Assembly: GCF_900141755.1 (NCBI RefSeq)
Contig: NZ_LT670844.1
Location: forward strand, 3,472,001-3,536,000
Source of the DNA: Bradyrhizobium lablabi
Lineage (GTDB): Bacteria > Pseudomonadota > Alphaproteobacteria > Rhizobiales > Xanthobacteraceae
Direction: 5' to 3'
Length of the DNA: 64,000 nucleotides
Position numbers and translations under genes: made by a program. The notes below the pieces were generated by a model. That model did no database searches and was not told where the DNA came from. It was given only the letters and a program-made list of their open reading frames with translations. The stretch's first letter is position 1; each line of letters begins with the position of its first letter. Positions 1 to 64,000 of this stretch are shown piece after piece.

Positions 1-101
1 CCGGCCTGCACGTTGGCCTCCGCGAACACGTCAAGCGGCCCCGAGACATCGAGTAATTGCACGCCTGGCAGCGCCACAATGGCGATCGTTCTTGCTTTCA
101 T
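1..101 (-). CDS. GlxA-family AraC-type regulator, N-terminal fragment
   Basis: Only the first 33 codons lie in the window. Read on the minus strand from the ATG at 101 they give a beta strand (RTIAIVALPG) followed by VQLLDVSGPLDVFAEAN. That pattern is the N-terminus of the DJ-1/PfpI-like domain which opens GlxA-type AraC regulators. In that family a C-terminal AraC helix-turn-helix follows, which would lie beyond the left edge. The gene is divergent from the HD-domain gene at 212, and about 110 bases separate the two starts, so it may regulate that neighbour (inference). A stand-alone PfpI protein cannot be excluded from the part that is visible. Confidence 0.75.
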   Translation of the reverse strand, partial: MKARTIAIVALPGVQLLDVSGPLDVFAEANVQA

Positions 102-211
102 CACCCACGTCCGTTCAAGCCCGGTTTTGGCAGAATCTGACGTAATACGTCGATTGCAGACAATCTAGCCCGATTTTATGTCTGTGGCGAGCACAAAAAC
201 CGGAGCAAACC

Positions 212-874
212 ATGAGCACGTCCGTCGAACTTTTGAACCGACCCATCCACGGCGTCAGCATTCCCGACAGCAAGCTCGCGCGCGAAATCACCGAATTGGT
301 GCGCGATACCGAGTCGGGGTTGCTGTTTCATCATTCCAGCCGCGTCTATTATTTCGGCGCGCTGGCCGGGAAGCGCCGCGGCCTAAGCTTCGACCCGGAG
401 CTTCTCTACGCCGGCGCGATGTTCCATGACATGGGGCTGACGCGGCAGCACAGCAGCGCCGACGAGCGCTTTGAGGTCGACGGCGCCAATACGGCCCGCG
501 ATTTTCTACGCAGTCACGGGATTTCCCAGACCGATATCGACACGGTCTGGACCGCGATCGCACTCCACACCACCCCCGGCATTCCCCAGCACATGCACCC
601 CGTCGTGGCGCTGGTGACGGCCGGCGTCGAAATGGACGTGCTCGGCCTGAGCTATGCCGAATACAGCGATGCCGAGCGCGAGGCGGTGGTGCGCGCCCAT
701 CCGCGCCCCCAGCATTTCAAGGAAGACATCATCCAGGCGTTCTACGACGGCATCAAGCACAAGCCGGAGACGACCTTCGGCAACGTCAAGGCCGACGTGC
801 TCGCCGACAAGGATCCGCACTTCCATCGCGGCAACTTCTGCAGCGTGATCCGCGGCTCCGCCTGGCGCGGCTGA
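212..874 (+). CDS. HD-domain metal-dependent phosphohydrolase-like protein
   Basis: A 220-residue protein with an HD-superfamily core: H40/H41 in LFHHSSRVYYFG, then MFHDMGLT (the HD pair near residues 72-73) and IALHTTPG near residue 117. These are the spaced His and His-Asp metal ligands of the family. Length and pattern resemble cyanamide-hydratase/urea-related HD proteins often annotated simply as HD domain-containing protein. The substrate is not predictable from sequence. It is divergent from the GlxA-type regulator and stands 66 bases before catalase, probably in its own transcription unit. The start at ATG 212 is preceded by a purine-rich GGAG sequence. HD-fold assignment is firm; the reaction is unknown. 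Confidence 0.8.
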   Translation: MSTSVELLNRPIHGVSIPDSKLAREITELVRDTESGLLFHHSSRVYYFGALAGKRRGLSFDPELLYAGAMFHDMGLTRQHSSADERFEVDGANTARDFLRSHGISQTDIDTVWTAIALHTTPGIPQHMHPVVALVTAGVEMDVLGLSYAEYSDAEREAVVRAHPRPQHFKEDIIQAFYDGIKHKPETTFGNVKADVLADKDPHFHRGNFCSVIRGSAWRG

Positions 875-940
875 TCCATCCTCCCCGCAAAAATTGCGCG
901 GCCCGCCCGCGGCCGCGCGCCCCCATCAAAGGACCGTCCC

Positions 941-2455
941 ATGACCGACAAACGTCCATACCTGACCCACGCGACGGGCGCGCCCGTCAGCGACAATTTG
1001 AACATCCAGACCGCCGGGCGTCGTGGCCCTGCGCTGCTGCAGGACATCTGGCTGATCGAAAAACTCGCCCATTTCGATCGCGAGGTCATTCCCGAACGTC
1101 GCATGCACGCCAAGGGGTCGGGAGCCCACGGCACCTTTACCGTGACGCACGACATCACCCGCTACACCAAGGCCAGGATTTTTTCCGAGATCGGCAAGCA
1201 GACGCCGATGTTCGCGCGCTTCTCGACGGTGGCCGGCGAGCGCGGCGCCGCCGATGCCGAGCGCGACATCCGCGGTTTCGCGCTGAAATTTTATACCGAG
1301 GATGGCAATTGGGACATGGTGGGCAACAACACGCCGGTGTTCTTCTTCCGCGACCCGCTGCGCTTTCCGGACCTGAACCACGCCATCAAGCGCGACCCGC
1401 GCACCGGCATGCGCAGCGCCGACAACAACTGGGATTTTTGGACCCTGCTGCCGGAGGCGCTGCACCAGGTCACCATCGTCATGAGCGAGCGCGGCATCCC
1501 GAAGAGCTTTCGCCACATGCACGGCTTCGGCAGCCATACCTACAGCTTTATCAACGCCGAGAGTGAGCGGACCTGGGTCAAATTCCACTTCCGGACCCAG
1601 CAGGGCATCGCGAACCTGACCGACGCCGAGGCGGAAGCCGTGGTCGGCAAGGATCGCGAGACGCACCAGCGCGATCTGTTCGAGAGCATCGAACGCGGCG
1701 ATTTTCCCCGCTGGACGGTCTTCATCCAGGTGATGACGGACACGCAAGCAAAGGCGTTCCCGTTCAATCCGTTCGATCTGACGAAAGTCTGGCCCAAGGC
1801 CGACTTCCCGCTGATCGAAGTCGGATTCTTCGAGCTGCATCGTAACCCGGAGAACGTCTTCGCGGAGGTCGAGCAGGCCGCGTTCTCGCCGGCCAACATC
1901 GTACCGGGCATCAGTTTCTCGCCCGACAAGATGCTGCAGGCGCGCCTGTTCTCCTATGCAGATACCCAGCGCTACCGCCTCGGCGTCAACTTCAACCACA
2001 TCCCGGTCAACGCGCCGAAGTGTCCATTCCATAGCTATCACCGCGACGGCGCCATGCGCACCGACGGTAATCTCGGCGCGACGGCGACCTACTTCCCGAA
2101 CAGCCGCGGCGAGTGGACCGACCAGCCGGACTTGAACGAGCCGCCGCTTGAGATCGACGGCGCCGCCGCGCACTGGGATCATCGCGTCGACGACGACCAC
2201 TATCGGCAGCCGGGCGACTTGTTCCGGAAGATGAGTTCAACCCAGCGCCAGACGCTGTTCGACAACACCGCCCGCGCCGTCGGCGGCGCGGCGGTCCATA
2301 TCCAGGAGCGCCACATCGCCAACTGCGCCAAGGCCGATCCCGAATACGGCGCCGGCGTCGCAGCCGCGCTAAACCGCATGGCCGGCCGCAACCCGGCCAC
2401 CGACCAGCGGAAGCCGGCACGAGGCTCGAAGGAGAAGATGGATGCACGCGGCTGA
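941..2455 (+). CDS. katA: Heme catalase (small-subunit type)
   Basis: A 504-residue monofunctional heme catalase converting hydrogen peroxide to water and oxygen in the cytoplasm. All hallmarks are present: RGPALLQD and [13 protein letters not shown] near the start, distal His56 in [10 protein letters not shown], distal Asn129 in [11 protein letters not shown], and proximal heme ligand Tyr339 in [14 protein letters not shown]. The length fits the small-subunit clade. There is no extra C-terminal flavodoxin-like domain, which argues against the large KatE type. Its last codons overlap the start of a Dps gene by 14 bases, so the two are co-transcribed and probably translationally coupled. The combination points to peroxide-stress regulation, though I see no clear OxyR site. 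The symbol is a family-level name. Confidence 0.95.
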
Positions 2456-3008
2456 CACTGCGGCGCGCCGGGACGCCCCGGCGCAGCCGGCCCCCGGCCG
2501 ACATCCCGAGGGAGTCGCAGCGATCTCAAAGGCGTTGACCGCCCTGTTGGCCGACATGTTCGCCCTCTATGTGAAGACGACCAAAACCTCGCACTGGCAC
2601 ATGTCGGACGCCCAGTTCCGGGACTATCACCTGCTTCTCGACGAGCAGAGCTCCGAGATCCTCGCGACCACCGATCTGATCGCCGAGCGCCTGCGCAAGC
2701 TCGGTGGCACAACGCTGCGCGCCATAGGCCAGATCGCGCGCCTCCAGCGCGCTCCCGACAACGACAATGACACTGTCGACACGCGGCACATGCTGACCGA
2801 TCTGCTCGCGGACAACCGGCGCCTGGCAGAGTATCTCCGCCGCGCCCACTCGCTTTGCGTCGATTATCGCGACATCGCGTCGGCCAGCCTGATCGAGGAC
2901 CGGATCGATGAGGCGAAACAGCGTGTGCGGTTGCTGGCCGAAACGCCTGCGATGCGGGCGCGCGCTATCGTGATGGAGATACGGCGGCGGCGCGGCCGTC
3001 AACCCTGA
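2442..3008 (+). CDS. dps: Dps-family ferritin-like DNA-protecting protein
   Basis: A 188-residue Dps protein. Dps dodecamers oxidise ferrous iron with peroxide, store ferric iron and bind DNA. The intersubunit ferroxidase ligands fall at the same numbers as in E. coli Dps: H51 (SHWH), H63 and D67 (DYHLLLDEQ), D78 and E82 (TTDLIAERL). The N-terminal tail of about 25 residues is Ala/Pro/Arg-rich and the C-terminus is very basic (RRRRGR), both plausible DNA contacts. The start overlaps the catalase stop region by 14 bases in another frame, giving a coupled catalase-Dps pair in which one enzyme removes peroxide and the other removes the iron that would turn it into hydroxyl radical. Confidence 0.93.
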
Positions 3009-3045
3009 CGCCGTTTTCAGCCATGCTTTTACACCTAAACGCGGC

Positions 3046-3150
3046 CTAGAGCATGATCCGGAAAAGTGGGTACCGGTTTTCCGAAAAGATCATGCTCAAA
3101 CAAAAAGATAGAGCGGGATGACGATTCGAAGAAAAGTCATCACGATCTAA
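3046..3150 (+). repeat. Interspersed GAGCATGATC palindromic repeat, copy 1
   Basis: A 105-base element in the gap after dps. Its first half is a long imperfect hairpin: GAGCATGATC and GATCATGCTC form the ends, with GGAAAA/TTTTCC and GGTACC inside. The second half (AGATAGAGCGGGATGACG onward) forms a weaker fold. The reverse complement matches 6766-6870 with only about three mismatches. Elements of this sequence are frequent between genes in Bradyrhizobium-type genomes (established knowledge). The rest of the gap, 3151-3315, shows no gene. Confidence 0.9.
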
Positions 3151-3315
3151 TGGGCCGCCTTTTCCAGGCAAACATATAGCTCAAGCTTAGGGGCAATTTG
3201 GAACATCAACATTTCGGACCGGCGCCAAAGGATAGTGGCCGACGCCGATGATCTGCCCGCGCCAGTGGTCTTCTGCATTGCCGTTGAGCGCGGCTTGCCG
3301 AACCAAATTCAAGAA

Positions 3316-3876
3316 TTAAGGAAGTATTCCGGCCGTTCGGTATGCTTCGATGATCTGATCGAAGACCGCGACGTCGCCGCGTCCTCGGGCCAGGAGTTGG
3401 GCGCCTCCAACGGCCGCGAATATAGCGAGCGCCTGTCGTTGAACGGCCTTCGTATCCGCTCGGGATTTTCGCAGCGACAGCACCTTGACCAGCCACCTGA
3501 CATTTACTTCGGCAAACCTGGTTAATTCGGCTCTCGCTTCGATGGGTACGTCGACCTGCTCAGCAGCCATGATGCCCGCAAGACACATCCGATTGTCCGT
3601 CAACGCCTCGCGGAAGACGCCCGTATAGCTCCTGATGCAAGATTGCTGATCCTGAGAGGCGGCTAGCAACCCGTCGAGATATACGACCAGATTGTCCGTG
3701 TAGCGTCGTGCGAGGGCGCAAGCCAAGTCGCCCTTGGTCGGAAAGTGGTAGTGCACACTGGCGCTCTTGACCCCGACTTCCGCGGCCAGCTCGCGAAAGC
3801 TTAAGGCATTGTAGCCGCGGTTCTGCACCATGGCGCAGGCGGCGCTCATGATGGTTTCCCGTGTGTCGGTCGTCAC
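3316..3876 (-). CDS. TetR/AcrR family repressor
   Basis: A 186-residue TetR-type repressor. The N-terminal helix-turn-helix is plain: TIMSAACAMVQNRGYNALSFRELAAEVGVKSASVHYHFPTKGDL spans about residues 8-51, followed by a variable ligand-binding domain. The start is GTG at 3876, supported by an AGGAG ribosome site 7 bases upstream. It is divergent from the DUF3551 gene at 4004. Two copies of a perfect 18-bp palindrome lie between the genes, so this protein very likely represses that promoter and itself. The ligand is unknown. No efflux pump or enzyme lies beside it, which is unusual for this family. Confidence 0.9.
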   Translation of the reverse strand: MTTDTRETIMSAACAMVQNRGYNALSFRELAAEVGVKSASVHYHFPTKGDLACALARRYTDNLVVYLDGLLAASQDQQSCIRSYTGVFREALTDNRMCLAGIMAAEQVDVPIEARAELTRFAEVNVRWLVKVLSLRKSRADTKAVQRQALAIFAAVGGAQLLARGRGDVAVFDQIIEAYRTAGILP

Positions 3877-3893
3877 GGCCTTACTCCTTTGGC

Positions 3894-3911
3894 CTATCTA
3901 TCGATAGATAG
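3894..3911. promoter_or_regulatory. Operator 1, perfect 18-bp palindrome
   Basis: CTATCTATCGATAGATAG reads identically on both strands. It lies 17 bases upstream of the TetR start codon and just before the -35 box of the divergent promoter. Size and symmetry suit a TetR dimer pair. An identical copy follows at 3955. Confidence 0.85.
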
Positions 3912-3914
3912 CTC

Positions 3915-3943
3915 TTGACAGGGGGAAAACGCAACACTTATAA
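3915..3943 (+). promoter_or_regulatory. Near-consensus sigma-70 promoter between two operators
   Basis: TTGACA at 3915-3920, a 17-base spacer and TTATAA at 3938-3943 on the plus strand. It points at the DUF3551 gene at 4004 and is bracketed by the two identical palindromes. Such a strong promoter in this genus would need tight repression (inference). Confidence 0.75.
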
Positions 3944-3954
3944 GCAGGCAACGT

Positions 3955-3972
3955 CTATCTATCGATAGATAG
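3955..3972. promoter_or_regulatory. Operator 2, perfect 18-bp palindrome
   Basis: Second exact copy of CTATCTATCGATAGATAG, extended to 20 bp by flanking T and A. It covers the expected transcription start of the DUF3551 gene. Centre-to-centre spacing from operator 1 is 61 bp, close to six helical turns, which would allow looping or independent double occupancy. Confidence 0.85.
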
Positions 3973-4003
3973 AGGAAACGACCAACTAGAAACGGACAGA
4001 AAA

Positions 4004-4315
4004 ATGAAACCGATCTCAAGGATGGTTATCGCGTCAGCGGCAGCGCTATGCACATTCGCTTTTGTCGCGATGGCGACGCCCACCGCCCGCGCGGGCGAAT
4101 TTTGCATGACTGACAGTTCCGCCATGCGAAGCTGTGGTTTTGCGACCATGGAGCAATGTAAGGCTTCGGCTTCCGGCAAAAACGGAAGCTGTGCGCGTGA
4201 TCCCTTCTACGACAATACCAACAGTGGCAATAACAACAGTGCGTTGGCCTATCAACCAAAGCAAACCCCCTCACGAAGCAAGCTTCGTCCGGCGAAACAA
4301 CCAGCTGTGCATTGA
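4004..4315 (+). CDS. DUF3551 secreted small protein
   Basis: A 103-residue exported protein: signal peptide to about residue 30 (AALCTFAFVAMATPTARAG), then the short Cys-containing DUF3551 core FCMTDSSAMRSCGFATMEQC followed by SGKNGSCARDPF. The tail is Asn/Lys-rich and looks disordered. DUF3551 proteins are numerous in Bradyrhizobium and have no known function. This one is notable for its promoter: near-consensus boxes bracketed by twin palindromes of the divergent TetR gene, so it is probably induced strongly by whatever the TetR protein senses. The four Cys suggest two disulfides in the periplasm (inference). Confidence 0.8.
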   Translation: MKPISRMVIASAAALCTFAFVAMATPTARAGEFCMTDSSAMRSCGFATMEQCKASASGKNGSCARDPFYDNTNSGNNNSALAYQPKQTPSRSKLRPAKQPAVH

Positions 4316-4402
4316 TCAAGTTGCACCGATCGCCTGACAGCGCGGTCTTTGAGGCCAGGCCTCAGAGACCGCATTGGCCGTATCCCTGACGCCGGGCGAC
4401 CG

Positions 4403-5032
4403 TCAAACTTTGATGCCGTTCCAAAAGACCTTGACTGCATGATCGATGCTGCGCTGGATCGCGGCGCGGAGGTTCTTGGGCAGGATGCCGGCCATCGCGC
4501 GCCGATGCAGGTCACCGCCGACCGAGTCAAGAAACTGCACGGCCGCGAGCTGCGGATCGTCGAGGCGGATCAGGCCGCGCGCGCGCCAGACCGACAGCAT
4601 GCCGGCAAGGTGCGCCTGGGTGCGCTCGGGTCCAAGCTGGAAGAAGGTCCGCGCGAGTTCAGGGAAGCGGATGCCCTCGGCGATGATCAGCCGGTTAAAA
4701 CCGACGGCGTCCGGAGCCATCACGACCTCCATGTAGCGCCGCGCGATGTGAGCGAGAGCATGGAGGACGTCGGAGTGAACGACTTCGGGGTCGCCGAACG
4801 CCGAAACGATGCGCTCGACGCGTTCCTCCACGATCGCGGCGAACAGACCGTCCTTGCCACCGAAGAACGAATATACCGTGGCCTTGGATGCCCCGGCGCG
4901 CTCGACCACAAGGTCGATGGTGGCCCCGCCATAGCCGTTCTCCAGAAAGATTTCGGTGGCGGCGTCCAGAATTTGGGAGCGTCGGACCTCACCGCGGGGT
5001 CTGGTCCGCCGCACTGTCGCAGTCGCGGGCAT
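4403..5032 (-). CDS. TetR/AcrR family regulator with AefR-like C-terminal region
   Basis: A 209-residue TetR repressor starting at ATG 5032. The frame is open further upstream but that part runs through the divergent promoter. The helix-turn-helix covers about residues 15-60: RRSQILDAATEIFLENGYGG, then ATIDLVVERAGASKATVYSFFGGKDGLFAAI. The second half (FNRLIIAEGIRFPELARTFF, ending near DHAVKVFWNGIKV) resembles the C-terminal domain of AefR/YcdC-like TetR proteins. It is divergent from another TetR gene at 5088 with only 55 bases between the starts. That gap holds an inverted repeat. No obvious target enzyme or pump adjoins the pair. Confidence 0.88.
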   Translation of the reverse strand: MPATATVRRTRPRGEVRRSQILDAATEIFLENGYGGATIDLVVERAGASKATVYSFFGGKDGLFAAIVEERVERIVSAFGDPEVVHSDVLHALAHIARRYMEVVMAPDAVGFNRLIIAEGIRFPELARTFFQLGPERTQAHLAGMLSVWRARGLIRLDDPQLAAVQFLDSVGGDLHRRAMAGILPKNLRAAIQRSIDHAVKVFWNGIKV

Positions 5033-5055
5033 GGCCCCTTGTTTTCTCCAAAACG

Positions 5056-5072
5056 TAACGTACATTACGTTA
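5056..5072. promoter_or_regulatory. Inverted repeat between divergent TetR genes
   Basis: TAACGTA-CAT-TACGTTA, perfect 7-bp arms around a 3-bp centre, in the 55-base gap between two divergent TetR genes. It is the obvious candidate operator for one or both (inference from position and symmetry). Confidence 0.65.
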
Positions 5073-5087
5073 TCATTGGAGGTCGCC

Positions 5088-5792
5088 ATGTCAAGTCGGC
5101 ACCTTGCGTCGGCGATATGCCCGGTCCCGCCCGCACAGGGGACAACGGGCAAGTCTGGTGCAGGCCCGCGGCTGTACAGTGCCATGCGATCCGTCCCTGA
5201 GGATAAGCCCACGCGCATCTTGCGCGAGACCGAGCGGCTTCTTCGAATTTACGGCCATAGCAAACTCACGGTGGCGGACGTTGCGGACGGCTGCGGCTTC
5301 TCCGCCGCCAACGTCTACCGGTATTTCTCAAGCCGCCGCGCAATCCTCGATGCGCTTGCATCGCACTACCTGTGCGAGGCCGAACGCACGGCCCTTGCTT
5401 GCACGATCCGTAACAGCGATTCGGCGCGCGATCGGCTCAGTCGTTTTCTCACCGGCTTGAACACGGCTCTGACTGCTTTCTCTGACTTCGAACCGAGAGT
5501 CAGCGAGCTGCTCGCCGATGCCACGACAGAACAATGGCCCTGCTACTCCCACTATGAGGCGCGCCTCGTTCGGAATATCGCAAAGATACTCACTGACGCG
5601 AGCATATCCGGAGAGTTCAGGCTCTTAAGTGAACCCGAGCAGGAAGCCCGGCGCGTGAAGGCTGCAGCCTGTGCCCTGGTAGAGCCCGACGTCATCCTGC
5701 TCTGCCGAGATAGATACGACGTCTCCACGCGCGAGGCTCTGAGCCGATTAATCGCGGCTGCACTGTCGAACCGATCTTTATCACCAGGCTGA
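5088..5792 (+). CDS. TetR family regulator
   Basis: A TetR-type regulator of 234 residues if started at ATG 5088, chosen because GGAGG lies 5 bases upstream. An internal ATG at 5184 would give 202 residues and leave little before the DNA-binding domain. The helix-turn-helix is TRILRETERLLRIYGHSKLTVADVADGCGFSAANVYRYFSSRRAIL, residues 40-85 approximately. The C-terminal part is Cys-containing and resembles TetR_C_7-like domains (RDRLSRFLTGLN...). The first 35 residues are low-complexity and may be dispensable. It is divergent from the TetR gene ending at 4403 and probably shares the inverted repeat at 5056. It is followed after 46 bases by a universal stress protein gene, a possible target. Confidence 0.85.
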   Translation: MSSRHLASAICPVPPAQGTTGKSGAGPRLYSAMRSVPEDKPTRILRETERLLRIYGHSKLTVADVADGCGFSAANVYRYFSSRRAILDALASHYLCEAERTALACTIRNSDSARDRLSRFLTGLNTALTAFSDFEPRVSELLADATTEQWPCYSHYEARLVRNIAKILTDASISGEFRLLSEPEQEARRVKAAACALVEPDVILLCRDRYDVSTREALSRLIAAALSNRSLSPG

Positions 5793-5838
5793 GCGGCAAG
5801 CCGGCGGATGCAAAAAATTGCCTATAGGAGATGAAGTC

Positions 5839-6684
5839 ATGACTTTGAAAAGCATCGGGGTGTTCGTCGACGCGACGCCCGAAGGAGAGAAACGGATCGA
5901 CTATGCAGCTACGCTCGCCCACCAATGCGGCGCCCACCTTGTCGGGATTGACGTCGTATCTGCCGTTCGCAGGGAGCATCGATCCGATTACTATGTGGTT
6001 GGCGAGAAGGCCATCCGAGCTTCGCTCGCCTCGCGGAAGGCCGCCGACGAAGCCGCGACCAGCAATGTTCGCCGGCGCTTCGAGGCAATTTCGGCGAACC
6101 GCGATCTCAGCTCAGAATTCCGCGTGATACGTCGAGGCGGACCTGGTGAGGATCTCACTCTCAGCTCGCTTCACTCCGATCTGGTGGTCATCGGTCAGCG
6201 TGAGCTGCAAGAGTTGCCGGGATACGCGGCTCCCGAAAGGCTCTTGCTCGCCAGCGGCGCTCCTATTCTCGTTATACCGAGCGGCTGGAAATCCGAGCCG
6301 ATCGGCAACAATATACTGGTCGGCTGGAACGCCAGCCGTGAGGCCCGGCGCGCGGTCGTAGATGCGCTGCCCTTCCTCGTCGCGGCAAAATGCGTGAAGC
6401 TTTTGGTTGTCGATTCAGACGAGAGAGCCGGCCGGCACGGCGAGGAGCCCGGAGCTGATATCGCCCTATACCTCGCGCGGCACGGTGCCCACGTCGAAGT
6501 AGAGCAGGTGTCGTCGCAAGGCGCTCCGGTCGCCGACATCATCCTGTCCTGTGCGAGAGATCACGGCGTGGACCTGATCGTCATTGGCGCCTACAGCCAC
6601 GCCCGCTCCGTCGAGATGGTGTTCGGCGGCGTCACCCGGAAATTGCTGAAACAGGCGCCGGTACCAGTGCTGATATCACGGTGA
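5839..6684 (+). CDS. Universal stress protein, two tandem Usp domains
   Basis: A 281-residue cytoplasmic protein with two UspA folds. Domain 1 (about 1-145) starts MTLKSIGVFVDATPEGEKRIDYAATLA. Domain 2 (about 155-281) ends with the nucleotide-binding signature VIGAYSHARSVEMVFGGVTRKLL, while domain 1 has a degenerate version (VIGQRELQELPGYAAPERLLLASGAP). Degeneration of the first site is common in tandem Usp proteins. The start at 5839 has AGGAG 8 bases upstream, better than the in-frame ATG at 5818. Its position just after a TetR gene suggests stress-responsive control. The exact role is unknown. Confidence 0.9.
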   Translation: MTLKSIGVFVDATPEGEKRIDYAATLAHQCGAHLVGIDVVSAVRREHRSDYYVVGEKAIRASLASRKAADEAATSNVRRRFEAISANRDLSSEFRVIRRGGPGEDLTLSSLHSDLVVIGQRELQELPGYAAPERLLLASGAPILVIPSGWKSEPIGNNILVGWNASREARRAVVDALPFLVAAKCVKLLVVDSDERAGRHGEEPGADIALYLARHGAHVEVEQVSSQGAPVADIILSCARDHGVDLIVIGAYSHARSVEMVFGGVTRKLLKQAPVPVLISR

Positions 6685-6765
6685 TTGGGTTGCCAGCTGA
6701 GGGTATGAAGTCGATCTAAAGGACCGTCTCGCGACCAGCCCCTGTTGGATTTCGTTCGCCCACCA

Positions 6766-6870
6766 TTAGAGCGTGATGACTTTTCTTCGAATCGTCATTC
6801 CGCTCTATCTTTTTGTTTGAGCATGATCTTTTCGGAAAACCGGTACCCACTTTTCCGGTTCATGCTCTAG
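6766..6870 (-). repeat. Interspersed GAGCATGATC palindromic repeat, copy 2
   Basis: Reverse-oriented copy of the element at 3046-3150, about 97 percent identical over 105 bases. It fills most of the space between the usp and TPR genes and ends 5 bases from the TPR stop codon, so its hairpin could act in the 3' end of either convergent transcript. Confidence 0.9.
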
Positions 6871-6875
6871 CCGGC

Positions 6876-8225
6876 CTACGGCCCGAGCCGCCGCAATTCG
6901 GCTTGTGCGCCGGTGTGTTCGATGAAGGATTTTGGGCAACTGCCGACGGCCTCCTCGAGGCGCTGCCTGGCACCCGCGCGGTCGCCCTGCAACGTCAGCC
7001 ATTCGCCGAGATAGAACAGAGCCTCGCAGCGCTGTTCAGGTTTTTGCGCGGCGGCAAGCAAAGCCTCGGCATCAAGCCGCCCGAGATAAAACTCGAACAC
7101 CGGATACGGCCAGTCCCGGCTGTTGATGCGCTGTGCCGCGGATTCGAGGTCGAAAGCCGTCTGGCCGGCGCGCGATTGCGCCAGGAAGCGAAACAGGCTG
7201 GGATAGGGATCCGTCGGCATGGCACGCGACAGATCCGCCGCCGCGTCTGCGAAGTCGCCCCGATAAAAATGCGCGTAGCCGCGATTGTTGAGCGCGGTAG
7301 CGTCCTGCGGACTGATCGCGACGATGCTTTCGAAATCGGCAATCGCGGAATCGTAATCACCGGTCTTCTCATAGGCGACGCCGCGGCCGGCATAGGCCTC
7401 GGTATCCCTGTCGTCGATGGCGAGCACGATTGTCAGATCCAGGATCGCCTGCGCGTAGTCCCCTTTCCTGACGTAGGCGTAGCCCCGGTTCCGGTAGGCG
7501 CTGGTGTATCGGACATTGATGGCGATGGCCTTGTCGAAATCGGCGATGGCGGCGTCGTATTCGCCCTTTTCCCGATTGATGAGGCCGCGATTGTTATAGG
7601 CGAAGGCGAATTTCGGATCGCAGCGGATCGCGCTCGTGTAGTCCGCCAGCGCGCGGTCCTTTTCGCCACTATCGTCATAGGCGATCCCCCGGTTGTTGTA
7701 GGCGTCGGCAAATTTGGGATTGATCCTTATCGCCGCGTCATAGTCGGCGATGGCGCGGCCATAATCGCGCTTCCTGCGATAGTTGTTGCCGCGATTGTTG
7801 TAAGCCATGGCAAATTTCGGGTTTAACCTGATCGCGGTGTCGTAATCCGCGATCGCGCGGTCGGCCTCACCCTTGCGGCCATAGGCATTGGCCCGGTTGT
7901 TGTAGGCGAGATCGAGCTTCGGATCGATCCGGATCGCCTGGTCGTGATCGGCGATGGCACGGTCCTCGTCCCGCTTGTCGTCATAGGCGCTGCCGCGATT
8001 GGTATAGGCGATCGCAAGGTTGCGGCCGGAATAATTGCCCGACTTGATCAGCGCCGTGCAGCCGTCGATCGCCATATCCGACGTCGCGCCGTCTTCGTTG
8101 TTGCACCACCGCAGCTGCTGGGCCGATTGCGCGGCAGCCGGCGCCAGCCCGCCGGCCATCAGGCCTGACGCGACGACAATCGCCCTCAAATATCGCCCGG
8201 CGAATGGAATGCTGGCACCCTGCAT
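6876..8225 (-). CDS. Exported tetratricopeptide-repeat protein
   Basis: A 449-residue protein built mainly of eight or nine 34-residue TPR units. The repeating pattern is A(Y)NNRG-AY--KG--D-AIADYD-AI-I-P, clear from about residue 70 to 350. The start at ATG 8225 has GAGG 5 bases upstream and leads straight into a signal-like segment (LRAIVVASGLMAGGLAPAAAQS), so the protein is probably periplasmic. A longer in-frame ATG at 8276 lacks a ribosome site. A short Cys-bearing segment (LRWCNNEDGATSDMAIDGCTALI) precedes the repeats. TPR arrays bind partner proteins, and none is evident nearby. The repeats are very alike in DNA as well, suggesting expansion by duplication. Confidence 0.88.
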   Translation of the reverse strand: MQGASIPFAGRYLRAIVVASGLMAGGLAPAAAQSAQQLRWCNNEDGATSDMAIDGCTALIKSGNYSGRNLAIAYTNRGSAYDDKRDEDRAIADHDQAIRIDPKLDLAYNNRANAYGRKGEADRAIADYDTAIRLNPKFAMAYNNRGNNYRRKRDYGRAIADYDAAIRINPKFADAYNNRGIAYDDSGEKDRALADYTSAIRCDPKFAFAYNNRGLINREKGEYDAAIADFDKAIAINVRYTSAYRNRGYAYVRKGDYAQAILDLTIVLAIDDRDTEAYAGRGVAYEKTGDYDSAIADFESIVAISPQDATALNNRGYAHFYRGDFADAAADLSRAMPTDPYPSLFRFLAQSRAGQTAFDLESAAQRINSRDWPYPVFEFYLGRLDAEALLAAAQKPEQRCEALFYLGEWLTLQGDRAGARQRLEEAVGSCPKSFIEHTGAQAELRRLGP

Positions 8226-8409
8226 CGCGTCCTCGATCGATCGTACCACTTCGAAGGCAGTCGTCCGAGGGTGCATCGAGGTTCAGGCTATTCGGATCGA
8301 AAAAGGCGAAATTCGCGCTTTATCCTGCCTTGGCCCGCGCGGCGGGCCGTTGGGCGGCGCGGTCTTTGCAAAGCTCGGTCGCGCCGCGTCACGCCCGTTT
8401 CCCGCGCGG

Positions 8410-8937
8410 TCAATTATGTGGCCGGACGAAGTCGCCGATCCAGCTTGCGTAGTCGCGCTTGCCGATGTCGACGCCGTTGTGCCGGAGGATGTCGTAGGCG
8501 GTCACGAGGTGGAAATAGAAATGCGGCAGCGACCAGGCCCGGAGGAAGCGCAAACCGTCCATCGTAATCACAAAACCTTCGTCGGATCGATCGATGCTGC
8601 AGTCACGCCCTTCCGCGCCCTCAAAGGCCGCCGCCGTGACGCCGTCGAGATGTTCGATCGTTCTTGCGATTTCGGCTTTGAGCCCGGCAAAGCTCGTCCC
8701 GACGGCGTCCCGCTCTGCAGGAATGCGGCCCGTCAGGCGTACCGTCCCGTCCTTCGCATAGTTGCAGGCCTGCTGAACCTGCTGGGCGAGCGTGTACATG
8801 TCCGGCGCGAGCCGCGCGTTGACCAGATCGAGCTTGCTCTCGCGGGCATACGCCGCGCCCTTGTCGAGCAGGCTCGTCAGGCTGTTCAGCCCGGGGACAA
8901 AAGACTCGACGGCCATGGCGTACATCATGCTCGTCAT
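8410..8937 (-). CDS. DUF1993 family protein
   Basis: A 175-residue cytoplasmic protein of the DUF1993 family, which resembles DinB-like four-helix bundles. Recognisable parts are FVPGLNSLTSLLDKGAAYA at the start, LAPDMYTLAQQVQQACNYAK and, near the C-terminus, FLRAWSLPHFYFHLVTAYDILRHNGVDIGKRDY. His in LPHFYFHLVTAY matches the conserved metal-like positions of that family. Function is unknown. Its start overlaps the stop of the AHSA1 gene (ATGA), making it the third gene of an arsR-AHSA1-DUF1993 operon. This three-gene arrangement recurs in proteobacteria (from memory). Confidence 0.85.
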   Translation of the reverse strand: MTSMMYAMAVESFVPGLNSLTSLLDKGAAYARESKLDLVNARLAPDMYTLAQQVQQACNYAKDGTVRLTGRIPAERDAVGTSFAGLKAEIARTIEHLDGVTAAAFEGAEGRDCSIDRSDEGFVITMDGLRFLRAWSLPHFYFHLVTAYDILRHNGVDIGKRDYASWIGDFVRPHN

Positions 8938-9428
8938 AAGAGGTCTCCGCCTGGCATCGTTTTGAGATATTCGACGAGGTAGTCGTTGCTGGCCTCGATC
9001 GGGCGGCTGAAGCCGATCTCGAGCGCCGCCTCGCGCTCGGCGGGCGAGTTGAACTCAGCCACCATCCGCCAGCGCGTGCTCCCATCCAAGTCATCGAGCG
9101 TGACCGACGTGCGGCAGGTCGGCGGGCCATCCTTGCGCGTGCCGTGATCGACATGCTGCCAGACCAGACGGCGCGGCGGCTCAACCTCGAGAAAGACAAA
9201 CTCCAGCCGCAATTCGTGCCCGTCCGGAAAGCGCATCACATGATGCCAGAGGCCCCCGGGCCGCACGTCCATCTCGCAGACGGGATTGCTAAAGCCGGGA
9301 CCACCCCACCAGCGCCTGATATGTTTTGCCTGCGTCATCGCTTGCCACACGAGCTCGCGGGGCGCGTCATAGACGCGGCTCATGACGATGGTGGTTTCGG
9401 CGACGGCGACTTCGGTGAGACTACTCAT
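8934..9428 (-). CDS. SRPBCC / AHSA1-domain protein
   Basis: A 164-residue START-like fold protein (activator of Hsp90 ATPase homologue 1 family). It opens with VYDAPRELVWQAMTQAKHIRRWWGGPGFSNPVCEMDVRPGG and carries WRMVAEFNSPAERE near the end, the usual landmarks. These proteins form a hydrophobic cavity and usually sit next to an ArsR repressor, as here. The gene overlaps by 4 bases with arsR upstream and with DUF1993 downstream, so all three are translationally coupled. A role in small-molecule binding is family inference; the ligand is unknown. Confidence 0.9.
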   Translation of the reverse strand: MSSLTEVAVAETTIVMSRVYDAPRELVWQAMTQAKHIRRWWGGPGFSNPVCEMDVRPGGLWHHVMRFPDGHELRLEFVFLEVEPPRRLVWQHVDHGTRKDGPPTCRTSVTLDDLDGSTRWRMVAEFNSPAEREAALEIGFSRPIEASNDYLVEYLKTMPGGDLL

Positions 9429-9799
9429 CGGGGTTTCCTTTTCGCTTTCGGCTTTGCGGTTTTCTTCGCCGCGGTTTTGGGCCGCACCGTCTTCAAATAC
9501 GCATCGAGACTATCGAGATTGCGCTCCCAGAAGGCGCGATATTCCTCGAGCCAGTCCGACACTGATTTCAGCGGCGCGGTTTCGAGATGGCAGGGACGCC
9601 ATTGCGCGTCGCGGCCGCGGCTGATGAGGCCGGCGTTTTCCAGCACCTTGAGATGTTTGGAGATCGCCGCAACGCTCATGTCATAGGGCAGCGCCAGATC
9701 CGTCACCGTGGCATCGCCGCTCGCGAGCCGCGCCAAAAGCCCGCGGCGGGTCGGATCGGCGAGCGCAAACAGCGTCGAGCTCAGGGGGTCCAGCCGCAT
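9425..9799 (-). CDS. ArsR family transcriptional regulator
   Basis: A 124-residue winged-helix regulator: LFALADPTRRGLLARLASGDATVTDLALPYDMSVAAISKHLKVLENAGLISRGRDAQWRPCHLE is a full ArsR DNA-binding domain. There is no CxC metal site in helix 3, so it belongs to the non-metal subgroup that typically heads AHSA1 operons. The C-terminus is a Lys/Arg/Pro-rich tail (KTAAKKTAKPKAKRKPR). It is the first gene of the operon. The upstream sequence at 9806-9835 holds ATATTGTTAACAAC, a partial palindrome around GTTAAC that could be its operator (weak). Confidence 0.9.
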   Translation of the reverse strand: MRLDPLSSTLFALADPTRRGLLARLASGDATVTDLALPYDMSVAAISKHLKVLENAGLISRGRDAQWRPCHLETAPLKSVSDWLEEYRAFWERNLDSLDAYLKTVRPKTAAKKTAKPKAKRKPR

Positions 9800-9833
9800 C
9801 TGTATTCAACTATATTGTTAACAACCGTTTGGT

Positions 9834-9917
9834 TTAATACGCCGCGGAGAGCTGGCCGTCAAGGCCGGCATCCGGCCCGGGCGGCAAGGCATCGGCGAAG
9901 GATGTGGTTTCAGCCAT
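9834..9917 (-). CDS. Possible 27-residue peptide or gene remnant upstream of arsR
   Basis: Minus-strand ATG at 9917 with an AGGGAG site 6 bases upstream, reading MAETTSFADALPPGPDAGLD and ending GQLSAAY before TAA. I recognise no family. The good ribosome site and alanine/proline-rich composition are compatible with the N-terminus of a gene truncated by rearrangement. The rest of 9918-10085 shows nothing convincing. Confidence 0.3.
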   Translation of the reverse strand: MAETTSFADALPPGPDAGLDGQLSAAY

Positions 9918-10085
9918 TTTGTGCTCCCTTGAATGAAGACGGATGGTCGCTCCGTTGCATTCAAGACGGGCTATCGGTCGCCGGCACAATGGCATCCCTC
10001 AATTTCCGGACGCGAGCTGAGGGACGAGGTTGATGACTTTTCGGACAGCAGCAGGTGTTCCGCGGCAGCGGGTTTTGAGGGACGC

Positions 10086-11648
10086 TCACAATTTAGGAGG
10101 TGCCGGGGCCGCTTCTTGTTTCACATTCGCGCCTGGCGGCGGAGCGCGCGCAACAATTGGAAAGTCGAAACTCTGTTGCGGAAACGGCTCGTCGGCGAGT
10201 TCGAAATGCCACCATTCCCGCGAATAGGGCTTAAATCCGAAGCCTTGCATGGATTGTTGGAGCAATGTTCGATTGGACCTCGCTTCCGCGGTCACATTGG
10301 GGCTTCCGGTGCGTGCAAGCGGGTCAAGGCAATCGTAACCCGTGCCGAGATCGATCGTGCCATCTTCGAAGCGCTGGCCTTTGGCGCCGGTACAAGGTTT
10401 TGGCGAAGCCGTCGAATCGTAGCCGGCGAGCGCGGAAAGATCAGCCGGCACGATGCCAAGATCGACCGTGCTGCCGCGCGAATGCGCCGAACGCGCGGCA
10501 AGATAGCCAAGCGCAAAAAGCTCCGCCTTGTTGGTGTTCGGAAAAAATTCCGCTTTCATCCTGATGTCCCTGGGCAGCCTGCTCCAGAGCAAAAATTCCC
10601 TGACCGCGCGGGCTGGTCGATAACAATCCCAGACGATGAGCGAGAGCTTCTTGGCGGCAAGCTCCGCCTGGACCTGGCTCAAGGCGCGCGCCGCCCTTTC
10701 GGTCAGCACGCACTCGTTGGCCAGATAGCCCTCCACTGGCCGCCCCACAAAATTGTGCAAGCCGGCGTAGCGGATGTCCTGCCGGATTGTTGGATCGATG
10801 TCGGCGAGGTAGACAAATCCGCTGGGGAGTTTTGTACCGGCGACTGGCGCATCAGGGGGCTTGCAGAACTTTTTCACGGCTTCGGTAACCGCTGCCGCAA
10901 TGATCGCCTGGTATGCGGGCGTCGACACCAGCAATTCCTCATCGCGATTGACGATCACGCCGGCTTCCAGCAGGACGGCCGGCATATTCGTGTGCCTCAA
11001 CACGACGAGATTATCCCGGCGGTAAATCCCTCTGGTTGAATCCAGGTATGGTACCCTTGCCCCTACCGGATTGTTCGGCTCGTGGGTGGTCGTGAAATGA
11101 AGTCCGCCGGCCATCAGCTGATCAGCCATTATTCGCGCCAGGCCAAGGCTTTCCGGGTATCTCGGGGAGACGTGAAGGGAAAACCCTGTGGAGTCGTCGA
11201 AAAAGCCGCGCTGTTCGCCTTCGTAGAGCCAGGGCTTGAGATATTTGTCCCGAACGCCGTCATGATGAATGGAAATGAAGATGTCGGCGTTCATCCGGTT
11301 GGCGCGTTCGGTTCGTTGGCTTAACCCCGAATGCCCGTTCAACTCGGTCACCATCAGAAAGGTAGAACGGAAACCGGCGCCTAACAGCTCGTCCCTGACG
11401 CGCTGCGCCAGCTTGAGGTTGAACGCGTATTCGCCGATGCCGCGCGCGCTGGTGGCTCCCACATTGGTCGCGGTGTGCCCGACGTCGAGTGCGATGACGA
11501 TCTGTTCGGGTGCTTTGGATGTGCAAGATGCGGCAAGTGCGGGCCGAACCTCTACTGCCAATGAAAAGACAACCAGCGACATCAGCAGCCACGCGAACGG
11601 CGCCACGGCGTGAATAGATCCGCGATGAAGGGCATGGAGCCGCATCAC
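10086..11648 (-). CDS. N-acetylmuramoyl-L-alanine amidase fused to VanX-type D-Ala-D-Ala dipeptidase
   Basis: A 520-residue two-enzyme fusion. A signal or anchor segment (about 14-40) is followed by an Amidase_3 domain (about 48-262) with zinc ligands H58 (DVGHTATNVGATS), E73 (GEYAFN) and H128/H129 (SIHHD) and catalytic E228 (LLEAG). Next comes a peptidase M15D/VanX domain (about 276-495): R344 in WDCYRPARA, H389 and D396 in SAHSRGSTVDLG, and E478-x2-H481 in REWWHFE. The H-x6-D and E-x2-H spacings equal those of VanX. Both active sites look intact. The first would cut the amide between MurNAc and L-Ala in peptidoglycan; the second would hydrolyse D-Ala-D-Ala dipeptide in the periplasm. It overlaps the sigma-factor gene by 4 bases. 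The tail is Pro/Ala-rich. Confidence 0.9.
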   Translation of the reverse strand: MMRLHALHRGSIHAVAPFAWLLMSLVVFSLAVEVRPALAASCTSKAPEQIVIALDVGHTATNVGATSARGIGEYAFNLKLAQRVRDELLGAGFRSTFLMVTELNGHSGLSQRTERANRMNADIFISIHHDGVRDKYLKPWLYEGEQRGFFDDSTGFSLHVSPRYPESLGLARIMADQLMAGGLHFTTTHEPNNPVGARVPYLDSTRGIYRRDNLVVLRHTNMPAVLLEAGVIVNRDEELLVSTPAYQAIIAAAVTEAVKKFCKPPDAPVAGTKLPSGFVYLADIDPTIRQDIRYAGLHNFVGRPVEGYLANECVLTERAARALSQVQAELAAKKLSLIVWDCYRPARAVREFLLWSRLPRDIRMKAEFFPNTNKAELFALGYLAARSAHSRGSTVDLGIVPADLSALAGYDSTASPKPCTGAKGQRFEDGTIDLGTGYDCLDPLARTGSPNVTAEARSNRTLLQQSMQGFGFKPYSREWWHFELADEPFPQQSFDFPIVARAPPPGANVKQEAAPAPPKL

Positions 11649-12919
11649 GACGACCCCGCCGCGTCAGCCGCTTCCGCGGCGCGCCGCCGCAACAGCTCCT
11701 TCTCGCGCTGGTTGCCGGCGAGGCCTGCTGCCGCCTCGAACGCGGCGCGCGCGTCCTGATGGCGGCCGAGTTTTTGCAGGAGGTCGCCGCGAACGCTGTC
11801 GAGCAGATGATAATTTTTCAGCGCCGGCTCGTGCGCGAGCCGCTCGACCATCGCAAGCGCTGGCGCCGGGCCCTCGGCCATGCCGACCGCGACCGCGCGG
11901 TTGAGTTCGATGACCGGCGAGCGCACGAGGTCTGTAAGGCCCGCATAGAGCCCGGCAATTCGCGGCCAGTCGGTTGCCTCCGCCGTGGTGGCTTGAGCGT
12001 GGCAGGCGATAATCGCCGCTTGCAGCACGTAAAAGCCATTGGCGCCGCCGAGTGCGCGCGCCCGCGCCAGCGCCTGTAGGCCGCGGCGGATTTGCAGCTG
12101 GTCCCAGAGCGCGCGGTTCTGGTCCAACAGCAGAATGGGTTCGCCTGTGCCATCGACGCGCGCCGCGGCGCGCGAGGCGTTCAGTTCCATCAACGCCAGC
12201 AAGCCATGGGTTTCCGGCTCGCGCGGCGCGATCGAAATGAGCACGCGGCCGATGCGAAGCGCTTCGTTGCAGAGCTGCGGCCGCAGCCAGTCGACGCCGC
12301 GCGCCGCGGTATAGCCTTCGTTGAAGATGAGATAGACGACCTCGAGCACGGAAGCGAGCCGCTCGGAAAGCTCGCCCCCGCGCGGGGTCTCGTAGGCAAG
12401 CCCGGATTCCGACAGAGTCCGCTTGGCGCGCACGATACGCTGGGCGATGGTCGCATCCGGCAACAGAAAAGCCCGCGCGATCTCTTCGGTGGTCAGCCCG
12501 CAGATCATCCGCAGCGCCAGCGCCGCGCGGGCCTCGCGCGACAACAGCGGATGACAGGCGGTGAAGATCAGCCGCAGCAATTCGTCGCCGATGTCATCGT
12601 CCAGGCGCCCATCCAGATCGGGCATGGAATCCTGCTCCTGCTCCAGGTCACGGGCCACCATCTCATGCTTGCGCGCGAGCATTTGGGTGCGGCGCAGGTG
12701 ATCCAGCGCCCGGCGCTTGGCGGTTGCCATCAGCCAGGCGCCGGGTTTTGCCGGCACGCCTGAGGTCGGCCAATGCTCGAGCGCGGCGAGGAGGGCTTCC
12801 TGCGTGAGATCTTCCGCCAGCGGCACGTCGCGCAGCATCCGCGAAAGGCTCGTGATCAGCCGCGGCTGCTCGATCCGCCAGACCGCGACGATGGTGCGGT
12901 TGATGTCGGCGGCCGTCAT
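11645..12919 (-). CDS. ECF42-type RNA polymerase sigma factor with TPR-like C-terminal domain
   Basis: A 424-residue sigma factor, far longer than ordinary ECF proteins. Region 2 is RLITSLSRMLRDVPLAEDLTQEALLAALEHWP through AWLMATAKRRALDHLRR. Region 4 is LRMICGLTTEEIARAFLLPDATIAQRIVRAKRTLSE. A helical C-terminal extension (about 190-424, FNEGYTAARGVDW, LLALMELNASR, ELNRAVAVGMAEGPAPAL) marks the group called ECF42, whose members are usually encoded beside DGPF/YciI proteins and lack an anti-sigma factor. That is the arrangement here: the YciI gene is 31 bases upstream. Unusually, the downstream gene, overlapping by 4 bases, is a cell-wall enzyme. Confidence 0.93.
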   Translation of the reverse strand: MTAADINRTIVAVWRIEQPRLITSLSRMLRDVPLAEDLTQEALLAALEHWPTSGVPAKPGAWLMATAKRRALDHLRRTQMLARKHEMVARDLEQEQDSMPDLDGRLDDDIGDELLRLIFTACHPLLSREARAALALRMICGLTTEEIARAFLLPDATIAQRIVRAKRTLSESGLAYETPRGGELSERLASVLEVVYLIFNEGYTAARGVDWLRPQLCNEALRIGRVLISIAPREPETHGLLALMELNASRAAARVDGTGEPILLLDQNRALWDQLQIRRGLQALARARALGGANGFYVLQAAIIACHAQATTAEATDWPRIAGLYAGLTDLVRSPVIELNRAVAVGMAEGPAPALAMVERLAHEPALKNYHLLDSVRGDLLQKLGRHQDARAAFEAAAGLAGNQREKELLRRRAAEAADAAGSS

Positions 12920-12950
12920 GGCCGCCGACTATCTCGAGCGAAGGCGCGCC

Positions 12951-13304
12951 TCAAGGGCCGGCAAACGCGCGAACCTCGCACGTCCCTTCCCAGCCCGGCA
13001 TGTGGTCCAGGTGCAGTTGCATGAACTCCTTCCCCATTGCCACCGCTTCTTCCTTGTCGCGCAGTTCAAAGATCGCGTAGCCGCCGACGACCTCCTTGGC
13101 TTCCACGAACGGCCCGTCGATGACACTGAGCTTGCCATCGGCAATGCGTACCTGGGCGCCGGTCTGGACCGGCATCAGCCCGCCATTGTCGAGCATGCGG
13201 CCGGCCTTGATCTCACGATCGGCGAGCTTGTGCATGGCGGCCATCAGCTCCAGCGTCGGGTTTCCGGGAGGACCGGGATGTTTGACGATATACATGAAGC
13301 GCAT
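12951..13304 (-). CDS. YciI-like DGPF-domain protein
   Basis: A 117-residue protein of the YCII-related/DGPF family with the defining stretch VIDGPFVEAKEVVGGYAIFE (about 61-80) and a typical MRFMYIVKHP beginning. It has a dimeric alpha-beta barrel fold in related structures. It is the first gene of the operon and pairs with the ECF42 sigma factor, a conserved association in many bacteria. Its function in signalling is not known; it may serve as sensor or target of the sigma factor. The end is shortened to CEVRAFAGP. Confidence 0.92.
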   Translation of the reverse strand: MRFMYIVKHPGPPGNPTLELMAAMHKLADREIKAGRMLDNGGLMPVQTGAQVRIADGKLSVIDGPFVEAKEVVGGYAIFELRDKEEAVAMGKEFMQLHLDHMPGWEGTCEVRAFAGP

Positions 13305-13496
13305 CGGAAGTCTCCTTTGAAGCGAGCCGCGGGCGCCCTCGCCTTCACGGAACTGTCTCGCACATCAGCTCGACGATCCAGCCCGGCGCGGGTCGACATG
13401 GGCATTGCAAAAAAGATCGCACAGGCTTTGGCGCGGGCGGGCGGGACGCTGGAAACCGACCGCTCCGCTAGTAATCCCGGCTTGTTTCGCCTCGGC

Positions 13497-13525
13497 TTGA
13501 CAAGTTTGTTTGTATGACATACAAA
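13497..13525 (+). promoter_or_regulatory. Promoter with overlapping operator upstream of TetR
   Basis: TTGACA at 13497-13502 and TACAAA at 13520-13525 with a 17-base spacer. The -10 box lies inside an inverted repeat TTTGTAT-GAC-ATACAAA (13509-13525), a likely operator for the TetR protein encoded 27 bases downstream (autorepression, inference). Confidence 0.65.
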
Positions 13526-13552
13526 TAAATCACAAGATACGTTGGTCAGGCC

Positions 13553-14263
13553 ATGACCTCTGCATCCGCGACCAGGGACGACATGAAAAGCCCCGCTGCA
13601 AACGACCGTTCGAGCGATCCCAAGCACAGCGCCCGTGCAACGCGCACGGCGGGGCGGCAAATGCGCTCGCGGCTGCTCGATGCGGCGAGCATCTTGTTCA
13701 AACAGCGCGGGCTTGCGGCGGTGTCGATCGCCGATATCGCCGCAAGCGCCGACGCCTTCCCGAGCCAGATCACCTATTATTTTCGCACCAAGGAAGCGCT
13801 GTTCGTCGAAGCGGCCTGCCGCGACGTGCTCTATGTCGCGCGCGCGGCCGAGGAACATGCGGGCAAGCAGCTCTCGCCGCAGGATTACACGCGCGCGCTG
13901 GTCGACAGCGTGTTGGGGTCGGACGCGGTCGGCTTCTTTGTCGAGGCGATGACGCTGACCCGACGCCGGCAGGATCTCGCGCCGCTGGTGGAGCGGACGG
14001 TGGAACGATTGCACGCCGAGGGTTTGCGCGCCTATGCCGCCGAGATGGCCGCGCGCGGCTGGCATTCGCGGCTCGATCCAGAAACGAGTGCCCGGCGATT
14101 TTGGGCGATCGCGATCGGCGTCACGCTCGAAGGCCATGCGATGGGCCGTTCGGCGGACGCATCAGCCGCCGAGATGCTGCGCCTGCTTGGCCCGCAGGCC
14201 GATGCGCCTGCTTCAGCCGCGCGGCTCAGGGTCGTCGGCGCCGACGCTTCGCCCCAAGACTAA
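13553..14263 (+). CDS. TetR family regulator, likely controlling the desaturase
   Basis: A 236-residue TetR protein. A disordered 35-residue N-terminus precedes the helix-turn-helix MRSRLLDAASILFKQRGLAAVSIADIAASADAFPSQITYYFRTKEALFVEA (about 38-88). The rest is a ligand domain with the C-terminal GRSADASAAEMLRLLG type. An internal ATG at 13583 is an alternative start. It is followed 25 bases later by a fatty acid desaturase on the same strand, and the pair recalls TetR regulators of membrane lipid desaturation (e.g. DesT-like systems, by analogy only). The promoter shows an inverted repeat overlapping the -10 box. Confidence 0.87.
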   Translation: MTSASATRDDMKSPAANDRSSDPKHSARATRTAGRQMRSRLLDAASILFKQRGLAAVSIADIAASADAFPSQITYYFRTKEALFVEAACRDVLYVARAAEEHAGKQLSPQDYTRALVDSVLGSDAVGFFVEAMTLTRRRQDLAPLVERTVERLHAEGLRAYAAEMAARGWHSRLDPETSARRFWAIAIGVTLEGHAMGRSADASAAEMLRLLGPQADAPASAARLRVVGADASPQD

Positions 14264-14288
14264 AGAGAAGGCCTAAGGAGAAATAGCG

Positions 14289-15314
14289 ATGACCGCCCTT
14301 CGCATGCGCGCCCGGAATTTCTTGACTGAGCAGGAATTGATCGAGGTGCGCACCCGCGCGACCTGGAAGAGCATTTTGCTCATGGCGCATGCGTGGACCC
14401 TGATCCTTGGCTCGATCGCGATAGTGGCGCTATGGCCCAATCCGTTCACGTTTGTACTTGCGGTCGCGATCATCGGCTCGCGCCAGCTTGGGCTGGCAAT
14501 CCTGATGCATGACGGCGCCCATGGCGCGCTCGCCAACGGCGAGAAATTGAACATGGCGCTCAGCCAGTGGTTCTGCGCCTATCCGATATTTGCCGAGACC
14601 AAGGCCTATCGGCGCTATCATCTGCAGCATCACGCGCGCACCCAGCAGGACGACGATCCCGACCTGATCCTCTCGGCGCCGTTTCCGATCACGCAGGCAA
14701 GCTACCGGCGAAAATTCTGGCGCGACATCTCGGGCCAGACCGGCTACGCCCAGCGCAAGGCGCAATTTCTCAGCGCACTCGGCGACAAATCGTGGCCGCT
14801 CCGCCAGCGCGCCGCGCATTTCTGGGAAAAACTCGGCCCGCAATTCGTCTTCAACCTGATTTTCCTGGCGGGACTCACGGCCGCGGGCGTGTGGTGGGCC
14901 TATCCGCTATTGTGGCTGTTGCCGCTCCTGACCTGGATGATGGTCATCACCCGGATCCGCAACATCGCCGAACATGCCGTCGTGCCGGACAGCGACGATC
15001 CCTTGCGCAACACCCGCACCACCCGCGCCGGCTTTGTCGAGCGGCTGTTCATCGCGCCGTATTACGTCAACTATCATCTCGAACATCATTTGCTGTTTTA
15101 TGTGCCCTGCTACAACCTGCCGCGCGTCCACCAAATTCTCTCCCGCAGCCGCTATGCCGGGCGGATGGAGGTGCAGCCGAACTATGCGGCCGTGCTAAGG
15201 TTGGCGACCGCAAAACCCGCCAACGAAGACCGGCCCGGCGCGCTCGTCAGCAACGTCCGCCGCGCCCGCACCGGCGTCAGCGTCGACAACAATCAGGTGT
15301 CATCAGGGTTTTGA
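14289..15314 (+). CDS. Membrane-bound fatty acid desaturase
   Basis: A 341-residue integral membrane di-iron desaturase. The three histidine boxes are complete: H74-D-G-A-H78, H111-L-Q-H114-H115 and H263-L-E-H266-H267. Hydrophobic stretches at about 35-72 and 185-222 form the usual two hairpin pairs. It would introduce a double bond into membrane acyl chains using oxygen and an external electron donor. AAGGAG lies 8 bases before the start. Co-orientation with the TetR gene directly upstream suggests one operon. The position of the double bond cannot be read from the sequence. The C-terminal 35 residues (ANEDRPGALVSN...) look disordered. Confidence 0.93.
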   Translation: MTALRMRARNFLTEQELIEVRTRATWKSILLMAHAWTLILGSIAIVALWPNPFTFVLAVAIIGSRQLGLAILMHDGAHGALANGEKLNMALSQWFCAYPIFAETKAYRRYHLQHHARTQQDDDPDLILSAPFPITQASYRRKFWRDISGQTGYAQRKAQFLSALGDKSWPLRQRAAHFWEKLGPQFVFNLIFLAGLTAAGVWWAYPLLWLLPLLTWMMVITRIRNIAEHAVVPDSDDPLRNTRTTRAGFVERLFIAPYYVNYHLEHHLLFYVPCYNLPRVHQILSRSRYAGRMEVQPNYAAVLRLATAKPANEDRPGALVSNVRRARTGVSVDNNQVSSGF

Positions 15315-15326
15315 GGCGCGGGCCGC

Positions 15327-15737
15327 TTACGCCCCCGGCCGCATCTTGGGGAGTTTCGGCAGCGCCGGATCGAGGTGATCCCAGGCGTGTCCGCGCGAGG
15401 CGAACATCACCATTTGCGGCTTGAAGGCGGCGGGATCGTCGAGGGTGCCGACATAGACGCCGATAAAATCCGGTTTCGACAGCGGTTTGTTGTAAAGCGG
15501 CGAGCCGCAGGCGGTGCAAAAGCCCTTGCGCTTGCCATCGCCGGAATCCGCCGCCCGCTCGATCTCGGTCACCGCGCCGGTGACGCTCATCGCCGCGCGC
15601 GGAAACACCATGACCGACGCGTGCCCGGAACCGGTATCCCGCTGGCAATCGCGGCATTGGCACTGGAAGCCGCGAATCGGATCAGCGGCGATCTCATAAC
15701 GAACCGCGCCACAGGCGCAGCGCCCCGCATACGACAT
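15327..15737 (-). CDS. GFA family zinc protein (glutathione-dependent formaldehyde-activating enzyme-like)
   Basis: A 136-residue zinc protein of the GFA/CENP-V fold. Zinc-binding cysteines are seen in GRCACGAVRYE, FQCQCRDCQRDTGSG and FCTACGSPLY. I start it at ATG 15737; the open frame extends upstream without a ribosome site. Family members are often annotated as formaldehyde-activating enzymes but most have no proven activity, and this one should be treated as uncharacterised. It is convergent with the desaturase, only 12 bases apart. Confidence 0.88.
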   Translation of the reverse strand: MSYAGRCACGAVRYEIAADPIRGFQCQCRDCQRDTGSGHASVMVFPRAAMSVTGAVTEIERAADSGDGKRKGFCTACGSPLYNKPLSKPDFIGVYVGTLDDPAAFKPQMVMFASRGHAWDHLDPALPKLPKMRPGA

Positions 15738-15932
15738 GATGCGAACCTCCCGAGCTCGATAGCGACGATCGCGCTGCGCTCCCGCTACGCCAGCGCGGGA
15801 GCGTTCTCTAATTGGTACAAGAACAGATTTGGTGCGGATACTGCGGCATGTTCCCGAATAATCCAAGGCAGATATCTACGTCCCGCGACATTCGGAAGGG
15901 CAACTGAAGCCGTTCTAGACAGTTGTGGTGCG

Positions 15933-16304
15933 CTACGAGAACTTTCCCCATACCCGCTCGGTGGCCCACCAAATAAGCCCGCTTCCCCCGAGGATGATCA
16001 CGCCCAAACCGATCCATCCAAATATGCCGACGGTGACGAGCCCCACACCAAGCGCCATTACGGGCACGATCATGGCGAGATAATAAGGTCCGGTGTAGCG
16101 GCAGTGTGTGCGATTGCACCGCCTCGCATTCAGAATGCACGCCATGCCCATCCAGATGAGGGCGATGATCCAGATCACGGCGCGAACAGATATTGGAACA
16201 AACAAACCGGCAAAAATGGCTGCTTTAGGCATCCACCACGCCAGCAAGCTGGTGTGCACACTACCAAGCCAATCGCGGGACGTTTGGGTCGGCGCGTTGG
16301 TCAT
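15933..16304 (-). CDS. Mercury-operon membrane protein
   Basis: A 123-residue protein with about four membrane segments: KAAIFAGLFVPISVRAVIWI, IALIWMGMACILNA, YYLAMIVPVMALGVGLVTVGIFGWI and LGVIILGGSGLIWW. A short Cys-containing loop (RRCNRTHCRYTG) between helices 2 and 3 could bind a metal. It is the last gene of the mer operon, 6 bases after the Cys-rich GDCCVxC gene. Such small membrane proteins accompany merT/merP in several alphaproteobacterial mer loci (from memory). A role in mercury passage is inferred from context only. Confidence 0.75.
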   Translation of the reverse strand: MTNAPTQTSRDWLGSVHTSLLAWWMPKAAIFAGLFVPISVRAVIWIIALIWMGMACILNARRCNRTHCRYTGPYYLAMIVPVMALGVGLVTVGIFGWIGLGVIILGGSGLIWWATERVWGKFS

Positions 16305-16310
16305 CGCCTG

Positions 16311-16535
16311 CTAGGCACAGCAGGAGGCAGCACCCGGTTCGCCGGAGCGTACTGCCTGAATTGGCGGACACGGCACCGAGCCGTAGGAACAGAACACGCA
16401 ACAATCGCCCGACTTCGGCTTTAGCTTTGTGCCGCAGCCGGTGCATTCATAGAAGAACTGACAGGCATCGGTCGGCATAATCTCCGTTTTTGAAACGGCG
16501 CAGTGCGGACAAGTGATGGTCGATTGAAGAAGCAT
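16311..16535 (-). CDS. GDCCVxC-domain cysteine-rich protein
   Basis: A 74-residue soluble protein with eleven cysteines: CPHC near residue 9, C24, CTGC at 31-34, GDCCVFC at 43-49, then C56 and a final SCCA. The GDCCVxC motif names the family. The pairs resemble zinc-ribbon or thiol metal-binding sites, suited to soft metals such as Hg(II). It sits 4 bases after merP and 6 before the membrane protein gene, in the same operon. A role as cytoplasmic mercury-binding or transfer protein is inference. Confidence 0.85.
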   Translation of the reverse strand: MLLQSTITCPHCAVSKTEIMPTDACQFFYECTGCGTKLKPKSGDCCVFCSYGSVPCPPIQAVRSGEPGAASCCA

Positions 16536-16539
16536 CGGA

Positions 16540-16824
16540 TCAGCTCTTGGGCGCGGACGGATAACCCGCCTTGGTGGTCGCCGATGTCAGTTGGTTCACA
16601 TCGGCTTTGGCGTCGTCGTAGATGACCGTTGCCGTCTTGTCCTTGAAGGACACCGCAACCTTGGCAACGCCGGGGACTGCTTCCAGGCTACCTTTGACGA
16701 TCGACGGGCAGGCGGCGCAATCCATGTTGTTCACTGCCAAGGTAACGGTCTTGTCCGCCGCAAACGCAGCCGGCGAAGCAACGACGCCCACGGCGAAGGC
16801 CGCAAGGGTGAGAAACTTATTCAT
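16540..16824 (-). CDS. merP: Periplasmic mercuric-ion-binding protein MerP
   Basis: A 94-residue protein: signal peptide (MNKFLTLAAFAVGVVASPAAFA) followed by one heavy-metal-associated domain, KTVTLAVNNMDCAACPSIVKGSLEAVPGVAKV. The CxxC pair is the mercury site. MerP picks up Hg(II) in the periplasm and passes it to MerT. The start at ATG 16824 lies 13 bases after the merT stop. The gene sits in a four-gene unit transcribed away from merR. Confidence 0.93.
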   Translation of the reverse strand: MNKFLTLAAFAVGVVASPAAFAADKTVTLAVNNMDCAACPSIVKGSLEAVPGVAKVAVSFKDKTATVIYDDAKADVNQLTSATTKAGYPSAPKS

Positions 16825-16837
16825 AGAGGTTCTCCGA

Positions 16838-17224
16838 TCAAGAGTTGAGGAATAGGGGTGCGATGAAGTCGAGGCCGAGCGCGGCGACGACGAGGATCGT
16901 CGCGAGGATGAGGCTCGTTTTGACGACACGGTTCGGCAACGGGCGCGCGCAGGCCTCGCCGTCAGCGCAGGCGCGTCGAGAGGATCGATAGACCAGCCAA
17001 TAGCCGTAACCGAGCAACGCGAGCGTCGCGGCGATGAACCAGGGCTGATAGGGGGCAAGCCGGGTGAAATTCCCGATCCATGCTCCGCTGACCCCGAGGC
17101 CGAACAGAACGAGGGGCAAGATGCAACAAGACGACGCCGCCAGCGCTCCGAGAAGGCCGCCTGCCGCTATTAGACTTTGCCGCCGCCGGTTGTCGGTAAT
17201 TTGATGGTCTTGGTTGATCGTCAT
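16838..17224 (-). CDS. merT: Mercuric transport protein MerT
   Basis: A 128-residue inner-membrane protein with three helices: GGLLGALAASSCCILPLVLFGLGVSGAW with the vicinal Cys pair in helix 1, PWFIAATLALLGYGYWLV, and VVKTSLILATILVVAALGLDFI. A second Cys pair (ACADGEAC) is in the loop between helices 2 and 3, as in classical MerT. It imports Hg(II) handed over by MerP. The start at ATG 17224 has no ribosome site, and a TATAAT sequence stands only 2 bases before it, so the message may have little or no leader. No merA follows. Confidence 0.93.
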   Translation of the reverse strand: MTINQDHQITDNRRRQSLIAAGGLLGALAASSCCILPLVLFGLGVSGAWIGNFTRLAPYQPWFIAATLALLGYGYWLVYRSSRRACADGEACARPLPNRVVKTSLILATILVVAALGLDFIAPLFLNS

Positions 17225-17238
17225 CGATTATACGGTGC

Positions 17239-17259
17239 ATCCTGTAGCGACTACAGGAT
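17239..17259. promoter_or_regulatory. MerR-type operator in the merR-merT divergent region
   Basis: ATCCTGTAG-CGA-CTACAGGAT, perfect 9-bp arms. The form resembles operators of MerR, PbrR and CadR regulators. On the minus strand TTGATC (17262-17257) overlaps its edge as a -35 box for merT. A 19-base spacer would then place a poor -10 (CACCGT), the sort of defective promoter MerR proteins untwist (inference). Confidence 0.75.
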
Positions 17260-17272
17260 CAAGGACTATTTC

Positions 17273-17707
17273 ATGGGCACCATCACGTCTTCGCGAGCCG
17301 AAGCCTTCTCAATCGGCGAGCTGTCCAAGCACAGCGGCGTGAACATTGAGACCATTCGCTATTACGAGCGCATCAAAATGCTGCCGGCGCCGCCACGCAC
17401 GGCGAACGGGCGGCGGGTCTACGGGCCAGCCGAAAGACGGACATTGGCTTTCATCCGGCGTTCCCGCGACCTCGGGTTCACGCTTGAGGAGATTCGCGCC
17501 TTGCTGGCTTTAGGAGGGCCAGAGCGTGCTTCGTGTGCCGACGTACGTAAGATCGCGAGCGCGCATCTGGCGAGCGTTCGTAGTAAACTCTCCGACCTCG
17601 TCAAGCTTGAGTCCATCTTGTCGGAAACGGTCGCGCAATGCTCCGACGGCCCTAGCCCCGACTGCCCGGTGCTCGACATTTTGGATGCCGGCCGGCAAAG
17701 CGACTAG
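17273..17707 (+). CDS. merR: Mercury-responsive regulator MerR
   Basis: A 144-residue MerR protein. N-terminal winged helix: SIGELSKHSGVNIETIRYYERIKMLPAPPR. Then a coiled-coil dimer helix. The three Hg(II)-binding cysteines are present: one in RASCADVRK and two in AQCSDGPSPDCPVLD, with one residue fewer between the last two than in Tn501 MerR. I start at ATG 17273; earlier in-frame codons run through the operator. Divergent orientation from merTP and a shared dyad operator fit the usual mer switch, with repression without mercury and activation with it. Confidence 0.92.
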   Translation: MGTITSSRAEAFSIGELSKHSGVNIETIRYYERIKMLPAPPRTANGRRVYGPAERRTLAFIRRSRDLGFTLEEIRALLALGGPERASCADVRKIASAHLASVRSKLSDLVKLESILSETVAQCSDGPSPDCPVLDILDAGRQSD

Positions 17708-17824
17708 ACCATATATTCCATGTCAGACGAAGGCGCTGAGTCCAGCGGTGCCCACAATTACCCCATGTCAGCATGATACTTAGCCGCATGGTGATGCATA
17801 AAGCCAGTTAGGCGACCAGTAAAT

Positions 17825-18283
17825 TCACGTGGCCTTTCCCGAGCGTTCCTCTTCCATCGTCACCGCGACCGCCGCATTCGCCGACAGCCGCACCCTCTCG
17901 CCTTCGACCTCGGCGACCAGCCCCAGATCGATGAAATGATGATGGCCTTTGTGGCGTCCTTCGCCGCTGTCGGCTTTGGCGAGCTTGATCCTGCCGCCTT
18001 CGACGCGATCGACGGTACCGATGTGAACGCCGTCGGCGCCGATCACTTCCATATGCTGCTTGATGCTTAGTCTCATTTCGGGCCGCCGTCGCGCAATCAG
18101 TTCGTCGCGTTTCCTGGTCAGGAGGTCGAGCTGCGCCTCCTGGTCAGCGATACGCCGCGCGTTCAGTTCCTCGACCGCGCCACCGGAATAGGCGGCTGCC
18201 TGTTCGGTCAATTCGATGAGGTTTTCCCTGACCGCGGCGATGCGTCTCTCGATCTCCGCGAGGTCCAGCGAAATGTCAGGCAT
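17825..18283 (-). CDS. Coiled-coil plus DUF2171 protein
   Basis: A 152-residue protein with two parts. Residues 5-70 form a charged helix likely to coil (LAEIERRIAAVRENLIELTE and QEAQLDLLTRKRDELIARR). Residues 72-140 are a DUF2171 domain: HMEVIGADGVHIGTVDRVEGGRIKLAK then HHHFIDLGLVAEVEGERVRLSANA, a PRC-barrel-like fold. DUF2171 proteins are common in Rhizobiales and uncharacterised. It stands alone between merR and an inhibitor-like gene on the same strand. A regulatory or scaffold role is speculation. Confidence 0.82.
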   Translation of the reverse strand: MPDISLDLAEIERRIAAVRENLIELTEQAAAYSGGAVEELNARRIADQEAQLDLLTRKRDELIARRRPEMRLSIKQHMEVIGADGVHIGTVDRVEGGRIKLAKADSGEGRHKGHHHFIDLGLVAEVEGERVRLSANAAVAVTMEEERSGKAT

Positions 18284-18403
18284 GGCTCGTCCTCCCCGGC
18301 GCGGCAGGCGCGCCCTTGCGCAGCCCCAGGAGCGGCGCTGCCCGAGAGCGCTAACGCCGGGACAGCCGTTTCTGTTTCATGCTGCCGGCGAGAAAAGCAA
18401 AAA

Positions 18404-19102
18404 TTACTGTCCCCGCAGCATGATCAGCGGATCGGCGCTGTCGGGCACCCGCCGCCATTGCGCGTTGTCGTCGGCCTCGAACTGCCAGGTCTCGCCGCTT
18501 TGCGACATCAACAGCATCTGGCCGTGATCGAGCCGCCATTGCGTCGGCGCAAAGGCCGCGACCGCGGCATCGCATTTCGGCTTCAGGAAGACCTGGAAAT
18601 TATCCCCGCCGGCTTCGGTATTGGTCAGCGTCAGGCCGCAGATCGCCTGGCCGTTGCCGCGCACCATCGACCAGTCGCCGATCATCTGGTCCATCGATTT
18701 TGCCAAAGAGCGCGCGGCAGCAAGGTTTTGCAGGATGTAGATGCCTTCGCCCTGCCGCAGGCCTTCCAAAATCCCGCTCTCGACTTCGGTAAAGTCGATC
18801 ACCGGGCCCCCGGTTGCATCCTGCAGCCGCACGATATCGAGCCCCTTGATGCTCCAGGCCGCGATGTCCTTGGTGAACGGCAACGCAGCCGCGCAGCCGG
18901 GCTCGAGTTCGAGTTTTAAGCCTTGCGGCGTCGTATCGCCTTTGAGGGTAACGACGCAGGTCTTGCTGCGTTCGGTGGTCGAGAGCTCCCACTGGCCGAT
19001 CATGTCTTTCTTCAGAGTGCTCGCATCCTGCGCGCGCGCCTGATCAAGGCCGGCAACCAGCGCCAGCAGCGCCGCAAGCGCGATGCCGACACGAGGCGTC
19101 AT
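18404..19102 (-). CDS. Secreted AprI/Inh-like protein with two inhibitor-type domains
   Basis: A 232-residue exported protein: signal peptide (VGIALAALLALVAGLDQARAQ), then two related domains of about 100 residues. Each opens with an IG-WxxS/xxW element (MIGQWELSTTERSKTCVVTL near 34 and MIGDWSMVRGNGQAICGLTL near 140) and contains one Cys pair. This is the pattern of the AprI/Inh family, small barrels that plug alkaline metalloproteases. No serralysin-type protease is present here. Its start overlaps the stop of the 2-hydroxyacid dehydrogenase gene by one base (TGATG), so it is the last gene of that operon, an odd partner for a dehydrogenase. Confidence 0.8.
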   Translation of the reverse strand: MTPRVGIALAALLALVAGLDQARAQDASTLKKDMIGQWELSTTERSKTCVVTLKGDTTPQGLKLELEPGCAAALPFTKDIAAWSIKGLDIVRLQDATGGPVIDFTEVESGILEGLRQGEGIYILQNLAAARSLAKSMDQMIGDWSMVRGNGQAICGLTLTNTEAGGDNFQVFLKPKCDAAVAAFAPTQWRLDHGQMLLMSQSGETWQFEADDNAQWRRVPDSADPLIMLRGQ

Positions 19103-20091
19103 CAGCGGCTCTTGGCGGGCGTTTCCGCAACCGGCGTCAGCGGCGGCTTGCCGGCGAACCAGGCTTTCAGATTGTCGACCACCAACTGATCCATGGCGTT
19201 GCGGGTCACGACCGACGCGGAGCCGATATGCGGCAGCAGCACCACGTTCTGCATGGTGCGCAGTTCATCCGGCACGTTCGGTTCTTTTTCGAACACGTCG
19301 AGGCCGGCGGCCAGAATGGTCCCCGATTTGAGCGCTGATATCAGCGCCTGCTCGTCGACCACCGAGCCGCGCGCGACGTTGATGATGACGCCGCGCGGGC
19401 CGAGCGCCTTCATGACATCGGCGTTGATCATTTTCGCCGTCGACGGGCCGCCGGGAACGATGACGATCAGCGTATCCACCGCCTTCGCCATCTCGATCAA
19501 ATCAGGATAGTGCTTGTGGGACACGCCATCGGCGGGTTTGCGCGTATGATAGACCACGGGCACGCGCGACGCGTCGAGCCGGCGTGCGATTGCTTGTCCA
19601 ATCCGGCCCATGCCGACCATGCCGACCTTGCGATCCCGCAGCGACCCAACGCTCAGGGGGAAATTCTGCGTCAGCCAGAGCCCGGAGCGCAGATATCGGT
19701 CTGCCTTGATGAATTCGCGTAACGTCGCGATCAACAGCCCAAACGCGATATCGGCGACCTCCTCGGTCAGCACGTCCGGCGTGTTGGTGACCATGATGTT
19801 GTGGTCGCGCGCATAAGCCGCGTCGATGTGGTCGTAGCCGACGCCGAACGAGGAGACGATCTCCATTTTCGGGAAACGCGCCAGCGTCTTGCTGTCGCCG
19901 CGAACCGAATTGTACGTCACCGCCATGCCGCGGATTTTCTCGGCGACCGCAGGCGTCAAGCGCTCGAGGTCGGGAATGGTCTCGAACGGATGCAGGACAA
20001 ACTGATCGGAAAAGCCGTTATCGACGATCGGCTTGCTCGGCCCATAGATCAATAAATCGATCTTCTCGGAGGAGATGTTTCCGCCAACCAT
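19102..20091 (-). CDS. D-isomer-specific 2-hydroxyacid dehydrogenase
   Basis: A 329-residue NAD(P)-dependent dehydrogenase. The nucleotide-binding motif is GMVGMGRIGQAIARRL (about 150-165). The catalytic triad is recognisable: Arg in NVARGSVVDEQAL, Glu in EKEPNVP and His in LLPHIGSAS. N- and C-terminal parts form the substrate domain. Closest in style to glyoxylate/hydroxypyruvate reductases. The start at 20091 overlaps the permease stop by one base. Linked to an NMT1-type importer and opposite a creatininase-family hydrolase, it may act on a breakdown product of the imported compound (inference). Confidence 0.9.
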   Translation of the reverse strand: MVGGNISSEKIDLLIYGPSKPIVDNGFSDQFVLHPFETIPDLERLTPAVAEKIRGMAVTYNSVRGDSKTLARFPKMEIVSSFGVGYDHIDAAYARDHNIMVTNTPDVLTEEVADIAFGLLIATLREFIKADRYLRSGLWLTQNFPLSVGSLRDRKVGMVGMGRIGQAIARRLDASRVPVVYHTRKPADGVSHKHYPDLIEMAKAVDTLIVIVPGGPSTAKMINADVMKALGPRGVIINVARGSVVDEQALISALKSGTILAAGLDVFEKEPNVPDELRTMQNVVLLPHIGSASVVTRNAMDQLVVDNLKAWFAGKPPLTPVAETPAKSR

Positions 20092-20927
20092 CAGTTTTCC
20101 TTTCCAAGCGCGCTCTCGTGCCAGCGCCGCAATACCAGATGCGAGGTTAGCGCCAGCAGCCCATAGATGACAATCCCGGCGGCGGAGAGCAATAATAAGG
20201 CAGCGAACATGCGGGGAATGTTGAGGCGGTAGCCGGATTCGAGGATTCGGTAGGCAAGGCCGGAACCGGCGCCGGCGGAGCCAGCCGCGATCTCGGCCAC
20301 AACGGCGCCGATCAGCGACAATCCGCCGGCGATCCGCAATCCGCCGAGGATATACGGCAACGCCGACGGCAGTTTGAGATGGACAAGCGTCTGCAGCCGC
20401 GAGGCGCCATAAAGCCTGAAGAGGCCGGCCAGATTGCGGTCGACCGAATTCAATCCGAGCGCGGTGTTCGACAAAACCGGAAAGAATCCGACGATCCAGG
20501 CACAGACGATGACGGCGGCCTGCTGCGGCAGGTAAATCAGAAGTAACGGCGCGATCGCAATCACCGGCGTGACCTGCAGGATCACCGCATAGGGAAACAG
20601 CGAATATTCCAGCCATTTCGATTGATTGAACAACAGCGCGAGCGCAATGCCGCCGACGGCGGCGGCAACGAAACCTTCCAGCGTGGTGGTCAACGTGGTC
20701 ATGAGCGATTGCGACAGCACCGGCCAATCCACGATGAGCGTCCAGAACACCGCGCCGGGAGCCGGCAGGATATGGGGCGGGATATCGTTGATGCGCACCA
20801 CGAGGTCCCAAACCGCGATGCCCGCCGCCAGCACGACGACCGGAAGCAAAATCCGCACAAGGCGCAGGGTGCGGCTGTCGAGTGCCGCCTGCTCGGCCGA
20901 TATGGGCTGGGTTTGCAGTTCGCTCAT
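20091..20927 (-). CDS. ABC transporter permease, SsuC/TauC family
   Basis: A 278-residue inner-membrane permease with six helices and the EAA-type cytoplasmic loop around GASRLQTLVHLKLPSALPYILGGLRIAGGLSLIGAVVAE. Family: BPD_transp_1, nitrate/sulfonate/taurine/pyrimidine group. I start it at ATG 20927 because this overlaps the ATPase stop (ATGA); the frame is open further upstream inside the ATPase gene. Forms the channel of the importer encoded with the ATPase and binding protein just upstream. Confidence 0.92.
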   Translation of the reverse strand: MSELQTQPISAEQAALDSRTLRLVRILLPVVVLAAGIAVWDLVVRINDIPPHILPAPGAVFWTLIVDWPVLSQSLMTTLTTTLEGFVAAAVGGIALALLFNQSKWLEYSLFPYAVILQVTPVIAIAPLLLIYLPQQAAVIVCAWIVGFFPVLSNTALGLNSVDRNLAGLFRLYGASRLQTLVHLKLPSALPYILGGLRIAGGLSLIGAVVAEIAAGSAGAGSGLAYRILESGYRLNIPRMFAALLLLSAAGIVIYGLLALTSHLVLRRWHESALGKEN

Positions 20928-21739
20928 GAACCGGGCAGCCCGGAATAGGACGGCGCCAGCGCGTTCGATACCTCGCGGCAATAGCCGGCATAGTCGACGG
21001 AGGTGCGAAACTCCTCGCCCCGCGGTTCAGGCGCATCGATGCGAATTTCGGCCGTGATGCGTCCGGGCCGCGCCGACATCACCACCACGCGCTGCGACAG
21101 ATAGACCGACTCGAACACCGAATGGGTGACGAAGATGACGGTCTTGTGCAGATTACGCCACAGCGACAACAGATCGTTGTTGAGGCGAAAGCGCGTGATC
21201 TCATCGAGCGCTGCAAACGGTTCGTCCATCAACAGGAGATCCGGATCGGTGACCAGCGCACGCGCCAGCGAGACCCGCATCTTCATGCCGCCGGATAATT
21301 CGCGCGGATACGCATCGGCGAACTCGGCAAGCCCCACTTGCGTCAGCGCTTCGCTGACGCGCGCATTGGCCTCCGCAGCGGCCGCACGGGCGAGTTTCAG
21401 CGGTAGCCGCACATTCTCGCGCACGCTGGTCCACGGCATCAAGGTCGGTTCCTGGAACACAAAGCCGATGGAATGTCCGGCGCGCTCCTCGCCGGGGCGG
21501 TGGAAGACACCGACCGTTCCCGACGTCGGCGCGTTCAGCCCCGCGATCAGCCGCAACGCCGTCGACTTCCCGCAGCCCGACGGCCCGAGCAGCGACACGA
21601 ACTCGCCTTTCGTCACATCGAGGTCCAGCGGCCCGAGTGCCATCACGCCATTGTCATAGACCTTGGTGACGGCGCGGAGACTAACCGCGAGGCCGGCCAT
21701 GCGCGCCTCGGCTTCGGACAAGACTGCAGGCTGGGCCAT
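20924..21739 (-). CDS. ABC transporter ATP-binding protein, SsuB/TauB family
   Basis: A 271-residue ATPase with Walker A (GPSGCGKST), Q-loop (VFQEPTLMPW), signature LSGGMKMRVSLARAL, Walker B (LLLMDEP) and H-loop (VFVTHS-like IFVTHSVFE). It energises the importer. The start at ATG 21739 lies 7 bases after the binding-protein stop. In the SsuB/TauB group it serves NMT1-type systems for sulfonates, pyrimidine precursors or related small molecules; the binding protein does not settle which. Confidence 0.93.
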   Translation of the reverse strand: MAQPAVLSEAEARMAGLAVSLRAVTKVYDNGVMALGPLDLDVTKGEFVSLLGPSGCGKSTALRLIAGLNAPTSGTVGVFHRPGEERAGHSIGFVFQEPTLMPWTSVRENVRLPLKLARAAAAEANARVSEALTQVGLAEFADAYPRELSGGMKMRVSLARALVTDPDLLLMDEPFAALDEITRFRLNNDLLSLWRNLHKTVIFVTHSVFESVYLSQRVVVMSARPGRITAEIRIDAPEPRGEEFRTSVDYAGYCREVSNALAPSYSGLPGS

Positions 21740-21746
21740 CGCCAAG

Positions 21747-22766
21747 CTAGTTCTTCGGCCGCAGATCGAGGCCGACGCCTTTATTGACAAAACGAAGCGT
21801 GTAGGCCTTGCGGAAGTCGATATCGGGCTTGACCACGCCGGCGCGAACCATCTTGTCGAAGAAACTCGCGGCGCGCTCGTCGGTCATGGCGCCGATGCCG
21901 TCGCGCAAGGTGTCGCCGGAATCGACAATGCCATATTCCTTCATCTTGCTTAGGGAGTAGGCGAGCAACTCGTCGGTCATTTCCGGATTGAGCTTCTTGA
22001 TCATGGTATTGGCCGGCGCGTTGTCGCCGTAGAGATAATTGTACCAGCCGATGATGGAGGCATCGACGAAGCGCTGCACCAAATCCGGCTTCTTGTCGAC
22101 CAGGTCGCGCCGGGTCTCGATCAGGGTGGAGTAGGTGTTGAAACCGTAATCCGCCAGCAGGAGCACCCCGGGCTTGAACTTGGCCGCCTTTTCGACCGCG
22201 AACGGCTCCGAGGTGACATAGCCCTGCATCGCGGTCTGCTTGTCGGCGATGAAGGGCTGCGAGTTGAAGGTGTAGGGTCTGACCTTTTGCTCGCTGAAGC
22301 CATATTCGGACTTCAGCCATTGAAAGTAGCTGGAAATGCCTTCCTTCGACACCAAGAGCGTCAGCGGCTTGAGCTCTTCGAGTTTTGTCACATTCGATTC
22401 CGGATGGGTCAGGAAGACCTGCGGATCCTTCTGAAAGATGGCGGCGACCGTCACTACCGGCACGTTGTTGGCGACCGCATCGAACGACATCAGGGTGTTC
22501 GCGGCCATGAAGAAATCGAGCTTGCCGGCGATCAGCAGCATGCGGTTGTTGTCGTTCGGGCCGCCCGGCACGATGGTGACGTCGAGCCCGTATTTCCGGT
22601 AGGTGCCGTCGGCCAGTGCCTGGAAAAATCCGCCATGCTCGGCTTCCGGAACCCAGTTGGTTCCGAACGAGACCTTGTCCAGCGTTTGGGCGCGTGCAGG
22701 CGAGGAAGCCATGACAATGGCCGCAAGGCCTAGCGTTAACGCTCGCAGCAAAAGAACCGGGTTCAT
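21747..22766 (-). CDS. NMT1/THI5-like ABC substrate-binding protein
   Basis: A 339-residue periplasmic protein, signal peptide LGLAAIVMASSPARAQ then an NMT1 domain: DKVSFGTNWVPEAEHGGFFQALADGTYRKYGLDVTIVPGGP and KLDFFMAANTLM. The opening NWxPEAEHGGFFQAxADG is like RutA-linked, hydroxymethylpyrimidine or riboflavin-type binding proteins. The gene heads an operon of binding protein, ATPase, permease, dehydrogenase and inhibitor-like protein. It is divergent from a creatininase-family gene with 112 bases between the starts, so importer and hydrolase are probably co-regulated. A pyrimidine or amide-like substrate is a guess. Confidence 0.9.
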   Translation of the reverse strand: MNPVLLLRALTLGLAAIVMASSPARAQTLDKVSFGTNWVPEAEHGGFFQALADGTYRKYGLDVTIVPGGPNDNNRMLLIAGKLDFFMAANTLMSFDAVANNVPVVTVAAIFQKDPQVFLTHPESNVTKLEELKPLTLLVSKEGISSYFQWLKSEYGFSEQKVRPYTFNSQPFIADKQTAMQGYVTSEPFAVEKAAKFKPGVLLLADYGFNTYSTLIETRRDLVDKKPDLVQRFVDASIIGWYNYLYGDNAPANTMIKKLNPEMTDELLAYSLSKMKEYGIVDSGDTLRDGIGAMTDERAASFFDKMVRAGVVKPDIDFRKAYTLRFVNKGVGLDLRPKN

Positions 22767-22878
22767 GATTGGACTCCGTTGATCGTTCTGCCCATGATAG
22801 GAAGCAATGGACGCCGGTTGCGCCCTTTTGAAGGAATACAAACTACCCTGCAAATCTCCGCAAAGAAACATTCGCTCG

Positions 22879-23694
22879 ATGACTTCTTTCCTGCCTCCCC
22901 GCGACTGGACCGAGATTCACTGGCCCGACTTCGCCGCCGCGGAGCCTGAGCGATGGATCGCGGTGCTGCCGCTGGCTGCGACCGAACAGCACGGGCCGCA
23001 TTTGCCGCTCGGGACCGACGTCATGATCGCGGAGGCCTATCTTACGCGGGTGCGCGAGCTGTTGCCCCAAAACATTCCCGCGACCTTCCTTCCCGTTCAA
23101 CCGGTCGGGATTTCCACCGAGCATGTCGATTATCCGGGCACGCTGACGCTATCTGTGGAAGTCGCGCTGAAGAGCTGGATGGCGATCGGCGAGAGCGTGG
23201 CGCGCGCAGGCCTCAAGAAATTCGTGATGGTGACGAGCCATGGCGGCAACAGCGCGGCGATGACGCTGGTGGCGCAGCAACTGCGCGCGCAACACGGGCT
23301 TCTCGCCGTCACCACCGGATGGTCGCGCCTCAGTGCGCCGGAGGGACTGTTTCCCGCCGATGAACTCCGTCATGGCATTCATGGCGGTGCGGTCGAGACC
23401 TCGATCATGCTAGCGCGATATAAGCAGCATGTGCGCGTGCCTGCGACCGCCGATTTTCGCTCCAGGGCGATCGCGATGGAAAAAGACTATCGCGTTCTGT
23501 CGCCGCAGCGGCCGGCGCCGTTCGCCTGGCAGGCCCAGGACCTTCACGCCAGCGGCGCCGTCGGCGATGCGACGATAGCGTCGGCAGAAAAAGGCGAACG
23601 CCTCATCGATCAGGGCGCGCGCGCGTTCAGCGAATTGCTTGCCGACGTCGACAAATTCGACCCGAAAGCCCTTTCAGCGCCCCCGAACGTTTGA
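22879..23694 (+). CDS. Creatininase-family amidohydrolase
   Basis: A 271-residue cytoplasmic hydrolase. The metal-binding motifs of the creatininase fold are clear: E-Q-H in LPLAATEQHGPHLPLGTD, D/H in the same stretch, and SHGGNSAAM and GIHGGAVETSIML further on. Relatives cleave creatinine, mycofactocin precursor or formylated pyrimidine intermediates (FAPy deformylase). Divergent from an NMT1-type importer, it is the likely first enzyme for the imported compound. The start at 22879 is taken from domain alignment; a longer frame begins at 22807. Confidence 0.9.
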   Translation: MTSFLPPRDWTEIHWPDFAAAEPERWIAVLPLAATEQHGPHLPLGTDVMIAEAYLTRVRELLPQNIPATFLPVQPVGISTEHVDYPGTLTLSVEVALKSWMAIGESVARAGLKKFVMVTSHGGNSAAMTLVAQQLRAQHGLLAVTTGWSRLSAPEGLFPADELRHGIHGGAVETSIMLARYKQHVRVPATADFRSRAIAMEKDYRVLSPQRPAPFAWQAQDLHASGAVGDATIASAEKGERLIDQGARAFSELLADVDKFDPKALSAPPNV

Positions 23695-23840
23695 TGCCCT
23701 CTCCTAAGCGCATGTAATCGCTAGCAAATAAAAGCACTTTTCGAATTCCCGGACCATGCTTCGAACCGGAATCGAAGACGCTCCGTCCAACTGGGCATGC
23801 GGGCCACAACGGCCGCGTCCAACCCGGATGGAGTTTTTTC

Positions 23841-24125
23841 ATGTCGATCAAAACCAAAATTGCAGCCCTTGCGCTGGCGACCCTTGCCGTCACCGGCGGC
23901 CTCGTCTCCACCACCACCCAGGCACAGGCCGGCGGTGGCGGCCTCGGCTGGGGCATCGGAGCCGGTCTTCTCGGCGCCGCCGTGGTCGGCAGCGCGATCG
24001 CTGCGAACAATGGCTACTACAACAACGGCTACTATTATGACGGCTACCGCCGCTGCGGCTGGGTTCGCCAGTTCGATGCCTACGGCAACTATATGGGCCG
24101 CGTCCGCACCTGCAATTTCTACTGA
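23841..24125 (+). CDS. Small secreted Gly/Tyr-rich protein
   Basis: A 94-residue exported protein. Signal peptide about 1-30 (IAALALATLAVTGGLVSTTTQAQAG), a glycine/alanine-rich hydrophobic stretch (GLGWGIGAGLLGAAVVGSAIAA), then a Tyr/Asn/Gly run (NNGYYNNGYYYDGYRRCGW) and a C-terminal Cys (VRTCNF). Proteins with this layout are common in Bradyrhizobium and unstudied. The two Cys could form a disulfide. It is an independent unit: a strong terminator follows at 24231. Confidence 0.8.
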   Translation: MSIKTKIAALALATLAVTGGLVSTTTQAQAGGGGLGWGIGAGLLGAAVVGSAIAANNGYYNNGYYYDGYRRCGWVRQFDAYGNYMGRVRTCNFY

Positions 24126-24230
24126 TGATCGGCTGAATTTGAGAGTCTTCAAGACGTTCTGATTGTGAAGACGCTCTGACTGTGGATCCGCGTTCGGCAC
24201 GGGCGCCTCATCCACCCCCGTGCCGCACCC

Positions 24231-24270
24231 GACCCGCCCGGTTGTCCCCCCGGGCGGGTCATCCTTTTTT
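24231..24270 (+). terminator. Rho-independent terminator
   Basis: Perfect 11-bp stem GACCCGCCCGG/CCGGGCGGGTC with an 8-base loop, followed by CC and six T (24265-24270). It is the clearest terminator in the window, ending the small Gly/Tyr-rich gene. An 8-bp stem GGCACGGG/CCCGTGCC lies just upstream, from 24196 to about 24223. Confidence 0.9.
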
Positions 24271-24326
24271 CAAGCCTTGGTTGACGCTCGCCGTCAGGGT
24301 CGAGCGATCGGCGCGAGTGTTTTAGG

Positions 24327-24830
24327 CTAATGCGGCGGCAGCGCGATCAAAAGCCCAACGTTCACGGCAAGATTCTGGTCGTGCCCGCGGGTGAAGGCAT
24401 AACTGAAGCTGGGCTCGACAAACCACCCGTATTGCGGCGTGACCCAGAACATGAAATCAAGAACGCCCGTGGCGCCGAACGAGCCGGAAGATGTCCATTG
24501 CGGGCCGGCGCCGATCATGAATTCCACGTTCTTGGACAGTTGGAACGGCTTCTTGAAAACCAGGTCGGCCTCCCACTCCGTACCTTCCTTGCTTCGCAGT
24601 GGACTGATCCCGGCCTCGATCTCCAGCCAATGCTCGATCGGCGTCACCTCGATCGCAAGGCTCGGGCCGAAGCTGTTTTTGCCGTCTTGCAGGCCCCATT
24701 CACGCGTCGCGCCAATTTCGAGAACGGCACCGCGATGATCGTCGTCCGAACGCTCCCCGGCGAGAATGGGCGCGGGAGCGGCCATAAGCCCGACAATCAG
24801 CAGGGCAGGCACTGAATCGAACGGCTTCAT
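24327..24830 (-). CDS. Exported beta-barrel-like protein of unknown function
   Basis: A 167-residue protein with a signal peptide (VPALLIVGLMAAPAPILAG). The rest alternates hydrophobic and polar residues in strand-like segments: AVLEIGATREWG, SFGPSLAIEVTPIEHWLEIEAGIS, VEFMIGAGPQWTSSG, VLDFMFWVTPQYGWFVEPSFSYAF, and ends NLAVNVGLLIALPPH. This fits a small outer-membrane barrel or lipocalin-like protein. I recognise no named family. It is convergent with the small secreted protein and divergent from dmeR. Metal-efflux neighbours in other genomes sometimes carry such proteins, but a link is speculative. Confidence 0.72.
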   Translation of the reverse strand: MKPFDSVPALLIVGLMAAPAPILAGERSDDDHRGAVLEIGATREWGLQDGKNSFGPSLAIEVTPIEHWLEIEAGISPLRSKEGTEWEADLVFKKPFQLSKNVEFMIGAGPQWTSSGSFGATGVLDFMFWVTPQYGWFVEPSFSYAFTRGHDQNLAVNVGLLIALPPH

Positions 24831-24990
24831 GGCCCATCCCTTCGCGACGAATCGAAACCCGCGCAGATTATGCATGGGCGGCGATCCCCCGCCAGATTGT
24901 AAAAAAATTGCGTCGGCGGGCGCGACGCGCCATCGCGGCGCGGCGTTCATGAGCGACCGAGCATCGTTTCTTGACGCGAACCGGTCTCCA

Positions 24991-25009
24991 CCCCGGATCA
25001 AGTCCGGGG
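24991..25009. repeat. Short CCCCGGA palindrome
   Basis: CCCCGGA-TCAAG-TCCGGGG, 7-bp arms with a 5-base loop. The core CCCCGGATCAAGTCCGGGG is a frequent intergenic hairpin in rhizobial genomes. It has no T-run, so it is not taken as a terminator. Confidence 0.6.
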
Positions 25010-25050
25010 CAGGCTCTCGCTTGAAACGCGCTAGAAGGCCGCCGACCGGG

Positions 25051-25080
25051 TTGACGTAGCATAGGGGGGTATCCTATATA
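25051..25080 (+). promoter_or_regulatory. dmeR promoter with G-tract operator
   Basis: TTGACG (25051-25056), 18-base spacer and TATATA (25075-25080). Between the boxes lies ATAGGGGGGTATCCTAT (25061-25077). A G-tract flanked by AT-rich inverted arms is the typical operator of RcnR/DmeR-type repressors, so metal-free DmeR should block this promoter. Confidence 0.8.
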
Positions 25081-25086
25081 ACCCCG

Positions 25087-25365
25087 ATGTCACATACCAT
25101 CCGAGAGAAGAAGAAGCTGCTCGCCCGCGTGGGCCGGATTCGCGGTCAGGTCGAAGCGATCGAACGGGCGCTGAATGAAGAGGCCGGATGCGACCGCATC
25201 ATGCACATGATTGCGGGCGTTCGTGGCGGCGTCGCCGGCCTGATGGCCGAGGTGGTGGAAGACCACATCCGCACCCATCTGGTCGACCCCGAGAAGAATC
25301 CGGGCGCGCTCAACGCCGACGCGGCTGATCAGCTCATTGAAGTGGTCCACACTTACCTCAAGTGA
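25087..25365 (+). CDS. dmeR: Ni/Co-responsive repressor DmeR (RcnR/CsoR family)
   Basis: A 92-residue all-helical DUF156 repressor. The metal ligands of the RcnR/DmeR subgroup are exactly placed: H3, C35, H60 and H64. It has no winged helix; related proteins are tetramers that wrap a G-tract operator, present in its own promoter. When Ni(II) or Co(II) binds, the repressor leaves DNA and the efflux gene is expressed. The downstream dmeF starts 8 bases after its stop, so both are one transcript, like the dmeRF pair of Rhizobium leguminosarum. Confidence 0.93.
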   Translation: MSHTIREKKKLLARVGRIRGQVEAIERALNEEAGCDRIMHMIAGVRGGVAGLMAEVVEDHIRTHLVDPEKNPGALNADAADQLIEVVHTYLK

Positions 25366-25373
25366 GAGACGTC

Positions 25374-26621
25374 ATGACCGACAATAGCAGCAGCGCCGCG
25401 GCGGCCTTTCATAGCCATGTTTTCCTCGGCGAAGGCCATGAGAAGAGCGAGCGCAAGACCTGGGCGGTGATCTGGCTCTGCGGCATCATGATGGTCGCGG
25501 AAATCATCGGCGGCCTCTTATTCGGCTCGATCGCGCTGGTCGCGGATGGCCTGCACATGAGCACGCATGCCGGCGCGCTGCTGCTGGCGGCGCTGGCCTA
25601 TACCTACGCGCGCAAACACGCCAACAATCCGGCCTTCACCTTCGGCACCGGCAAGCTCGGCGACCTCGCCGGCTTCACCAGCGCCATTGTGCTCGCCATG
25701 ATCGCGATCCTGATTGGCTATGAATCCATCAGCCGCATTTTTGATCCGGTTCCGATTCATTTCGCCGAAGCGATCCCGATTGCTTGTCTGGGGTTGGCGG
25801 TCAACATCGCGAGCGCATGGCTCTTGAGCGGCGGTGAGCATCACGGTCACAGCCATGGCCATGGTCACGGACACGCCCATGAAGGCCACGACCATGACGA
25901 AACCCATGAGATCGCGACCGCGGGCGGAATCGCAACTCTCGAAATATTTGAAGACGGGATGCCGCCGCGCTTTCGGCTGAGTGCCGAGAGCGGGCTGGTT
26001 CTGACTGCCCAGGCGTCTTCGGTTGAAACCGTGCGGCCCGATGGGGCCCGGCAAGTTTTCGCCATGAAGAGCCAAAGCGGCTATCTGGAATCGATCGACG
26101 AGATTCCGGAACCGCACGCCTTCACCGCGACGGTTCGGATCGGCGACCGACATTATCCCGTCGTCTTCGAAGAGCACGAACATGCGCACGGATCGGCGGC
26201 GCGCGACAACAACATGCGCGCGGCGGTGGTGCATGTGATCGCCGATGCCGCGGTGTCGGTGCTGGTGATCGTCGGCCTGTTGCTGGCGCGTGCCTTTGGC
26301 TGGCTCTGGATGGATCCGCTGGCCGGCATCATCGGCGCTTGCGTCATCGCCAGCTGGTCCTACGGCCTGATCCGCGACACCGGCGCGATCCTGCTCGACA
26401 TGAATCCCGACAAGGGCATGGCCGGCAAACTGCGCGAGGCGATCGAGGCCGAGGGCGATACGCTCGCCGATCTGCATCTCTGGCGCCTCGGGCCCGGCCA
26501 TCTCGGCGCGATCATCTCGGTCATCACCAATAAGGGACGCGACGCCGATTATTATCGCGCCCGGCTGGCGCGCTTCAAATCGCTGTCGCATCTCACCGTC
26601 GAGGTCGCGCGCAGGCCCTGA
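25374..26621 (+). CDS. dmeF: Cation diffusion facilitator DmeF (Co/Ni efflux) with extra internal domain
   Basis: A 415-residue CDF exporter of Co(II)/Ni(II) driven by the proton gradient. The metal site in helix 2 reads DGLHMSTHAG, with the HxxxH variant seen in the DmeF branch. The partner site in helix 5 is HVIADAAVS. A His-rich loop (HHGHSHGHGHGHAHEGHDHD) follows helix 4. Unlike the simplest CDFs, about 90 further residues come before helix 5: TLEIFEDGMPPRFRLSAESG to HYPVVFEEHEHAHG, a strand-rich insert ending in another His cluster. The start at ATG 25374 is preferred over an upstream GTG. The gene is co-transcribed with dmeR. Confidence 0.93.
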   Translation: MTDNSSSAAAAFHSHVFLGEGHEKSERKTWAVIWLCGIMMVAEIIGGLLFGSIALVADGLHMSTHAGALLLAALAYTYARKHANNPAFTFGTGKLGDLAGFTSAIVLAMIAILIGYESISRIFDPVPIHFAEAIPIACLGLAVNIASAWLLSGGEHHGHSHGHGHGHAHEGHDHDETHEIATAGGIATLEIFEDGMPPRFRLSAESGLVLTAQASSVETVRPDGARQVFAMKSQSGYLESIDEIPEPHAFTATVRIGDRHYPVVFEEHEHAHGSAARDNNMRAAVVHVIADAAVSVLVIVGLLLARAFGWLWMDPLAGIIGACVIASWSYGLIRDTGAILLDMNPDKGMAGKLREAIEAEGDTLADLHLWRLGPGHLGAIISVITNKGRDADYYRARLARFKSLSHLTVEVARRP

Positions 26622-26703
26622 CTTTATAAGCGGGGGATCGCAGGGCTTCGCCTGCGATCCCAGATCATCGGGTGTGGTCGGCGGTAAACCGGATTATGCA
26701 ACC

Positions 26704-27708
26704 ATGGCTCCGCCATCCTCTGGTTTCGCCGCGTGCACGATCGGGGAGCGATTTCGCGCCTCGCATTGGCTCGCCTGCTCGAGCGCGCTGATCGCAGCAT
26801 TGGTTGCGTCACAACTGTCACAGACGGCGGATGCGCACGGAATCGCGGGCAACCGCTATTTCCCGGGGACGCTGACATTCGACGATCCCGCCGTGGCCGA
26901 CGAAGCGATCGTGCCGAATTTCTCGACGCTCGAGCACCCTGACGCCGGCGCCGATGTCACCGACAATCGCATCAACTGGTCTTTTACCCGGCTTCTCACG
27001 CCCACCGTCGGATTTGTCGTCGACAGCAGCTGGATCGCGCGCAACTGGGGCGCCGCAAAACGCTCCGGTTTCGACGTCACCTCCGTTGGGCTCAAATGGG
27101 AGGTTTTTCGGGATAATCCTCACGAGATGCTGCTTTCCGCAGGCCTCGCATGGGGCATCGGAAAATCCGGCGCGCAGGCGGTCGATGCCAGCGCGCCCGA
27201 TACGATCAGGCCCGGATTATTTTTCGGCAAAGGCTTTGGCGATCTGCCCGATAGTGTTTCGTGGCTGCGGCCGTTCGGCGTCACCGCCGCCATTGTGCTG
27301 GAGCATCCGACCGGCGGCGTATCGCGAAACTTTGGCATCGATCCCCTCACCGGCCAGCTTGGCCCGATGTTGACGAGTAACGTCGACATCCTGCATTGGG
27401 GATTTGCGGTCGAATTCTCGACGCTGTATCTGACCAGCCGGTTCACCGGCGGCCCGCCAAAGCAAGAGCCGCTCAATCAGCTGGTGCCGCTGGTCGAATT
27501 CGCCTTCGACAGTTCGAAGGGCACAAAATCGATCGCCACCATGAACCCCGGTCTTACGTACGTCGCGGTCACCTGGCAGATCGCGATCGAAGCGATCGTC
27601 CCACTCAACAACGCCTCGGGACACAACATCGGCGGCAGAGCCCAATTGCTGCTGTTCCTCGACGATCTGGCGCCCTCCTTGTTCGGAAAGCCGCTGTTGA
27701 GCCAGTGA
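26704..27708 (+). CDS. Exported barrel-like protein downstream of dmeF
   Basis: A 334-residue protein with an N-terminal signal or anchor (WLACSSALIAALVASQLSQTADAHG) and a strand-rich body: NWSFTRLLTPTVGFVVDSSWIARNWG, VGLKWEVF, LLSAGLAWGIGKSG, LHWGFAVEFSTLYLTSRF, MNPGLTYVAVTWQIAIEAIVPL. It resembles outer-membrane barrel proteins found near heavy-metal efflux genes in rhizobia, but I cannot name the family. It follows dmeF by 82 bases on the same strand and may belong to the same metal response. I chose ATG 26704; a GTG at 26674 would add ten residues. Confidence 0.75.
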   Translation: MAPPSSGFAACTIGERFRASHWLACSSALIAALVASQLSQTADAHGIAGNRYFPGTLTFDDPAVADEAIVPNFSTLEHPDAGADVTDNRINWSFTRLLTPTVGFVVDSSWIARNWGAAKRSGFDVTSVGLKWEVFRDNPHEMLLSAGLAWGIGKSGAQAVDASAPDTIRPGLFFGKGFGDLPDSVSWLRPFGVTAAIVLEHPTGGVSRNFGIDPLTGQLGPMLTSNVDILHWGFAVEFSTLYLTSRFTGGPPKQEPLNQLVPLVEFAFDSSKGTKSIATMNPGLTYVAVTWQIAIEAIVPLNNASGHNIGGRAQLLLFLDDLAPSLFGKPLLSQ

Positions 27709-27723
27709 TGGCCGCCGTCGTAA

Positions 27724-27990
27724 TCAGAGATACTTCGCGATCAATTTAAAATCCCGCAGTGCCGCCTGACCTTTCGCGCCGGACGCCTTGAGCGACCGTT
27801 CGAGGCTGTGGCTGATGTGATCGTGGATAAGGGCCTTCTTGGCGCTCTCGATGGCGCTCTCCACGGCCTGCAATTGCTGGGCGATCTGGGCGCAGGGCCG
27901 GCCCCGCTCGATCATGTCGATAATCGTCTCGAGATGGCCATTGGCACGTTTCAGACGCCGGGCGATCGCGGAATGCGGGTGGTCCATCAA
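27724..27990 (-). CDS. CsoR/FrmR-family repressor lacking the last metal ligand
   Basis: An 88-residue DUF156 repressor. Numbered from the first Met, candidate ligands are H4/H6, C33 and H58. The fourth position used by RcnR/DmeR (His) or CsoR (Cys) is Ser62. That set is closer to FrmR-like sensors of formaldehyde or to a three-ligand metal site. AGGAGG lies 7 bases before the start. Two perfect palindromes sit directly upstream, so autorepression is likely. It is convergent with the gene ending at 27708. No efflux or detoxification gene is divergent from it, so its target may be lost or distant. Confidence 0.85.
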   Translation of the reverse strand: MMDHPHSAIARRLKRANGHLETIIDMIERGRPCAQIAQQLQAVESAIESAKKALIHDHISHSLERSLKASGAKGQAALRDFKLIAKYL

Positions 27991-27997
27991 ATCCTCC

Positions 27998-28037
27998 TAT
28001 CCTCCAGGGAGGATAACAGCCATCCTCCAGGGAGGAT
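27998..28037. promoter_or_regulatory. Twin palindromic operators of the CsoR-family repressor
   Basis: TATCCTCC-AG-GGAGGATA at 27998-28015 and ATCCTCC-AG-GGAGGAT at 28022-28037, perfect arms with the same AG centre, 23 bp centre to centre. AT-flanked C/G-tracts are typical of CsoR/FrmR operators. The pair begins 8 bases before the repressor start and is followed on the plus strand by TTGACA (28051). Confidence 0.8.
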
Positions 28038-28306
28038 ACGGGAAAATCACTTGACACCGTGAAGGGTCAGGCATACTTGCCAAGGGTTGTCACGGACGTT
28101 GGTTCGAGACAAGCCTTTCAACCCCAATGAAGAGCACATGGGCAGTACCACCTTTGGCAACGTCACCCCGGCGATGATCGGGCCAACGCTGCTGCAAGAC
28201 ATCAAGATCAATCGCGCCGGCTTTGGCCGCGTGAGGGTGATGGTCGCACCTAGCTGACCCATCGCGCTCACCGGCCTGCCGCGCCAAGCGGACATGGAGG
28301 TGAGCG

Positions 28307-28645
28307 ATGTTCAAAACGCTCGCAAAATCCGGACTTAAAGGATTCTGGCCTGTTCAGCCGCGGCGCATCGCGCCTGTGCCGCACGAGGTCGGGCTTTCCA
28401 ATGCCACCCATTCCAATGACAACCTTCCGGGTCTTCGCCGCCCGAAGGGCCGGCGCCGGATTCCATCCCCGGCGCTGGCTTGTCATTGGATCGATCGCAA
28501 CGGCCGGCTCGAATGCCGCTGGCAGGTCGTGCACGGTGGCGATGCGCCGATCGGCGATTTCGACGAGCACGGCGCGACGGGCCGGGCTTCGGGCACGCCG
28601 CCGCTGATGTCATCGCGCGGCCGAAGGCTGGCGCCGGCCGGATAG
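28307..28645 (+). CDS. Small hypothetical protein with CxW motif
   Basis: A 112-residue protein with a strong GGAGG ribosome site 6 bases before ATG 28307. The centre carries LACHWIDRNGRLECRWQVVH, two Cys-x-Trp-like elements around a turn; the ends are Arg/Pro-rich and probably disordered. No signal peptide. I do not recognise the family, but short proteins with a similar CHW...LECRW motif occur in Bradyrhizobium. The preceding stretch 28050-28300 has no convincing gene. Confidence 0.5.
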   Translation: MFKTLAKSGLKGFWPVQPRRIAPVPHEVGLSNATHSNDNLPGLRRPKGRRRIPSPALACHWIDRNGRLECRWQVVHGGDAPIGDFDEHGATGRASGTPPLMSSRGRRLAPAG

Positions 28646-28746
28646 GGGGACCCGGGTACTTGCAATTGCGAATGAGTTGCAATAACGCTGAAGAATGAAT
28701 GTCACGTTCGTTTGATCTAGCTTACGCGTGGGGCGTGGGGCGGTGA

Positions 28747-30855
28747 ATGAAGGCAATTTGCAAAATTGGAGGCGGCAAAATCGCAGGTGGCACGGCGATC
28801 GTGCTCGCGACGTGCTCCGCCGCGCTCGCCGCCGACCTGCCGCCGAGCCTCCCGGCCAAGCCGCCCGTACCTTACGTCGCGACCGCTTACGACTGGACTG
28901 GCCTGTATGTCGGCGCCCATGCCGGCGTGATCAGGGGCGCTTCGAACTGGACCGCGCAGCCGGGAGCCGGCGTCCCGGATCTGAATGGATCATTCAATCT
29001 TCCGTTCCATTTGGATTTCATGGCCGGCACCGGCAGCTATGTCATGGGGCTGCAGGCCGGATACAATTACGTCTTTCCGTCTCGCGTGTTGCTGGGCGTC
29101 GAGGCTGACGTCACCATGCCCAACTCGGACGTGCTGATACCCTTTTCGGTGCGTGGCAGTCAGACGGTGAGCTCGCCCTTGATCGGCCAGGTGACCTATG
29201 GCGAGGCGGTGATTCATTACGGCAGCGCGCGCGCCCGCTTCGGTTATGCGTTCGACAACTTTCTGCTTTACGGCACCGGTGGGCTAGCCTGGTCCTACGA
29301 TCAGGTGACGCGGAGCCAGGACGGTGGCGTTTCGGCTAACGGCTTCGCGGCGCAGGGCACGCTGGACACCAGGCGGTTGTGGCGCCTGGGCTGGGCGGCG
29401 GGCGCCGGCATCGAGATCCCGGTCGCCGGGGGCTGGACAGCGAAAGCCGAATATCTGTCGACCGGATTTGGCCACAAGGGCATGACCTTCACGGCCGCCG
29501 CAGAACCCTTCAATTCCGACCTGGCGATGCAAAGCATCCGGCTCGGCCTAAATTACAAGATCGGCGATGACAGCACGCACGTCTCGGACTTCCTGACCAA
29601 GGGACCATCTGCGCTCGAGACGGATCGCTTCGCGTTCCACGCCCAGGCCACCTACCTCCAGCAGTATGATCCTCCGTTCCGGGCTCCCTACAAGGGACCG
29701 AACAGCCTCGACTCGAACATCAGCCGCCAGACCTCGGACTTGACCGCCTTCGCGGGCATCCGCCTCTGGCAGGGCGCCGAAGCCTGGATCAATCCGGAAC
29801 TCGATCAGGGGTTTGGCCTAAGCGGATCGCTCGGCGTCGCGGGATTCCCGAGCGGCGAAGCCTACAAGGTCGGCGCGGATTATCCCTATCTGCGTGTGCA
29901 CCGGGCGTTCCTGCGGCAGACCATCGACCTCGGCGGTGACGCCATCGAGCATCTCGACGCCGGGCTCAACCAGTTTTCCGGAACGCGAACGTCGGACCGC
30001 CTGGTGTTCACGGTCGGAAAATTCGGCGTGGTCGATATCTTCGACACCAACCAATACGCCCACGACCCGCGCGGCGATTTCATGAACTGGTCCCTTGTCG
30101 ACACCGGATCGTTCGACTACGCCGCAGATGCGTGGGGCTATTCCGTCGGCGCGGCGGCGGAGTGGTATCAAGGTCCCTGGACGTTTCGCGGCGGCGTGTT
30201 CGACCTCTCTTCCGCGCCGAACCAGACCGGCCTGGATTCGCGGTTCGAACAATTCCAGTGGGTCGGTGAAATCGAGCGGCGATATTCCATCCTCGATCAA
30301 CCCGGCAAGATCGCGATCACGGGCTTTCTGACGCGAGGCGTGATGGGAAGCTTCGAGGACGCGATCCAGCTCGCCGCGATCAATGGAGGCCCCGCCGACA
30401 TCGCCGCCGTGCGGAAATACCAGGGTCGCGGCGGCATCAGCATGAATCTGGAGCAGCAACTGATGCCCAATGTCGGGCTGTTCATGCGGGCCGGGTTCGC
30501 GGACGGCCACAAAGAACCCTTCGAGTTCACCGACATCGACCGCACCGTCGCGACCGGCCTGTCGATATCGGGAAAGCAATGGGGGCGGGATCAAGACGTG
30601 TTCGGCATTGCCGGCGTCGTCAACGGCATTTCCGGCGTACACCAGGCGTTTCTCAACGCCGGCGGACTTGGCATCCTGGTCGGCGACGGCATGCTGCCGC
30701 ATCCCGGCTACGAACAGATCCTCGAGACCTATTACAGCTTTCCGATCTTTGCCTCGAGGATCACGCTCGACTACCAGCTCATCGTCAACCCAGCCTATAA
30801 TCGCGACCGGGGTCCTGTTTCGGTGCTCGGTCTACGCCTGCATACGCAGTACTGA
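28747..30855 (+). CDS. Double-barrel outer-membrane protein: Omp25-like domain plus OprB-type porin
   Basis: A 702-residue protein. Signal peptide about 1-28 (AIVLATCSAALA), then ADLPPSLPAKPPVPYVATAYDWTGLYVG, the classic start of Omp25/RopB-type eight-strand barrels of Rhizobiales. That barrel ends near residue 275 with MQSIRLGLNYKIGD. A second, larger domain (about 290-702) is a carbohydrate-selective OprB porin: FAFHAQATYLQQYDPPFRAPYKGPNSL, AWINPELDQGFGLSG, VGKFGVVDIFDTNQYAHDPRGDF, and a C-terminal strand ending in Tyr (GLRLHTQY). Both barrels appear complete. Expected in the outer membrane, possibly for sugar or polyol entry. Confidence 0.9.
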   Translation: MKAICKIGGGKIAGGTAIVLATCSAALAADLPPSLPAKPPVPYVATAYDWTGLYVGAHAGVIRGASNWTAQPGAGVPDLNGSFNLPFHLDFMAGTGSYVMGLQAGYNYVFPSRVLLGVEADVTMPNSDVLIPFSVRGSQTVSSPLIGQVTYGEAVIHYGSARARFGYAFDNFLLYGTGGLAWSYDQVTRSQDGGVSANGFAAQGTLDTRRLWRLGWAAGAGIEIPVAGGWTAKAEYLSTGFGHKGMTFTAAAEPFNSDLAMQSIRLGLNYKIGDDSTHVSDFLTKGPSALETDRFAFHAQATYLQQYDPPFRAPYKGPNSLDSNISRQTSDLTAFAGIRLWQGAEAWINPELDQGFGLSGSLGVAGFPSGEAYKVGADYPYLRVHRAFLRQTIDLGGDAIEHLDAGLNQFSGTRTSDRLVFTVGKFGVVDIFDTNQYAHDPRGDFMNWSLVDTGSFDYAADAWGYSVGAAAEWYQGPWTFRGGVFDLSSAPNQTGLDSRFEQFQWVGEIERRYSILDQPGKIAITGFLTRGVMGSFEDAIQLAAINGGPADIAAVRKYQGRGGISMNLEQQLMPNVGLFMRAGFADGHKEPFEFTDIDRTVATGLSISGKQWGRDQDVFGIAGVVNGISGVHQAFLNAGGLGILVGDGMLPHPGYEQILETYYSFPIFASRITLDYQLIVNPAYNRDRGPVSVLGLRLHTQY

Positions 30856-31071
30856 GCGGTTCCAACAGACAAGGACAATCGGCAGCTAAGGTTGGAATCT
30901 CTCAGCCCCGGGCTTAGACAGCAACAATGACCTAAAATTGCGGACTTGCGCCGCGAACAGGCATGCCTGCTCCGCCTTGCGGAAGCCACCCACTCGATCT
31001 AAATTAATTGGCTTCGATGCCGATTGCGATTCCGTCCGTCAATCGGCTCGATTTGGCTTGCTGGAACTGCA

Positions 31072-31332
31072 ATGTGCCGCATCCGCTTCCTGATCCTGAT
31101 ACTGATCTCGGCAATGGCTTTCACGGCCGCCACTTGGTCAAATTGCCAAGCCGCCGGATCCTTTCAAACTAAGCCGGCGTTCACGACGGTGGTGACGGCC
31201 GGGGTTGCACCTTCGCTGCCAACCGTCACAGCGCCGAACGTATCTGCAGGCGATCTTGTTGGTGGCTGTGGTAGGGGTCGCGTCCGCGATCCGCAAACCC
31301 ATACTTGCCGTGGCCCGGCCGACATCAGGTAG
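31072..31332 (+). CDS. Small secreted protein with C-terminal GCGRGRVRDPQTH motif
   Basis: An 86-residue exported protein started at ATG 31072: signal segment CRIRFLILILISAMAFTAATWSNCQA, a Thr/Val/Pro-rich middle, and a C-terminus GCGRGRVRDPQTHTCRGPADI. The Cys-bearing basic tail recurs in many small Rhizobiales proteins annotated as hypothetical. Two Cys probably pair. An upstream in-frame ATG at 31024 would spoil the signal peptide. No functional clue comes from neighbours. Confidence 0.7.
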   Translation: MCRIRFLILILISAMAFTAATWSNCQAAGSFQTKPAFTTVVTAGVAPSLPTVTAPNVSAGDLVGGCGRGRVRDPQTHTCRGPADIR

Positions 31333-31847
31333 GGCGCTCCCACAAGACGCGGCCGCGATCGGCTATGAAAAAGCTACTATGGCAGCAGCGGCCGATCCGC
31401 TCCCCATACGTTTATTCGTGTGCCTTCGAACAGGCCGGGTCGGTAGAGAACTCGGTCAGCATCCCGCTCAAGCCCCAGCCGTGCGATTTCAGAAAACGCC
31501 AAGCTTCCCGACCCTCCGATCTTTGCGAAGCAGGTCGGCAGGATTGAGCTGTCGTAAAACCATAACATAATCGGGAGGCTGTTTCAGGAAAGCGGTTTGC
31601 GTGTGACACGCAATACCGGCGTTTCCGATCGGCTTGCAGCGACCCAATGGGCTCAAAGACTATTGATGTCTGCGAACAGATTCTGCAATGAAGAGCTGCC
31701 CTTCGGCACGCCTCCGGAGTTCGTTGCTCGTCGCCTTCGCTGCCTACTATCCACCCATCACAAACCCCGCCTATAACGCTGATCTCGGGTCCGGCCAAAA
31801 ACGTCTCGGGCCGTTTGCACGGCAAGTTCTGAAACAAGGCGCCTCGC
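31333..31847. other. 515-base stretch without a supported gene
   Basis: Open frames on both strands here lack ribosome sites, recognisable motifs and the codon pattern of neighbouring genes. I see no repeat of the families found elsewhere in the window and no clear terminator. It probably holds the promoter of the ABC operon at 31848 and possibly decayed sequence. Confidence 0.5.
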
Positions 31848-33581
31848 ATGCCACTTCAAGAAATTCTGACGCCGAGATTGGGGCAGGCGCTGCGGCCCAA
31901 CATCTGGGACGCGGTCGCGCTTATTCTGGTGATCGGCGCCATGGTGCTGATCGTCTATGGCGGCAGGCAAACCACGCTTCCGCTGTCGGCGCTCGACATC
32001 AGTCCGGTTTCGCTCGATCCCTCCAACCTGCCGGTCTATGCGCTGCGGACGACGATGCGGATGCTGCTCGCGATCGTCTGTTCGATCATTTTCACCTTCG
32101 TCTATGCGGCGCTTGCCGCCAAGAGCCGGCGCGCCGAGATGGTGCTGATCCCGCTGCTCGACATCCTGCAGTCGGTGCCGATCCTCGGCTTTCTCACGTT
32201 CACGGTGGTCTTCTTCCTGAATCTGTTTCCGGGTAGCGTGTTCGGCGCCGAGCTCGCCTGCGTGTTCGCGATCTTCACGAGCCAGGCCTGGAACATGACC
32301 TTCAGCATGTACCAGTCGCTCCGCAACGTGCCGAAGGACCTGGAGGAAGCGACCCAAAGCTTTCATTTGAGCGGCTGGCAGCGCTTCTGGCGGCTCGATG
32401 TGCCGTTCGCCATGCCGGGCCTGATCTGGAACACGATGATGTCGATGTCGGGCGGCTGGTTTTTCGTGGTGGCGTCGGAAGCGATCACCGTCGGCAACAC
32501 CACGATCACGCTGCCGGGTATCGGCTCCTATGTCGCGCTCGCCATCGAAAAGCAGAGCCTGCCCGCGATCGGCTATGCCATCCTGACCATGCTGCTCGTC
32601 ATCATCGCTTACGACCAGCTGCTGTTTCGCCCGGTGGTCGCCTGGGCCGACAAATTCCGCTTCGAGCAGACCGCGTCAGCCACCGCGCCGTCCTCCTGGA
32701 TGCTCGACCTGTTTCGACGGACACGGGCGTTGCGGGCGCTGACCTATCCGTTCGCCGCCGTGAACAAAGCCATCTCGAATTTGCATATCGCGCTGCCGAC
32801 GGGCCTTTGGAAGCCGGCCACAAAAGGCCCGCCATCGCGCGTGGTCGATGCGGTCTGGCTTGCGCTGATCGCGGTCAGCACCCTCTATGCCGGCTGGAGG
32901 GCCTATTCGTATCTGTCGGCGACATTGAGCCTGGCAGACGTCTTCACCGCCGTTGGACATGGCTTCGTCACACTGGCGCGCGTCGTCGTGCTGATTGCGC
33001 TGGCGACGCTGATCTGGGTCCCGGTCGGGGTCTGGATCGGGCTGCGGCCGAGACTCGCCGAACGCATCCAGCCGCTAGCGCAGTTTCTGGCGGCATTCCC
33101 GGCGAACCTCGCCTTTCCCGTGTTCGTGGTAGTGATCGTGCGCTACCATTTGAACCCGAATATCTGGCTGAGCCCGCTGATGATCCTGGGGACCCAGTGG
33201 TACATCCTGTTCAACGTGATCGCGGGCGCCAGCGCCTTTCCGACCGACCTTCGCGAGGCCGCGGGCAGCTTTCATCTGCACGGATGGCGGTGGTGGATGA
33301 AAGTGATCCTGCCAGGCATTTTCCCCTATTACATCACCGGCGCCATCACCGCCTCCGGCGGATCATGGAATGCCTCGATCGTCGCGGAAGTCGCAAGCTG
33401 GGGCGATACCCATCTGACCGCAACCGGTCTCGGCGCCTATATCGCAACAGCGACAGAGACCGGGGACTTCCCTCGGGTGGTGCTCGGCATCGCCACCATG
33501 TGTATTCTGGTGACGCTGTTTAACCGGCTGCTCTGGAGGCCGCTCTATGCCTTCGGCGAGCGTCGTCTTCGCCTCGGCTGA
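31848..33581 (+). CDS. Fused double permease of a NitT/TauT-family ABC importer
   Basis: A 577-residue inner-membrane protein made of two BPD_transp_1 permease domains in tandem. Each has its own EAA-type loop: VPKDLEEATQSFHLSGWQRFWRLDVPFAMPGL near residue 163 and FPTDLREAAGSFHLHGWRWWMKVILPGIFPYY near 465. About 12 hydrophobic segments are visible. The two loops are alike, so the protein arose by duplication and fusion. The importer therefore needs only one permease gene. The ATPase gene starts 13 bases downstream. No substrate-binding protein is adjacent. Relatives are annotated as nitrate/sulfonate or anion transport; the substrate is unknown. Confidence 0.92.
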   Translation: MPLQEILTPRLGQALRPNIWDAVALILVIGAMVLIVYGGRQTTLPLSALDISPVSLDPSNLPVYALRTTMRMLLAIVCSIIFTFVYAALAAKSRRAEMVLIPLLDILQSVPILGFLTFTVVFFLNLFPGSVFGAELACVFAIFTSQAWNMTFSMYQSLRNVPKDLEEATQSFHLSGWQRFWRLDVPFAMPGLIWNTMMSMSGGWFFVVASEAITVGNTTITLPGIGSYVALAIEKQSLPAIGYAILTMLLVIIAYDQLLFRPVVAWADKFRFEQTASATAPSSWMLDLFRRTRALRALTYPFAAVNKAISNLHIALPTGLWKPATKGPPSRVVDAVWLALIAVSTLYAGWRAYSYLSATLSLADVFTAVGHGFVTLARVVVLIALATLIWVPVGVWIGLRPRLAERIQPLAQFLAAFPANLAFPVFVVVIVRYHLNPNIWLSPLMILGTQWYILFNVIAGASAFPTDLREAAGSFHLHGWRWWMKVILPGIFPYYITGAITASGGSWNASIVAEVASWGDTHLTATGLGAYIATATETGDFPRVVLGIATMCILVTLFNRLLWRPLYAFGERRLRLG

Positions 33582-33594
33582 TCAGGGGACAATC

Positions 33595-34905
33595 ATGCTC
33601 GATCAAACCACAAAGGCCAATTTGCTCGAGATCCGCGGCGTCTGCCGGTCGTTTCCGAAAGGCAGCGGCGAGGACCTGCAGGTGCTGGAAAAAGTCGACC
33701 TGACCATTCATGCCGGCGAAATCGTCGGCCTGCTCGGCCGCTCCGGATCGGGCAAGTCGACATTGCTGCGGATCATCGCCGGACTGATCGCGCCGTCCTC
33801 GGGCGACGCCAAATGCCGCGGCGAGACGATCGTCGGCCCGCCGAACGGCGTCTCCATGGTGTTTCAGTCGTTCGCGCTGTTTCCATGGCTGACCGTGCTG
33901 CAGAACGTCGAACTCGGACTGGAGGCGCTCGGGATCGACGCCGCCGAGCGCCGCAAGCGCGCGCTCGCCGCGATCGACCTGATCGGCCTCGACGGTTTCG
34001 AATCCGCCTACCCGAAGGAATTGTCGGGCGGCATGCGCCAGCGCGTCGGCTTTGCCCGGGCGCTGGTGGTTCATCCGGATTTGCTGCTGATGGACGAGCC
34101 GTTTTCGGCGCTCGATGTATTGACCGCCGAGACGCTGCGCACCGACCTGGTCGATCTCTGGATCGAAGGAAGGCTGCCGATCAAATCGGTGCTGATGGTG
34201 ACGCACAACATCGAGGAAGCGGTGTTGATGTGCGACCGCATCCTGGTGTTTTCCTCCAACCCCGGCCGGGTCGCCGCCGAGATCAAGGTCGACCTGCCGC
34301 ACCCGCGCAATCGCCTCGATCCGACCTTCCGCCAGCTCGTCGACAGCATCTATGCCCGCATGACACAGCGCGCCGAGCCGCGCGCGCCGGCGATCGAGGG
34401 CATCCACGGCACCGGCGTCGGCATGATCCTCCAGCACGTCTCCTCCAACGTGCTGTCCGGCCTGATCGAAACGCTGGCGGCACCGCCCTATAACGGGCGC
34501 GCGGACATGCCCGTGCTCGCCAACAGCCTGCAGCTCGAAGCCGACGAGATCTTCCACCTCGGCGAATCGCTGCAACTTTTGAGGTTTGCTCAATTGAACG
34601 AAGGCGATTTGATCCTGACGGAAGCCGGCATGCGCTTTGCGCACCTGGAGACCGACGCCCGCAAAAAACTCTTCGCCGAGCATCTGATCAATTATGTGCC
34701 GGTGATGGGGTTGATCCGCCGGGTGCTCGACGAGCGCCCCTCGCACACCGCGCCCGAAGCGCGCTTCCGCAACGAGCTTGAGGATTACATGGCGGAAGAC
34801 CAGGCCGATGAGACGCTGAAAACCATCGTCTCATGGGCGCGATATGCGGAATTGTTCGCCTATGACGAGCAGTCGGAAACGTTCAGTCTGGAAAACCCGC
34901 ACTAG
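33595..34905 (+). CDS. ABC ATPase with AAA-associated C-terminal domain
   Basis: A 436-residue ATPase. Residues 1-265 hold Walker A (GRSGSGKST), Q-loop (VFQSFALFPW), signature LSGGMRQRVGFARAL, Walker B (LLLMDEP) and H-loop (MVTHNIEEAV). Residues 285-436 are the AAA_assoc_C domain typical of partners of the double permease: HVSSNVLSGLIETLA, ADEIFHLGESLQLLRFAQL, LTEAGMRFA. This domain may have a regulatory role. The start at ATG 33595 lies 13 bases after the permease stop; an upstream in-frame codon lies inside the permease gene. Confidence 0.92.
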   Translation: MLDQTTKANLLEIRGVCRSFPKGSGEDLQVLEKVDLTIHAGEIVGLLGRSGSGKSTLLRIIAGLIAPSSGDAKCRGETIVGPPNGVSMVFQSFALFPWLTVLQNVELGLEALGIDAAERRKRALAAIDLIGLDGFESAYPKELSGGMRQRVGFARALVVHPDLLLMDEPFSALDVLTAETLRTDLVDLWIEGRLPIKSVLMVTHNIEEAVLMCDRILVFSSNPGRVAAEIKVDLPHPRNRLDPTFRQLVDSIYARMTQRAEPRAPAIEGIHGTGVGMILQHVSSNVLSGLIETLAAPPYNGRADMPVLANSLQLEADEIFHLGESLQLLRFAQLNEGDLILTEAGMRFAHLETDARKKLFAEHLINYVPVMGLIRRVLDERPSHTAPEARFRNELEDYMAEDQADETLKTIVSWARYAELFAYDEQSETFSLENPH

Positions 34906-34922
34906 CGGCGGATTTTTATTTG

Positions 34923-35041
34923 GTCGTCCCTGCGAAAAGCAGGGACCCATACGCCGCGGCCGCGCTTTGGGCACGATGGCCGACGGCTTTCTAAAACAAC
35001 TGAACCCTGTGGTTATGGGTCCCTGCTTTCGCAGGGACGAC
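34923..35041. repeat. GTCGTCCCTGCGAAAGCAGGGAC inverted-repeat element
   Basis: Outer ends GTCGTCCCTGC...GCAGGGACGAC are inverted, and each end is itself a small hairpin (TCCCTGC/GCAGGGA). The central 65 bases are unrelated to those of the sister element at 38003-38124. It fills the gap between convergent genes. Confidence 0.85.
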
Positions 35042-35050
35042 GAGAGAACC

Positions 35051-36676
35051 CTAACCCCCCGGCGCGAACGACTCCGCGCGCGCCAGCGCCCAGCCGTCGC
35101 GAAAACGCGGATCGCTGGTGCCGTCGATCAGTTCGCCCGGCAGCAGCGAGGGATAGAGCTGCGCGAAGGAACGCACCTCGGTCGTGGAAGATCGCTGCGA
35201 GAAATGGATCGGCCGCAATTCCTGCGGATGTTCGAGGCCCGCGGCGGCGATCAATTCAGCCAGCGCGTGCAGGGTGGCGTGGTGATAATTGTAGACCCGC
35301 TCCACCTTGTGCGGCACCACCAGCGCGCGCTGGCGGGTCGGGTCCTGGGTGGTCACGCCGGTCGGGCAGCGGTCGGTGTGGCAGGACAGCGACTGGATGC
35401 AGCCGAGCGCGAACATGAAGCCGCGGGCCGAATTGCACCAGTCGGCGCCGATCGCCATCGCGCGCGCCATGTCGAAGGCGGTCGCGATCTTGCCGGCGGC
35501 GCCGATCCGGATACGATCGCGCGCATTGATGCCGACCAGCGCGTTATGAACGAAGTTGACGCCCTCGCGCATCGGCATGCCCATATGGTCCATGAATTCC
35601 AGCGGCGCCGCGCCGGTGCCGCCTTCATTGCCGTCGACCACGATGAAATCCGGATAGATCCCCGTCTGCAGCATTGCCTTGCAGATCGCCAGAAATTCCC
35701 AGGGGTGGCCGATGCAAAGCTTGAAGCCGGCCGGCTTGCCGCCGGACAGCCGCCGCATCTCGCCGATGAAGGCCATCATTTCCAGCGGCGTCGAAAACGC
35801 CCGGTGGGTCGCCGGCGAAATGCAGTCCTCGCCCATCGCGACGCCCCTGATCCTTGATATCTCCTCGGAAACCTTGGCCGCCGGAAGCACGCCGCCATGG
35901 CCGGGCTTGGCGCCCTGGCTGACCTTGAGTTCGACCATCTTGATCTGGTCGTCGGACGCGACGCGGGAAAATTCTTCCGGATTGAACGAGCCGTCGCGGT
36001 TGCGGCAGCCGAAATAGCCGGAGCCGACCTCCCAGATCAGGTCGCCGCCGTTCTCGCGATGATAGGGGCTGACGCCGCCCTCGCCGGTGTCATGCGCGAA
36101 GCCGCCCTTTTTCGCACCCGCATTCAGCGCCCGCACCGCGTTCGGACTAAGCGCGCCAAAACTCATCGCCGAGATGTTGAACACCGATGCCGAATACGGC
36201 TTGACGCAATCCGGCCCGCCGATGGTGACGCGGAAATTCGCGTCGGCACGTGCTTTCGGCGCCACCGAATGGTGGATCCATTCATAACCCTCGCGATAGA
36301 CATCCTCTTGCGTTCCGAACGGCCGCTTGTCGAGCACCATCTTGGCGCGCTGATAGATCAGCGAACGGGTGTCGCGACTGAACGGCATGCCGTCCTTCTC
36401 GCTCTCGAAGAAGTATTGCCGCATCTCGGGGCGGATCTCTTCCAGCAGGAAGCGCAGATGCGCCGAGATCGGATAGTTTCGCAACACCGCGTGATTTTGC
36501 TGCAAGAGGTCGCGAATGCCGAGAGCCGTCAGCCCGCCAAAAATGAGGATCGGTATCAGGACCAGATCGAACACCTTGCGATCGAAGATCCCAAGCCCAA
36601 GCAGCAAGGCCGTCACGACGCCGCAAATCGTCAGAACGATGAAGCGCGGCGAGAACGGAAGCATCAGTGTTTCCAT
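35051..36676 (-). CDS. FMN-binding glutamate synthase-family protein
   Basis: A 541-residue protein with an N-terminal membrane segment (IVLTICGVVTALLLGLGI and a second hydrophobic stretch to about residue 50) and a GltB-like FMN barrel. FMN and substrate elements are DFIVVDGNEGGTGAAPLEFMDH and IGAAGKIATAFDMARAMAIGAD. The iron-sulfur cysteines are in CIQSLSCHTDRCPTGV. The amidotransferase domain of true glutamate synthase is absent, so this is a membrane-tethered relative of uncertain reaction. The start at 36676 has GAGGGG 5 bases upstream. Confidence 0.88.
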   Translation of the reverse strand: METLMLPFSPRFIVLTICGVVTALLLGLGIFDRKVFDLVLIPILIFGGLTALGIRDLLQQNHAVLRNYPISAHLRFLLEEIRPEMRQYFFESEKDGMPFSRDTRSLIYQRAKMVLDKRPFGTQEDVYREGYEWIHHSVAPKARADANFRVTIGGPDCVKPYSASVFNISAMSFGALSPNAVRALNAGAKKGGFAHDTGEGGVSPYHRENGGDLIWEVGSGYFGCRNRDGSFNPEEFSRVASDDQIKMVELKVSQGAKPGHGGVLPAAKVSEEISRIRGVAMGEDCISPATHRAFSTPLEMMAFIGEMRRLSGGKPAGFKLCIGHPWEFLAICKAMLQTGIYPDFIVVDGNEGGTGAAPLEFMDHMGMPMREGVNFVHNALVGINARDRIRIGAAGKIATAFDMARAMAIGADWCNSARGFMFALGCIQSLSCHTDRCPTGVTTQDPTRQRALVVPHKVERVYNYHHATLHALAELIAAAGLEHPQELRPIHFSQRSSTTEVRSFAQLYPSLLPGELIDGTSDPRFRDGWALARAESFAPGG

Positions 36677-37030
36677 GGGACCCCTCAGGCAGATTCTTCC
36701 GTTGTTTATTGTTGTCGGCCGCAGTTTATTCCAACTAACGGACCAATGCTGTACACGATATTTCGCGGACAGGTCATGGATATGACAGCCATCAGGCTAG
36801 CCAATCCGCCGGTCTGCAATCAATCGGTCCGGTGACCGGGTATATTACCCGGTATGAGTCTTATTGCGGTGCAACGTAGGCGGCCCCGAGCTTGCGATGC
36901 CAGCCCCTCATGGTGAGGAGGCGCACTTGCGCCGTCTCGAACCATGCGGCCCGAGCGGTGCCTCTGGCCATCCTTCGAGACGCGCGCAAAGCGCGCTCCT
37001 CAGGATGAGGAGCGGATGCGGAGGCACGGC
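36677..37030. other. Intergenic stretch with hairpin and repeat
   Basis: No gene is supported. It contains ACCGGGT-ATATT-ACCCGGT (36835-36853), a 7-bp stem with no T-run, and the repeat at 36905-37010. The first 150 bases presumably carry the glutamate synthase-like gene's promoter. Confidence 0.6.
36905..37010. repeat. CCTCATGGTGAGGAG...CCTCAGGATGAGG intergenic element
   Basis: About 106 bases bounded by CCTCATGGTGAGG and CCTCAGGATGAGG, containing GAGGCGCACTTGCGCCGTC and GAGACGCGCGCAAAGCGCGCTCC hairpins. The pattern is a familiar dispersed element of Bradyrhizobium-type genomes (from memory). Only this copy is in the window. Confidence 0.7.
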
Positions 37031-37933
37031 TCAATGACCGTGCGGGCGCATCTCATGCGGAATCCCGCGTTGCTCGAGGCCGCTTTGCGCCAGCCAAGCG
37101 TCGGTGCTCTGGATCGCGCGCTCGATATGATCGGCGGTTCGGGTGAAATCATAGGGCGATCCGACCAGCGGACACAATGGCGGGACCACGTAATATTCTA
37201 TACCGGGGTGGAGGCCCTCCAATTCGCTCACCAGTTGCCGCGCGATCAGCAGCGTCAGCGCGTGCAGCGCGTTCGCCACCGCGCCGCTCGGCGGCGCGTG
37301 CTCCGCGCAGGCATAGCCGGTCGGCAGGATGATCAGGCGCCGCGCGCCCTTTTTGACCGCGATCCGGACCGGCGTGTTGGAGGAGATCGCGCCGTCGGCG
37401 AGATAGAGATCCTTGTAGCGGACCGGCGCGAAAGCGCCGGGGATTGCGGTCGAGGCGACAATGGCGTCCGCGGTCGAACCCTCCGACAACACGATGCTGT
37501 CGCCCGAGAGGATATCCGTGGTGACGATATGCACCGGGAGCTTTGCGTCTTCCAGATTTCGATAGGGAATATGGTCGTCGATCAGCTTGCGGATGCCGTC
37601 ATTCGGGATCAGAAAATCCCGCCGCCAGACAAATCCCACCAGCGTCCGCCACGTCACCGGAAAAACGTCATGCCGCTGCAACCCGCGCCAGATGGTTTCG
37701 AGCTGCAGCACGCCTTTGAGCGTCGGATCGCCGGCATAGTAGGCCCCGTTCAGCGCGCCGACGCTGGAGCCGACCACCATATCCGCTGATATTCCGTGGG
37801 CGGCGAGCGCGTGCATCATGCCGACCTGGATCGCGCCAAAACTGCCGCCGCCTGCGAAGACGAAGGCCGTCTTGACCGGGCTGGCTCGGTTGGATGTCAG
37901 CAAGGTTTTCGTTCGCTCCCGGTGTCGTCGCAT
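37031..37933 (-). CDS. Patatin-like phospholipase
   Basis: A 300-residue acyl hydrolase. The oxyanion loop is FAGGGSFGAIQVG (about 26-38), the nucleophile elbow GSSVG has Ser57, and the catalytic Asp180 is in LADGAIS. No signal peptide or membrane helix follows, so it is probably cytoplasmic or peripheral to the membrane. Bacterial patatins cleave phospholipid or glycolipid acyl chains; the natural substrate is unknown. The first 18 residues are basic and may not belong to the fold. It is tandem with the ferredoxin-NADP reductase gene but separated by a repeat. Confidence 0.9.
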   Translation of the reverse strand: MRRHRERTKTLLTSNRASPVKTAFVFAGGGSFGAIQVGMMHALAAHGISADMVVGSSVGALNGAYYAGDPTLKGVLQLETIWRGLQRHDVFPVTWRTLVGFVWRRDFLIPNDGIRKLIDDHIPYRNLEDAKLPVHIVTTDILSGDSIVLSEGSTADAIVASTAIPGAFAPVRYKDLYLADGAISSNTPVRIAVKKGARRLIILPTGYACAEHAPPSGAVANALHALTLLIARQLVSELEGLHPGIEYYVVPPLCPLVGSPYDFTRTADHIERAIQSTDAWLAQSGLEQRGIPHEMRPHGH

Positions 37934-38002
37934 TGGGATGTGCGACGTTGGCTGGCGTTATAGCAGCGGGTGGGGACGGCGTGCTACTGGCACGAGCCTA
38001 TC

Positions 38003-38124
38003 GTCGTCCCCGCGCACGCGGGGACCCATAACCACCGATGGGTGGGTTTGCGAACGCTGGGGCCACGGCCCGGCGCAACAACAGCGAGCGGTGGTTATGG
38101 GTCCCCGCTCAAGGCCGGGACGAC
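38003..38124. repeat. GTCGTCCC...GGGACGAC inverted-repeat element
   Basis: Sister of the element at 34923-35041: it begins GTCGTCCCCGCG, has GGGGACCCATA just inside, and ends TATGGGTCCCCGC...GGGACGAC. The centre differs. It ends 6 bases before the fpr stop codon. Confidence 0.85.
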
Positions 38125-38130
38125 AGCGTG

Positions 38131-38904
38131 TTACCGCTCCACGAACGCCTTTTCGATCACAAAGTGGCCGGGCTCGCTGTGATTGCCTTCGAGAAAACCG
38201 CGCGCGTCGAACATGGCGCGCAATTCTTCCAGCATCGCCGGGCTGCCGCACATCATGATGCGGTCGGTTTCGAGTGAGAGCGGGCCCTGGCCGATATCGT
38301 TGAACAACTGTTCTGAGGTGATCAGGTCGGTGATGCGGCCGCGGTTGCGGAACGGTTCGCGGGTGACGGTCGGATAATACACCAGCTTCTCGGTCAAGAG
38401 CGGTCCGAACAATTCGTCGTCGCGCAGTTTTGCCACCAGCTCTTCTCCATAAGCGAGTTCGGAAACCTGCCGGCAGCCATGGACCAGCACGATGGTTTCA
38501 AACTGCTCATAGACGTCTGGATCCTTTATGAGGCTCGCGAACGGCGCGAGACCCGTTCCGGTCGACAGAAGCAGCAGGCGCTTTCCGGGAATGAGATTGT
38601 CCGAAACGAGCGTGCCGGTTGCCTTGCGCCCAACCAGGATGGTGTCGCCCTCTTTGATCTTCTGCAGCCGCGAGGTCAGCGGCCCATCGGCGACCTTGAT
38701 CGAGAAGAATTCCAATTCCTCCTCGTGATTGGCGCTCGCCATGCTGTAGGCGCGCAACAAGGGGCGGCCATCGACCTCGAGCCCGATCATGGCGAACTGG
38801 CCGTTCTGGAATCGAAAGCCGGAACTGCGGGTGGCTCGGAAGCTGAAAAGCGTGTCGGTCCAGTGCCGGACAGAAAGAACTTTCTCTCTATTAAATGCGC
38901 TCAT
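38131..38904 (-). CDS. fpr: Ferredoxin-NADP(+) reductase
   Basis: A 257-residue FAD enzyme of the bacterial subclass. FAD-binding RAYSMASANHEEELEFFSIKV, phosphate-binding GTGLAPFASLIKDP, and MMCGSPAML in the NADP domain are all present. The C-terminus ends FVIEKAFVER, the extended type typical of proteobacterial Fpr that stacks over FAD. It moves electrons between NADPH and ferredoxin or flavodoxin, often under oxidative stress. I start at ATG 38904; the longer open frame upstream has no family similarity. Confidence 0.95.
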   Translation of the reverse strand: MSAFNREKVLSVRHWTDTLFSFRATRSSGFRFQNGQFAMIGLEVDGRPLLRAYSMASANHEEELEFFSIKVADGPLTSRLQKIKEGDTILVGRKATGTLVSDNLIPGKRLLLLSTGTGLAPFASLIKDPDVYEQFETIVLVHGCRQVSELAYGEELVAKLRDDELFGPLLTEKLVYYPTVTREPFRNRGRITDLITSEQLFNDIGQGPLSLETDRIMMCGSPAMLEELRAMFDARGFLEGNHSEPGHFVIEKAFVER

Positions 38905-39224
38905 GGGATTTGGTTTTCCGTTGTCGCCTGGTGTAGAAGGATCACGTGGGTTCGGCCCCGGAAGAGGCAAAAACCCCTGCAATATCTGATGATTTAGCGT
39001 TTCAAATAGACTGCTGTCAGTGATAGTCAACACACATCGACGCGCATTTGACGGGCGAAATTGGCGGCCGGTTCGGCTACGGAAAAGCTTTGCTGCGGAT
39101 CGCCGCCGTCGCGCAATTAACTTGCTGGAATCGGGCTCCGATCGAGCAGTTAATTGCCCCACGAGGGCAAAAATTTCGTTAAGAGTAAAATCTCAAAACA
39201 AAATGCCAGATCGCCTGATATCGC
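38905..39224. other. 320-base divergent intergenic region
   Basis: No gene is supported between fpr and the ATP-grasp gene. It contains a small dyad TTGCCC-CACGA-GGGCAA (39154-39170). Promoters for both genes must lie here, but I see no box pair that stands out. Confidence 0.5.
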
Positions 39225-40226
39225 ATGCGCAGCCTTGAGACATTTCGATCGGGAAAGCCGGGTTTTTATCCGGACCAGGCGGTCTATGCGGAATTCGCCT
39301 GCGCGCAATTCGGCCTCGCGTTTCAGGACAAGGACGGCGGAACGGGACTCCTGTTCACCGTGGCCTCAAAGACCAAAAGCGTCCATTTCGGCGCCGGGCG
39401 TGCTTCGTGGTATCCGCAAAACGGCGCCACGGCCTCGACGCTGGCATCGGACAAATATTTCACCAACAAGATCCTCCAAGACGCCGGCATCGCCACGCTC
39501 GGCGGCGAATATTTCTTTCTGCATGACCGACACCGCGCCCATCGCCCCGCGGGCCATGAGCGCGAAGACGCGCTCGCGTATTTCAGAAGACTGGGCGGCA
39601 CGGCGTTCATCAAGCCGCTGCAGGGATCGCGCGGCGATTTCGCGCAAGTGCTTCACGGCGAAGCGGCGCTGGTTGGATATTTTGATGAGGTCTCGAAATA
39701 TTACGATGCGGTCTTGGTCCAGCGCGCTGTCACTGGATTAGAACACCGGATTTTCCTGCTGGATGACGAAGTGGTCTATTCGGCGCGAAAATATCCGCCC
39801 TTTTTGCTGGGCGATGGCATTAGCCCGATCCGCGATCTCCTGACCACGCATAACGCGGCCTTGCGCTCGCGCGGACTTTCACCCGCTGCCGCCAGCCACG
39901 ATGTTTCGCTCGACACAGTGCTGGCAAAGGGCGAGCGCTGGAACATTCCCGGGCGGACCAACCTCAGCGCGGGCGGAACGATGGTGATCGAGGCGCCCTA
40001 TTCCGATGCGGCCATCGCGCTGGCGCGCAAGGCCGCGCGGACGCTCGGACTGCGGGTTGCCGCCGTCGATCTCTTCACCGATATCGGCGGTGATCCCAAG
40101 GCGATCGGGATCATCGAGGTGAACTCCAATCCGTCGATCCGGCTCCTGGAAGAGTCCGGCCGCGGCGACCTGATCCTGAAAATCTGGCAGCACACATTTC
40201 TGGCGATGGGATTATTGGGTGTTTGA
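39225..40226 (+). CDS. ATP-grasp ligase resembling the central domain of cyanophycin synthetase
   Basis: A 333-residue ATP-grasp protein. ATP-binding Lys130 is in FIKPLQGSRGDF. The stretch LLGDGISPIRDLL (194-206), NLSAGGT (246-252), ALARKAARTLGLRVAAVDLFTD (265-286) and metal-binding E298-x-N300 in IIEVNSNPSIR follow the order of the CphA/GshF-type ATP-grasp domain, where NLSxGG is characteristic. ATP-grasp ligases form an acyl phosphate and join it to an amine. No CphA N-terminal domain is present. The gene overlaps the downstream Mur-ligase-like gene by 8 bases. A short frame at 39203-39238 overlaps its start and could couple translation. The substrate is unknown. Confidence 0.85.
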   Translation: MRSLETFRSGKPGFYPDQAVYAEFACAQFGLAFQDKDGGTGLLFTVASKTKSVHFGAGRASWYPQNGATASTLASDKYFTNKILQDAGIATLGGEYFFLHDRHRAHRPAGHEREDALAYFRRLGGTAFIKPLQGSRGDFAQVLHGEAALVGYFDEVSKYYDAVLVQRAVTGLEHRIFLLDDEVVYSARKYPPFLLGDGISPIRDLLTTHNAALRSRGLSPAAASHDVSLDTVLAKGERWNIPGRTNLSAGGTMVIEAPYSDAAIALARKAARTLGLRVAAVDLFTDIGGDPKAIGIIEVNSNPSIRLLEESGRGDLILKIWQHTFLAMGLLGV

Positions 40227-41535
40227 TCTGCCAAAATACGGCGACGGGGTCTGCCTGGCGCGGCTGGCGGCGTTACTCGACGCGCTCGCGATCGATCGCG
40301 CAAGGCTGTCGCGCATGTCGGTGGTGGTGACGGGGTCGAACGGCAAGGGTTCAACGGCAGCGTTCTGCGCCGGCATCGCCCGCGCCTACGGCTTGCGAAC
40401 GGGGCTGTTCACCTCGCCGCACCTCTATCGTGTCAACGAACGGTTTCAGGTCGATGGCAAGCCTGTTGCCGACGATGACCTCGCGCGGCTTGCTTCGCGG
40501 ATCACGGCCGCCATTGCCGATATCACGCAACGCGGCGGTGAAAAATTCGGAAGCTTTGAGGCGATGTTCGCACTGGCCTGCCTGCATTTTCAGGAGAGCG
40601 ATTGCGATTTCGCCGTGTTCGAGGCCGGCATCGGCGGCCGCTACGACCCGGTCCGTCTGGTCGGCGCGCGCACCACTTGCGTGACGTCGGTCGATTACGA
40701 GCATGTCGAATTGCTCGGCCATTCCCTGGAACTGATCGCGTCCGACAAAAGCGACGCCTGCGCGTCTGGCGGCACGATCGTCTATGGCGAAAATTGCCGA
40801 AAGCTCGCGCCGCATCTGACCGAATATAACCGCTTTCGCGGGGTCATGCCGCTGTTTGTCCACGACCAAATCGGGATCGGCGGCGAAGCCAGCTCCTCGT
40901 CGACGCAGCGGTTCGACTTCGCGCTCGAAGCTTATGATTTTCGCGCCCTCGAAACCAACCTGCTCGGCGCCTTTCAGTTCAACAATGCGGCGATCGCGAC
41001 CGCTTTGTTCCTGCTCTGGCTGCAGGACAAGCGACCCGGCGAAAGGCGCGCTGCCATCGAATTAGCCGTGCGATCGGGGCTGCGCGAGGTGCGCTGGCCC
41101 GGCCGTCTCGAAGTCATCAGGCAAGACCCGCTCACCTTGATCGACGTCGGCCATACGCCTGACGGCATCAGGCAATCGCTCGCCAGCCTGAAGGCGATCT
41201 ACGGTGAAGAGGGCTGGGTGCTCGTCACCGGCGTTTCCCGCGACAAGAAGGCAGGTGAGATCGTGGGCGCGCTGGCGCCGTCGTTCGACACTATTATCTG
41301 CACCATGGCGCACCATAAGGGCGCGGACGCCGAGACGATTGCGACTACGGCGCGCAAGGCCAACCCGCAGGCGGCCGTTCACATCGCAAAAACCATCGAG
41401 GACGCCGTGAGCTTGAGCGAGAGGCTCGCCGCGTCGGAGAGCCGAAAGATCTATGTGGCCGGCGGATTATTTTTGGCGATCGAATACGCGGTCGTCGCGA
41501 GCGGCGGCCGCGCACCGGATTTGGATTTTTTCTAA
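40219..41535 (+). CDS. Mur ligase/FolC-like amide ligase paired with the ATP-grasp protein
   Basis: A 438-residue ligase starting at GTG 40219, inside the end of the preceding gene. P-loop TGSNGKGST (38-46), FTSPHLYRVNERFQVDG (64-80, the FolC omega-loop-like signature), EAGIGGRYDP, SVDYEHVELLGHSLELIASDKSDA (with the Lys expected to be carbamylated), and WPGRLEVI and DVGHTPDGIRQ in the C-terminal domain are all as in folylpolyglutamate synthase. Such enzymes add glutamate or other amino acids through acyl phosphates. FolC proper usually pairs with accD. Here the partner is a CphA-like ATP-grasp gene, so the two may build a peptide or amino-acid polymer. Confidence 0.85.
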   Translation: MFDLPKYGDGVCLARLAALLDALAIDRARLSRMSVVVTGSNGKGSTAAFCAGIARAYGLRTGLFTSPHLYRVNERFQVDGKPVADDDLARLASRITAAIADITQRGGEKFGSFEAMFALACLHFQESDCDFAVFEAGIGGRYDPVRLVGARTTCVTSVDYEHVELLGHSLELIASDKSDACASGGTIVYGENCRKLAPHLTEYNRFRGVMPLFVHDQIGIGGEASSSSTQRFDFALEAYDFRALETNLLGAFQFNNAAIATALFLLWLQDKRPGERRAAIELAVRSGLREVRWPGRLEVIRQDPLTLIDVGHTPDGIRQSLASLKAIYGEEGWVLVTGVSRDKKAGEIVGALAPSFDTIICTMAHHKGADAETIATTARKANPQAAVHIAKTIEDAVSLSERLAASESRKIYVAGGLFLAIEYAVVASGGRAPDLDFF

Positions 41536-41548
41536 CGAGGTCTCACCT

Positions 41549-41635
41549 CGTCATTGCGAGGAGCAACGCGACGAAGCAATCCACTCTCAGCCAATACTCG
41601 GTGCCATGGATTGCTTCGCTGCGCTCGCAATGACG
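41549..41635. repeat. CGTCATTGCGAG...CTCGCAATGACG inverted repeat
   Basis: Outer arms CGTCATTGCGAG/CTCGCAATGACG are inverted, with inner arms GAAGCAATCCA/TGGATTGCTTC. This is a widespread intergenic element of alphaproteobacteria. It lies between convergent genes, ending one base before the stop codon at 41637. Confidence 0.9.
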
Positions 41636-41636
41636 G

Positions 41637-42563
41637 TCAGTTACTCGTGCCCTCGGTATCGTTGAGCACGTGAAAGGCCTCCTCGAGCTGCGGCGAGATC
41701 GGGACGTTGAGCTTCTCGCCGGTCGGCAGCCGTGCGACGAACCATTTGTTGTAGAGCGGGATCAGGTCACGGTTCGAACCGAGCTTGTGGAAGGTGCGTT
41801 CCACCACCGCCGCAAGCTGCGGCTCGCCCTTGCGGAACATGATGCCGTAGGGATCGTAGGACAGATAATCGCCGGTGACTTTAAACTTGTCCTGCGCCTT
41901 GTGCCGCACGATCAGGCCGTACAGCAGAATGTCGTCGGTCGCGAACGCGTCGGCCTTGCCGTCGACTACCATTTGGTAGGATTGCTCGTGGTCGCCGGCC
42001 GTGACGATGTTCAGGCCGAGCGAGAACTTCTTGTCGACATTATGCATCGCCTGCTCGTTGGTGGTGCCCTTTGTCACCACCACGGTCTTTCCCTTCAGGT
42101 CGGTTGCCGCCGAGATGTTTGATGCCTTCGGCACCATCAGTTTGGTGCCGGCGACGAACATCAGCGGCGAGAACGCCACCTGCTTGGCGCGCTCCGCGTT
42201 GGCGGTGGTCGACCCGCATTCGAGGTCGATCTTGTTCTGCAGCACCGCCGGAATGCGGTCATCCGAGGTGACCTTGACATATTCGATCTTCAAATTGGCG
42301 TCGTCGACCTCGACACCGATCTCGTCGACGATCGCTTCGCAGAGCTCGAGGCTGTAGCCGATCGGCCGGTTGGCCTGATCGAGAAACGAAAACGGCGGCG
42401 AAGCCTCGCGATAGCCGAGATGCACGACATGGGTCTTCTTGATGTTGGCGAGCGTCGGGCTAAGCCCTTCGCCGCCGGTCTGGGCGCTCGCGGCCGTTGT
42501 CAATAGACACGCTACCAACAACAGGCCGCAGGCCGGGACAGATCGCCCCAGGGTTTGGCGCAT
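41637..42563 (-). CDS. Amino-acid ABC transporter substrate-binding protein (GltI-like)
   Basis: A 308-residue periplasmic binding protein: signal peptide to about 28 (LLLVACLLTTAASAQ), then the SBP_bac_3 pattern VVHLGYREASPPFSFLDQANRPIGYSLELCEAIV, DLECGSTTANAERAKQVAFSP and VDGKADAFATDDILLYGLI. Length and motifs fit the glutamate/aspartate group. No permease or ATPase genes adjoin it, so they must be elsewhere. It lies 12 bases after the dicarboxylate transporter gene and may be cotranscribed with dctA, both serving C4/C5 acid uptake. Confidence 0.9.
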   Translation of the reverse strand: MRQTLGRSVPACGLLLVACLLTTAASAQTGGEGLSPTLANIKKTHVVHLGYREASPPFSFLDQANRPIGYSLELCEAIVDEIGVEVDDANLKIEYVKVTSDDRIPAVLQNKIDLECGSTTANAERAKQVAFSPLMFVAGTKLMVPKASNISAATDLKGKTVVVTKGTTNEQAMHNVDKKFSLGLNIVTAGDHEQSYQMVVDGKADAFATDDILLYGLIVRHKAQDKFKVTGDYLSYDPYGIMFRKGEPQLAAVVERTFHKLGSNRDLIPLYNKWFVARLPTGEKLNVPISPQLEEAFHVLNDTEGTSN

Positions 42564-42575
42564 GGTTTCCTCCCA

Positions 42576-43871
42576 TCAATGGCCGGCCATCGCGGGAATT
42601 TCGCCGGCGATCATATCCGGCGGCACGACGTCGTCGGGGCCAAGCGCGTGTTCGGGCGCGAGTTCGCCCTCCCACTTCGCCACCACCGCGGTTGCCAGCG
42701 AGTTGCCGATCACATTGGTGGCGCTGCGTCCCATGTCGAGGAACGTATCGATGCCCATGATCATCAACAGCCCCGCCTCGGGAATGCCGAACTGGCTCAA
42801 GGTCGAGGCGATCACCACCAGCGAGGCGCGGGGAACACCGGCGACGCCTTTCGAGGTGATCATCAAGGTCGCCAGCATCGCCAGCTGGGTGCCGAGCGAC
42901 ATTTCGATCTTGTAGGTCTGCGCGATAAAGATCGAGGCAAAGGTGCAGTACATCATCGTGCCGTCGAGATTGAAGGAATAGCCGAGCGGCAGCACGAAAC
43001 TCGAAATCCGCGACGAGGCGCCGAAGCGGTTGAGGCCTTCGAGCGTCTTCGGGTAGGCGGCCTCCGAGCTTGCGGTCGAGAACGCGATCATCAGCGGTTC
43101 GCGGATCAGCCGCAGCAGATGGCTGTATCTCGGCCCGATGACGACGAACCCGACCATGACCAGGATGCCCCACAGGATCATCAGCGAGAGATAGAAGCCG
43201 CCCATGAAGACCACGAGCTTCCACAGCACCAATAGACCGTTCTTCGCCACCGTCGCGGTGATCGCCGCCCACACCGCGATCGGCGCGAACAGCATGACAT
43301 AGCTCGTCACCTTCAGCATGATGTGGCCGAGGTCATCGATCAGCGAAAGGATCGGCTTCGAGCGCTCGGGCATCGCGCCCATCGCGACCGAGAAGAACAC
43401 CGCGAACACCACGATTTGCAGGATCTCATTCTGCGCCATCGCATCCGCGATCGAGGTCGGAATCAGATGGGTCAGGAATTTTTCGATCGAGAAGGCCGAC
43501 ACCGGCAAGCCCGTGGATTGCGTCTTGTCCGGCAAAGTGCCGGGGAAATTCGCACCGGGCTGCAGCAGATTCACCATCACGAGGCCGAGCAGCAGCGAGA
43601 TAAAGGACGCGCTGACGAACCAACCCATGGTTTTCGCAAAAATCCGCCCCAGCTTGGCGCCGCTGCCCATATGGGCGATGCCGCCGACCAGTGTTGCGAA
43701 CACCAAGGGCGCGATGATCATCTTGATCAGGCGCAGGAACAGCATCGCGATCAGGTTTACGTCAGCGGCGATATCCGCCCTTATATCGGGAAGATAATTG
43801 AAGATCAGCGCCCCCATCACGATGCCGAGCGCCATCGCGACCAGAATATATTGCGTAAACCTGTTCGACAT
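42576..43871 (-). CDS. dctA: C4-dicarboxylate/proton symporter DctA
   Basis: A 431-residue DAACS-family secondary transporter with about eight membrane helices and re-entrant loops. Marks are the serine-rich hairpin AFSTASSEAAYPKTLE, the NLDGTMMY motif (YSFNLDGTMMYCTFASIFIAQ) and SKGVAGVPRASLVV. It imports succinate, fumarate and malate. I start at ATG 43871, preceded by GGGGGTAAGC. dctA in nodule bacteria is usually under DctBD/RpoN control, but no such regulator is adjacent here and I see no clear -24/-12 box. Confidence 0.93.
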   Translation of the reverse strand: MSNRFTQYILVAMALGIVMGALIFNYLPDIRADIAADVNLIAMLFLRLIKMIIAPLVFATLVGGIAHMGSGAKLGRIFAKTMGWFVSASFISLLLGLVMVNLLQPGANFPGTLPDKTQSTGLPVSAFSIEKFLTHLIPTSIADAMAQNEILQIVVFAVFFSVAMGAMPERSKPILSLIDDLGHIMLKVTSYVMLFAPIAVWAAITATVAKNGLLVLWKLVVFMGGFYLSLMILWGILVMVGFVVIGPRYSHLLRLIREPLMIAFSTASSEAAYPKTLEGLNRFGASSRISSFVLPLGYSFNLDGTMMYCTFASIFIAQTYKIEMSLGTQLAMLATLMITSKGVAGVPRASLVVIASTLSQFGIPEAGLLMIMGIDTFLDMGRSATNVIGNSLATAVVAKWEGELAPEHALGPDDVVPPDMIAGEIPAMAGH

Positions 43872-44085
43872 TTGCTTACCCCCGTAAGTTCCGGCGGCGA
43901 CGAGTTTGGCAGATTTTGGGGGCGACGCAACTCGCTTCCCCGGATCGACGGGTTTGCTACAATGTTCCCGTTGCGGGATGAACGTCCGCCGACTAGCGTC
44001 GTGCGCAACGCACAATGTGTGCAGGGTGCGCGTTTCCTGCGCGTCAATTGCATCAAGAAGCGTCACTTCGAGGGGAGAGAAAGCC

Positions 44086-45087
44086 ATGAGCGACACCGTC
44101 AACCGACAGGTCTTGCTGGTCGAGAAGCCGGCTGGGAAACTAGGGCCGGAGCATTTCAAGATGGCCAAGGCGACCATCCCCGAGCCCAAGGACGGCGAGG
44201 TGCTGGTGCGCCTGCGCTACATCTCGCTCGATGCCGCCAACCGGGCCTGGATGCACGGCGCGACCTATCGCGCGGCGGTCGAGGCCAACACAGTGATGGC
44301 CGGCGGCGGCATCGGCGAGGTGGTATCGTCGAAGGCGCCGGGGCTTGCGCCGGGCGACATTGTGTTCGGCGATACCGGCTGGCAGGATTACGCGGCTGTC
44401 CCCGCAAAACATCTGACCAAGATGCCGAAGGTCGAGCCGATGACGCATCTGCTCAGCGTCTACGGCATCGCCGGCCTCACCGCCTATTTCGGACTGCTCG
44501 ACATCGGCAAGCCTAAAGCCGGCGAGACCGTCGTGGTGTCAGCCGCGGCCGGTTCGGTCGGCTCGATCGTCGGCCAGATCGCCAAGATCAAAGGCTGCAA
44601 GGTCGTCGGCATCGCCGGCGGCAAGGACAAGTGCAACTGGCTGACGCGTGAGCTCGGCTTCGATGCCGCGGTCGATTACAAGGACGGCGCGGTGTTCAAG
44701 GCGCTCAAGGCCGCGGCGCCCAACGGCATCGATGTCTATTTCGACAATGTCGGCGGCGACATTCTCGAGGCGTGTCTGTCGCAGATGAACAATCGCGGCC
44801 GCATCGCCTGCTGCGGCGCGATCTCGCAATATGACGGCGTGCCGTCGGCGCATGGCCCGCGCGGCGTGCCCGGCCTGATCGTCGTAAAACGTCTCATCAT
44901 GCAGGGTTTTATTGTGATGGACTTCATGGATCAACGCGATGAGGCGCTGAGCGATCTGCAATCCTGGGTCGCCTCCGGCAAACTGAAGGTCCAGGAGGAC
45001 GTCATCAACGGGCTGGAGAACACGCCGAAGGCGCTGATTGGATTATTGGCCGGTGAAAACCGCGGCAAGCGGATGGTGAAGGTGTAA
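44086..45087 (+). CDS. NADPH-dependent medium-chain oxidoreductase (CurA/LTB4DH-like)
   Basis: A 333-residue MDR-superfamily enzyme without zinc ligands. NADPH-binding AAAGSVGSIVGQIAK (about 154-168), then the substrate tail GKLKVQEDVINGLENTPKALIGLLAGENRGKRMVKV, which is nearly diagnostic for the CurA/prostaglandin reductase branch. It would reduce alpha,beta-unsaturated carbonyls. GAGGGGAGAG precedes ATG 44086. The upstream open frame to 43906 crosses the dctA promoter and is not used. Confidence 0.9.
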   Translation: MSDTVNRQVLLVEKPAGKLGPEHFKMAKATIPEPKDGEVLVRLRYISLDAANRAWMHGATYRAAVEANTVMAGGGIGEVVSSKAPGLAPGDIVFGDTGWQDYAAVPAKHLTKMPKVEPMTHLLSVYGIAGLTAYFGLLDIGKPKAGETVVVSAAAGSVGSIVGQIAKIKGCKVVGIAGGKDKCNWLTRELGFDAAVDYKDGAVFKALKAAAPNGIDVYFDNVGGDILEACLSQMNNRGRIACCGAISQYDGVPSAHGPRGVPGLIVVKRLIMQGFIVMDFMDQRDEALSDLQSWVASGKLKVQEDVINGLENTPKALIGLLAGENRGKRMVKV

Positions 45088-45146
45088 GGCTCGGAGGTCG
45101 AGGCGAACTAAAGCGTGGACTCGTAATCTCCAGTTAGGGGAGACTC

Positions 45147-46130
45147 GTGCGACGCAGGGATTTCATCACGCTTCTCGGCGGCATAGGAGCGGCGGGCGCG
45201 TGGCCGGATTGCACGCGCGCGCAGCAGCCGGCAATGCCAGTAATCGGATTTCTCAGCAGCTTTACGACCAATCCGCGATTTGTTGCCGCGTTTCGTCAGG
45301 GCCTTGGCGAAACCGGCTACGTCGAGGGCCAGAACGTCGCGATCCAATACCACTGGGCGGAGGGAGGCCAATACAATCGATTGCCGACGGTAGCAGCGGA
45401 ACTGGTTGGCCGCCGAGTGGCTGTGATTGTGGCAAGCCCAATTCCCGCGGCCCTCGCTGCTAAGGCGGCGACCACGACGATTCCAATCGTTTTCGCGATT
45501 GGCAGCGATCCGATCGAGTCCGGTCTTGTGACCAGCCTTAACCGGCCGGGTGGAAATATTACCGGCGTAAGTTTTCTTAGCGTCGAGTTGGGGGCGAAGC
45601 GACTTGAACTGCTGCGCGATCTCGTACCCAAAGTCGCTTCAATTGCCTTGCTCGTGAATCCGAACAATACGAATGCGGAGCCGCAGACCAAAGAAACCCA
45701 ATTGGCGGCGGCGGGACTTGGACTGGATCTCGATGTCCTAAAAGCCAGCACAAGAGCCGATTTCGATCAGGCCTTCGCGACCCTGGTCCGACAGCGGGCC
45801 GGTGCCCTGGTCGTCAGCGCCGACCCGTTTTTCATCAGTCAACGTGATCATCTGGTCGCCCTGGCGGCGCACCATGCGGTGCCCGCGATCTACTATGCGC
45901 GCGAGTTTGCGGAGGCCGGCGGCTTGATGAGCTACGGGTCCAACTTTGCTGCTGCGAATCGTCAGGCGGGCGTTTATGCGGGGCGGATTCTCAAGGGCGA
46001 GAAGCCGGGTGACCTTCCGGTCATGCTGTCCGCCAAGTTCGAGTTCGTGATCAACCTCAAGACCGCCAAAGCACTCGGGGTTGAAGTGCCGGCAAAGCTT
46101 CTCGCGCTCGCCGACGAGGTGATCGAATAG
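45147..46130 (+). CDS. Orphan ABC_sub_bind substrate-binding protein, Tat-exported
   Basis: A 327-residue binding protein of the ABC_sub_bind (DUF534) family. Twin-arginine signal [18 protein letters not shown]. Body: [45 protein letters not shown], then [21 protein letters not shown]. The start is GTG 45147 with AGGGGAG just before. Bradyrhizobium genomes hold many such orphan copies with no permease nearby; the ligand is unknown. It is convergent with the RND efflux operon, with 21 bases between stop codons. Confidence 0.9.
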
Positions 46131-46151
46131 CGATCGCGTGGCGTAAGCCTC

Positions 46152-49100
46152 TCAATGTCCGGCCTGCGGGCTCGTCTGCGCCGCGGGCGCCTTTCCCTTG
46201 TGCGACGTGAGCCAATTCTCGAACCGCTGCACCACGACAAAGAAGCTCGGCACGAACAGCACGGCGAGGCAGGTCGAGGCGATCATGCCGGAGAACACGG
46301 TGATGCCGATCGATTTGCGGGCGCTGGCGCCGGCGCCGCTCGCGAGCACCAGCGGCACCACGCCGAGGATGAAGGCAAACGACGTCATCAGGATCGGCCG
46401 GAAGCGGGCGCGCGCCGCCTCTACCGCCGATACCACTAGCGACTTACCGTCGCGCACATGCAATTCGAGCGCGACCTCGACGATCAGAATGGCGTTCTTC
46501 GCCGACAGCGCGATCAGGAGGATCAGCCCGATCTGGGTATAGAGGTTGTTCTCGATCCTTAAGCCCGTGAGCACCGCCATCGGGCCGATCAGCGAGAGCG
46601 GCACCGCGAGGATCACGGAGATCGGCGCGTACCAGCTTTCATATTGTCCGGCCAGCACCAGGTACACCAAAAGAAGAGCCAGGCCGAACGCCAGGTAGAT
46701 CTGGCCGCCGACGGATTTCTCCTGATACGACATCGCCGTCCACTCATAGCCAGTCCCCGGCGGCAAGGTTTTTGCGGCGATCTGTTCCATCAGGTCGATC
46801 GACTGGCCGGAGCTGTAGCCCTGGGCCGGCAGGCCGATGATGGTCGCGGACGGGTACAGATTGTACAGGCTGATCAGCGAGGGCCCGACCGTCGGCGTGA
46901 TGGTCGCGACCGTCCCGAGCGGGATCATGTCGTCCTGGCTGTTGCGCACCATCAGGTTTTCGATGTCCCGCGGGGTCAGGCGAAACTTCGCGTCGGCCTG
47001 GGTGTAGACCTGAAAGGTGCGGCCGAATTTGTTGAACTGGTTGATGTAGCTCGATCCGAGATAAGAGGACAGCGTCGAGAAGACCTGGTCGGTCGTGACA
47101 TGCAGGGTCTGGGTCTTGACCCGGTCAACCTCGACGTCGAACTGCGGCACCATCGCACGGAACGGCGCGTTAACGCGCTGCAGCGCGCTCTGGGTCTGCG
47201 CGTTGGCGACGATGGCGCCGGTGATGGCCTGCAATTTGCCGAAGTCGGAATTGCCATCGCGCAGCTCGACCTGCATGGCGAAACCGGCGGCATTGCCGAT
47301 GCCTTGAATGGGCGGCGGTGGAATCACGAGGATCCGCGCTTCCGGGATCGCCGCCAGTTTCTGGTTCAGGCCGATGATCAGCGACCGCAGATCCTCGCCC
47401 GGACCGCGCTCGCTCCAGTCCTTCAGGATCAGATAGGCGACGCCGGCATTGGCAAGGCTCGACGAATTATCGAGCGCCGATATGCCGGCAATGCTGATCA
47501 CCTGATTGACGCCCGGGGACTTGCCGGCCAGTTCGCTGACCTGATCGAGCACGCGCTGGGTGCGGTCGAGCGCGGCGCCATCCGGCAACTGCACGGCGGT
47601 GAGCAAATAGCCCTGATCCTCGATCGGAATGAAGCCGGTCGGAACCCGCGACAGGCCGTAGCCGCCAATGCCGATCACGATCAGCGCGACGATGACCGAC
47701 AGGTTGCTGTTTTCGGCCATACGGCCGATCAGCCGGCCGTAGCCCCGCTCCAGACGGTCATAGACCGCGTTGAAGCCGCGATAGAAAAAGTTGCGCTGTT
47801 CGGGCGGCACCGGCCGGCGTAGCCACAACGCGCATTGCGTCGGCTTCAGCGTCGCGGCGTTGACGGCGCTGAGCAGCGCGGTCGCGGCGATCACCAGCGC
47901 GAATTGCGAGTACATTCGCCCGGTCAATCCCGGCAGGAAGGCCGACGGCAAGAACACCGAAATCAGCACCAGCATGATGCCGATGATCGGCCCGAACAGC
48001 GCATCCATCGCGGCGATCGCGGCGTCATGGCCGGACATGCCGCGTTCGATATTATGGGCCGCGCCTTCGACGACGACGATGGCGTCGTCCACCACGATGC
48101 CGATCGCGAGCACGATCGCAAACAGGGTCGAGAGGTTGATGGTGAAGCCGAGCGCCGCCATCGCCGCGAAGGCGCCGATAATCGTCACCGGCACGGTGGT
48201 GGCCGGCACCAGCATCGCGCGCCAGTCCTGCAGGAAGATCAGGATCACGACCAGCACCAGGAAGCCGGCCTCGATCAACGTCTTGTAGACTTCGTCGATC
48301 GAGGCCGAGACGAATTTGGTGGTGTCGAACGGCGTGTCGTATTTGACGTCCTGCGGGAACTGGGCGGCGAGCGTCGTCATCTTCTTCTTGATCGCCCTCT
48401 CGACATCGAGCGCGTTGGCGCCGGGCGACTGGAAGATGCCGATGCCGGTGGCGGGCTTGTTGTTGAGCGAGAACACCTGACTGTAGGTCTGCGCGCCGAG
48501 CTCGACCCGGCCGACGTCGCGCACGCGCGTGACGTCGCCGTTATTTCCGGTCTTGACGATCACATCCTCGAATTCGCTGGGATCATCCAGCCGGCCGTTG
48601 ACGTTCAGCGTATATTGAAACGCCTGTCCGGCAGGCGTCGGTGGCATGCCGACCTGGCCGGCGGCGACCTGCTGGCTCTGCTGCTGGATCGCGTTGATGA
48701 CGTCCTGCGGCATCAGCCCGCGGACCTGCAGCTTGTTCGGATCGAGCCATACCCGCATCGAATACTGGCCCGCGCCGAACACGGTCACATTGCCGACGCC
48801 GGGCAGTCGCGACAGCTCGTCGCGGAGGTTGATGGTGGCGTAGTTTGAGAGAAACAGGCTGTCATAGGTCGAATTCGGCGACGTCAGGGTCACGAACAGC
48901 AGGATCGCCGTCGACTTCTTCTGCACCGTGACGCCCTGGTTCTGCACCGATTGCGGCAGCTGCGACAGCGCGCTCGACACCCGGTTCTGCACCAACACCT
49001 GCGCGAAATTGAGGTCGGTGCCGATCTTGAAAGTGACGGTGAGCGAATAGGTGCCGTCGGCGCCGCTATAGGACTGCATATAGAGCATGTCCTCAACGCC

Positions 49101-49313
49101 GTTGACCTGCTGCTCGATCGGCAGCGCCACGGTGTCGATCACGGTCTTGGCGCTGGCGCCGGGATAGCGCGTCGTGACCGACACCGTCGGCGGCACCACG
49201 TCGGGATATTGCGCGACCGCGAGGCTGAACAGCGCCACGCCGCCAATCAGGATCATCAAAATCGCGATGACGTTGGAAAGGACCGGCCGCTCGATGAAGA
49301 ATTTCGAAATCAT
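46152..49313 (-). CDS. RND-family multidrug efflux transporter (HAE1 type)
   Basis: A 1053-residue inner-membrane pump. N-terminal MISKFFIERPVLSNVIAILMILIGG, twelve membrane helices in two groups of six around two large periplasmic loops, and the proton-relay sequence LAIGIVVDDAIVVVEGAAHN in helix 4 are standard for AcrB/MexB relatives. It exports hydrophobic drugs, dyes or solvents using the proton gradient and needs an adaptor and an outer-membrane channel. The adaptor gene lies 8 bases upstream. No outer-membrane TolC-like gene is present in the window. No dedicated regulator adjoins the operon. Confidence 0.95.
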   Translation of the reverse strand: MISKFFIERPVLSNVIAILMILIGGVALFSLAVAQYPDVVPPTVSVTTRYPGASAKTVIDTVALPIEQQVNGVEDMLYMQSYSGADGTYSLTVTFKIGTDLNFAQVLVQNRVSSALSQLPQSVQNQGVTVQKKSTAILLFVTLTSPNSTYDSLFLSNYATINLRDELSRLPGVGNVTVFGAGQYSMRVWLDPNKLQVRGLMPQDVINAIQQQSQQVAAGQVGMPPTPAGQAFQYTLNVNGRLDDPSEFEDVIVKTGNNGDVTRVRDVGRVELGAQTYSQVFSLNNKPATGIGIFQSPGANALDVERAIKKKMTTLAAQFPQDVKYDTPFDTTKFVSASIDEVYKTLIEAGFLVLVVILIFLQDWRAMLVPATTVPVTIIGAFAAMAALGFTINLSTLFAIVLAIGIVVDDAIVVVEGAAHNIERGMSGHDAAIAAMDALFGPIIGIMLVLISVFLPSAFLPGLTGRMYSQFALVIAATALLSAVNAATLKPTQCALWLRRPVPPEQRNFFYRGFNAVYDRLERGYGRLIGRMAENSNLSVIVALIVIGIGGYGLSRVPTGFIPIEDQGYLLTAVQLPDGAALDRTQRVLDQVSELAGKSPGVNQVISIAGISALDNSSSLANAGVAYLILKDWSERGPGEDLRSLIIGLNQKLAAIPEARILVIPPPPIQGIGNAAGFAMQVELRDGNSDFGKLQAITGAIVANAQTQSALQRVNAPFRAMVPQFDVEVDRVKTQTLHVTTDQVFSTLSSYLGSSYINQFNKFGRTFQVYTQADAKFRLTPRDIENLMVRNSQDDMIPLGTVATITPTVGPSLISLYNLYPSATIIGLPAQGYSSGQSIDLMEQIAAKTLPPGTGYEWTAMSYQEKSVGGQIYLAFGLALLLVYLVLAGQYESWYAPISVILAVPLSLIGPMAVLTGLRIENNLYTQIGLILLIALSAKNAILIVEVALELHVRDGKSLVVSAVEAARARFRPILMTSFAFILGVVPLVLASGAGASARKSIGITVFSGMIASTCLAVLFVPSFFVVVQRFENWLTSHKGKAPAAQTSPQAGH

Positions 49314-49321
49314 GACCGGTC

Positions 49322-50521
49322 CTATTTGGCCGCTGCCGGCGCCGCTTCGGCCTTCTGCACTTGCGGATCGACTTTCTGGCCCGGGATCGCGCGCAATAAT
49401 CCGGCGATGACGACGCGGTCATCGGCCTTCAGGCCGCTTTCGATGACGCGCAGATCGCCCTCGACCGGCCCGGTCTGCACCTTGCGCTGCTCGACGACGT
49501 TGTCGCCGTTCACGACCAGCACATATCGTCCGGCCTGATCGCTGCCGAGCGCGACGTCGGGCACCAGCAACGCGTCGTGCTGCTGCACCAGCGGAACGCG
49601 GACGCGGACATAATACCCCGGCAACAGGACGCGATCGGGATTTGGCAGCAGGCCGCGCACCGCCAGCGTTCCGGTCGACTGGTTGACGGTCGGCGCCGCA
49701 TAGTCGAGCTTGCCCTTGTGCGGATAACCGGTTTCGGTCTGCAAGCCGACCTCGATCGCAACCTGCTTGAGATCGTCCGACGTCAGTCCCCGCCGCAAGG
49801 CGTCTGCCCGAATCCGCAGCACATCCTGTTCGTTGACGTTGAAATTGACGTAGATCGGGTCGAGCGCCACGATGGTCGCAAGCTGTGTCGGCGACGACGC
49901 GCCGACCAGCTCGCCGACCGAGATCAGATGCGCGCTGACGATCCCGTCGAAAGGCCCGACCACCTTGGTATAGCCAAAATTGACCTCGGCGATCCTGGTG
50001 TTGACCTGGGCCTGCTGCAGATTGGCTTGGGCGTTGTCGCGGTTGGAGGTCGACGTATCCAGCGTCGCCTGCGACACGGCTTGCCTCGCGACCAGATCCG
50101 ACTGCCGCTTGAAATCGGCATCGGCCTGCTTCATCGACGCCTGCGCGCCGGCCTCAGCGGCCTGGGCTTGCTCGAGTTTTAGCTTGTAGGTATCGGGCTC
50201 GATCGTGAACAGCGTCGTGCCTTCCTTCACGAAGGTGCCGTCCTGGTAATTGATCGATTGCAGAAAGCCCTGTACCCGCGCGACCAGATCGACGCTCTTG
50301 ATCGGCGCGGTGTTGCCGGTGGCCTCGAGATAACGCGTGATACTCCGCGCCACGGGAGGCGCGACCTCAACCTTCGGTGGCGGCGGCGGCACAAAACTAT
50401 TTTGTTCGCAGGCACTTAATGCGACGCACGCGAATATGACGAAAGCAATACGGGAGGCGGCGGCTGCTTGCCCCACGCTGCCGTTCAACGTGATGCATGC
50501 TGGCGAACACGAAGGCTTCAT
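49322..50521 (-). CDS. RND efflux periplasmic adaptor lipoprotein
   Basis: A 399-residue membrane-fusion protein started at ATG 50521. It has a lipoprotein signal IAFVIFACVALSAC with lipid-accepting Cys about residue 39. Then come a biotinyl-lipoyl domain (VDLVARVQGFLQSINYQDGTFVKEG), a long alpha hairpin (KLKLEQAQAAEAGAQASMKQADADFKRQSDLV) and beta-barrel and membrane-proximal domains ending DDRVVIAGLLRAIPGQKVDPQ. It links the pump to an outer-membrane channel. First gene of the operon. Confidence 0.93.
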   Translation of the reverse strand: MKPSCSPACITLNGSVGQAAAASRIAFVIFACVALSACEQNSFVPPPPPKVEVAPPVARSITRYLEATGNTAPIKSVDLVARVQGFLQSINYQDGTFVKEGTTLFTIEPDTYKLKLEQAQAAEAGAQASMKQADADFKRQSDLVARQAVSQATLDTSTSNRDNAQANLQQAQVNTRIAEVNFGYTKVVGPFDGIVSAHLISVGELVGASSPTQLATIVALDPIYVNFNVNEQDVLRIRADALRRGLTSDDLKQVAIEVGLQTETGYPHKGKLDYAAPTVNQSTGTLAVRGLLPNPDRVLLPGYYVRVRVPLVQQHDALLVPDVALGSDQAGRYVLVVNGDNVVEQRKVQTGPVEGDLRVIESGLKADDRVVIAGLLRAIPGQKVDPQVQKAEAAPAAAK

Positions 50522-50624
50522 TCCCGTGGCCTCATTCAATTTTGCGCTTGCGAAGATATTTGTTCTGAGCACGGCTTTCCGCGATCCATGAATAGCAACA
50601 ATCTACTTGCAGTGAAACCCGAAA

Positions 50625-50955
50625 CCGAAAATGATGCCGGCCGCGAAAATTGGTCTGTCACCTCTTTTGAAATTTCACTTCAGCGGTGCTCAAGCGACAG
50701 CGAAGGATTTCTCAAAATGATCGACACGTTAAAACGTTGGGCGCCAATCGCAACCACCATATTCATGGTAGTGACGCCGGCACTCGAAAACGAACATGAT
50801 GCCGGCCGCTAACATTGGTCTGTCACCTCTTTTGAAATTTCACTTCGATTGCAGCGGCGGCTCAAGCGACAACGATAAGGATTTCTTAAATGATCAGCAC
50901 GTTAAAGCGTTGGGTGCCACTGGCAACCGTCATATTCATGGGAGTGACTCCCGCA
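50625..50955 (+). repeat. Tandem duplication of a leader region, about 165 bases each
   Basis: Copy 1 covers about 50625-50775 and copy 2 about 50792-50955. Shared blocks include ATGATGCCGGCCGC, TTGGTCTGTCACCTCTTTTG, AAATTTCACTTC, CTCAAGCGACA and the first ~60 coding bases (ATGATC...ACGTTAAA). Copy 2 leads into the cysteine-rich protein at 50890. Copy 1 is cut off after the signal peptide. Divergence of about 20 percent shows the event is not recent. Confidence 0.88.
50717..50812 (+). pseudogene. Truncated duplicate of the cysteine-rich protein signal peptide
   Basis: ATG 50717 to TGA-type stop at 50812, 31 residues: MIDTLKRWAPIATTIFMVVT then PALENEHDAGR. The first 22 residues match the start of the protein at 50890 (MISTLKRWVPLATVIFMGVT). 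After PAL the frame runs into the beginning of the second copy. It is a relic of duplication, or possibly a short leader peptide; no mature domain is left. Confidence 0.8.
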
Positions 50956-51741
50956 TTTTCGCAGGCGCCGACCGATGCGCAACGCGGCGCCATCCGGTCC
51001 GAATGCCGTTCGGATTATGAAGCCCATTGCGCCAGCATTCCGCCGGGCGGCGCGGCGTCGCTGCAATGCCTGCAGAAAAACATGTCGAGCCTCGCGCCGG
51101 GCTGCCAGGCCGCCGTGCGCGCGGTAGAAGCCCCGGCCGCGCCCAAGGCCGAGACCGCCCCTGCCGCCGCTCCGGCCAAGGGCACTGCTGAGACCACGGC
51201 TCCGGCTGCAGCCCCCAAAGCTGCGGCGAGCACCACGGCGAAAAAGCCAAGCAGCGCGCAAATTTCGGCCATTCGCAGCGCGTGCCGCTCCGATTATCAA
51301 AAAGTCTGTGCCGGCGTGCCGACCGGAGGCGCGCCTGCCCTGCAATGCCTGGAAAAGAACAAGTCGAAAGTTTCCGCAGGCTGCGCGACCGCCGTCAGCG
51401 CCGCGACCGGCGGCGGCGCCGCACCGGCGGCAGGCGGCGCGCCGGCAGCGGATACGGCGACCGCAAGTCCTGGGGCAGCAAGTCCTGGGGCAGCAAGTCC
51501 TGGGGCAGCAAGTCCGGGAGCGGCAGCCCCCGCCGCGGCGCCGCCACCCGCGCTGGCGCTGCGCCCGATGCGGCCGCGCGAAGAATTGTTCGTGCTGCGA
51601 TCGGCATGTGGCGGCGACGTCCGCTCGCTTTGCGCCGGCGTTCAAGTAGGCGGTGGCCGCGTCATCCAGTGTCTGGCGAGCCAGGCCGCCGCGCTGTCGC
51701 CGGCCTGCAAGGAAGTGCTGGGCCAGTTCGCCGCGCAGTAA
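50890..51741 (+). CDS. Secreted protein with three cysteine-rich repeat domains
   Basis: A 283-residue exported protein. Signal peptide to about residue 25 (TVIFMGVTPAFSQ). Three copies of a four-cysteine unit follow: SECRSDYEAHCASIPPGGAASLQCLQKNMSSLAPGC (about 37-72), SACRSDYQKVC...LQCLEKNKSKVSAGC (about 130-165) and SACGGDVRSLC...IQCLASQAAALSPAC (about 240-275). The pattern C-x6-C-x(10-13)-C-x(10-11)-C is that of the GLG1-type cysteine-rich repeat. Ala/Pro-rich linkers join them; the second contains SPGAA repeated four times, encoded by a perfect DNA tandem repeat. Function is unknown; a single-repeat paralogue lies at 52234. Confidence 0.88.
   Translation: MISTLKRWVPLATVIFMGVTPAFSQAPTDAQRGAIRSECRSDYEAHCASIPPGGAASLQCLQKNMSSLAPGCQAAVRAVEAPAAPKAETAPAAAPAKGTAETTAPAAAPKAAASTTAKKPSSAQISAIRSACRSDYQKVCAGVPTGGAPALQCLEKNKSKVSAGCATAVSAATGGGAAPAAGGAPAADTATASPGAASPGAASPGAASPGAAAPAAAPPPALALRPMRPREELFVLRSACGGDVRSLCAGVQVGGGRVIQCLASQAAALSPACKEVLGQFAAQ
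51466..51525 (+). repeat. 15-bp tandem repeat, four copies, in coding sequence
   Basis: AGTCCTGGGGCAGCA at 51466, 51481 and 51496 (three identical copies) and AGTCCGGGAGCGGCA at 51511. Each unit encodes SPGAA, so copy-number change keeps the frame and only alters linker length. Confidence 0.95.
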
Positions 51742-51797
51742 GAGAGAATTGCGCACATGAGCCGCCGGCGGTCCGCATTGCTTTGCACGACCGCCGG

Positions 51798-52154
51798 CTA
51801 TTCGCCGCGAAAAGCGAGGATCAACTGGACCAATCGGACCGACAGCACGAAGTAGCAGAGCGACATCGCGATCTGGTAGGCGGCGTGCCACTTCAGCCTT
51901 GCAAGCTTGGAAAGGCCGTCGACGAAATTCAGGATCAGAAGGACGATGCCGAATAGCTCAACGCCGAGCCCGACCAGCCCATGACGGAGATAGCCGAACA
52001 GAACGATCGCCGGTTCGTTGCTCGAAACATGGGCGCCCGCCGAGATGATCAATGTCGCGACGATCATTCTTTCGGCGTAACCAAAAATTTGCGTGCAGGC
52101 TTGTTCGAGATGTTCAGCGTAGAAAGCAAGCCATCTGGTTTTGATATCCTGCAT
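51798..52154 (-). CDS. Four-helix membrane protein of unknown function
   Basis: A 118-residue protein with AGGAG 6 bases before ATG 52154. Hydrophobic segments: RMIVATLIISAGAHV, GYLRHGLVGLGVELFGIVLLILNFV and YQIAMSLCYFVLSVRLVQLILAF, after a soluble amphipathic start (MQDIKTRWLAFYAEHLEQAC). It resembles small PsiE-like or two-pore membrane proteins only in size and layout; I do not recognise the family. It lies between two cysteine-rich repeat genes but on the opposite strand. Confidence 0.7.
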   Translation of the reverse strand: MQDIKTRWLAFYAEHLEQACTQIFGYAERMIVATLIISAGAHVSSNEPAIVLFGYLRHGLVGLGVELFGIVLLILNFVDGLSKLARLKWHAAYQIAMSLCYFVLSVRLVQLILAFRGE

Positions 52155-52233
52155 GGTTTCTCCTGGCGTGCTCAACCCGCGATTTGTCGGAGTCAATAAT
52201 TCCGCGCTCAAGCAACAATAACGATCCTCAGAA

Positions 52234-52467
52234 ATGAAACTACAGATGTTACGCGTCATCATGATTGCGGCCGGCTTGTGCGTGTCCGAAGCGGCGTTCG
52301 CGCAGGAATTGACCGCCGAGCAACGCAATGCCTGCATGGGCGACTATCAGAAATTTTGCAAAGGCACCACGCCGGGCGGCGGGCGGATCATCGCCTGTCT
52401 CTCCAAATCGAGCGACAAGCTGACGCCGGCCTGCCAGAAGGTGCTGGCTGCCGCGGAGAAGAAGTAG
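52234..52467 (+). CDS. Secreted single cysteine-rich repeat protein
   Basis: A 77-residue exported protein: signal peptide (VIMIAAGLCVSEAAFAQ) and one cysteine-rich repeat, NACMGDYQKFCKGTTPGGGRIIACLSKSSDKLTPAC. It matches the repeat units of the larger protein at 50890, including the PGG turn. Two disulfides are expected. The two genes are probably paralogues separated by an inverted membrane-protein gene. No function is known for these domains in bacteria. Confidence 0.85.
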   Translation: MKLQMLRVIMIAAGLCVSEAAFAQELTAEQRNACMGDYQKFCKGTTPGGGRIIACLSKSSDKLTPACQKVLAAAEKK

Positions 52468-52478
52468 CTAGGTGCACT

Positions 52479-52659
52479 CCCTCGCCCCGCTCGTCGCGTC
52501 TCGCTTCTCCCTCGCCCCGCTCTTCGCGGGGAGAGGGTCGGGGTGAGAGGCTGTCGCCGCGTCAAGAACGAGGATTTTGCCAAGCGTCGTGCCTCGCCCC
52601 TCACCCGAAATTCGCTTCCCGCGAATTTCGGGCTCTCTCCGCAGAAGAGCGGGGAGAGG
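52479..52659. repeat. CCTCGCCCCGCTC...GGGGAGAGG repeat cluster
   Basis: Contains CCCTCGCCCCGCTC twice (52479, 52509), a hairpin CCCCGCTCTTCGCGGGG with GAGAGGGTCGGGGTGAG, and inverted matching parts GAAATTCGC/GCGAATTTC and CTCTCCGC...GCGGGGAGAGG to 52659. The same family recurs at 55950 and 59554. The rest of the gap, 52660-52848, holds no gene. Confidence 0.85.
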
Positions 52660-52848
52660 TTAGGCAACAGCCAGCGAGCGCACTACGTTCCGCTGACCAC
52701 GGTGTCGCGACAGCGTCGCCGAAACTCTGATCGGCGTGGAAACAACCTGGGGGCGCAGGCGCCCCGTAAATGACACGCTTCGGGCGCATCCCAAAGCGCG
52801 TCCGCAGAACATTACAAAAATCAAAAGAGGGCAATGAGGGAGGAGAAC

Positions 52849-53058
52849 ATGCGTTCATTTTTGCTCATCGCATCTGCCGTTGTGGCCTTTGCCGCGAGCA
52901 TGACCTGTGAGACGACTGACGCCAATGCGGTCGTTTGCGCCCGCGGCGTCTATCGCGCCGGCTGTGCGGGCGCCCGTGGCGCGGTTGTGGTGCGCCGGCC
53001 GGTCGCTGCCTGCCGCAGCGTGCTGGTGAATGGCGTCTGGGTTCGCCGCTGTGTCTGA
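52849..53058 (+). CDS. Small secreted Cys/Val/Arg-rich protein
   Basis: A 69-residue protein started at ATG 52849, which has GGGAGGAG just upstream. Signal peptide FLLIASAVVAFAASMTCETTDANA, mature part VVCARGVYRAGCAGARGAVVVRRPVAACRSVLVNGVWVRRCV. Mature proteins of this type (CARGVYRAGC...) are widespread and uncharacterised in Bradyrhizobium. Four Cys after the signal probably make two disulfides. Confidence 0.8.
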   Translation: MRSFLLIASAVVAFAASMTCETTDANAVVCARGVYRAGCAGARGAVVVRRPVAACRSVLVNGVWVRRCV

Positions 53059-53135
53059 GCCAGGTTCCTGGATAAGCGGGTTCCTTACGATTTTACGGTA
53101 GCGCCGCGACCGCGCAGCGATTAGTCTGGCGACAA

Positions 53136-53158
53136 ATCGTCAGTATACTGCCAAATTG
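53136..53158 (+). promoter_or_regulatory. Promoter and putative MarR site of the aryl-CoA operon
   Basis: TTAGTC (53121-53126), 17-base spacer, TATACT (53144-53149). The -10 lies inside the 10-bp palindrome CAGTATACTG (53141-53150). The surrounding 23 bases match the minus strand of 58452-58474 at about 16 positions, with the core CAGyATACT shared. Confidence 0.6.
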
Positions 53159-53170
53159 GGAGGAGCGACC

Positions 53171-54322
53171 GTGCGCATCGCCGTGATCGGAGGGGGTCCC
53201 GGAGGTCTTTATTTCGCGTATCTGTGGAAGCAGCGCCACCCCGACGCCGAGATCGATCTGTTCGAGCAAAACGCCGCCGGCGCCACCTGGGGCTTCGGCG
53301 TGGTGTTTTCCGAGCAGGCATTGGAATTCCTGCGTGCCGACGACCCCGATACCGTCGATGCCATCGCGCCGAGGATGGAGAGCTGGAAGAACATCACGCT
53401 GAATTTGCGCGGCGAGAGCGTCGAGATCGACGGCGTCGGCTTCTCCTCGATCGGCCGGCTCGATCTATTGACGATCCTGCAACAGCGCGCTTTCGCCGCG
53501 GGCGTCATGCCGCGCTACGACACGCAGGTCGCTTCCGTGGACGCGCTGGCCGGCTACGACCTGATTGTCGCGGCCGACGGCCTGAACTCGCTGGTGCGCC
53601 GCAGTCTTGAGGGCGATTTCGGGACGTCCTTGTCCTATTCGCCGAACAAATTCGCCTGGTACGGCACGACAAAACGATTCGAGACATTGTCGCAGACTTT
53701 TGTCGAGACCGAGCTCGGCGCGTTCAACGCACATCACTACCGCTATTCGCAGGGCATGAGCACGTTCCTGGTCGAATGCGATCTGCCGACCTGGCAGCGT
53801 TATGGCTTTGCGGACAAGACGATCGAAGAATCAAAGACCATTTGCGAGCGCATCTTCGCGGCGACGCTGGGCGGCCATGCGCTGGTGTCGAACAAATCGG
53901 TGTGGCGCAATTTCCCCTGGGTCTGGAACGAGCGCTGGTCGTTCAAGAACATGGTGTTGATCGGGGACGCGCTGCATTCGGCGCATTTTTCAATTGGGTC
54001 CGGGACCCGGCTGGCGATCGAGGACGCGATCGCGCTTGTGAAGGCGCTGGAGGCGGAAGGCGAGATCGCCGCAGGGCTCAATCGCTACCAGGCGGAGCGC
54101 CAGCCGATCGTGAAGAAGCTGGTCACCGCGGCGCGCACCAGCGCCGATTGGTACGAAAAATTTCCCGAACATATGAAGCTCGACCTGATGGATTTTGGCT
54201 ATAGCTACATCACCCGCTCGGGGCGCATCGACGATGCCCGCCTGCGCGCGATGTCGCCGGCCTTCATGGCGCGCTACGAGGCCTCGCGGCGTCAGCCGCA
54301 GCGAAGCGGGGAAAAGCGATGA
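53171..54322 (+). CDS. FAD-dependent aryl-CoA hydroxylase (salicylyl-CoA 5-hydroxylase-like)
   Basis: A 383-residue flavin monooxygenase starting at GTG 53171, with GGGAGGAG just before. FAD motif VIGGGPGGLYFAYLWKQ, then WGFGVVFSEQALEFLRADDP, IGRLDLLTILQQRA, VAADGLNSLVR and the second FAD motif VLIGDALHSAHFSIGSGTRLAIEDA. The WGxGVVFS...L..L.A.DP pattern is that of the hydroxylase half of salicylyl-CoA 5-hydroxylase and related aminobenzoyl- or hydroxybenzoyl-CoA monooxygenases. The partner CoA ligase overlaps by 4 bases. The likely product is gentisyl-CoA, consistent with the gentisate genes nearby (inference). The exact substrate isomer cannot be read. Confidence 0.85.
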   Translation: MRIAVIGGGPGGLYFAYLWKQRHPDAEIDLFEQNAAGATWGFGVVFSEQALEFLRADDPDTVDAIAPRMESWKNITLNLRGESVEIDGVGFSSIGRLDLLTILQQRAFAAGVMPRYDTQVASVDALAGYDLIVAADGLNSLVRRSLEGDFGTSLSYSPNKFAWYGTTKRFETLSQTFVETELGAFNAHHYRYSQGMSTFLVECDLPTWQRYGFADKTIEESKTICERIFAATLGGHALVSNKSVWRNFPWVWNERWSFKNMVLIGDALHSAHFSIGSGTRLAIEDAIALVKALEAEGEIAAGLNRYQAERQPIVKKLVTAARTSADWYEKFPEHMKLDLMDFGYSYITRSGRIDDARLRAMSPAFMARYEASRRQPQRSGEKR

Positions 54323-55932
54323 TGCAGGAGATCACAGACCGCGTCCCGGGCAATTGCCCAGGAGCTGTGGAGATCGGCTTTGCGATCCCGGACAAATATA
54401 ATGCGAGCCGTATCCTGTTCGACAATCTCGGCAAAGGCCACGGCGGCAGGCTCGCGCTCACGGGACCGCTGGGTACCCGCAGCTACAAGGAACTCTGCGT
54501 GGACGCCTCGCGTTGGGGCCACGGCTTTGTATCGCTGGGCCTCAAGCGCGGCGACCGCATCCTGATGTTTCTGGACGACACGCCCGCCTACCCGGCGGCG
54601 TTCTTCGGCGCGGTTCGCGCCGGCTTCGTGCCGCTGTTGATCAACACGCTGACGCCATCCGACCTGCTGCAATTTTATCTGGCGGATTCCGGCGCCTCCG
54701 TTGCCGTCACCGATGCCGAGTTTTGCGCCCGCTTCGACGCGGTCGCCTGCAAGGACACGCCATTGCGCACGCTGATCGTCGTCAACGGCGCGGCCGGCGA
54801 GCACGCCGCACCCGACATGATTATCGCCGAAGCGTGGTTAGCCGCGTTTGCCACCGAACTCGCCGAGGCCGATACCGGCCGCGACGAGATGGCATTCTGG
54901 ATGTATTCGTCGGGCTCGACCGGACGCCCCAAAGGCATTGTCCATCTGCAGCACGACATGGCCTATAGCGAGGTGGCCTTCGCGCGCAACGTGCTGAAAC
55001 TCACACCCGATGACATCTGCTTTTCGGTGCCAAAAATGTTTTTCGCCTACGGCTTTGGCAACTCGATCACCTTTCCGTTCTCGGCGGGCGCCGCGACGCT
55101 GCTGCTGCCGAGCCAGCCAAAACCGGCCGCGATCTTTGAAGCGATCGAACGCTTCCGCCCCAGCGTGTTTTTCGGACTGCCGACGCTGTACACCTCTTTG
55201 ACAAAAGCCGAGGGCGCGGCGGATGCGGATTTTTCCTCGCTGCGCATGGCGCTCTCCGCCGCCGAAGTGCTCTCGTCCGAAGTTTTCAACGGCTGGAAGA
55301 AACTCACCGGCCTCGAGATCGTCGAAGGGCTCGGGTCCACCGAAGTGCTGCACATCTATCTCTCCAACTTGGCCGATCAGAAAAAGCTCGGCGCCGCCGG
55401 ACTTCGCGTGCCCGGCTACGAAATCGCGCTGAAAGACAAAGACGGCCGCGAGGTCGGCGACAACGAAGAGGGCATCTTGTGGGTGCGCGGCGATTCTTCA
55501 ACGCCGCTGTACTGGAACCGACCCGACAAATCGGCGGAGACTATCCGCGAGGAGGGGTGGATCTACACCGGCGACCGCTTTGTCCGCGACAGCGATGGTT
55601 TTTATTTCTTCCGCGGCCGCGCCGATGATCTGATAAAAATTTCCGGGCAATGGGTCTATCCGCTCGAGGTCGAGCTTTGCCTCGCCGAGCATCCCGAGGT
55701 GCGCGAATGCGCGGTGTTTGCCGCCGAGCTGCCGGACCGGCGCATGACGCTGAAGGCGGTGGTCGTGATGAACAGCCGCGAGTACGACGCAAGCGCGACG
55801 ACAAAAATATTGCAGGATTTTGTGAAGGCGAAGTTGTTGCCTTACAAATATCCGCGCGAGATAAAATTCCTCGACGAATTGCCGAAGACCGGCACTGGCA
55901 AGATCGACCGCCAGGCGGTGTTGCGGATGTAG
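54319..55932 (+). CDS. Benzoate-CoA ligase-family aryl-CoA synthetase
   Basis: A 537-residue AMP-forming ligase. Adenylation motifs: MYSSGSTGRPKGIVH (P-loop), SVPKMFFAYGFGNSITFPF, VEGLGSTEVLHIYLSN and WIYTGDRFVRDSDGFYFFRGRADDLIKISGQWVYP; catalytic Lys near the end in LPKTGTGKIDRQ. Marker phrases (KMFFAYGFGNSxxFPF) place it with benzoate, 4-hydroxybenzoate and 2-aminobenzoate CoA ligases. It activates an aromatic acid for the hydroxylase upstream, whose gene it overlaps (ATGA). Confidence 0.92.
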   Translation: MMQEITDRVPGNCPGAVEIGFAIPDKYNASRILFDNLGKGHGGRLALTGPLGTRSYKELCVDASRWGHGFVSLGLKRGDRILMFLDDTPAYPAAFFGAVRAGFVPLLINTLTPSDLLQFYLADSGASVAVTDAEFCARFDAVACKDTPLRTLIVVNGAAGEHAAPDMIIAEAWLAAFATELAEADTGRDEMAFWMYSSGSTGRPKGIVHLQHDMAYSEVAFARNVLKLTPDDICFSVPKMFFAYGFGNSITFPFSAGAATLLLPSQPKPAAIFEAIERFRPSVFFGLPTLYTSLTKAEGAADADFSSLRMALSAAEVLSSEVFNGWKKLTGLEIVEGLGSTEVLHIYLSNLADQKKLGAAGLRVPGYEIALKDKDGREVGDNEEGILWVRGDSSTPLYWNRPDKSAETIREEGWIYTGDRFVRDSDGFYFFRGRADDLIKISGQWVYPLEVELCLAEHPEVRECAVFAAELPDRRMTLKAVVVMNSREYDASATTKILQDFVKAKLLPYKYPREIKFLDELPKTGTGKIDRQAVLRM

Positions 55933-55949
55933 GGGCTTGCGCCGCTGCG

Positions 55950-56081
55950 CCCCCTCTCCCGCACTTGCGGGGGAGGGTTGGGGTGGGGGTGCCCGCCAAG
56001 TAGCGAGCTGTCGAAAACGTGGATAGATTTCCCCCACCCGCCGCGCTCCGCGCGTCGACCTCCCCCGCAAGCGGGAGAGGT
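55950..56081. repeat. CCCCTCTCCCGC...GCGGGAGAGG inverted repeat
   Basis: About 132 bases: CCCCCTCTCCCGCACTTGCGGGGGAGGGTTGGGGTGGG at one end and CCCACCC...CCTCCCCCGCAAGCGGGAGAGG at the other, inverted. Same family as 52479 and 59554. It fills the gap between convergent genes. Confidence 0.85.
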
Positions 56082-56085
56082 AAGA

Positions 56086-57276
56086 TCAGCTCCCCAGCCC
56101 TGTCCCGCCATAGAGCCACGCCAGATCGCCGTAATAATCCTCCGACGATTTTGCGCGCATGATGGCGTTGCGTAGTCGCGCGTGTTCTCCTGAGGGGTGA
56201 TAGATGTGCTCGCCGATGGCGCGGGATAATAGTTGCACGCGCGCGGTGCGCGGAAAGCGCTGCGCGCGATAATGCTGGAGGGCTAAGGCGTGATCCTCAT
56301 GTGTCGAAAGCATATGCGACAGGCACACCGCGTCCTCCAGCGCCATGCAGGCGCCTTGCGCGAAATATTGCAGCATCGGATGGGCGGCGTCGCCGAGCAG
56401 CGCGACCCGGCCGTCGACCCAGCGCTCGTTCGGATCGCGGTCGCACAATACCCAGAGGCGCCAGTTCCTGCCGTGGCGAATGATGTTTTGCGCACGCGCG
56501 TGCACATGCGCAAAACCCTGCATCACCTCTTCGTCTGACACCGGCTTTCCCGCCACCGGTTCCGGCGCATCGTTGTGACAGGTCACAACGAGGTTGAAAA
56601 CTTTCCAGCCCGACAGCGGGTAATGCACGATGTGGCATTTCGGGCCGGCCCACAGCGTCGCCGCGTTCCAGCGCAGATCTTCCGGCATCTCGTCGGTCGG
56701 AATCACCGAGCGATAAGTGGTGTGACCGGAAACCCGCGGGCGCCCATCGCCGATCACGGTATTGCGGATGTTCGACCACAGCCCGTCGGCGCCGATCAAC
56801 AGCGATCCCGTGACGCGCTCGCCATTGCCAAGCCGCGCCGTCACGGACGAGGCGTCCTGATCGTAGCCGAGCACTTCGGAGCTCACGCGCAGATCGATCA
56901 GATCATGGTTTTGACAGGCCTTTAGCAGCACGCCGTGCAAATCGCCGCGATGCACCACCGCGTAGGGATTTCCAAAGCGGGCGCGGAAGGCGTCGCGCAG
57001 ATCGACATGGGTGATCTCTTCGGCCGTCAGCGCATCCATCAGCCGGAGCTGATCGATATAAACAGCCATGCCGCGCGCGGCTTCGCCGACGCCGAGATAG
57101 TCGAAGGCATGGAACGCATTCGGGCCGAGCTGGATGCCGGCCCCGATCTCGCCCAGCGTGGATGCCTTTTCGAGCAGAACCGAAGAAATTCCCTTTTGCG
57201 CAAGTCCAAGCGCCGCGGCCAGGCCGCCGATGCCGCCGCCGGCGATCAGGACCGGATGCGTGCCCAAAAATCCCAT
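56086..57276 (-). CDS. 3-Hydroxybenzoate 6-hydroxylase-type FAD monooxygenase
   Basis: A 396-residue flavoprotein. FAD motifs GGGIGGLAAALGLAQKG (13-29), IGADGLWSNIR and LLGDAAHPMLQYFAQGACMALEDAV. GEIGAGIQLGPNAFHAFDYLG and the C-terminal SEDYYGDLAWLYGG are typical of 3-hydroxybenzoate 6-monooxygenases, which use NADH and oxygen to make gentisate. Context agrees: MarR regulator, isomerase and gentisate dioxygenase are adjacent. Its start overlaps the marR stop by one base. Salicylate hydroxylase is a related alternative, less likely given the gentisate genes. Confidence 0.9.
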   Translation of the reverse strand: MGFLGTHPVLIAGGGIGGLAAALGLAQKGISSVLLEKASTLGEIGAGIQLGPNAFHAFDYLGVGEAARGMAVYIDQLRLMDALTAEEITHVDLRDAFRARFGNPYAVVHRGDLHGVLLKACQNHDLIDLRVSSEVLGYDQDASSVTARLGNGERVTGSLLIGADGLWSNIRNTVIGDGRPRVSGHTTYRSVIPTDEMPEDLRWNAATLWAGPKCHIVHYPLSGWKVFNLVVTCHNDAPEPVAGKPVSDEEVMQGFAHVHARAQNIIRHGRNWRLWVLCDRDPNERWVDGRVALLGDAAHPMLQYFAQGACMALEDAVCLSHMLSTHEDHALALQHYRAQRFPRTARVQLLSRAIGEHIYHPSGEHARLRNAIMRAKSSEDYYGDLAWLYGGTGLGS

Positions 57277-57788
57277 CAGCCGGATTTCCCGAGATGTTCA
57301 AGAGCGTCCTCGGCGCGCAGCGGCACCCGCGACGCCTCGTTGTTGAGATCGACCAACTGCGTCAACAGCGCCATCAGCGCCTTGCGGTCGGCCGGTTTTA
57401 ACGGCTGCAGCATCCGCGCTTGCGCCCGATCGACCGCGGGCATGATGTCGTGCAACAGCGCCGAGCCTGACTTGGTCAGATAAAGCAGTTTTATTCGTTT
57501 ATCCTCGCGCGACGGCTTTCGCTCGATGTATTTTTTGGTCTCCAGCCGTTCGATCACATTGCCGAGCGTCGAGCGGTCGAAGGCGATCACGGCGGAAAGC
57601 CGCGTCGCATCGATGCCGGGATGGGTGTGGATCGCGACCAGTGCGGCGAATTGCACCGGCGTCAGGTCGTGATCCCGGCATTCCTCGACAAAGATCGAGA
57701 CCGCGATCTGCTGCATGCGCCGGAACAGATAGCCCGGCGCGTCATAGACCGCGTCCATCGTCACCGGTTGGGTCTTGTTATTCGGCAT
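57276..57788 (-). CDS. MarR family regulator of the gentisate genes
   Basis: A 170-residue winged-helix repressor: DLTPVQFAALVAIHTHPGIDATRLSAVIAFDRSTLGNVIERLETKKYIERKPSREDKRIKLLYLTKSG. MarR proteins near aromatic genes release DNA on binding the aromatic acid or its CoA ester. It overlaps the isomerase gene by 11 bases and the hydroxylase gene by 1, so all three form one operon. A shared 23-bp motif at 53136 and 58452 is the candidate operator. Confidence 0.92.
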   Translation of the reverse strand: MPNNKTQPVTMDAVYDAPGYLFRRMQQIAVSIFVEECRDHDLTPVQFAALVAIHTHPGIDATRLSAVIAFDRSTLGNVIERLETKKYIERKPSREDKRIKLLYLTKSGSALLHDIMPAVDRAQARMLQPLKPADRKALMALLTQLVDLNNEASRVPLRAEDALEHLGKSG

Positions 57789-58410
57789 CGGACTGCCGCT
57801 CCGGTGCAGCGTCCGCGAACGCCTTGAGGGTTTTTGCGGCCGCCTCGGCTTTCAGGAGACGCGGAAACGCGGCGAGATCGACACCGAATCGCCGCGCATT
57901 GGCCAACTGCGGCACCAGGCAGAGATCGGCGATGGTCGGATCAGCGCCAAAGCATAACGGACCCGGCTCTTCGGCGATCAGCGTTTCGCACGCCGCGAGC
58001 CCCTCGCGATTGGCCCACGCCGCCCAGCCCGTGACCTGCTCCTCGGGCAATCCGAGCTGCCGCAGCCTTGCCAGCACTTTCAGGTTCTGAACGGGATGGG
58101 TGTCGCAGGCGAGCGCCATCGCAAAGGCGCGGACTTTGGCCCGGCGCAGCGGGTCCTTTGGCAGGAGTGGCGGTTCGGGGTGGGTTTCGTCCAGCCATTC
58201 GATGATGGCGAGCGACTGGGTGAGGATCGCGCCGGTGTCATTTTCCAATGTCGGAACCAGCCCTTGCGGGTTGATCGCCAGATAGCTGGGCGCGCATTGT
58301 TCGCCCTTGCGAAGGTGATGCGGCAGGTGCTCCGCGCCTAGTCCCTTTAGATTCAACGCAATTCTGACCCGGTAGGATGCGCTGCTGCGGAAATAGCCGT
58401 GCAGCCTCAT
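57778..58410 (-). CDS. maiA: Maleylpyruvate/maleylacetoacetate isomerase (zeta-class GST)
   Basis: A 210-residue glutathione transferase of the zeta class. The signature SSASYRVRIALNLKG (about 9-23) holds the catalytic Ser. INPQGLVPTLE and QSLAIIEWLDETHP are the glutathione site, and LRQLGLPEEQVTGWAAWANREGL is in the helical domain. In gentisate breakdown it isomerises maleylpyruvate to fumarylpyruvate using glutathione; the same fold serves homogentisate breakdown. Linkage to gentisate dioxygenase favours the first. A fumarylpyruvate hydrolase is not in the window. Confidence 0.9.
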   Translation of the reverse strand: MRLHGYFRSSASYRVRIALNLKGLGAEHLPHHLRKGEQCAPSYLAINPQGLVPTLENDTGAILTQSLAIIEWLDETHPEPPLLPKDPLRRAKVRAFAMALACDTHPVQNLKVLARLRQLGLPEEQVTGWAAWANREGLAACETLIAEEPGPLCFGADPTIADLCLVPQLANARRFGVDLAAFPRLLKAEAAAKTLKAFADAAPERQSDAE

Positions 58411-58451
58411 GGGAGCCTCCCTCGATTTTTTCTGGCTTGCTTGACGCTAGA

Positions 58452-58474
58452 CATATTGTAAGTATGCTGTCAAT
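58452..58474 (-). promoter_or_regulatory. Putative MarR operator between the isomerase and gentisate dioxygenase genes
   Basis: Read on the minus strand it shares CAG-y-ATACT and flanks with 53136-53158. On the plus strand it contains the inverted arms CATA/TATG and overlaps the -10 TATGCT (58463-58468) that follows TTGACG at 58441-58446 with a 16-base spacer, aimed at the dioxygenase gene. Confidence 0.6.
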
Positions 58475-58505
58475 CTCGAGAAGCAACAAGAACCGGGAGG
58501 CCGCC

Positions 58506-59546
58506 ATGGAAGCCGTACAGAAGACGCCAGAACGCGAGGCGTTTTACAAGAAGATCGACGGCGAAAATCTCTCCGCGCTCTGGAACGTGATGGGCGATCT
58601 GATCACGCCGGAACCGAAGAGCGCCTGCCGCCCGCATCTTTGGAAATTCGACGCCATCCGCGACTATATGACCGAAGCGGGCAAGCTGATCACCGCGAAG
58701 GAAGCCGAGCGGCGGGTGCTGGTGCTGGAAAACCCCGGCCTTCGCGGTCAGTCGAAGATCACGACCTCGCTGTTTGCCGGCGTGCAGATGGTGATCCCCG
58801 GCGACGTCGCGCCGGCGCACCGGCACAGCCAGTCGGCGCTGCGTTTTGTGCTCGAGGGCAAGGGCGCCTATACCGCTGTTGATGGCGAGCGCACGGCGAT
58901 GGCGCCGGGCGATTTTGTCATCACGCCGTCGATGACCTGGCACGATCACTCCAACGAGACCAACGAGCCGATGTTCTGGCTCGATGGCCTCGATATTCCG
59001 ATGGTGCAGTTCTTCGACGCCTCCTTCGCGGAAGGCTCCAACGAGGATCAGCAAAAAATCAGCCGCCCCGCCGGCGACAGTTTTGCGCGCTATGGCCACA
59101 ATTTGCTGCCGGTCGACGGGAAGCGCAAATCGAAGACGTCGCCGATCTTCAACTATCCCTATTCCTACACGCGCGAGGCGCTGGAGCAGGCGAAGGTGCG
59201 CAACGAGTGGGACGCCTGCCACGGCCTGAAACTGAAATTCTCCAATCCCGAAACGGGCGATTTCGCGATGCCGACCATCGGCACTTTTATTCAGCTGCTG
59301 CCGAAGGGATTCAAAACCGCGCGCTATCGCGCGACGGATGCGACCGTGTTCGCCGCGATCGAAGGCAAGGGCCGTTCCCGGATCGGCGAGCAGACCTTTG
59401 AATGGGGCCCGCGCGATTTGTTCGTGGTGCCGAGCTGGCAGTGGGTCACCCACGAATCCGACGAGGATTCGGTGCTGTTCAGTTTCTCGGATCGCCCGGT
59501 GCAGCAGAAGCTGGACCTGTTCCGCGAAGATCGCGGGAATGCGTGA
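58506..59546 (+). CDS. Gentisate 1,2-dioxygenase
   Basis: A 346-residue bicupin ring-cleavage enzyme. The N-terminal cupin has the iron-binding APAHRHSQSALRFVLEGKGAYT, and the second cupin has DATVFAAIEGKGRSRIGEQTFEWGPRDLFVVPSWQWVTHESDEDSVLFSFSDRPV. Characteristic also are LSALWNVMGDLITPEP and WLDGLDIPMVQFFDASF. It opens gentisate between C1 and C2 to maleylpyruvate with Fe(II). GGGAGG precedes ATG 58506. Divergent from the isomerase-marR-hydroxylase operon across the putative operator. Confidence 0.94.
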   Translation: MEAVQKTPEREAFYKKIDGENLSALWNVMGDLITPEPKSACRPHLWKFDAIRDYMTEAGKLITAKEAERRVLVLENPGLRGQSKITTSLFAGVQMVIPGDVAPAHRHSQSALRFVLEGKGAYTAVDGERTAMAPGDFVITPSMTWHDHSNETNEPMFWLDGLDIPMVQFFDASFAEGSNEDQQKISRPAGDSFARYGHNLLPVDGKRKSKTSPIFNYPYSYTREALEQAKVRNEWDACHGLKLKFSNPETGDFAMPTIGTFIQLLPKGFKTARYRATDATVFAAIEGKGRSRIGEQTFEWGPRDLFVVPSWQWVTHESDEDSVLFSFSDRPVQQKLDLFREDRGNA

Positions 59547-59553
59547 GGGATAA

Positions 59554-59677
59554 CCTCGCCCCGCTTGCGGGGAGAGGTCGGCGCGCAGCGCCGGGTGAGG
59601 GGGACTATCCGCGAGTCCGAATGCGTGGAGAGAGCCCCTCACCCCGACCCTCTCCCCGCGAAGAGCGGGGCGAGGGA
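59554..59677. repeat. CCTCGCCCCGC...GCGGGGCGAGG inverted repeat
   Basis: Ends CCTCGCCCCGCTTGCGGGGAGAGG and CCTCTCCCCGCGAAGAGCGGGGCGAGG are inverted, with centre sequence of about 60 bases. Same family as 52479 and 55950. It sits between gentisate dioxygenase and the convergent permease gene. Confidence 0.85.
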
Positions 59678-59683
59678 GAAGAC

Positions 59684-60520
59684 TCAGCGCCAGTGCAGCA
59701 AGCGCGTTTCCAAGAGATTGATCAGCTTCCCCACCGCCAGCCCGAACAGCGATAATATCACTACCCCCGCCAAGAGCTGATCGGTCTGCATGAGATTGCC
59801 GGCCTGCAGCACGAAGGCGCCGATGCCGTATTCGGCGCCGATCATCTCGGCGCTGACTACCAATAGCAGCGCGACGGACGCGGTGATACGAAAACCGGCG
59901 AGGATCGAGGGCAGCGCGCCCGGCCAGATCACGCGGCGGACGATAGCGTGAAACGGTACGTTAAAACTCTGCGCCATCCGGATCAGATTGCGCGGAACAT
60001 TGTCGACGCCGCTATAGACCGAGATCGCGGTGGAGAAGAACACCCCAAGCGCGATGGTGGCGATTTTTGGTTCCTCGCCGATCCCGAGCCAGAGAATGAG
60101 CAGCGGCAGCAGCGCGATTTTGGGAATCGGAAACAGCGCCGAGATGAAGGTGATGCCGACGCCGCGCGCGAGGTTGGAGAGCCCGATCGCAAAGCCTGTA
60201 ATGACGCCGGCGATAGTTCCTAAAATCCATCCGATGCCGATGCGCATGATCGAATAGGCCAGATGCTGCCAGAGCGCGCCCGAGATCGCGAGCTGCCACA
60301 TCGCGCGCGCGATCGCGGTCGGCGGCGGCAGGAACAGCGGATTGACGAGACGCGTGCTTCCGGCCAGTTGCCAAAGCCCGAGCGCCAGCGCCAATGCGAT
60401 CCAGCCGGAATAGCGGCCGGCTTTCGGCATGAACCCCGCGCCCCGAAAGGCGACCGGCCGCGTCGCGGTTTCGCGATCGGTCGGCTCTGAGGTTTTTGAG
60501 GTTGGCGCGCGGTCAAGCAT
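59684..60520 (-). CDS. ABC transporter permease, SsuC/TauC family
   Basis: A 278-residue permease with six helices and the EAA loop VPRNLIRMAQSFNVPFHAIVRRVIWPGALPSILAGFRI. The start at ATG 60520 overlaps the ATPase gene by 8 bases. It ends the operon FAD oxidoreductase, binding protein, ATPase, permease. The location next to gentisate dioxygenase suggests uptake of an aromatic acid, but this subfamily also serves sulfonates and others. Confidence 0.92.
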   Translation of the reverse strand: MLDRAPTSKTSEPTDRETATRPVAFRGAGFMPKAGRYSGWIALALALGLWQLAGSTRLVNPLFLPPPTAIARAMWQLAISGALWQHLAYSIMRIGIGWILGTIAGVITGFAIGLSNLARGVGITFISALFPIPKIALLPLLILWLGIGEEPKIATIALGVFFSTAISVYSGVDNVPRNLIRMAQSFNVPFHAIVRRVIWPGALPSILAGFRITASVALLLVVSAEMIGAEYGIGAFVLQAGNLMQTDQLLAGVVILSLFGLAVGKLINLLETRLLHWR

Positions 60521-61286
60521 GCTGGACCTCGCGCTCGGCATCGATCGCCTCCTCGCGGATCAGCGACCAAAGCCCGCTTTGCAACGAAAGCAGTTTGCCG
60601 CGGGCATTGATGTCGCCGCGCTCGTCGCGGGTCAGCGGAATGGCGACGACCTCGCGGATGCGGCCGGGCCGCCGCGACAGCACGACAATGCGGTCGGCGA
60701 GCCGCACCGCTTCCTCGAGATTATGCGTCACATAGACCGCGCCCATCGAGCCATCGGCGAGCAGACTGACAAAATCCTCCATCAGCAATTCGCGGGTTTG
60801 CGAATCCAGCGCCGACAGCGGCTCGTCCATCAACAGTATCGCGGGCCGCACCGCGAGCGCGCGGGCAATGCCGACCCGCTGGCGCATGCCGCCGGACAAT
60901 TGTTTTGGGTAGGTGCCGCGAAAGTCCGAGAGCGACGTGCGGCGCAAGGCGTCGTCAACGATCGCGCGGCGCTCGGGTATAGCGAGGCCCGTGTGCAGGA
61001 GCGGAAATTCGACGTTCTCTTCGACCGTGCACCAGGGCAGCAGCGCAAAATCCTGGAACACAAACGTCAGCGGATTGAAGCTTCCCGGCGGCGGCGCGCC
61101 GCGCCATTCCGCCGACCCCGCACTCGCTCGCAATAACCCGCCCAGAATCGAGAGCAGCGTACTCTTGCCGCAGCCCGACGGTCCGACGATCGCCACGACC
61201 TCGCCCGCGCCGACCGTGAACGATACGTCGTCGAGCACGTCGAGGGCGCCAAAACCGTGACTGATATGGTCGGCGATCAGGTCCAT
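60513..61286 (-). CDS. ABC transporter ATP-binding protein, SsuB/TauB family
   Basis: A 257-residue ATPase: Walker A GPSGCGKST, Q-loop VFQDFALLPW, signature LSGGMRQRVGIARAL, Walker B ILLMDEP and H-loop YVTHNLEEAV. Domain spacing is ordinary. It is separated from the upstream binding-protein gene by 115 bases holding a palindromic repeat, so it may be read through at reduced level. Confidence 0.93.
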   Translation of the reverse strand: MDLIADHISHGFGALDVLDDVSFTVGAGEVVAIVGPSGCGKSTLLSILGGLLRASAGSAEWRGAPPPGSFNPLTFVFQDFALLPWCTVEENVEFPLLHTGLAIPERRAIVDDALRRTSLSDFRGTYPKQLSGGMRQRVGIARALAVRPAILLMDEPLSALDSQTRELLMEDFVSLLADGSMGAVYVTHNLEEAVRLADRIVVLSRRPGRIREVVAIPLTRDERGDINARGKLLSLQSGLWSLIREEAIDAEREVQHA

Positions 61287-61300
61287 TTGGTGTCCAAGTT

Positions 61301-61381
61301 GTCATTCCGGGATGGTGCGTTAGCACCAGACCCGGAATCTCGAGATTCCGGGTTCGATGCTTCGCATCGCCCCGGAATGAC
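61301..61381. repeat. GTCATTCCGGGA...CCCCGGAATGAC inverted repeat
   Basis: Arms GTCATTCCGGG/CCCCGGAATGAC enclose a second hairpin CCCGGAATCTCGAGATTCCGGG and GATGCTTCGCATC. This lies inside the ABC operon between binding protein and ATPase genes, where it could stabilise or separate the upstream message. Confidence 0.9.
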
Positions 61382-61401
61382 GGCTTCAATTTATATCAGC
61401 A

Positions 61402-62406
61402 TCAATCCGGCTTCACATAATCCTTGGCGATGATGGCGTCGACACCGAATCCCTTGTCGACAAAGCCCTGCGCCTGCAGCCACTCGACCTGGTTGGCGAC
61501 ATTCTTGACGTCGAGCTTGCCGTCGGGGTCGATATAGGCGCAATTACCGACCACCTGCTCGACCGGCAGATTGGTATATTTGGCGATGATCTCCAATAGC
61601 GGCTTTGTCGCTTCGTTGATCGGCGCCTTGCCGTCGGCGACGGCCGCGAGGATCACGTCGTGATATTCGCGATCGGCGCGCGCGAGCGCTGCCAGAAGTT
61701 TTGTCACCAGCGGCTTGTTAGCCAGTGTCTTGGGCGAGGCGAATACCGCGCCCAATTGCCATGGCGTCTCGTCGCCGACCCAACCGAGCAGTTTTGCTCC
61801 GCCGTCGTCGATCAATTTGCGCGCGGTCGAGGCCGGCAATAATGCAGCATCGACGGTCTCGCCTTTCAAGGCGGCGGCGGCGTTCGACAGCGATTGCAGC
61901 GGCAGCACTTTTGTCTCGCTGAGCTTGAAACCGTATTTGTCGGCGAGCAGGCCGAGCGAATAGTGAAAGCTGGATCCGACCTGCGTCACCGCCACTCGCT
62001 TGCCGGCGAGATCCTTCGGCGTCCTGAGACCGGCAGCGTAGGCGTTGTTACTGGCGAAATATCCAATCAAGGGATACCCCGCCTTCTCGCGGCTCATGCC
62101 GCCGATCACTTTCAAGGTGCCCTTGCCGGCGAGATTGTAGAGCCCCGCGGTGAACGCGGTGACCCCGAAATCGATATCGCCCGAAGTGGTCGCGACCGCG
62201 ATCGGCTGCGCGGCGTCGAAGAACTTTAGGTCGACATCAAGCCCGGCCTCGTGAAAGTAGCCCTTGTCCTGCGCGATGAACACCGGCGCGGACGACGACA
62301 GGCGCAGCACGCCGACTTTCGCTTTCAGCAAATCATCCGCCCGCGCGATCCCGCTCGCCGCGATCATCAGCAGGCCCGCCAAGGCGAGCCGTGCAACCCT
62401 CATCAT
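61402..62406 (-). CDS. NMT1-like ABC substrate-binding protein
   Basis: A 334-residue periplasmic protein with signal peptide (LALAGLLMIAASGIARA). NMT1 pattern: KVGVLRLSSSAPVFIAQDKGYFHEAGLDVDLKFFDAAQPIAVATTSGDIDFGVTAFTAGLYNLAGKG. Two adjacent ATGs (62406, 62403) follow GGAGG. The PVFIAQDKGYFxEAGLDV signature is general for the family. The ligand is unknown; gentisate-pathway neighbours make an aromatic or related acid plausible. Confidence 0.9.
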   Translation of the reverse strand: MMRVARLALAGLLMIAASGIARADDLLKAKVGVLRLSSSAPVFIAQDKGYFHEAGLDVDLKFFDAAQPIAVATTSGDIDFGVTAFTAGLYNLAGKGTLKVIGGMSREKAGYPLIGYFASNNAYAAGLRTPKDLAGKRVAVTQVGSSFHYSLGLLADKYGFKLSETKVLPLQSLSNAAAALKGETVDAALLPASTARKLIDDGGAKLLGWVGDETPWQLGAVFASPKTLANKPLVTKLLAALARADREYHDVILAAVADGKAPINEATKPLLEIIAKYTNLPVEQVVGNCAYIDPDGKLDVKNVANQVEWLQAQGFVDKGFGVDAIIAKDYVKPD

Positions 62407-62430
62407 CCAGTTTCCTCCGTCTGTTATTTA

Positions 62431-63852
62431 TTATAACCCTTTAGGGATCGCCTGATCCTGCCCGATAAACGCGCCCTGTTGCTTCAACTGTCGTTGCAAT
62501 TTTTCAACGGCAATGTCGCGCGGAATTGTATTGCCGCCGAGCGCCAGCGCCGCCGCCGTTCCCGCCGCTTCGCCCATCGCAAAACAGGCCCCGGAGACGC
62601 GCGCCGCCGACTGGCCATCATGGGTCATCGAGGCGCAGCGCCCGGCCACCAGCAGATTGTCGAGACCAACGGGAACCAGCATCCGATACGGCAATTCATT
62701 AAACCCCCGCGACTCCGGGATCGGCGGAAATTTGAAGATCACGTCGCCCGCGACATGGGATTCCATCGGCCAGCCATTGACGCCGATCGAATCCGCAAAC
62801 GACGTGCAGCCGAGCACGTCCTCGCCGGAGAGCATGTAGCCGCCGACCACGCGCCGCGTTTCGCGGATGCCGAGCTGCGGCGGCAGATCGACGATGTAGG
62901 ATTTTTCAAACCCCGGCACGGTGCGCAGGAACTCGAACGCCTGCACCGCCTGCCGGCGGCCATCGATCTCGCCGCGCGTGAGATCATCCGGCTCGAGCCC
63001 GTTGATCGCGGTGCCGTCTTCGCGCGCGAGCTGGGTAAAGTTTACCCGCCATTCGATTTGCGAACGCTGCGGCCGCACGATCGCGGCCTTGCGCGGAAAG
63101 TGATGCGTGCCGCTGGCTTCCGCCTGCTCCATCAGCGCCGGGATCGTCCGCCAGGCTTCGCCCGCCTTTTGCGGATCGATACCGTTGAGGCGGAACATCA
63201 TCGAGGGGTACAACATGCTGCCGGCATTGTCGCCGACCTCATAAGGCGCGCCGGCCCAGGCCGCGAGATCGCCGTCGCCGGAGCAATCGATGAAAATATC
63301 CGCCGTGATCGCCTGCCGGCCGGCCTTGGTCTCGACCATCAGCGCGTTGATGCGCCTCTCGTCATGCATCACGACGCCCGCGCCGAGTGCGTGGAAAAGA
63401 ATATCCACCTTGTGGGCGGTAAGCAGGTCGTCGGCCGCGATCTTGTAGGCCGCGGTGTCGTAAGCCTGCGCCAGGATTTTCCCGAGAATGAGATGCGGCG
63501 CATTGAGCCCATCGAGCCGATCGATGCACGCCAAAAACTCCGAGGCGATGCCCTGCACCACGCGATGCATCTCGCCATGCACATTGGCATGCAGCCCGCA
63601 AAAATTCGTCACCCCCGCCGCCGTGCCCATGCCGCCGAGAAAGCCGTAGCGCTCGATCAACAGCGTGCGGCGGCCGGCACGCGCCGCGGCGACCGCGGCC
63701 GCGATCCCCGCAGGTCCGCCGCCGAGCACCGCGACTTCATATTCGCCGTAGAGCGGCACCTGGCGCGCGGGTTCTTCGATTGACCTGGAGGGCAAGTTGG
63801 GGTTCCCGGATGGTGGGCGGGGATCATGCCCCGGCGGACCGATTTTAGCCAT
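62431..63852 (-). CDS. FAD-dependent oxidoreductase (FAD_oxidored family)
   Basis: A 473-residue flavoprotein with a Pro-rich N-terminal 35 residues, then VAVLGGGPAGIAAAVAAARAGRRTLLIERYGFLGGMGTAAGV (about 40-82), the FAD_oxidored signature. The C-terminal VGLDNLLVAGRCASMTHDGQSAARVSGACFAMGEAAGTAAALA is the second FAD contact, and DIFIDCSGDGDLAAWAGAPYE lies between. Such proteins are oxidases or dehydrogenases of unknown substrate found beside NMT1-type importers. First gene of that operon here, 24 bases before the binding protein. Confidence 0.88.
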   Translation of the reverse strand: MAKIGPPGHDPRPPSGNPNLPSRSIEEPARQVPLYGEYEVAVLGGGPAGIAAAVAAARAGRRTLLIERYGFLGGMGTAAGVTNFCGLHANVHGEMHRVVQGIASEFLACIDRLDGLNAPHLILGKILAQAYDTAAYKIAADDLLTAHKVDILFHALGAGVVMHDERRINALMVETKAGRQAITADIFIDCSGDGDLAAWAGAPYEVGDNAGSMLYPSMMFRLNGIDPQKAGEAWRTIPALMEQAEASGTHHFPRKAAIVRPQRSQIEWRVNFTQLAREDGTAINGLEPDDLTRGEIDGRRQAVQAFEFLRTVPGFEKSYIVDLPPQLGIRETRRVVGGYMLSGEDVLGCTSFADSIGVNGWPMESHVAGDVIFKFPPIPESRGFNELPYRMLVPVGLDNLLVAGRCASMTHDGQSAARVSGACFAMGEAAGTAAALALGGNTIPRDIAVEKLQRQLKQQGAFIGQDQAIPKGL

Positions 63853-64000
63853 CGCGCCAAAGGACTAGCGCGCTGTTTGTATTTTGTCGCCTGCATGGTT
63901 TGCAAGCTCTGGCCCTGCCGCAACAAAATAGACCGCGTGCCGCTGTCGGATTTCATCCGCCAATTTCGTCATCCTGTCGAGGATTGGCCCGCCAAGGAGG

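Follow-up and report, generated by a model that had tools for sequence, protein, structure and literature searches.

A FolC-family Mur ligase and an ATP-grasp ligase inherited as a pair in Bradyrhizobium and related bacteria, and a lone ATP-grasp protein at the same locus

Two overlapping genes of the window, the 64 kb stretch of Bradyrhizobium lablabi DNA analysed here, encode a stand-alone ATP-grasp ligase (ATPg) and a Mur ligase of the FolC family (FolCL); the two occur in the same sampled genomes of the family and are always adjacent, and in other Bradyrhizobium genomes their place is taken by a single, diverged ATP-grasp protein. Because the genes are linked and the catalytic chemistry of their products is kept, we favour the reading, with a probability of about 0.55, that ATPg and FolCL form a single unit, in which two ATP-dependent carboxylate-amine ligases work in series on the same small acceptor. 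Each enzyme is a member of a known superfamily; the strict pair and the lone ATP-grasp that replaces it are new as far as our searches of open-access literature go, which listed no description of either. The features of the locus are (positions in the window):

35051..36676, minus strand: glutamate-synthase-like FMN protein (PF01645), 541 amino acids, with a hydrophobic N-terminus
Upstream of ATPg and divergent from it: patatin gene (family match)
38131..39162 as listed, minus strand: ferredoxin-NADP-reductase-like gene (fnr), divergent from ATPg and upstream of it; the likely ATG is near 38904, at the start of the conserved protein
39112..39158, no strand: conserved element GCAATTAACTTGCTG..AGTTAATTGCC, AT-rich and partly palindromic, between the divergent fnr and ATPg
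39225..40226, plus strand: ATPg, 333 amino acids, ATG start, stand-alone ATP-grasp ligase resembling the G domain of cyanophycin synthetase (CphA), without the CphA N domain
40219..40226, plus strand: 8 bases common to the coding regions of ATPg and FolCL
40219..41535, plus strand: FolCL, 438 amino acids, GTG start, Mur ligase of the FolC family
Downstream of FolCL, minus strand: genes for a solute-binding protein and a dicarboxylate-type transporter (family matches)
43906..45087, plus strand: zinc-type oxidoreductase, downstream of the transporter genes

The names fnr and dicarboxylate transporter were assigned in this analysis.

Pairing of the two genes

The 8-base overlap described in the initial annotation is present (bases 40219-40226 belong to both open reading frames), and the motifs that it had read from the translations, NLSAGGT and IIEVNSNPSIR in ATPg and TGSNGKGST in FolCL, are all found as written. 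Among 83 locus rows, in which many genomes are entered twice, the distance from ATPg to FolCL is -8 in 40, -1 in 29, 0 in 12 and +8 in 2, and is thus zero or less in 81 of 83 rows; we infer that translation of the two genes is coupled through the overlap.

Co-occurrence, which had been proposed as a check on the pair, was surveyed in 296 genomes of the family: ATPg is present in 39 (E ≤ 1e-20), FolCL is present in the identical 39 (E ≤ 1e-90; the stricter threshold excludes canonical FolC), and the coordinates place the two genes next to each other on the same contig in 39/39. The carriers belong to the genus of the window (g1, 7 genomes) and to g3 (16), g127 (2), g147 (7) and g159 (7). A scan of named genomes, with patterns derived from the window's protein, found the pair at 25 of 26 loci, the remaining one stopping at a contig edge after 23 residues of ATPg (L046); B. 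jicamae, B. lablabi, B. retamae and B. valentinum are among the Bradyrhizobium that have it.

The pairing is not accidental. The initial annotation had allowed for chance, should FolCL be the only folC of the genome and ATPg not be conserved beside it; ATPg is conserved beside FolCL, and the window's genome (G000, 7.91 Mb in one contig) has a separate canonical folC (G000:C1:3966250-3967479) that scores 352 bits, compared with 255.3 bits for FolCL, and lies near matches to accD, trpB and trxA in the order trxA, folC, accD, trpB. As the genome retains its own folC near accD and trpB, FolCL is probably not the housekeeping FolC.

The pair is also found beyond the family. In the class, 7 of 376 genomes match ATPg at 1e-18, namely the window's genome and six outside the family, and in three of these six (G973, G1045 and G1140) FolCL is directly downstream of ATPg. 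G973 belongs to one family, G1045 and G1140 to one genus of another family of the same class; the identity to the proteins of the window is 33-40% for ATPg and 36-39% for FolCL, and the pair of G1140 sits on a 3.6 kb contig. No match to FolCL lies beside the ATPg of G942 and G1032, and in G996 ATPg is at a contig edge, with a UvrA-like gene on the one side that is visible. When 11 other relatives of G1045 were searched, only G1140 and G942 gave matches; a protein search with the ATPg of G1045 returned 17 proteins, which come without gene context, and the first protein search covered the best 120 of 1968 matches.

In the order, 7 of 297 genomes match ATPg at 1e-20; four are of the family and three have distant ATP-grasps, with no match to FolCL within their 1.5 kb flanks. 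Two distant lone ATP-grasps of another family (L048, L049) stand, by our reading of the sequences, after FtsK-like and LolA-like genes. In the phylum, 10 of 398 genomes match at 1e-15, four of them of the family and six in large frames of 863-1355 amino acids, as are those of CphA. Plasmids gave 14 records that match ATPg, all at less than 60% identity and 13 of them annotated as cyanophycin synthetase, and phages gave two small, unannotated records. A search for ATPg-FolCL fusions with the ATPg part of the joined pair, in which the 7994 candidates with most shared words were scored, yielded five singletons; these are partial and, by our reading, frameshifted rather than true fusions.

Families and conserved residues of the two ligases

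Both proteins were compared with the HMMs of CphA, FolC and MurE, as the initial annotation had suggested, and ATPg proved CphA-G-like and FolCL FolC-like. Judged by its profile matches, FolCL is a member of the FolC family and not a CphA M domain: its top NCBIfam model is folC (TIGR01499, 255.5 bits, above the cut-off of 162.65), and murE (TIGR01085) and CphA (TIGR02068) give 53.2 and 25.4 bits. In the earlier description of FolCL as FolC/MurE-like, the FolC part is thus borne out and the MurE part is not. The models of pMurC and pMurE give about 19 bits each (cut-offs 560 and 600), and the nearest PDB sequence is the FPGS of L. casei (1fgs, 139.9 bits). With the DHFS/FPGS equivalogs FolCL scores 119.3 (NF008101, cut-off 360) and 175.8 (NF047860, cut-off 700); the canonical FolC of L173, which comes from the same class, is likewise below both cut-offs, with 190.5 and 181.8.

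The catalytic core of FolCL (P-loop, TSPH serine, Mg-binding Glu and His, carbamylated Lys) is complete in 58/58 rows of paired homologues, and K43, S45, S66, E135, H162, K177, D309 and H312 are kept in all of them; for K43, S45, S66, E135, H162 and K177 we assume the roles that these residues have in known FolC enzymes. One row in a wrong reading frame (L005, 'mur') was left out of the residue counts and the tree. FolCL also keeps F113 and D143, counterparts of residues that line the pterin site in E. coli FolC. In place of DATN the motif reads D..R, R146 standing where N would be in 58/58 rows; N is present in both canonical FolCs compared. This replacement suggests that the acceptor pocket of FolCL is changed relative to canonical FolC. 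FolCL thus resembles FolC/FPGS in its TIGR01499 and 1fgs scores and in its core catalytic positions, and differs in the 27% identity (blastp) to the FolC of its own genome, in the DATN motif and in having an ATP-grasp partner.

The top NCBIfam model of ATPg is cyanophycin synthetase (TIGR02068), with 92.9 bits at a cut-off of 850; the match spans profile positions 202-451 of 862, which is the G region only, and the N domain is absent. CphA1 provides the top PDB sequences (7lgn, 7lgm, 7wac), and the fold comparison likewise gives a CphA-G-like fold without the N domain, which ArgX fits as well as CphA does. The Pfam match is weak (RimK, 21.0 bits, at the cut-off), the scores with rimK_fam (37.3, cut-off 143.4), MptN (30.1 bits, cut-off 350) and RimK PRK10446 (17.9, cut-off 331) are far below what these families require, and the CofF model is absent among the profile matches at E ≤ 1. 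In the parts of their descriptions available to us, none of the alpha- or polyglutamate ligases MptN, CofF, RimK, MyfA and MyfB is described as paired with a FolC-like ligase. Among the nearest known systems are also the ligases of archaeal pseudomurein, a cell wall: one account of its genes names ATP-grasp and Mur ligases together (PMC11915815).

Ten residues of the TeCphA1 G domain (E215, K220, K261, H267, R309, R323, N394, D431, E450 and R458) were compared, based on the accessible part of a study in which Glu215 contacts the Arg side chain of the polymer and R458 is near the alpha-carboxylate of the substrate Asp (PMC9427784); N394, D431, E450 and R458 were counted by script and the other six positions were read by eye from alignments. 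ATPg keeps the equivalents of K220, K261, R309, N394, D431 and E450 and has K for R323; the equivalents of H267 and E215 are not conserved. Among six distant ATPg relatives, the equivalents of R309, N394 and D431 are kept and E450 is D in one. An Arg equivalent to R458 is present in 17/17 family rows and in 0/6 distant rows, and because it is missing from the latter, the amino-acid specificity of ATPg relatives may vary or differ from Asp.

CphA1 unites N, G and M domains in one protein, whereas ATPg and FolCL are separate polypeptides without an N domain; the partner step of CphA1 is that of its M domain, whereas the partner of ATPg is of the FolC family, and H267 and E215 of CphA1 have no conserved equivalents in ATPg. 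No locus in the window's genome reaches the CphA cut-off of 850 (TIGR02068) in a profile search, and cyanophycinase (TIGR02069) has no match there at E ≤ 0.001, in a search for which the control matches in 5 of 14 known genomes. The initial annotation likened the genes to a split cyanophycin synthetase. This is supported for a two-ligase unit, with pairing in 39/39 genomes, a CphA-G-like ATP-grasp without the N domain and no cyanophycinase match, but not for common descent: FolCL belongs to the FolC family, H267 and E215 are not conserved, and the clade of ATPg is separate from the CphA G domains in the ATP-grasp tree, which has long branches.

A lone ATP-grasp gene at the same locus

The surroundings of fnr were examined in 12 family genomes without the pair, 11 of Bradyrhizobium and one of another genus (G077). 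In 11/11 Bradyrhizobium the gene divergent from fnr encodes another ATP-grasp, here called type B, with the pair as type A; none was seen in the flanks of fnr of G077. Examples beside an fnr-like gene are:

L116:2560-3549: type-B ATP-grasp
L120:2646-3455: type-B ATP-grasp
L125:2557-3510: type-B ATP-grasp

The eleven type-B proteins form one family (E ≤ 5.3e-79 to the copy of L120), of which an ATPg query reaches four directly, with a best E of 1.5e-15. Their open reading frames have 267-377 amino acids as listed, some of the listed starts being too far upstream, and many copies (about 270 amino acids) lack a segment of about 50 residues that matches the G-omega region of CphA. In the ATP-grasp tree A and B are separate clades, at a place where long branches meet.

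Type B (E ≤ 1e-48) is present in 30 of the 296 family genomes, 20 of g1, nine of g147 and one of g165; G171, G194, G506, G521 and G571 were dropped from this count, as their matches (1e-22 to 1e-25) are cross-hits to ATPg itself. A and B never occur together in the 69 genomes that carry either. Within g1, every one of the 27 genomes has a single type (7 with A and 20 with B; none has both and none lacks both); were the labels independent, such exclusivity would have a probability of 1.1e-6, which is not a p-value, as the genomes are related. FolCL has no match at E ≤ 1e-90 in type-B genomes and no Mur partner stands beside type B. As type-B loci, and also G942 and G1032, have an ATP-grasp without FolCL, the ATP-grasp step can exist alone.

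A shared neighbour is found at 28 of the 30 type-B loci: the fnr-like gene adjoins type B at 20/20 loci of g1, and of the 10 loci outside g1, 8 have the glutamate-synthase-like gene next to type B, with no shared neighbour in the 1.5 kb flanks of L141 and L142. The glutamate-synthase-like gene also adjoins the type-A loci of g147. A tree of fnr, built from 62 rows of which 11 are of g3, requires three changes of the B label, all forced by well-supported branches, and the type-B genome G216 lies inside a 13-row clade with 12 A rows (support 99/99); this is not a species tree, and recombination may move fnr together with the module. The initial annotation was right in seeing the pair at this locus, and missed both the type-B alternative and the folate genes near ATPg outside the family. 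The replacement of A by B beside the same flanking gene provides natural A-type and B-type strains for comparison. With the PADLOC defence models, ATPg, FolCL and one type-B protein matched 0 families at E ≤ 1.

Possible acceptors and the surroundings of the locus

In the favoured reading, ATPg would activate a carboxylate of the acceptor by phosphorylation and link it to an amino acid. The resulting product would be the substrate of FolCL, which would phosphorylate one of its carboxylates in the FolC/Mur manner, with a P-loop, two Mg sites and a carbamylated lysine, and attach another amino acid. The scheme would parallel that of CphA, in which a G step precedes an M step, except that the enzymes are separate proteins, the second is of the FolC type and the acceptor is something other than cyanophycin. 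The order of the steps, the shared acceptor, the amino acids and the absence of a polymer are what we infer; the product would most likely be a short conjugate or a cofactor tail, and no finding favours a polymer, which was one of the products suggested initially. Uncharacterised ligase pairs of this kind are a direct route to undescribed metabolites.

The acceptor of the pair is possibly folate. MptN and CofF are ATP-grasp ligases that act on the tails of tetrahydromethanopterin and F420, and ATPg and FolCL might similarly be a module that lengthens or modifies the glutamyl chain of folate, adding, for instance, residues in alpha linkage or residues other than glutamate. This reading, which we regard as tentative and on balance unlikely, is drawn from the FolC kinship of FolCL (TIGR01499, with F113 and D143 kept) and from two gene contexts outside the family. 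In G1045 the genes are arranged as trpB..accD-folC-ATPg-FolCL (L173), followed by a trxA-like gene on the opposite strand; the trxA, folC, accD and trpB matches of the window's genome are arranged in this same order. In the gene string of G942 (L176:7077-10877), ATPg and thyA share 4 bases, and a GNAT and a DHFR-like gene, the latter scoring below curated cut-offs, follow about 0.9 kb downstream of ATPg, after a gap without a clear gene. The 30.1 bits of ATPg with MptN point the same way, although far below the cut-off of 350. However, these two are the only ones of the six outside genomes with folate genes nearby (such genes are absent in G973 and G1032, and the view is limited to one side of ATPg in G996 and to a 3.6 kb contig in G1140), and the link in G942 is a single case, with no FolCL beside ATPg and no homologue of this ATPg in 13 relatives (E ≤ 1e-20). 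The changed DATN motif also argues against folate, and the link was noticed after the data had been seen. Moreover, the neighbours in the window are not folate genes: queries with accD, trxA, trpB, thyA and the DHFR-like gene matched nowhere in the 64 kb (tblastn, E ≤ 1e-5) and canonical folC matched FolCL alone, which, with the negative TIGR02069 search of the genome, agrees with the initial annotation that no cyanophycinase, accD or folate gene is nearby. To our knowledge, the gene for alpha-linked folate tails is unassigned. Distal alpha linkages are reported for E. coli folate tails in the part of a study that was accessible (PMC1971073), which fits a folate-tail module, and if folate were the acceptor, the pair would bear on these tails.

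More doubtful still is a wider proposal, that an undescribed cofactor-tailing pathway has two interchangeable modules, A (ATP-grasp and FolC-like Mur ligase) and B (lone diverged ATP-grasp), of which the locus carries one or the other, repeatedly swapped at one site, and that both would modify folate or a folate-like pterin beyond plain gamma-polyglutamate, with A adding an extra residue.

A split, cyanophycin-like polymer synthase would explain why the closest profile match of ATPg is the CphA G domain, which is also at the head of its fold list, and why its strict partner in the family sample is a Mur-type ligase; yet we consider it very improbable, given the 25.4 bits of FolCL with CphA against 255.5 with folC, the missing N domain, the lack of a TIGR02069 match in the genome at E ≤ 0.001, the lack of conservation of H267 and E215 and the existence of type B without a Mur partner. 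That FolCL, which does pass the TIGR01499 subfamily cut-off, is just a superfluous extra FolC, with ATPg as an unrelated gene carried along beside it, is hardly credible in view of the adjacency in 39/39 genomes, the recurrence of the pair in three genomes of two other families, the altered DATN motif in 58/58 rows and the canonical folC in the same genome, in G1045 even in the same gene string.

The core pattern of the GCAATTAACTTGCTG..AGTTAATTGCC element occurs once in the window. With the window not counted, 30 of 54 type-A rows have an element of the GCAATTAACTTGCTG.. type at a distance of 71-114 nt before ATPg, namely 30/31 rows of the Bradyrhizobium type versus 0/23 other type-A rows; the pattern is present at 1/30 type-B loci (G216), with looser copies seen by eye at two or three more, and upstream of none of five distant ATPg genes checked. 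The element is a possible regulator site that could serve either divergent gene, fnr or ATPg, and it may belong to fnr.

The glutamate-synthase-like FMN protein (35051-36676) is encoded near both module types in several genera and may have a function connected with the locus. In several relatives (e.g. L024, L026 and L030) the zinc-type oxidoreductase directly follows FolCL on the same strand and may be transcribed there together with the pair.
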